From a virus: a stretch of 24,656 bases of DNA. The notes beneath the pieces were generated by a model that made no database searches, was not told where the DNA came from, and worked only from the letters and a program-made list of their open reading frames with translations. The stretch covers positions 1 to 24,656 of IMG/VR virus record IMGVR_UViG_3300007539_000205; one strand, 5' to 3'. Below, piece by piece: positions 1-24,656 of the stretch (the stretch's first letter is position 1; each line of letters begins with the position of its first letter). The position numbers were made by a program, and so were the translations under genes.

Positions 1-3000
1 TGAAGTTCCAGAAGTTCCTGATGATCCAGATGTTCCTACAGAGCCTGAAGTTCCTGCCGTACCAGATGATCCTGAAGTTCCTGATGATCCTGAAGTTCCT
101 GAAGTTCCTGATGATCCTGATGATCCTGAAGTTCCAGATGTTCCTACAGAGCCTGAAGTTCCTGCCGTACCAGATGATCCTGAAGTTCCAGAAGTTCCAG
201 AAGATCCTGAAGATCCTGAAGTTCCAGAAGATCCTGAAGTTCCTGAAGTTCCAGAAGATCCTGAAGTTCCTGAAGTTCCGACAGAACCTGAAGTTCCTGC
301 TGTACCAGAAGTTCCTGAAGTTCCTGAAGTTCCTGAAGATCCTGAAGTTCCAGATGTGCCAGATGTTCCGCTTGAACCAGAAGAACCTTTCTCTCCAGTG
401 AGTCCTATTTCACCTTGCGGTCCTGTCGCCCCATTTAAATTAACGATCCATGGTGATAAATTAGATCCAGTTCCTGTATAAGAATTTACGGAGAATGATA
501 ATAAACCACTATTTTGATTGTATGAATTAACTGTTCCAATTATTTTTGTATTTACATCATACGCAAGTAATATTTCTTGTGAAAGTGTATAAGATAATCC
601 AGTTCCAATTGTGATATTAGTGGGTGAAGATGGGGGTAATGATATTGTATCATTTGATATAGTACTGTAAACATCACCACTAAAACCTGAACTTCCTGAT
701 GAACCTGAAGTTCCAGCACTACCAGCAGAACCCGCACTACCTGCTGATCCAGCACTACCGGCACTACCAGCAGATCCTGCACTACCTGCTGATCCAGCAC
801 TACCAGCAGATCCTGCACTACCAGAACTTCCGGATGTGCCTGAAGATCCTGCACTACCAGCAGATCCGGCACTCGCATCACGTCCAGAAGAACCTGATGA
901 TCCAGCACTACCTGCTGATCCGGCACTACCTGCACTACCTGCTGATCCGGCACTACCGGCAGACCCTGCACTACCTGCTGATCCTGCACTACCTGCACTA
1001 CCTGCACTACCTGCTGATCCGGCACTACCGGCAGACCCTGCACTACCGGCAGACCCTGCACTACCTGCTGATCCAGCACTACCGGCAGACCCTGCACTAC
1101 CTGCTGATCCTGCACTACCTGCACTACCACTGCTACCTGCTGATCCTGAAGATGAATCTCCGAATGTTAAGGCAACATATCCTGTTGTGGGTTTAGGAAA
1201 AGTAATTTGAACTGTATTATTATCGATATAAGAAACTTTATCAGTTAAAATTACATTAAAATCTAAATCTGTGATGGCAAAACTTAAAGGTCTAGTGCCT
1301 AGATAGTGATTAACTATCCAAGTTGTGGATGCTATATCTTGTCGATGAATAAATGCACCACCATCACGACCAGAAGATCCAGATGTTCCTGTAGAGCCAG
1401 AAGAACCTGCAGAACCAGAACTACCTGCACTACCTGCTGATCCTGAAGAACTGTCCCCAAAAGTTACAGTTGCATAACCAGTTTGATTAACCCCCACTGG
1501 CCATATGATCTCAATAGAATTTCTTGTTGTAAATCTTACAGTTTGCGGAAATATTTGTACATAATCAGAATCAGTGAATATAACATTTACAGGTCTACTG
1601 GTATTTAAATTATGATTTATGACCCAATATCTACTAGGAGTTGTTTGACTGTGTACGTATGTACCACCATCTACACCAGATGTACCACTACTACCTGCTG
1701 ATCCTGCACTACCAGCACTTCCCGCACTACCTGCTGATCCTGCACTACCTGCTGATCCTGCACTACCTGCTGATCCGGCACTGCCAGCACTTCCTGCACT
1801 ACCTGCTGATCCAGCACTACCAGCACTTCCTGCACTACCTGCTGATCCGGCACTACCAGCACTACCAGCAGACCCTGCTGATCCGGCACTACCTGCTGAT
1901 CCGGCACTACCAGAACTTCCAGATGAACCAGAAGATCCAGCACTTCCAGCACTGCCTGATGAACCTGCTGATCCAGCACTGCCTGATGAACCTGCTGATC
2001 CCGATGTGCCTGAAGAAATTCTTTCAATTATTATTTCATTGGAATTTCCAGGAGAAACTTTATTATAATAATAAATTATAGGATTCGATGAAAAAGGAAC
2101 TTGATATGCGATATAAGCACCAGGTGTTCCTGGAGTACCAATTCTTTCGATACCATATGTAACATCTATATCATCTTGTCCAATAGATCCTGGATTATGA
2201 ATACCCTCAAAATAATTAGATAAAGATAATTCATAATTTAAATTTGAAGGATCATCCAGTTCAAATTTATATTTAAAACCTTTATACAGTAATAATGAAT
2301 CTAAAGGAACTTCATCAAATGTGAAAACATTCTCACCACCTTCATCTAAATTAACTGTTACTTTATAGACATATGCGTATGGTGCTTCTCCTGAAGTTCC
2401 TGCCGAACCAGAAGTACCAGCACTAGCATCTCTTCCAGAAGTTCCATCTTTACCTGATGATCCAGAAGTTCCTGTAGAACCTGAAGTTCCTGTAGAACCT
2501 GAAGTTCCAGATGTGCCTGACGATCCTGAAGATCCTGCACTTGCATCTCGACCAGATGAACCAGAAGATCCTGCACTTCCTGAACTTCCAGAACTACCTG
2601 CACTGCCAGAACTACCTGCACTACCAGAACTACCTGCACTACCAGAACTACCTGCACTGCCACTGCTACCTGATGAACCTGAACTTCCCGAACTTCCAGA
2701 AGATCCAGAACTTCCGGAACTGCCTGCACTGCCACTGCTACCTGATGAACCTGATGACCCTGGAATACCCTGAGCGCCTCTTAGATTCACATACCAGAAC
2801 GAAAATGTATTTTCTAATATAAAATTGCTACCATCCTCAATCAGAAGATCATGAATACCTTCAGCCTCTTCAAAAAGAAATTTGTCACCATTTTCTAAAA
2901 CTAATTTATCAAAATTTCCTACATACATTCCACTAGAAAAATCATATTCTTTTTCTTCTATTATAAGTTTTTCTGATCCGTTTTCTAGTAGTAATTGTTC

Positions 3001-6000
3001 ATCATTTTCTAGTGATAGTGTTTTTATTAAATTTTCAGTCTCAAGTTTACTATTGTCTTGTTCATTTAACAAATATCCATCATTTTCTAAAGCTATTTGA
3101 TGAATTTCATCTCTTCTATCATTTAATTGAAGATGATACGATGACATCTCCGCTTCTTCAGGATCTATTACTAATACACCTGTTTTATCATTATAACTGA
3201 CAACTACACCTTGAAAATAAGTTCTATAATCATTTCCGTATGAAATTAATACTTCTTGTCGTGGAGCATATTGTCTATCAATATCTTCAAGTATAAAAGT
3301 TTTAAAGCCAACAACATCTACAACATTTGTTGTATAAGAAATTGTACTATATCGATCACCGTCAAATCCTGAGGATCCAGAAGATCCTGCACTTCCAGCA
3401 CTACCTGCTGATCCAGCACTTCCAGCACTACCTGCTGATCCAGCACTTCCAGAGGATCCAGAACTTCCAGAGGATCCTGATGTGCCAGCAGAACCTGAAC
3501 TACCAGAAGATCCAGCACTGCCAGCAGAACCTGAACTTCCAGAGGATCCTGATGTACCGGCGGAACCTGAACTTCCAGAGGATCCTGATGTACCGGCGGA
3601 ACCCGCACTTGCATCTCGACCAGATGATCCTGAAGTTCCTGAACTTCCTGAACTACCAGAAGTTCCTGAAGAACCAGCAGAACCCGAACTACCAGAAGAT
3701 CCTGCGGTACCTGCAGATCCAGAAGAACCAGCACTTGCATCTCGACCAGAAGATCCTGAAGTTCCTGCAGATCCTGCTGTTCCTGCAGTTCCAGATGTAC
3801 CAGAAGATCCTGATGATCCATCATCTCCTTTTTCACCTTTATCACCAGTTCTTGCAAAAGTTAATACACAAATATCTTCATCGTTAAAAGGAATTGTTGA
3901 AGATTCTTCTAATATTTGAATACTTAATTCATAGTAAGATTCTTGAGGATGTTCTATTAAATTTTGAGTTATTACAAATAATAAAAAATCTTCTTCTTGT
4001 CCTTTTTTAGAAATCTTTAAATGACCTTTTACGGTGCTAGTTGAATCATCTATTGTTCTAAGAAAATTTTGTAAATCTGTATAATTATTATCAAAAAATT
4101 TAATGTATATTTTATCTGATAAGTTTTGAGTTCCATTATTTAATCGAAATAAACCATAAGGAAATGATGTATTGAATGGACTTTGTACGTTCTCGTATTC
4201 AAATTCAAAGCCTGCGCCACCAAAATTTCCATCAACCCCAGAAGTACCAGCAGAACCAGATGTGCCAGAAGTACCAGATGAACCAGAACTGCCTGCAGAT
4301 CCAGCAGAACCGGCAGATCCAGAACTTCCAGAACTACCTGCAGAACCAGCAGATCCAGAACTTCCAGAACTACCTGCAGATCCAGCAGAACCAGCAGATC
4401 CAGAACTTCCAGAACTACCTGCAGATCCAGAACTTCCAGAACTACCTGCAGATCCAGAACTTCCAGAACTACCTGCAGATCCAGAACTTCCAGAACTACC
4501 TGCAGATCCAGCAGAACCAGCAGATCCAGAACTTCCAGAACTACCTGCAGATCCAGAACTTCCAGATGATCCAGCACTACCTGCACTTCCTGCACTTCCA
4601 GAACTACCTGCAGATCCAGAACTTCCAGATGATCCAGCACTACCAGAACTACCAGAAGTTCCAGCACTACCAGAACTACCAGAAGTTCCAGCACTACCAG
4701 ATGTTCCAGACGAACCTGCGCTACCAGAACTTGCATATGTTAATCCAGACGATCCAGAAGTTCCAGCACTTCCTGAACTACCAGATGAACCAGCACTACC
4801 TGCACTTCCTGCACTTCCAGCGCTACCGGATGATCCAGAAGTTCCCGATGATCCAGAAGTTCCCGATGATCCAGAAGTTCCAGCACTTCCTGAACTACCA
4901 GATGAACCAGAACTTGCATATGTTAGTCCAGACGATCCAGAAGTTCCAGCACTTCCTGAACTACCAGATGAACCAGAACTACCTGCAGAACCTGATGATC
5001 CGGCACTTCCAGATGATCCAGCACTACCTGCACTACCTGCACTACCTGCTGATCCGGCACTACCTGCACTACCTGCTGAGCCTGAAGATCCTGCACTACC
5101 TGCTGATCCGGCACTACCTGCACTACCTGCTGAACCTGAAGATCCTGCACTACCTGCTGATCCGGCACTACCTGCACTACCTGAACTTCCAGATGATCCT
5201 GCACTACCTGAACTTCCAGATGATCCTGCACTACCTGAACTTCCAGATGATCCAGCACTACCTGCACTACCTACAGATCCTGAAGTTCCTGATGTACCAG
5301 ATGATCCTGATGATCCTGATGATCCTGCACTTGCATCTCGACCAGATGAACCAGAAGATCCTGCTGTACCGGATGAACCAGAAGTACCAGATGTTCCTGC
5401 ATCACCCGTTCTAGCAAATGTAACCACACAGCTATCGCCATCATTAAATGGAATTTCATTAGAAGAAGTAACATAATTGATTGATACTATATCAAAATTA
5501 TTACCAGCACCACCATCGACAGAATCACTAATGGTAAATAGCATGTATGCAGAATTATCACCTTTTAGAGAAATTCTAACATGACCCTTAATCGTGCTTG
5601 TCGATCCAGCTATAGTGTGTAGAAATGATTCTATATCACTAGAATTATTATCCAAGTGATTTATAATCAATTCAGTTATAGATGCAGATGATGTGCTATT
5701 GAATCTAAAAATTCCAGTTGAAGGATCACCGATGATAGAATCATCATAATCATATTCAAAAGAAGCGCCTCCAAAATTTCCATCTACTCCTGAGGTTCCT
5801 GATGATCCTGAAGTTCCTGAAGTTCCTGCTGATCCTGAAGTTCCTGCTGATCCTGATGATCCTGAAGTTAATGGTCTTATCTGATCTAATATATTTGATC
5901 TAATAATAACTGAAGAATTGTTTTGACCATTTTCTAAATAAAAACCATCATCAGAATTTACGGATATGTGTTCTAAATTTGAGATTGTATTTCCAGAAAC

Positions 6001-6960
6001 CTGCGTTTCAGAAATCTCTATAGGTTTCGAGGCAGGAGAAAACTCTAAAGTATTATTGGACGTAACCCTTAAAACATCTCCTTCAGAGCCCAGAAAACTT
6101 TCATCGACTTCTTTTAACTCAAGAACTGAAAATATTCTGTCACCATTACTATCTCTAATAGTAAAATCATTACCAGAGGTGCTGTGAAAACCTAATACAG
6201 CATTTTGTGTACCTTCACCAATTTTTAAAGATTGAGTCTGTCCGATAATCAATGATTGATTGACGACTAAATTATTATCATCATTTATTGACAATAAATC
6301 AGGATCAAAAGATATAATTATGGAAGAATTATTCTGTGCAGCAAAAAGACCACTACCTGTTTTTATTGATTTAAATTTTAAGGTAGTTTTTGTTGGAGTA
6401 TATTCTACATTTGAATATAGTTGTACTGTGTTAGATGTGACTTCTAAGTTTTTACCTATTGATACAATATCACTACCGCCGCCTCCTCCATAAGTATCTC
6501 CCCAACCAGTCGATACTTTTTGCGCAGTAGATGCTGCTTGTGAACCAATATTTTTTACAACAGTTTTTAATTTTTCTAACTCTTGCTTTAATGGTTCTAC
6601 TTGTGCGTCATCGCCTTTTGGACCTACATCACCCTGAGGACCTTGTGGTCCAATTTCTCCCTGAGGTCCTTGTGGCCCTTGAAGTCCTTGTGGCCCTATT
6701 TTACCTGGATCACCTTTCTCACCTTTTTCTCCTCTTTCACCAGGAGAACCATCTAAACCTTTTTCACCCTTTTCACCTCTAGGACCTTGCTCACCTGCTA
6801 TTTCAAGAACTTTTATTTTCTCACCAGTTTCAGGATCAAAAATTTCTTTTATATCTTTTATTAGCTCTTGCTTAGCTCTTTTAAATTCTTTTTGAGTGTA
6901 TGCTAGAGATGCAGCTAAAACTTCATTTAGTTTTAATTGCTTATTATTATCATTTGACAT
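1..6960 (-). CDS. Giant mosaic collagen-like virion fibre protein (C-terminus beyond window)
   Basis: I read this frame triplet by triplet from the ATG at 6958-6960 to position 1 and found no stop, so at least 2,320 residues lie in the window and the end is off the left edge. About half (roughly 1,200 residues) is Gly-X-Y repeat in nine blocks separated by non-collagen domains. In order: a charged helical N-terminus (1-55), a canonical collagen block (56-118), a probable coiled coil (121-140), a beta-rich region (about 160-366), then alternating blocks and domains here called A1, A2, B, C, D1, D2 and E. Outside the first block, X and Y are almost only Ser, Ala and Thr, with hardly any Pro. 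The start lies four bases after the portal stop, with only a weak ribosome site, so the gene is probably cotranscribed with the portal gene. Role inferred: trimeric fibre or whisker involved in host contact. No signal peptide is seen. The multi-domain architecture matches collagen-like fibres of marine T4-like phages, but I cannot name an exact homologue. Confidence 0.9.
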   Translation of the reverse strand, partial: MSNDNNKQLKLNEVLAASLAYTQKEFKRAKQELIKDIKEIFDPETGEKIKVLEIAGEQGPRGEKGEKGLDGSPGERGEKGEKGDPGKIGPQGLQGPQGPQGEIGPQGPQGDVGPKGDDAQVEPLKQELEKLKTVVKNIGSQAASTAQKVSTGWGDTYGGGGGSDIVSIGKNLEVTSNTVQLYSNVEYTPTKTTLKFKSIKTGSGLFAAQNNSSIIISFDPDLLSINDDNNLVVNQSLIIGQTQSLKIGEGTQNAVLGFHSTSGNDFTIRDSNGDRIFSVLELKEVDESFLGSEGDVLRVTSNNTLEFSPASKPIEISETQVSGNTISNLEHISVNSDDGFYLENGQNNSSVIIRSNILDQIRPLTSGSSGSAGTSGSAGTSGTSGSSGTSGVDGNFGGASFEYDYDDSIIGDPSTGIFRFNSTSSASITELIINHLDNNSSDIESFLHTIAGSTSTIKGHVRISLKGDNSAYMLFTISDSVDGGAGNNFDIVSINYVTSSNEIPFNDGDSCVVTFARTGDAGTSGTSGSSGTAGSSGSSGRDASAGSSGSSGSSGTSGTSGSVGSAGSAGSSGSSGSAGSSGSSGSAGSSGSSGSAGSAGSAGSAGSSGSAGSAGSAGSAGSAGSSGSAGSAGSAGSAGSAGSAGSAGSSGSAGSSGSAGSSGSSGSSGSAGTSGSSGLTYASSGSSGSSGSAGTSGSSGTSGSSGTSGSSGSAGSAGSAGSAGSSGSSGSAGTSGSSGLTYASSGSAGSSGTSGSAGTSGSSGSAGTSGSSGSAGSSGSSGSAGSSGSAGSAGSAGSSGSSGSAGSSGSSGSAGSAGSAGSSGSSGSAGSSGSSGSAGSSGSSGSAGSSGSSGSAGSAGSAGSSGSSGSAGSAGSSGSSGSAGSAGSAGSSGSSGTSGTSGSAGTSGVDGNFGGAGFEFEYENVQSPFNTSFPYGLFRLNNGTQNLSDKIYIKFFDNNYTDLQNFLRTIDDSTSTVKGHLKISKKGQEEDFLLFVITQNLIEHPQESYYELSIQILEESSTIPFNDEDICVLTFARTGDKGEKGDDGSSGSSGTSGTAGTAGSAGTSGSSGRDASAGSSGSAGTAGSSGSSGSAGSSGTSGSSGSSGTSGSSGRDASAGSAGTSGSSGSSGSAGTSGSSGSSGSAGSAGSSGSSGSAGTSGSSGSSGSSGSAGSAGSAGSAGSAGSAGSAGSSGSSGFDGDRYSTISYTTNVVDVVGFKTFILEDIDRQYAPRQEVLISYGNDYRTYFQGVVVSYNDKTGVLVIDPEEAEMSSYHLQLNDRRDEIHQIALENDGYLLNEQDNSKLETENLIKTLSLENDEQLLLENGSEKLIIEEKEYDFSSGMYVGNFDKLVLENGDKFLFEEAEGIHDLLIEDGSNFILENTFSFWYVNLRGAQGIPGSSGSSGSSGSAGSSGSSGSSGSSGSSGSSGSSGSAGSSGSAGSSGSAGSSGSAGSSGSSGSAGSSGSSGRDASAGSSGSSGTSGTSGSTGTSGSTGTSGSSGKDGTSGRDASAGTSGSAGTSGEAPYAYVYKVTVNLDEGGENVFTFDEVPLDSLLLYKGFKYKFELDDPSNLNYELSLSNYFEGIHNPGSIGQDDIDVTYGIERIGTPGTPGAYIAYQVPFSSNPIIYYYNKVSPGNSNEIIIERISSGTSGSAGSSGSAGSAGSSGSAGSAGSSGSSGSSGSAGSAGSAGSAGSAGSAGSAGSAGSAGSAGSAGSAGSAGSAGSAGSAGSAGSAGSAGSAGSAGSAGSAGSAGSSGTSGVDGGTYVHSQTTPSRYWVINHNLNTSRPVNVIFTDSDYVQIFPQTVRFTTRNSIEIIWPVGVNQTGYATVTFGDSSSGSAGSAGSSGSAGSSGSTGTSGSSGRDGGAFIHRQDIASTTWIVNHYLGTRPLSFAITDLDFNVILTDKVSYIDNNTVQITFPKPTTGYVALTFGDSSSGSAGSSGSAGSAGSAGSAGSAGSAGSAGSAGSAGSAGSAGSAGSAGSAGSAGSAGSAGSAGSAGSAGSAGSAGSAGSAGSAGSSGSSGRDASAGSAGSAGSSGTSGSSGSAGSAGSAGSAGSAGSAGSAGSAGSAGSAGSAGSAGTSGSSGSSGFSGDVYSTISNDTISLPPSSPTNITIGTGLSYTLSQEILLAYDVNTKIIGTVNSYNQNSGLLSFSVNSYTGTGSNLSPWIVNLNGATGPQGEIGLTGEKGSSGSSGTSGTSGTSGSSGTSGTSGTSGTAGTSGSVGTSGTSGSSGTSGTSGSSGTSGSSGSSGTSGTSGSSGTAGTSGSVGTSGTSGSSGSSGTSGTSGSSGTSGSSGTAGTSGSVGTSGSSGTSGTS
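433..675 (-). other. Fibre domain E (residues 2096-2176)
   Basis: An 81-residue domain with TNITIGTGLSYTL, then a VNSYNQNSG-x-L strand pair, ending in W-I-V-N-L-N-GATG, which leads straight into a more classical collagen start (GPQGEIGLTGEKG) and then back to GSS/GTS repeats. This module (set of beta strands, 'G-x-V-x-SYN-x-x-(S/T)G-x-L', W-x-x-N-L, collagen) recurs in phage collagen fibres. Confidence 0.6.
1147..1368 (-). repeat. Fibre domain D, copy 2 (residues 1865-1938)
   Basis: The second paralogue of domain D, about 74 residues, with DGGAFIHRQ, WIVNHYLGTRP, TDLD and TGYVALTFGDSSSG in the same order as copy 1. Conservation is strongest at the ends and around the NH-x-L core, and the collagen linker between copies is only about 25 residues, which points to duplication of a domain plus linker unit. 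Confidence 0.75.
1444..1674 (-). repeat. Fibre domain D, copy 1 (residues 1763-1839)
   Basis: A domain of about 77 residues beginning DGGTYVHSQ and ending TGYATVTFGDSSS. Its W-(V/I)-(I/V)-NH-x-L core followed by a TD-x-D motif is shared with the copy at 1147-1368. The W-x-I-x-HNL pattern is widespread in phage tail-fibre modules. A short collagen segment separates the two copies. Confidence 0.75.
2011..2388 (-). other. Fibre domain C (residues 1525-1650)
   Basis: A non-collagen domain of about 125 residues with alternating hydrophobic pattern and tyrosine-rich ends (KYKFELDDPS in the middle, IIYYYNKVSPGN near the end). The layout recalls a common marine-phage fibre module ending in a YYYC-x-x-H-x-GMGG type motif. 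The Cys/His residues expected for that motif are absent here, so the resemblance is tentative. Confidence 0.5.
2779..3366 (-). other. Fibre domain B with Leu/Glu-Asn-Gly repeats (residues 1199-1394)
   Basis: A non-collagen region of about 195 residues. Its second half is a chain of short related strands of the form L-x-LEN-(D/G), for example LLLENG, LVLENG, LSLEND, IALENDG and LLIEDG, at spacings of roughly 12 to 20 residues. This is consistent with a repeated beta-strand/turn stack. Similar LLLEDG/LENG repeats occur in virion proteins of marine T4-like phages in my experience; function unknown. Confidence 0.65.
3841..4239 (-). repeat. Fibre domain A, copy 2 (residues 908-1040)
   Basis: The second paralogue of domain A, about 133 residues, with the same entry (VDGNFGGAGFEF) and exit (CVLTFARTGD) motifs as the copy at 5401-5790. 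Much of the interior has diverged while the motif spacing is kept, so the duplication is old compared with the near-identical DNA repeats that lie between the two copies. Confidence 0.8.
4394..4501. repeat. Perfect 27-bp tandem array, four copies
   Basis: Four consecutive identical 27-bp units begin at 4394, 4421, 4448 and 4475. Each encodes nine residues (three Gly-X-Y triplets) on the minus strand, so gain or loss of a unit keeps the frame. Variants of the same unit with a nine-base insertion flank the array at about 4318-4393 and 4502-4530. Identity at DNA level indicates recent expansion by slippage or recombination. Confidence 0.9.
5045..5182. repeat. 54-bp tandem array, about 2.5 copies
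   Basis: Units of 54 bp (18 codons, six Gly-X-Y triplets) begin at 5045, 5099 and 5153, the last incomplete. The first two copies differ at one base that I could see (g versus a near 5080/5134). The unit length is again a multiple of nine bases, which preserves both the reading frame and the collagen register. Confidence 0.85.
5180..5260. repeat. 27-bp tandem array, three copies
   Basis: Three units of 27 bp begin at 5180, 5207 and 5234. The third differs by one base (cct to cca). They encode Gly-Ser/Ala triplets on the minus strand. The sequence differs from the 27-bp array at 4394-4501, so this is an independent expansion. Confidence 0.85.
5401..5790 (-). repeat. Fibre domain A, copy 1 (residues 391-520)
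   Basis: A non-collagen domain of about 130 residues, bounded by GVDGNFGGA at its start and TFARTGD at its end. It is clearly paralogous to the copy at 3841-4239: both share DGNFGGA, a KGH-x-x-IS-x-KG core preceded by STST, and the IPFND-x-D-x-CV-x-TFARTGD end. The pattern is beta-rich. Function unknown; probably a globular knob between collagen stalks. Confidence 0.8.
6607..6795 (-). repeat. Canonical collagen block (residues 56-118)
   Basis: This is the only stretch of the fibre with ordinary collagen chemistry: Gly-X-Y triplets with Pro, Glu-Lys and Gln (GEKGEKG, GERGEKG, GPQGPQG types). It is flanked by a charged helical N-terminus and by a short heptad-like segment (residues 121-140, LKQELEKLK), which could set the trimer register. 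The contrast with the later Ser/Ala/Thr blocks suggests a separate origin. Confidence 0.85.
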
Positions 6961-6964
6961 TTAA

Positions 6965-8635
6965 TTAATCGTCTAACTTTATAGTAGATAAAATATCATT
7001 TATAGTGTTTTTCAGTTTTTCGTCATTTTTACTAGATTCAAATTTGCTTTCTATAATTTTCTCAATGAGATTTTCATTCAAAACATTTTCAGATTCTTGT
7101 TCGTAAGAATTATTCATTTGCATATCATCTTCTCCAGAAAATCTTGGATCTTCCAGTTCTTTCGCAATTTGTTCATCATTTGTTTTGATGTCATCATCAC
7201 TCATCAATAAAATATTTTTTCTCACATACTCATTAGAATAATATTTTCCAGTGTATTCTGATAAATCTCTTAATAAGTTAAGTCTGTCTTGTAATAATTC
7301 ATTTCTTTTCATTTCTGTGAAATGACTATCACTTTCATAATGATAATAGAGTTGATTTTTAATTTCTTTAAAATCATCTCTACTCATAATACCTTTAAGA
7401 CTTAATTGTCTCTCTAATAATTCATCAAATAAAATTGAAAATTTATTTTGTAATCTATTAATAAATCTGGTAAATTTAACTTCGTCTCTGGAAATTTCCG
7501 TTGCTCTACCAATGGTATAAGATGCTTCTGATTCTAATCTAGAGAGTGGAACACCTAATGATTTATAAAGTTTCTTTTGAAAGTATATAACATCTTCTAT
7601 ATCACCTAGATTTTGACCTCCTGGCAATGTTGTTACCTCGGTACCTCTACCCCCCTCCATTCTAGGCATCCAGTAATCTTCTAACATTGACATATGTTTT
7701 CTATCATCACGTATTTCACCAGTATTCGCATCATAAACAAGTTTATTCTTATATCTTGTCATCAAATCACGCATATATTGTTCTGCTCGTACTTTAGGTA
7801 AATTTCCAACATCTACATAAAAAATTCTTCTTTCGGGTGCCCTTGATATCCTATAAATGACTAAAGAATCTTCAATCATTCTGAGCATATTGAGAGGTTT
7901 TATAGCTTTATGTAAGTATGATAATACTAATGATTTTGTGGAATTTAATAATCCAGAATGACAATAAACAATAGAATCTAAAGAAATTTTTAAACCAGAT
8001 GCTGCATTTGTAAATGCAGTTCCTATTGTCTGTCCTTGCGATTGATATATACCTTTTTCATTATAGACATAATATTCTTGTATTTGTTTTTGAGTGTCAC
8101 CATTTGGAAGTTTTAGAGATTTATTTTCTCTGATTTTTTTTATCTTGCGAGGATCTAATAATCTTAATTCGTGAATACCTTTTTTAGTATTTTTTTCATC
8201 AATAACAACATGATAATAAATTCTACCATCAACATACCATCTTCTGAATAAATCATAACCTAAATTTTGAAAATCTAATAATTTAGATATCTCTTTGAAT
8301 TCTGCTCTTATTTTATTTTTTATATTTTCGGATAGGTTTAGATTATCTAATTTTATATCCACTATAGGATTGTCTTTTATTGATATAATCGCTTCATTAA
8401 CAATATCGTCTATAGCATTTTCGACTTCTGCCTGTAAAGACATATCTCTATAACGATTTATTAACTCTGATTCGCTCTTTATGGCACCTTCAGTATCAAT
8501 ATACGTTCCATAGGCACCTCCAGATGCTACGGTAACCGCACCGTCTTCATGTTCAACTTGAGCAAAACTTTGTATCTTTTCATTTTTCTTGGATTCTTTT
8601 TTTCCGATAGTAAATCCAAATATATCAATAGCCAT
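6965..8635 (-). CDS. gp20: Portal vertex protein, T4 gp20 family
   Basis: A 556-residue protein of the T4 gp20 family (T4 gp20 is 524 residues). Twelve copies form the ring at the unique head vertex through which DNA is packaged and to which the neck attaches. Family features visible include the N-terminal EGAIKSESELINRYRDMS, the VENAIDDIVNEAI helix, RRWYVDGRIYYH, the LLDPRKIKKIRE stretch, and RISRAPERRIFYVDVGNLP followed by the long LESEASYTIGRATEISRDE region. The C-terminus is acidic and probably disordered. The ATG is preceded five bases earlier by AGGA, directly after the intergenic hairpin. The gene sits between gp19 and the collagen fibre gene; in T4, prohead core genes follow gene 20. 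Confidence 0.97.
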   Translation of the reverse strand: MAIDIFGFTIGKKESKKNEKIQSFAQVEHEDGAVTVASGGAYGTYIDTEGAIKSESELINRYRDMSLQAEVENAIDDIVNEAIISIKDNPIVDIKLDNLNLSENIKNKIRAEFKEISKLLDFQNLGYDLFRRWYVDGRIYYHVVIDEKNTKKGIHELRLLDPRKIKKIRENKSLKLPNGDTQKQIQEYYVYNEKGIYQSQGQTIGTAFTNAASGLKISLDSIVYCHSGLLNSTKSLVLSYLHKAIKPLNMLRMIEDSLVIYRISRAPERRIFYVDVGNLPKVRAEQYMRDLMTRYKNKLVYDANTGEIRDDRKHMSMLEDYWMPRMEGGRGTEVTTLPGGQNLGDIEDVIYFQKKLYKSLGVPLSRLESEASYTIGRATEISRDEVKFTRFINRLQNKFSILFDELLERQLSLKGIMSRDDFKEIKNQLYYHYESDSHFTEMKRNELLQDRLNLLRDLSEYTGKYYSNEYVRKNILLMSDDDIKTNDEQIAKELEDPRFSGEDDMQMNNSYEQESENVLNENLIEKIIESKFESSKNDEKLKNTINDILSTIKLDD

Positions 8636-8648
8636 ATCTTTCCTGAAT

Positions 8649-8688
8649 GCAAGTGAATAAAATATTACTGTTTTATTTATTCACTTGC
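8649..8688. other. Intergenic hairpin in the leader of the portal gene
   Basis: A perfect 13-bp inverted repeat: left arm 8649-8661, right arm 8676-8688, with a 14-base AT-rich loop. It fills the 86-base gap between gp19 and gp20. On the minus-strand transcript the stem ends four bases before the AGGA ribosome site of the portal gene. Neither strand has a U-run directly after the stem, so a classical intrinsic terminator is unlikely. RNA processing, stability or translational control are alternatives. A late-promoter-like AATAAATA (minus strand, 8674-8681) overlaps the right arm and loop. Confidence 0.75.
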
Positions 8689-8721
8689 AAAATCAGAAAA
8701 AAATGATAAAATGGATTAAAA

Positions 8722-9324
8722 TTATCCGGTTGCTCTTAGTCCTTCGGGACCCGTTCCTCCTGTTTTAGGATTAGGGGCTTCTGTTTTCCAATAATCGTAA
8801 GCAAATGTTACTGTAAATTCTTCAACAGAATCATTATCTCCCCAATCTAATGTTATCTCACTTATATCAATCGGAAACAAATTATAGAATTTATATTGCC
8901 TGACAACTTGTGGACTACTAAAATCTCCAGTTTTAGCTAATTGTTGTACAACCGTGCCGCTTGGGTCAGTATAATCAGTACTAGTACCGGTTCCCTGTCT
9001 ATAATTAGCCTGATGAAGGTTTATTGAATCCATCCATTCTTCAAATAGACCTCTATAACTAAAGTTTTCGTCATTTATAACTGTCACAGTCCAATCAGCA
9101 AATGTTCTATTTCCTGCTAGTTTTATTTCTCTACCCATATAAGGAACTGTTACTGTTCCGATAGTAGATCCTGGTATGCTAGTAGCTCTAACAAAATATT
9201 CTAAATCAGCTCCAGGAACTAATCTAGAATTTATAGCGGGTGTTGTCATCAAGACTTTAAATAAATTAGGTCTTGCTCCATCATGTTTCATTTTACTGCG
9301 AAAAGTCGATACATTAAAAGCCAT
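8722..9324 (-). CDS. gp19: Tail tube protein, T4 gp19 family
   Basis: A 200-residue protein of the T4 gp19 family (T4: 163 residues). It forms the hexameric rings of the inner tail tube that is driven through the host envelope on contraction. Family features include the N-terminal FRSKMKHDGARPNLFKV, the FVRATSIPGSTIGTVTVPY-type strand, GREIKLAGNRTFADW, and the C-terminal region around FAYDYW. The extra length over T4 lies around residues 110-135 (Gly/Thr/Ser-rich) and in a Gly/Pro-rich tail. A strong AAGGAG site at 9334-9339 overlaps the gp18 stop codon and sits nine bases before the ATG, supporting this start and translational coupling with the sheath gene. Confidence 0.96.
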   Translation of the reverse strand: MAFNVSTFRSKMKHDGARPNLFKVLMTTPAINSRLVPGADLEYFVRATSIPGSTIGTVTVPYMGREIKLAGNRTFADWTVTVINDENFSYRGLFEEWMDSINLHQANYRQGTGTSTDYTDPSGTVVQQLAKTGDFSSPQVVRQYKFYNLFPIDISEITLDWGDNDSVEEFTVTFAYDYWKTEAPNPKTGGTGPEGLRATG

Positions 9325-9333
9325 ATTTTTTTA

Positions 9334-9339
9334 CTCCTT
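9334..9339 (-). promoter_or_regulatory. Ribosome binding site of gp19
   Basis: AAGGAG on the minus strand, nine bases upstream of the gp19 ATG and overlapping the TAA stop of gp18 (9338-9340). It fixes the gp19 start. Confidence 0.8.
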
Positions 9340-11671
9340 ATATTGCGTTGATTACTTCACTAAATTCTACACCTGTTGATACCGCAACAAAGTTTAAATT
9401 AATGAAATTGATAGATCTACTTGGTTTAATGAAAATATCTCCTCTGAATTCATTTCTATCCACAACAACCGGAGGATTATTTGTAGAATCACACACTATT
9501 CTATAATCAGTAATACCTCTTCTACCTTGAACATCTCTTAAAAATGGTTCTACTAAACTAACAAAACTTGCTCTTGTGAATTCATCATTGAATTCGAACA
9601 ATGAAAACTGAGCAGCATTAGCAATTGCTTTTTCTAGAATAATGAAAAGTCTTCTGACATTTATTCTATCGAATGCTGATGGTTTTGATAATAATGTTTT
9701 ATCGCCAAATAATATTGTACCGCCTCCTGGTAGAGAAATTACAGGATTAACACCAGCACCATAAAGTCTATCTCTATCTGCTAAAGTAGGGTTATAGGCT
9801 AATTTTGTAACATTTCTTATGTTTCCTCTATTAAAGCCAGCAGGTGATACGAATGGATTTTGATTATCAGATTGCGCACATAAACCAGCAAGATCACCAT
9901 TCAAAGGTATGTATCTATTTACACTTGAAAATCTATCAAAAGCATATTTAAAATTACCATCCATAACTGCATAACTAGAACTTGGTAGTTTCGATCTTTT
10001 TGTCACAATATTATTGACTTCAGATCCTCTTGTTGATACATCAGAATAAGTTGGTGATACAAACGCAACGCAATCTTTTCTATATTCACATATGTTATTA
10101 ATAACATAAGTCTGCACAATCTCAGAAACTTCTCCAGTCATCACTAAGGAGACATCAATATCTTCCGGATTTCTAAAGAAATTAAAACCTGCGATTCTAT
10201 CGGCATCACTTGCTGATGAATTACCATCATCTCCTCCTGATAGAGAATTTGTTGCATTAAATCTAGCAGATCCAATATTACCACCTAAATTCAATGAATA
10301 ACTTCCGTTAAAAGGTTTTGTTTCACCAAATGATAATTGACTACCCCAAGAATTACTCAATGTTGATGAACCAAACACAATTCCATCACCAGTACTATCA
10401 TGATCCAACCATCTAACAAATTGAGAATTACGATTTATTATTTCTTTATAATATACACTGTTACCATTTTCTCCTACAGCATTACTTGCCACAGAAAGAT
10501 TTGGATATCTTTCTAAAACTGAAACTGAAGATTTTGTTCCAAAACCTCTTTTATCTGGAGTTCCAGTAATCAAACCATCTTCATCCAAAACAATTAAATG
10601 AATTTCATCTAAAATATCTTTATTTCCTGTTTCTTTTGCCGCAAAGGCACTGGTTAAAGGTGCATTTTCGAAACTACTTCTATATTCCCATTCTCTGGAA
10701 AAACTAGCTGCAGAAACAGAATTATCTACAGGTTCGACTAATGTTAATGCAAAATTGGATTCTATTGATGCAACTTTTCTTGCCACATCCACACCTTGTG
10801 AATCAGTAAATCTTAATATGTCTCCGACACTAATTTGATATTGAAAAAATGTTTTTGATCCAATTACGCTTTTTGAATTTGAAGGAATACTAATTGTTCC
10901 AAAAATAGTCTCACTTTCTTCAAATGCTGATCGAGCATATCTAATGATAGTATTTGCCGCAACAGATGATTCCTCAAATAAATTTATTTCAACATTACCT
11001 GCATTATTTGGATCATACTTTACTGCCGTGAAACTAGTATTACTTGCAACATTTGTTACGACACCAACATTTCCTCCGTGTATTTCAATTACATCTCCAA
11101 CACGCAATTCATTTGCAACATCGTTACCGCCTGTTCCTTCAAATAAAGTTACATTAGGATCTGCATCAAATAAACCAGTTAATGCAACTTTAGTGTTTGC
11201 CGCAAGTCTTACAGAACCATCGGCAGATATTTCTGTATTTGCTCTGTCAGGTAAACACATGCTAACTTTTAAACTATCTCCTATACTACCAGGATATTTT
11301 GCGCAAAAATTAATTCCATCACTTCCTGTACTTTCAAAATTCTTTTCATAATCATCATCATTTTCAACTAAAATTCCAGTTCCTGAAGTAGAAGAGTTTT
11401 TTGCCAAACTTGTATTTGCAGCACGTACTACTTGTAGATTATTAGAATAAGACAAAAAACTAGCTGCTGTCATAACTGATGGATATGTGTATTGATCTGT
11501 TTTACCAAATTTTGCAACTAAATCATTATCATCTACAACAGATACAATTTCGTTTATTGGGCCCCATTTAAAAAGTCCTGAAAATGCTCCAACGGATGTT
11601 GAAGGAATTGGTACCCTAGTGGTCAAATCAACTTCAGAAACATTTACCCCTGGACTAACCATAAATGCCAT
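9338..11671 (-). CDS. gp18: Tail sheath protein, T4 gp18 family
   Basis: A 777-residue contractile tail sheath subunit (T4 gp18: 659 residues). The N-terminus (VSPGVNVSEVDLTTRVP, then STSVGAFSGLFKWGP) and the C-terminal domain (residues about 650-777, with QGRRGITDYRIVCD and the terminal NFVAVSTGVEF) are the conserved handshake and core parts. Residues about 155-325 hold extra beta-rich modules, including two similar strands (LRVGDVIEI and ISVGDILRF, followed by V-x-(S/N)-(V/I)-x-S-N-x-(S/A) patterns), consistent with added surface domains. AGGAG at 11677-11681 lies five bases before the ATG. The gene starts the left part of the operon, after the HNH cassette, from a 99-base divergent promoter region. 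Confidence 0.97.
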   Translation of the reverse strand: MAFMVSPGVNVSEVDLTTRVPIPSTSVGAFSGLFKWGPINEIVSVVDDNDLVAKFGKTDQYTYPSVMTAASFLSYSNNLQVVRAANTSLAKNSSTSGTGILVENDDDYEKNFESTGSDGINFCAKYPGSIGDSLKVSMCLPDRANTEISADGSVRLAANTKVALTGLFDADPNVTLFEGTGGNDVANELRVGDVIEIHGGNVGVVTNVASNTSFTAVKYDPNNAGNVEINLFEESSVAANTIIRYARSAFEESETIFGTISIPSNSKSVIGSKTFFQYQISVGDILRFTDSQGVDVARKVASIESNFALTLVEPVDNSVSAASFSREWEYRSSFENAPLTSAFAAKETGNKDILDEIHLIVLDEDGLITGTPDKRGFGTKSSVSVLERYPNLSVASNAVGENGNSVYYKEIINRNSQFVRWLDHDSTGDGIVFGSSTLSNSWGSQLSFGETKPFNGSYSLNLGGNIGSARFNATNSLSGGDDGNSSASDADRIAGFNFFRNPEDIDVSLVMTGEVSEIVQTYVINNICEYRKDCVAFVSPTYSDVSTRGSEVNNIVTKRSKLPSSSYAVMDGNFKYAFDRFSSVNRYIPLNGDLAGLCAQSDNQNPFVSPAGFNRGNIRNVTKLAYNPTLADRDRLYGAGVNPVISLPGGGTILFGDKTLLSKPSAFDRINVRRLFIILEKAIANAAQFSLFEFNDEFTRASFVSLVEPFLRDVQGRRGITDYRIVCDSTNNPPVVVDRNEFRGDIFIKPSRSINFINLNFVAVSTGVEFSEVINAI

Positions 11672-11676
11672 ACTTT

Positions 11677-11681
11677 CTCCT
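11677..11681 (-). promoter_or_regulatory. Ribosome binding site of gp18
   Basis: AGGAG on the minus strand, five bases before the gp18 ATG (11669-11671). It contrasts with the divergent HNH gene, which has no such site. Confidence 0.8.
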
Positions 11682-11711
11682 GTGATCTCGTTTATAAATT
11701 CATACTATTCA

Positions 11712-11719
11712 TATTTATT
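11712..11719 (-). promoter_or_regulatory. Possible late promoter for gp18 (AATAAATA)
   Basis: The minus strand reads AATAAATA, one mismatch from the T4 late consensus TATAAATA. Initiation would fall near 11706 and give a leader of about 35 bases that includes the AGGAG site. A second identical box lies at 11746-11753. In DNA this AT-rich such boxes occur by chance, so the call rests on position between divergent genes. Confidence 0.4.
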
Positions 11720-11757
11720 AAAATATCATTTTTCAGACCGTTACTTATTTATTATGA

Positions 11758-11765
11758 TATAAATA
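11758..11765 (+). promoter_or_regulatory. T4-type late promoter box upstream of HNH gene
   Basis: A perfect TATAAATA, the -10 element recognised in T4 by the gp55 sigma factor. It ends five bases (all T) before the ATG at 11771. With the usual placement of this box at about -13 to -6, transcription would start at the A of the ATG, giving a leaderless messenger. No Shine-Dalgarno sequence is present upstream. Confidence 0.65.
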
Positions 11766-11770
11766 TTTTT

Positions 11771-15329
<3,559 letters not shown>

Positions 15330-15332
15330 TTT

Positions 15333-15734
15333 TTAATCCTTATCCTTTAACATTTTTTGTAATTCTGCTGTGCTACCCACGAATAGAGCATTAGTAACGT
15401 TTTTAGGAGATGATTTTGTTTCTTTTGTTATATCTTTTATCTGCTTATGGACATTTAACAAATTTTGATTTTGTTCACCGACAGTTTTTATTAATTGTCC
15501 CAAAACTTCATACATTCTAGCATTACCGCTATCTTTAGCTTCTTGCATCAATTCACTGATAGCATCTTGACCTCTTTCAATAATATTATAAATATTTTCT
15601 CTAGCATATTTGTAGTCATTTTCCACATCTTCTTCATTTGATTCGACTTTCACTTTTTCAACAACATTTGAACTGTATCTGATTTCACTTGATATGTCAA
15701 GTAAATCATCTAATTTTTCAGAAAATTCTTTCAT
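15333..15734 (-). CDS. gp16: Terminase small subunit, T4 gp16 family
   Basis: A 133-residue protein of the T4 gp16 family (T4: 164 residues), the recognition and regulatory subunit that stimulates gp17. The central helical region is the characteristic part: DYKYARENIYNIIERGQDAI followed by MYEVLGQLIKTVGEQNQNLL, a coiled-coil hairpin that oligomerises into a ring. The N-terminus is acidic and the C-terminus Lys-rich. GAGGA at 15738-15742 precedes the ATG. Its start overlaps the end of the lipoprotein gene by four bases (ATGA), giving tight coupling. Context directly upstream of gp17, with one inserted gene, supports the call. Confidence 0.92.
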   Translation of the reverse strand: MKEFSEKLDDLLDISSEIRYSSNVVEKVKVESNEEDVENDYKYARENIYNIIERGQDAISELMQEAKDSGNARMYEVLGQLIKTVGEQNQNLLNVHKQIKDITKETKSSPKNVTNALFVGSTAELQKMLKDKD

Positions 15735-16066
15735 TTTTCCTCATACCAATTACCATTAATATTTTTGCAATAATCACTTGCATTTTTTAATTCTTCACCT
15801 AATTCATTATTTCTTAATTTTGTTATAAAATACTCTTGCGGAACTTTTTTTCTCAAGTGATCTATTGAACACCCACAATGCAATGCAACTTTTTGACCAT
15901 TCCATTTTTTATCATTAACATATTTTTTATCATAAACTTCTGTCAAACTTTTCATACAACTAATCATGCCATATTGTATAATAGTTGATTTCCACGGATC
16001 AATTTGTTCTTTCTCCTTTATAGTACAAGAAGATAAAAATAATAGCACTAAAATAAAATATTTCAT
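15731..16066 (-). CDS. Predicted small lipoprotein embedded in the packaging operon
   Basis: A 111-residue protein with a clear lipoprotein signal: MKYF, a hydrophobic stretch (residues 4-10), and the lipobox LSSC with Cys14 as the predicted lipidated residue. The mature part holds four more cysteines (37, 64, 66, 100) in the arrangement C, C-G-C, C, suggesting disulphides in an oxidising periplasm. The pattern HCGCSIDHLRKKV resembles small secreted proteins of Proteobacteria. It overlaps gp15 and gp16 by four bases each (ATGA at both junctions), so it is fully part of the late operon. Function unknown. A host-envelope protein made late could act in superinfection exclusion or lysis timing, or derive from a host gene; this is inference. 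Confidence 0.85.
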   Translation of the reverse strand: MKYFILVLLFLSSCTIKEKEQIDPWKSTIIQYGMISCMKSLTEVYDKKYVNDKKWNGQKVALHCGCSIDHLRKKVPQEYFITKLRNNELGEELKNASDYCKNINGNWYEEK

Positions 16067-16980
16067 GATTCATACTCATCTGTGTCAGCATCATACAATA
16101 CTGGAGGATTGAAAATTGTTAAGGTCTTGTCAACCAATTCTTTACTGTTTTCTGTCTGAGGTTCAATGGTAATATCTGATATTACATTTCTATGACTTAA
16201 ATTATCATTGCTAGTTTCAAAAAGAAAATAATCATCATTTTCTAATTTGATTCTTTCATTCGCATAATTAGTTGAACTTTCCAACTCCAAATAATCTAAA
16301 TTAAACTCACCCTGATTATTAATGTCTAAATCTCTGAATGCTATAGAAATGGATTTTATTATTTTATCAGATGATTTTATATTAGGATATATGAAACCTT
16401 TTAAAGTAAAATCTAAAGTCCAAACTATTGCTCTCCTTTGAGTAAAATCACCTATATACTCATCTTCTACTGATGCGGAATTTAAAATAATTGGAACATC
16501 TAATTTAATACCCATTTCCGTAAGAATATTTACACTGACTGTAAATTCTGGAGTAAAAAAAGGTAAAATCTGTTCTAATATTTGTGTACCATCTTCAGCA
16601 TTTTCAACAAATAAAAACAAACTAAAATCAAATGTATATGGATTTGGATTATATAACGATTTCAGTATTCTGTTACCATCATCAAAACTTTTTCTGAATT
16701 GTCTGCCAATAGGATTTAATTTTCTCTCTGGATCATAATTAATATTGGTCATTTCAAAACCAATTCTAGGCAATTTAATCGATATTTGACGATCTAAGTT
16801 TGGATCAGATTGTAATCTGTTTAAAAACTTCTGCTTAGGTCCATAAGCGACTGGAACTTTAATGGTAGATACAATATTTCCACTAGAATTTTTTTTCTGA
16901 ATGCTAATATCATTGAATAATGTGCCAAAAACAGCTACATATTTTCTAATGGTTTGATGGTAGAAAGTTTGTCCTAACAT
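16063..16980 (-). CDS. gp15: Tail sheath stabiliser / tail completion protein, T4 gp15 family
   Basis: A 305-residue protein of the T4 gp15 family (T4: 272 residues), which forms a hexamer at the head-proximal end of the tail, caps the sheath and joins it to the neck. Conserved parts are at the N-terminus: GQTFYHQTIRKYVAVFGTLF, VPVAYGPKQKFLNRL, and RQISIKLPRIGFEMT followed by YDPERKLNP. A PYTFDFSLFLFVENAEDG strand and a WTLDFTLKGFIYPN strand follow. The C-terminal 60 residues are acidic and variable. GGAG about five bases before the ATG supports the start. It is the first gene after the plus-strand insertion that separates it from gp14. Confidence 0.96.
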   Translation of the reverse strand: MLGQTFYHQTIRKYVAVFGTLFNDISIQKKNSSGNIVSTIKVPVAYGPKQKFLNRLQSDPNLDRQISIKLPRIGFEMTNINYDPERKLNPIGRQFRKSFDDGNRILKSLYNPNPYTFDFSLFLFVENAEDGTQILEQILPFFTPEFTVSVNILTEMGIKLDVPIILNSASVEDEYIGDFTQRRAIVWTLDFTLKGFIYPNIKSSDKIIKSISIAFRDLDINNQGEFNLDYLELESSTNYANERIKLENDDYFLFETSNDNLSHRNVISDITIEPQTENSKELVDKTLTIFNPPVLYDADTDEYES

Positions 16981-17019
16981 TTTACTCCAAAATTTTTTAA
17001 TATTTGTAATATTTAGTTT

Positions 17020-17027
17020 TATAAATA
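17020..17027 (+). promoter_or_regulatory. T4-type late promoter box upstream of plus-strand gene at 17033
   Basis: A perfect TATAAATA ending exactly five bases before the ATG at 17033. The spacing is the same as at the HNH gene (11758-11765). Initiation is predicted at the A of the ATG, so the transcript would be leaderless. There is no Shine-Dalgarno sequence on this strand. Confidence 0.65.
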
Positions 17028-17032
17028 GTTAC

Positions 17033-17386
17033 ATGGCAACATCAATCAAAACTCAAGGACAAAATTTAACTCTTTATCAAGGCTCAACATTTGAAAAAAC
17101 ATTTGTAACTAAAAATGCAAATAGTCAAAATGTGAGCATCAGTACAGGTTCTTGTTTTTCTCAGATGAGAAAAAATTATACCACAACCAACACATCTCTA
17201 ATATTAACATTCACAACTTCCATCTCAGGAAGTAATGTGACAATATCCGCTTCAGCAACTGATACGGCAAATATACCCTCAGGTCTTTATGTATATGATG
17301 TAGAATATTTGCAATCTGACGGTATCACGAAAGAAAGAATTGTTGATGGTATGATAACTGTTATACCAGAAGCAACTAAAATTTAG
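17033..17386 (+). CDS. Small beta-rich phage protein, possibly Ig-like (BppU-N-like), plus strand
   Basis: A 117-residue protein with the order seen in a recurrent small phage family: an N-terminal LYQGSTFEKTF strand, a variable middle with SQMRKNYTTTN, then SGSNVTISASATDTANIPSG, LYVYDVEYLQSDG and a final strand IVDGMITVIPEATK. The alternating pattern predicts an Ig-like beta sandwich, comparable to BppU N-terminal domains of baseplates; this family link is from pattern memory. It has its own late promoter and its stop TAG overlaps the convergent gp14 stop (shared bases 17383-17386). Position among neck genes suggests a virion accessory, but expression from the opposite strand shows it is a separate module. 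No signal peptide. Confidence 0.85.
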   Translation: MATSIKTQGQNLTLYQGSTFEKTFVTKNANSQNVSISTGSCFSQMRKNYTTTNTSLILTFTTSISGSNVTISASATDTANIPSGLYVYDVEYLQSDGITKERIVDGMITVIPEATKI

Positions 17387-18249
17387 TAATTACTTTCTGA
17401 AAAAGGATTTGTTTCCGAAAAGTCTATAATTCCATCAGCTTCTGTTTCAATTGTCACATTATCTGCCGTAGAATCATTGACAAATACTTGTGTATTTGGA
17501 GTTGTAGATATCGTGTATTCTGCTCCGCTTGTTTGACCTATTACATTTTGTGAAACCGAAAAAGTTCCCACAATATCAGTAATTTTTAATACACTGTCAA
17601 TTGAATTCCAACTCAAAACTTTTGCGGTTGTATTAGATGTTTCAAAATTATCACCAACATATATGTATTCATTATTTTGATACTCACCTGATCCAGTATT
17701 ACCATCTAAAATTACTTCAATTGAGTATGAATATTTTTCTTCGATGACATCAATATCATCAATACCAGTATCGATTGATTGATCATCATATTGAAATAAT
17801 TCACATGTTAAATCATAGATAGGAAGTTTTCCAAATTGATAGAACATGGATTCATGTTCTACAAACCTTATTTCATAAAGTTTTTTATTTAATGGAAAAA
17901 ATATTAAATCGCCTTCTTTAGGTCTGACATAATCTAGAATTTCTAAATTATCCCATCTTCTTCTAGCAACAGAAAATGTTACTTGATCTCTAATCTCTAA
18001 TCCAAATCTAGAAATAAAATCACCTTCGCCCTCAAAACCATCAACTGATTTAACATACATCTCAATTAAATAAGCATTTGAAAATTCAGATATAGTATCT
18101 TCTAGATATAATGAATCTAGATTAACTAATGTTCTAGGCAAGTAATATACATCAATTCCAAAATTTTTAATAGACTCAATTATCAAATCTTGATGTAAAT
18201 TTTGCTCTGGTGCATTTTGAAAGTGATTAAAATATGGATTTGTTGCCAT
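17383..18249 (-). CDS. gp14: Neck protein, T4 gp14 family
   Basis: A 288-residue head-completion/neck protein of the T4 gp14 family (T4: 256 residues), which with gp13 forms the connector to which the finished tail binds. The N-terminus is strongly conserved: NPYFNHFQNAPEQNLHQDL, IESIKNFGIDVYYLPRTLVN, then VTFSVARRRW and RPKEGDLIFFPL. After residue 180 it carries extra beta modules: GEYQNNEYIYVGD (187-200) with a following AKVLSW strand, and TFSVSQNVIGQTSGAEYTIS (229-248). Equivalent modules are inserted in gp13. The ATG overlaps the gp13 stop by one base, with AGGA upstream. Confidence 0.96.
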   Translation of the reverse strand: MATNPYFNHFQNAPEQNLHQDLIIESIKNFGIDVYYLPRTLVNLDSLYLEDTISEFSNAYLIEMYVKSVDGFEGEGDFISRFGLEIRDQVTFSVARRRWDNLEILDYVRPKEGDLIFFPLNKKLYEIRFVEHESMFYQFGKLPIYDLTCELFQYDDQSIDTGIDDIDVIEEKYSYSIEVILDGNTGSGEYQNNEYIYVGDNFETSNTTAKVLSWNSIDSVLKITDIVGTFSVSQNVIGQTSGAEYTISTTPNTQVFVNDSTADNVTIETEADGIIDFSETNPFSESNY

Positions 18250-19256
18250 TAACCTGGTCCTACCATAAAGTCAATAGGTAATTGAAATCTATTTTGAACT
18301 TGCTCTTCAATTTCTCTTATTTCATTTATGGCATCATCATAAAGTTGTCTACCGTCAAGGGTAACACCTCCCGGTAATGAAACACCTTGATATTTGATCA
18401 AATTTGATCCCCATTGTTTTTTGAATAATGCTGTGACATATCTTTTTAAAAACATATCATTATATACGTCTGCGAATTTTGTTGGATCTATGATTCTAAA
18501 TGCTTCTACAACAATAAACTCGCCAATTTCAATATCAGAATTCCAATCTAGATCAAGATACAATCTATTTTGTAATCTATTAAATCTAATAGGCTTCTTA
18601 CCCACAAAAATATCATTCAATAATTGAATATGTTGCATTGACATTTTATAGTTAATAATTGAACCAGCCGTCAAATATGGCATTTCATTTAAATGAAATT
18701 GATATCTGAATGAAAACATATCACTTGATGTTTGTGAACCACTCGTATCTTGAATATCAAAAATAGATAATACTCCAACTATGGCATCAGATAAACCTAT
18801 ATACTTATTGTCAACATCTCCAAAAGTTACTATGTCTCCACTTGATGGAGTAATAATAGTACTACCGGATTTTGATCCAGTAATCGTTTCACCATTGGTG
18901 AAACTAGAAGCTGTATTATTATTTGAAATACCTTTTGAATCTTTATGGTCTTTGAAAGTTATGATACTGCTATTTGAAGAAACAACTACCGCAGTCGCAT
19001 TAGATGTTGATCCGGTTATAGTTTCATTGTTTTCTAATGTTCCATTAGAAGAATCTATTAATAATGTTGAACCTGTTATCTGATGTTTATGGTAAATTTT
19101 TTCAGTCGCATCAAAATGATATTCTTGAAAATACTGTAACGCCTCGTCTAGTCTGTCCTCTAATTGATCGTCATCAACATTTATTTCAATTACAGGTTTA
19201 CCTAAATTCCTTAAAGCGTATTCTTTAAGTTCTGATCTGGTAGTTGGTCGAGACAT
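18249..19256 (-). CDS. gp13: Neck protein, T4 gp13 family
   Basis: A 335-residue neck protein of the T4 gp13 family (T4: 309 residues). Family hallmarks: ALRNLGKPVIEINVDDDQLE (14-33), DRLDEALQYFQEYHFD (34-49), then MFSFRYQFHLNEMP (180-193) and the long helical end from FRIIDPTKFADVYND to the C-terminus. Between residues 62 and 148, where T4-like relatives run straight on, sits an insertion of about 85 residues made of two related beta units, each with a GxL/F-x-NGETITGS-type strand (75-83 and 119-128). Start supported by a weak AGGT upstream and by the conserved N-terminus. It partners gp14, which it overlaps by one base. Confidence 0.96.
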   Translation of the reverse strand: MSRPTTRSELKEYALRNLGKPVIEINVDDDQLEDRLDEALQYFQEYHFDATEKIYHKHQITGSTLLIDSSNGTLENNETITGSTSNATAVVVSSNSSIITFKDHKDSKGISNNNTASSFTNGETITGSKSGSTIITPSSGDIVTFGDVDNKYIGLSDAIVGVLSIFDIQDTSGSQTSSDMFSFRYQFHLNEMPYLTAGSIINYKMSMQHIQLLNDIFVGKKPIRFNRLQNRLYLDLDWNSDIEIGEFIVVEAFRIIDPTKFADVYNDMFLKRYVTALFKKQWGSNLIKYQGVSLPGGVTLDGRQLYDDAINEIREIEEQVQNRFQLPIDFMVGPG

Positions 19257-19275
19257 GTTTTACCTATGTTTTACA

Positions 19276-22200
19276 TTAAATGGTTGGAATGTTTGCGGTA
19301 TCAATAGTTAACTCAAGACCATTTAATAATGATCCTCCAGAATCATAAACTGGTAATCTACAATCTACACCATCACACTCAATTCGCCCTAATACTTTTA
19401 AATCCTCATTAATTTCAGTATCTCCTGTATTTAATACACCATTTATTAAAACATCAGTTTCAACTTCTAATGCCGCTAATTGTGCAACAGATGAAATTGA
19501 AAGAGTTTGAGAATCAAGATCAGTTACACCACTTATTGCACCAGTCATATTAATATCTATAACATTCACCGTATCTGCCGTTAATGCATAACCTGTTAAA
19601 TCAATATCACCTACAATTGTTATTTCTCCATCTATACTAACAGTTCCGACCAATTCAATAGTTGCAGGATCTGCAGAAGTTCCTATGAAGGTATCTGCCA
19701 GTGTTGTTGTTGTTGAAACTTGTAAAACTTCAGCGTTGACCAACGGAGTATTTAAACTATCTGCTGAAATTCCCTCATATATAACGTCTCCAGCAGTAAC
19801 AGAACCCTTAATGAAAACATCTTCACCAAAAAAAGAATTTGCAGAGACCCACAATGATTTAGTTATGTTGGTATTTCCTGTTATATAAACATTTCCTGAT
19901 CTATTTTGGGCAGGATCAGGACCGGTTATTTTAAGAGTATTATTACCAAGAATATTAGTTTGACTACCTGTTGTGATTATAAAAGCATTACTTTCAATTT
20001 CCTGATTAGTTCCTATTTTTCCATTCGCACTCAAAAATCCTCTCAAATGCAAATCATCACTACCCACAATATCACCGTCCTGTATAGTTAAAGTGCCTTT
20101 TTTGATTACCACATTATTACCCACAGTCAAATCACCTGCAAAATAAGAATTTGCCTGAGCATTAGCAACTGTCAAATATCCTTCTGTGATAGTTAATAAA
20201 TTTTTCAATCTCATGTCATCACTACCTAAAATGTCTCCTTCTGAAACATTTAGGTTTCCTTTAACCGTAGCATCATATTCTACAAATATATTATTCGCAA
20301 AAATATCACCAGAAGGCATATCTAATGATCCACTTAAACTAACTTCTCCATCAACAACAAGATTTTCAATAATTTTTGTATTTCCAGTTATTGTCAATTT
20401 ATCCAAAATAACAGTATTACCATGCTGGGTTGGATCAGTAGATCTATTGATTTTGACAATGGCATCTGTTCTAGCACCAGTATCGATGCTAACCAATGAA
20501 ACGTTACCTTGATTATATAATGTTCCATCAATATCTGTGTTTGATGCAATGTCTAAATTAGTCCCGTTGAGCGTGACATTTCCTCTGGCTGTTATATTTC
20601 CTTGCGTAAATGTATTGGATGTTGTACTGCTAATATAAACATTTTCAGCATGAATAGTAGTATTACCTTTTAAATTTACCGTACCTCTAATATTGGTATT
20701 TGATGTAGTGTGTTCAACAAAAACATTATAACCTGTGTATTGAAAATTACCATTTACTATGAAATTAGAATCTTTGCTTGTAAAGGTGATCAAATTACCA
20801 TCAACAATTAAATCATTTGTAATTGTCAAATCTTCATCCATAAGTACATCTGATCTAAATGTAGATTCTCCAATCATATAACTTTGAGTGTCAACATGAA
20901 AAGTTCCATCAGGACCAATTACCGTATTACCGGTTACTGTCATTTCTCCATCGACATTTGCAGTGGCAGCTCTCAGATTTTTCTTTATGTGTGTATTACT
21001 GGCAAATTCAGCAGTGTGTTTAAAATAAACGGATCCATTTCCATTCACTTCTTCAATGAATAAAACGCTATCATCAGCAAAACTAGCATCACCATCAATC
21101 GTAATAGTTCTCTCACCTGTTATATGTCTTCCTACACTTAAATTTTTTGACACTACCACATTATTCGCAACAGTCAATATTCCTGGAAAATAAAGACTAT
21201 TGTTATATTGATTAAATTCGATAGCCCATCTTCTCGGTCTATATTGTTGTAACTCTGATCCTGGAGGAGGATCGAATAAAATTTGACCCATTCCCATATA
21301 AGAATAACCCTGTCGGTCACCTCCTGGATAAGATAAGTATAATGTAGTGTCTTGGAATTCAGTTGCATTCTCACCTATACCAATAATGGAATATCCTGAA
21401 TCAGTAGCATCAAAAACAGCAATTGTAGTATTTGCATTCTGTACAACAAGATTTGCATTAACTCTTGTTTCATAACCATTAAATATAGAATTGGCTTCTA
21501 CCCCTAATGTTCCACCAACATGCAGAGTGTACAGTGCAGTATTAGCATAGGCAAAGCCTACTGTATTAAATCCTGTCTTTACAATAACTTCTTGTTCGTT
21601 TATGTTGATACCAACATTGCCCGTGGATTCAATTTGAAATATTTTAGAAGAATCATTTTCAACTAAAACTGTATCAACTAAATCTATGGCGCTTGTTTTC
21701 ACATACAGTGTAGTACCTTGCGTACCGGTACCATTTGAAATAAAACTAACCAAATTTGAAGTATGATCTGCCGTAGATCTTAAATGTAATCCAGTACCTG
21801 AAGACAAACTATCGACTAAAATATCAATAGTATTCGTTGTAGTATTTTCAGCATCAATTGATAAAGTATAATTATCAGAATCTTGATTTATATAAATTCC
21901 TTTTCCTGATTGAGTATATAAATCCATTAACCTGACGCCAGTTGCTTGAGGATGGCTTTGCTCTATTTTAATCAAAGATCTAGTATCACCGGTTTGATTG
22001 TCATCATGTATTTGTAATAATGATCCTGTAAAACTTATCGTTGAAGGTTCATATCTTAAATTAACCATCGAACCTGATGTCAAAGAAGCGGTTGTAATGT
22101 TTAACACATTTGCAGTAGTTTGATTACTCTCAACTCTGACCGCACTATATTCTCCTCTATCAGAATTCACAAAAATACCGTGCGCTAAATCCGTGGAAGA

Positions 22201-23322
22201 TTGATGAATATGTAATTTTCCACTTATAGTTTCAAACTGACCTGCACCTGGTATTTGTACACTTCCTCCAAATTCAGAATATATTCTCATCTTATCGGCA
22301 CTGTTTGTTCCGAAAGTTAAATAATTGCTCGGATTACTATGATTAATGTATCCTTGTGCTGGTGTAGTGCTATCACCAAAGAAAAGATATGAATTTGCAG
22401 CATTATTTGCCAATAAAGTCATACCGACTGATGTGTTACCTTCTATTACAAATTCATCACCTCTTGTATCAACAGTAGTTTTTAAAGTATTGGGATTTGA
22501 AAAATCTCTTCTTATATGCAATCTACCAGAAGAAGATGTTGGTATTCTAGAAGATCCTATTCCTGCCCATTCTGGAAATTTACCTACAGCAACATTTGCA
22601 CTATCATTAGTCGCAAGCATCGAACTAGTATTTGATATAAAATAAGAACCAGTATTTACTGTAATATCAGAGCTGTGTATAACTCCGGAATGAAAATCTC
22701 CTGAATCTATCTCGGGACCTAGTAACACCGCACCTGTAAAATTATGAGTACCATCTTGAACTGTTAAAGTACCGGTGTAGGTGCTATTTATTTTTAAACT
22801 GACTCCGTGTAATGTTCCTGCAGTTCCTGTGCCACCTATCGGAACAACAGGGTAAACATTTAATTTCTGTACTTCTCCTAAATTAGTTATTGTTGCTTCA
22901 GTAAAGTCTATTTCTGATGTTCCATCGGATCTTAATGCCTGTCCATTCAATAAAATCTCACTATCTCTTATTTGAACACTTTGTATATAAGAATCTGGAT
23001 TTGAACCACTAACTACTGGTCCTCCATTAACTTTTATTTCTCTAGCAATACCCAATGAAATAACATCAGCATCTTGAAAATTTACTCTGGAACCAGAACC
23101 AGTGTATACAAGATTTACACCAGTTGCAATGTTAGATGTTATTGTATTAGAATTTACAACATTTATATACGTGGCACCTGAAATATCTGTTGTCACGATT
23201 CCATTTAAAACATCATCGTCACTAGATTCCATGATGACTTTGATGATTTTATTTGTCTCGAGCCTCCAGTCCTCAAACGTATTAATTAATTCTATATCCG
23301 TAAGTGCTTCAGATAGTGACAT
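19276..23322 (-). CDS. Giant beta-repeat fibre-like structural protein (1348 residues) in the wac/gene 12 position
   Basis: A 1348-residue virion protein. The N-terminus has TFEDWRLETNKIIKVI (15-30), a motif common at the start of marine T4-like fibre proteins and probably the attachment end. The rest is Asn/Thr/Gly-rich, with many short strands of the form G-N-x-x-(I/V)-x-x-x-L-x-V. The last 500 residues are near-repeats (NNVVIKKGTLTIQDGDIVGSD versus NLNVSEGDILGSD), suggesting a beta-helix or stacked-strand shaft. A middle section (about 240-370) holds GRLHIRRDFSNP and YLFFGDSTTPAQGYINHS, as in receptor-binding or decoration domains. The C-terminus holds two cysteines (CDGVDC, about 1316-1321) and no S74 peptidase signature. 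AGGA lies about seven bases before the ATG. T4 carries genes 12 and wac just before 13, so a whisker or short-fibre analogue is plausible but unproved. Confidence 0.85.
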   Translation of the reverse strand: MSLSEALTDIELINTFEDWRLETNKIIKVIMESSDDDVLNGIVTTDISGATYINVVNSNTITSNIATGVNLVYTGSGSRVNFQDADVISLGIAREIKVNGGPVVSGSNPDSYIQSVQIRDSEILLNGQALRSDGTSEIDFTEATITNLGEVQKLNVYPVVPIGGTGTAGTLHGVSLKINSTYTGTLTVQDGTHNFTGAVLLGPEIDSGDFHSGVIHSSDITVNTGSYFISNTSSMLATNDSANVAVGKFPEWAGIGSSRIPTSSSGRLHIRRDFSNPNTLKTTVDTRGDEFVIEGNTSVGMTLLANNAANSYLFFGDSTTPAQGYINHSNPSNYLTFGTNSADKMRIYSEFGGSVQIPGAGQFETISGKLHIHQSSTDLAHGIFVNSDRGEYSAVRVESNQTTANVLNITTASLTSGSMVNLRYEPSTISFTGSLLQIHDDNQTGDTRSLIKIEQSHPQATGVRLMDLYTQSGKGIYINQDSDNYTLSIDAENTTTNTIDILVDSLSSGTGLHLRSTADHTSNLVSFISNGTGTQGTTLYVKTSAIDLVDTVLVENDSSKIFQIESTGNVGININEQEVIVKTGFNTVGFAYANTALYTLHVGGTLGVEANSIFNGYETRVNANLVVQNANTTIAVFDATDSGYSIIGIGENATEFQDTTLYLSYPGGDRQGYSYMGMGQILFDPPPGSELQQYRPRRWAIEFNQYNNSLYFPGILTVANNVVVSKNLSVGRHITGERTITIDGDASFADDSVLFIEEVNGNGSVYFKHTAEFASNTHIKKNLRAATANVDGEMTVTGNTVIGPDGTFHVDTQSYMIGESTFRSDVLMDEDLTITNDLIVDGNLITFTSKDSNFIVNGNFQYTGYNVFVEHTTSNTNIRGTVNLKGNTTIHAENVYISSTTSNTFTQGNITARGNVTLNGTNLDIASNTDIDGTLYNQGNVSLVSIDTGARTDAIVKINRSTDPTQHGNTVILDKLTITGNTKIIENLVVDGEVSLSGSLDMPSGDIFANNIFVEYDATVKGNLNVSEGDILGSDDMRLKNLLTITEGYLTVANAQANSYFAGDLTVGNNVVIKKGTLTIQDGDIVGSDDLHLRGFLSANGKIGTNQEIESNAFIITTGSQTNILGNNTLKITGPDPAQNRSGNVYITGNTNITKSLWVSANSFFGEDVFIKGSVTAGDVIYEGISADSLNTPLVNAEVLQVSTTTTLADTFIGTSADPATIELVGTVSIDGEITIVGDIDLTGYALTADTVNVIDINMTGAISGVTDLDSQTLSISSVAQLAALEVETDVLINGVLNTGDTEINEDLKVLGRIECDGVDCRLPVYDSGGSLLNGLELTIDTANIPTI

Positions 23323-23324
23323 TT

Positions 23325-23540
23325 TTATTCCTGAGAAATTTTATCTAAAATAAGTTTCATCATAACTTTTAATTCATTTATTTCTTTTTTCAAATTATTT
23401 ATTTCAACTGTATTATTGGTTATATTGTTATTTTGTTTCACTTTTAATCTATGAATTTCTAAATTTTTCTTATCTGTTCTAATAATAGCATTCGAAAAAC
23501 TATCTCTTAAATAATTAGGATCATCAGTTTTTAATTTCAT
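23325..23540 (-). CDS. Small coiled-coil protein
   Basis: A 71-residue protein whose C-terminal half (about residues 28-70) is a heptad-like helix: INNLKKEINELKVMMKLILD with leucine/isoleucine at a and d positions. The N-terminus contains DDPNYLRDSFSNAIIRTDK. Proteins of this type recur next to fibre genes in marine T4-like phages and could be a fibre trimeriser or chaperone, but no function is established here. Its ATG overlaps the upstream stop by one base (TAATG), and its stop lies two bases before the fibre ATG, so all three are cotranslated. Confidence 0.8.
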   Translation of the reverse strand: MKLKTDDPNYLRDSFSNAIIRTDKKNLEIHRLKVKQNNNITNNTVEINNLKKEINELKVMMKLILDKISQE

Positions 23541-24656
23541 TATGCAACCCCAGCACTATCAAGTGCTATTGCCTTCATATTTAAAACTTTTGGAATACCT
23601 ATAAAATTTGTTTGTGATGCTCTATTTACCGTAAATGCTATTTTTATAGCAAAGGTTCTGAAATTATCAAAAACTGTTCCGTCTTGATTAGTATAAGATA
23701 TATATTGATCAAATGTTTTGAAAACAAATTCTTTAGTATCATCTTCATTTAATGAAAAAGTAGAGGAAGCAGTTTCTTGAACCATAGCAACATAAGGCTT
23801 TTCATCAAAATTTTCTTGATCACCATCTGCAAGAACTTTATAATAAACATGAATGTTAGTTCCTCTAGGTCTATATACATCTAAATAAATTCTCAAATCT
23901 TTGGCATCGAAACCTTCTTCTAATGTAACTCTTTTACTAATATATCTGGATAATAAATTTCCACCGAAAGAATGTTCTTTATTAGCACTCAACATTTCTG
24001 ATGCTTTAGCACCTTCACCATTTATTTTAATTTCCATCGATACTGTAGAAGCAACATTGGAACTATCATCTCCTGCAACACCACCATCATAAACAGTTAC
24101 TGTAGGAGTTGTCACATAACCCGATCCAGGATTTACAATATAAACTTGATTAACACTGGAATTTGCGTGAACATTGGCAGCTAATGTTGCTCTATCGGTT
24201 CCATAATCTGGTAAAGATACAACAAATACGGAAGTGTTTCCGTTAATGTCAGTATCATATCCTGTTCCGTTATTAGTGATAATAATACTAGAATTTGTCA
24301 ATTCGCCATTGTTAATTAGGTTTTCTACTGTAATTAATGACAATCTTGACTTATCTATCACAGGCGAAATCAAAGTGTTTGCTGTTTCAAAATATAAATT
24401 TATCATCAATGAATTTGAATATTGATCATCAGAAGTATTAGTAATATATGAAATTTGTTTTTGTTTTTGTAATTCAACTGTTTTATTTGCGGAAAATCTA
24501 AATTCACTATTTCTAGTCGTTTGATCTCTATCGGTGAAAGAATGTTTAAAATCTACAAAAGTATTCGCAAATTCTAAACCATCACTCATCAACTTAAAGG
24601 AATCAAATACTGTATTTGATGTATTGGCATTTAATGAGGTTTGTCTGTTTACGAAA
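23540..24656 (-). CDS. C-terminal part of a large virion structural protein (start beyond window)
   Basis: The frame is open to the right edge, so only the last 371 residues are visible. A TTG at 24592 and ATG at 24589 lie inside the gene and are not the start, because coding continues upstream (VNRQTSLNANTSNT). Visible are SPVIDKSRLSLITVENLINN, a PGSGYVTTPTVTVYDGG strand preceded by a similar NNGTGYDTD strand, then GGNLLSRYISKRVTLEEGFD, AKDLRIYLDVYRPRGTNIHV and YYKVL. This combination is typical of the end of large baseplate/fibre-type proteins in marine T4-like phages, located upstream of gene 13. Precise role unknown; a baseplate-associated protein is my best guess. Confidence 0.8.
   Translation of the reverse strand, partial: FVNRQTSLNANTSNTVFDSFKLMSDGLEFANTFVDFKHSFTDRDQTTRNSEFRFSANKTVELQKQKQISYITNTSDDQYSNSLMINLYFETANTLISPVIDKSRLSLITVENLINNGELTNSSIIITNNGTGYDTDINGNTSVFVVSLPDYGTDRATLAANVHANSSVNQVYIVNPGSGYVTTPTVTVYDGGVAGDDSSNVASTVSMEIKINGEGAKASEMLSANKEHSFGGNLLSRYISKRVTLEEGFDAKDLRIYLDVYRPRGTNIHVYYKVLADGDQENFDEKPYVAMVQETASSTFSLNEDDTKEFVFKTFDQYISYTNQDGTVFDNFRTFAIKIAFTVNRASQTNFIGIPKVLNMKAIALDSAGVA

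Follow-up and report, generated by a model that had tools for sequence, protein, structure and literature searches.

A giant collagen-mosaic fibre gene directly behind the portal gene of a T4-like virus, a candidate host-adhesion protein

The stretch of DNA analysed here, referred to as the window, comprises the whole of a 24,656-base IMG/VR record from an uncultivated marine T4-like virus. On its minus strand, the portal gene gp20 is followed by a collagen-mosaic fibre gene that begins with an ATG at 6960 and stays free of stops for 2,320 codons, as far as base 1. As gp20 ends with its stop at 6965, four bases (6961-6964) separate it from the fibre ATG. Both the length of this frame and its place immediately behind gp20 had been proposed in a preliminary description of the sequence, which named no strand, and are borne out. 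The gene is truncated by the contig end, so the 2,320 codons represent the 5′ part only and the 3′ end lies outside the window. The remaining five frames over the gene contain 58-269 stops each, with a longest open run of 438 codons. The features of the locus, in order of transcription, are as follows.

6965..8635, minus strand: gp20 portal gene, upstream neighbour of the fibre gene (PF07230, E 7e-178)
1..6960, minus strand: collagen-mosaic fibre gene, 5′ part, 2,320 codons (open frame; Pfam Collagen, E 6e-152)
6796..6960, minus strand: N-terminal helix-like putative anchor, residues 1-55, motif VLAASLAYTQKEFKRAK (HMM and profile-profile comparison)
6607..6795, minus strand: Gly-X-Y block 1, residues 56-118, of classical composition
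5863..6606, minus strand: N-terminal domain, residues 119-366, with a coiled-coil-like start, a Gly-rich linker and a beta-like part (conserved among relatives)
5773..5862, minus strand: Gly-X-Y block 2 (segmentation)
5407..5772, minus strand: module B copy 1, residues 397-518 (AF2 pLDDT 92; matches in viral collagen-repeat proteins)
4222..5406, minus strand: Gly-X-Y block 3, 395 residues, no proline (composition); length-polymorphic in contig L084
3847..4221, minus strand: module B copy 2, residues 914-1038 (module comparison)
3352..3846, minus strand: Gly-X-Y block 4 (segmentation)
2779..3351, minus strand: module C with insertion, residues 1204-1394 (module comparison)
2383..2778, minus strand: Gly-X-Y block 5 (segmentation)
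2011..2382, minus strand: module E, residues 1527-1650 (module comparison; by eye also in the L186 fibre and in cyanophage fibres)
1669..2010, minus strand: Gly-X-Y block 6 (segmentation)
1444..1668, minus strand: module D copy 1, residues 1765-1839 (module comparison)
1363..1443, minus strand: Gly-X-Y block 7 (segmentation)
1147..1362, minus strand: module D copy 2, residues 1867-1938 (module comparison)
670..1146, minus strand: Gly-X-Y block 8 (segmentation)
433..669, minus strand: module C, residues 2098-2176 (module comparison)
1..432, minus strand: Gly-X-Y block 9, incomplete at the contig end (segmentation)

Segmentation of the frame yields nine Gly-X-Y blocks, the number first described, with 1,203 residues in triplets. 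Between them lie eight globular modules, where at least seven distinct or duplicated domains had been claimed; these fall into five distinct families, namely the 248-aa N-terminal domain and module E, found once each, and modules B, C and D, found twice each. Pfam recovers Collagen (PF01391) in 20 stretches, and the long blocks have a Gly in every third position. Block 1 contains 14% proline and 32% charged residues, while blocks 2-9 contain 0-1% and 1-8%, respectively. Since eight of the nine blocks are almost free of proline, "collagen" here denotes a sequence pattern, and the label used in the preliminary description stands only in that sense. Matches of the fibre in PHROGs are mainly to tail fibre families, but they are driven by the repeats and are therefore not counted as proof. 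Module B recurs in viral collagen-repeat proteins, such as an S-CAM7 protein and the S-H34 baseplate wedge tail fibre connector. An alignment of this family (A2) extends from phage collagen-repeat proteins to the giant viruses Klosneuvirus, Indivirus and Marseillevirus LCMAC102. Structure prediction of the non-collagen parts, which had been suggested as a check, was fruitful in part: the AF2 model of module B is confident (pLDDT 92), yet it has no fold match in the PDB, and the model of the C-terminal tip of a complete relative (pLDDT 33) is unusable.

The same gene is found in independent assemblies. Two contigs from other metagenomes, L083 and L084, carry it in the same order: L083 aligns over 2,217 nt with 99.5% identity and L084 over 3,374 nt with 95.6%. 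Their length differences from the window, 3 and 33 residues, are in frame. Retrieval by portal similarity gave about 60 contigs with a portal of at least 72% identity, and all that are long enough have the fibre gene after gp20; a comparison of this kind had been proposed in the preliminary description. Most of these contigs, the window included, break inside the fibre gene, and leftward of about 3,590 the sequence is backed by similar, not identical, relatives only. Against four diverged relatives, dN/dS is 0.14-0.30 over the first ~350 codons, indicating that the N-terminal part is under purifying selection. Taken together, the in-frame agreement of independent contigs, the contigs with close portals and the purifying selection show that the gene is no assembly accident; neither an interrupting stop or frameshift nor a false join in the repeats, which the preliminary description had named as dangers, was found. 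The leftward extension that it had proposed in order to find the stop failed, as no viral contig continues the window by exact DNA match, and the stop is seen instead in a relative (L162, below). A search for T4 late promoters returned three matches, which is chance level, all on the opposite strand.

The nearest relative, L087, has a portal 87% identical to that of the window, and extending it through its record (as L162) gives a complete fibre. This is an intact frame with a stop, 4,717 aa long, with twelve blocks, 2,214 residues in triplets and a module order that matches that of the window for much of the gene. Judging from this relative, our guess is that the window fibre has a full length of 4,000 or more aa; complete fibres of more distant relatives measure 879 to 2,896 aa. 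In L162 and L140, the fibre closes with PKD domains and a region of 560 aa, 51% identical between the two, while L104 and L143 share another C-terminus and L127 has yet another. Variable C-termini combined with a conserved N-terminus are the usual sign of a receptor-binding tip. In L186 and L187, the PKD-tip unit is carried on a non-collagen shaft, followed by the same next gene as in the collagen fibres. Given this and the different ends of L104/L143 and L127, the tip is, as judged from sequence, an exchangeable adhesin end. The tip of L162 and L140 matches phiCbK gp73 (E 7e-16, ~500 aa, 24% identity for the complete relative), and further homologues with 22-28% identity and E values down to 1e-23 occur in phages of Caulobacter, Brevundimonas, Agrobacterium and Sinorhizobium, including Atu_ph07 and Phosso. 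Profile matches to PCNA in the PDB were put down to chance.

At the opposite end of the protein, neither the N-terminal 330 aa nor the first 55 aa have a significant match among phage isolates. What a search with the N-terminus did find was genes placed directly after gp20 in many diverged T4-like contigs. These genes follow a common plan: a helix of ~40-60 aa, a Gly-X-Y block, a coiled-coil-like stretch, a Gly-rich linker and a beta-like module. Profile-profile comparison finds the anchor homologous with that of two other lineages at 97% probability, and more weakly for others. An HMM of the anchor matched 75 loci, all directly after gp20, in a set partly chosen with the same query, to which the restriction to this position applies; eight further matches are the same genes fetched twice or a contig that starts inside the gene. 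When contigs were collected by portal, blind to collagen, only 2 of 71 had a post-gp20 fibre, which rules out a slot conserved in all T4-like phages. A portal tree has a side of 34 rows, 27 of which carry such a fibre, and a side of 66 rows, of which 2 do, requiring at least six changes; the isolates HTVC008M, S-H38 and Melnitz do not have one. The position behind gp20 thus recurs in many uncultivated T4-like lineages, and the preliminary description was right to call it unusual relative to isolates only. The cyanophages P-TIM68, Bellamy and S-SM2 carry a fibre between gp16 and gp17 with an LDDVD module like that of the post-gp20 fibres of other lineages. Such fibres thus occupy several sites within the head-neck operon, and where they reside in the virion cannot be read from gene position alone. 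Following the first fibre, L104, L116 and L143 have a second Gly-X-Y gene (MALFLKGE...), which encodes about 1,500-1,680 aa and differs in its N-terminus; in G003 and G004 a ~106-aa gene lies between the two.

The preliminary description had placed the fibre where T4 has its prohead-core genes. In the more distant relatives G008 and G004, however, gp21, gp22 and gp23 follow in normal order after the insert behind gp20, at a displacement from gp20 to gp21 of about 22-24 kb in G008 and about 33 kb in G004. The gap is 4-9 kb in other fibre-bearing lineages, ten of which retain a gp67-like gene after the fibre and ahead of gp21. Where sister lineages lack the fibre, gp21 lies about 0.2-4 kb after gp20, mostly under 2 kb. 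The prohead-core genes are therefore displaced, not replaced. The post-gp20 insert in relatives holds fibre genes and, in G004 and G008, radical-SAM and other enzymes, while in G003 and the window only 1.9-4.3 kb separate VrlC and gp13, as against 15.8 kb in HTVC008M. On these grounds, the simplest reading is a host-recognition cassette sited between gp20 and the prohead-core genes and headed by the fibre.

The stretch between fibre and prohead genes in G008 (L172:12348-20000, L173:1-10753), the only one searched with Pfam for enzymes, encodes three radical-SAM proteins, an Asp/Arg hydroxylase, an SDR, a chalcone-synthase-like enzyme, two fatty-acid desaturases, a 2OG-Fe(II) oxygenase, TauD and a Rieske oxygenase. 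Genes similar to this set were recognized by eye in G004 (L166-L168), and none were seen in the window or in G001. From their sequences, the enzymes look like a biosynthetic or modification cassette inside the phage structural operon. Collagen hydroxylation machinery was considered and set aside, as the blocks are almost without proline.

Several other genes of the window merit description. Before gp13, in the position of T4 wac, a second long fibre-like gene (19276-23322, minus strand) encodes a 1,348-aa protein without a Pfam match. A 497-aa protein (13836-15329, minus strand) lies between gp16 and gp17, where some cyanophages have a fibre, and is kept in relatives. On the opposite strand are a small gene between gp17 and gp18 (11771-12196, plus strand), HNH-like by eye and present in relatives, and a gene between gp14 and gp15 (17033-17386, plus strand) with 31% identity to the HTVC008M tail fibre assembly protein.

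The fibre is probably a very long host-adhesion protein of the virion, whose gene opens a host-recognition cassette located between gp20 and the prohead-core genes. Three chains would assemble into a trimer, with the conserved N-terminal helix docking on the virion and the Gly-X-Y shafts serving as flexible spacers. At 0.29 nm per residue, the shaft would reach ~0.35 µm for the part in the window and ~0.64 µm in the complete relative. Binding to the bacterial surface would fall to the mosaic modules and to the exchangeable tip at the C-terminus. It counts against this reading that eight blocks lack proline, so that the triple-helical trimer is something we infer, that the window stops short of its own tip, and that the enzyme genes are seen in the more distant G004 and G008 but neither here nor in G001. 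As to the site of attachment, the tail appears by analogy somewhat more likely than the baseplate, neck or head, but a gene next to gp20 whose anchor is confined to that place would also be in keeping with a fibre at the head or neck vertex.

The foremost alternative, which we consider unlikely, is such a filament: the N-terminal helix would sit on the capsid, the neck or the portal vertex, and the shaft would hold the particle on an appendage or the surface of the host ahead of tail engagement, as in the interaction of the phiCbK head filament with the flagellum. Besides the portal gene four bases upstream and the anchor matches confined to that place, the tip homologues point in this direction. 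The gp73 gene lies in the head module of phiCbK, three genes upstream of that for gp76, which has been proposed as the head filament (PMC3556154), and Atu_ph07 bears long thin appendages or whiskers that are mainly capsid-associated (PMC6102473). On the other hand, gp73 is absent among the detected phiCbK virion proteins and is not the proposed filament, and the Atu_ph07 tip homologue sits among tail genes. The tip is one of several exchangeable C-termini and also occurs on an ordinary non-collagen fibre, T4-like gene order does not fix virion location, and the anchor is unrelated to gp67. A relationship of gp76 itself with the fibre was rejected (best blastp E 4.4, no similarity). The link of the tip with head fibres, through isolate relatives with capsid filaments, is thus suggestive only, a hint and not proof. 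Its broader form is more doubtful still: a portal-linked family of vertex fibres in many uncultivated T4-like lineages, whose anchor helix would dock at the portal, neck or head and whose tether of up to ~0.6 µm, several virion lengths, might make first contact with swimming or sparse hosts.

Two further readings fare far worse than an adhesion fibre. A chimeric contig that joins two loci through the Gly-X-Y repeats, making the long frame unreal, would fit the difficulty of assembling repeats and the frequent breaks inside the gene, but it is very improbable given the same order in two other metagenomes, the module order shared with the complete relative and the selection on the N-terminus. 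Hardly credible is an intracellular or head-internal core or scaffold protein in place of gp67: although the fibre gene stands where gene 67 does, the anchor HMM found no gp67-like similarity in 83 ORFs that follow gp20 in sister lineages (best E 0.58), and a derivation of the anchor from gp67 was rejected as well; other fibre-bearing lineages still have gp67-like genes downstream, and the modules and PKD-tip ends are of the adhesin type.

An adhesion fibre at this locus would give T4-like phages a second place for host-recognition genes, between the portal and prohead-core genes, in lineages that have no isolate among those examined, with a short, testable anchor sequence tied to it. If the shaft is a triple helix, the fibre would exceed the virion itself in length. 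If the anchor binds the head or neck, tethering by head filaments, known from a few phages, would extend to a widespread marine group.

The host-recognition cluster of pelagi- and cyanomyophages provides the closest parallel for the cassette, as a variable island in the structural region with tail fibres and radical-SAM and other enzyme genes, and it always lies between VrlC and gp14 (PMC7029224). Traits of this cluster are present here, namely the variable C-terminus and, in relatives, downstream fibre and radical-SAM genes, but the fibre follows gp20 instead of lying between VrlC and gp13/14. phiCbK gp73 (phrog_8578) is homologous to the tip of the complete relative over its C-terminal ~500 aa; unlike the fibre, it is 647 aa long and has no Gly-X-Y blocks. 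T4 fibritin (wac) is comparable as a neck fibre whose gene stands in the company of neck and head genes. In T4, wac precedes gene 13; the fibre gene lies after gp20 and not before gp13, Pfam finds Collagen only in its product and no fibritin, and the wac position of the window is taken by another gene, that for the 1,348-aa protein.

EPclA of E. coli O157:H7 prophages, shown to be trimeric, resembles the fibre in its N-terminal attachment part, coiled coil, Gly-X-Y shaft and C-terminal binding part (PMC3368898), but has one collagen block of 111 residues with PfN/PfC domains in place of nine to twelve mostly proline-free blocks and other modules. By description, the fibre can also be likened to ORF85 of the T4-like cyanophage S-CREM2 (42559-57474), whose product of ~5,000 aa was named a long tail fibre and detected in the proteome of the virion (PMC10665884). 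That gene, at 42-57 kb, is far from its own portal gene (114.6-116.4 kb), and the paper does not mention collagen. The size claimed as unusual is thus beyond the cultured relatives examined but has a precedent. Since collagen-like fibres are common in phages and S-CREM2 encodes a tail fibre of ~5,000 aa, the kind of protein is already known; its size and place here match no cultured relative examined.
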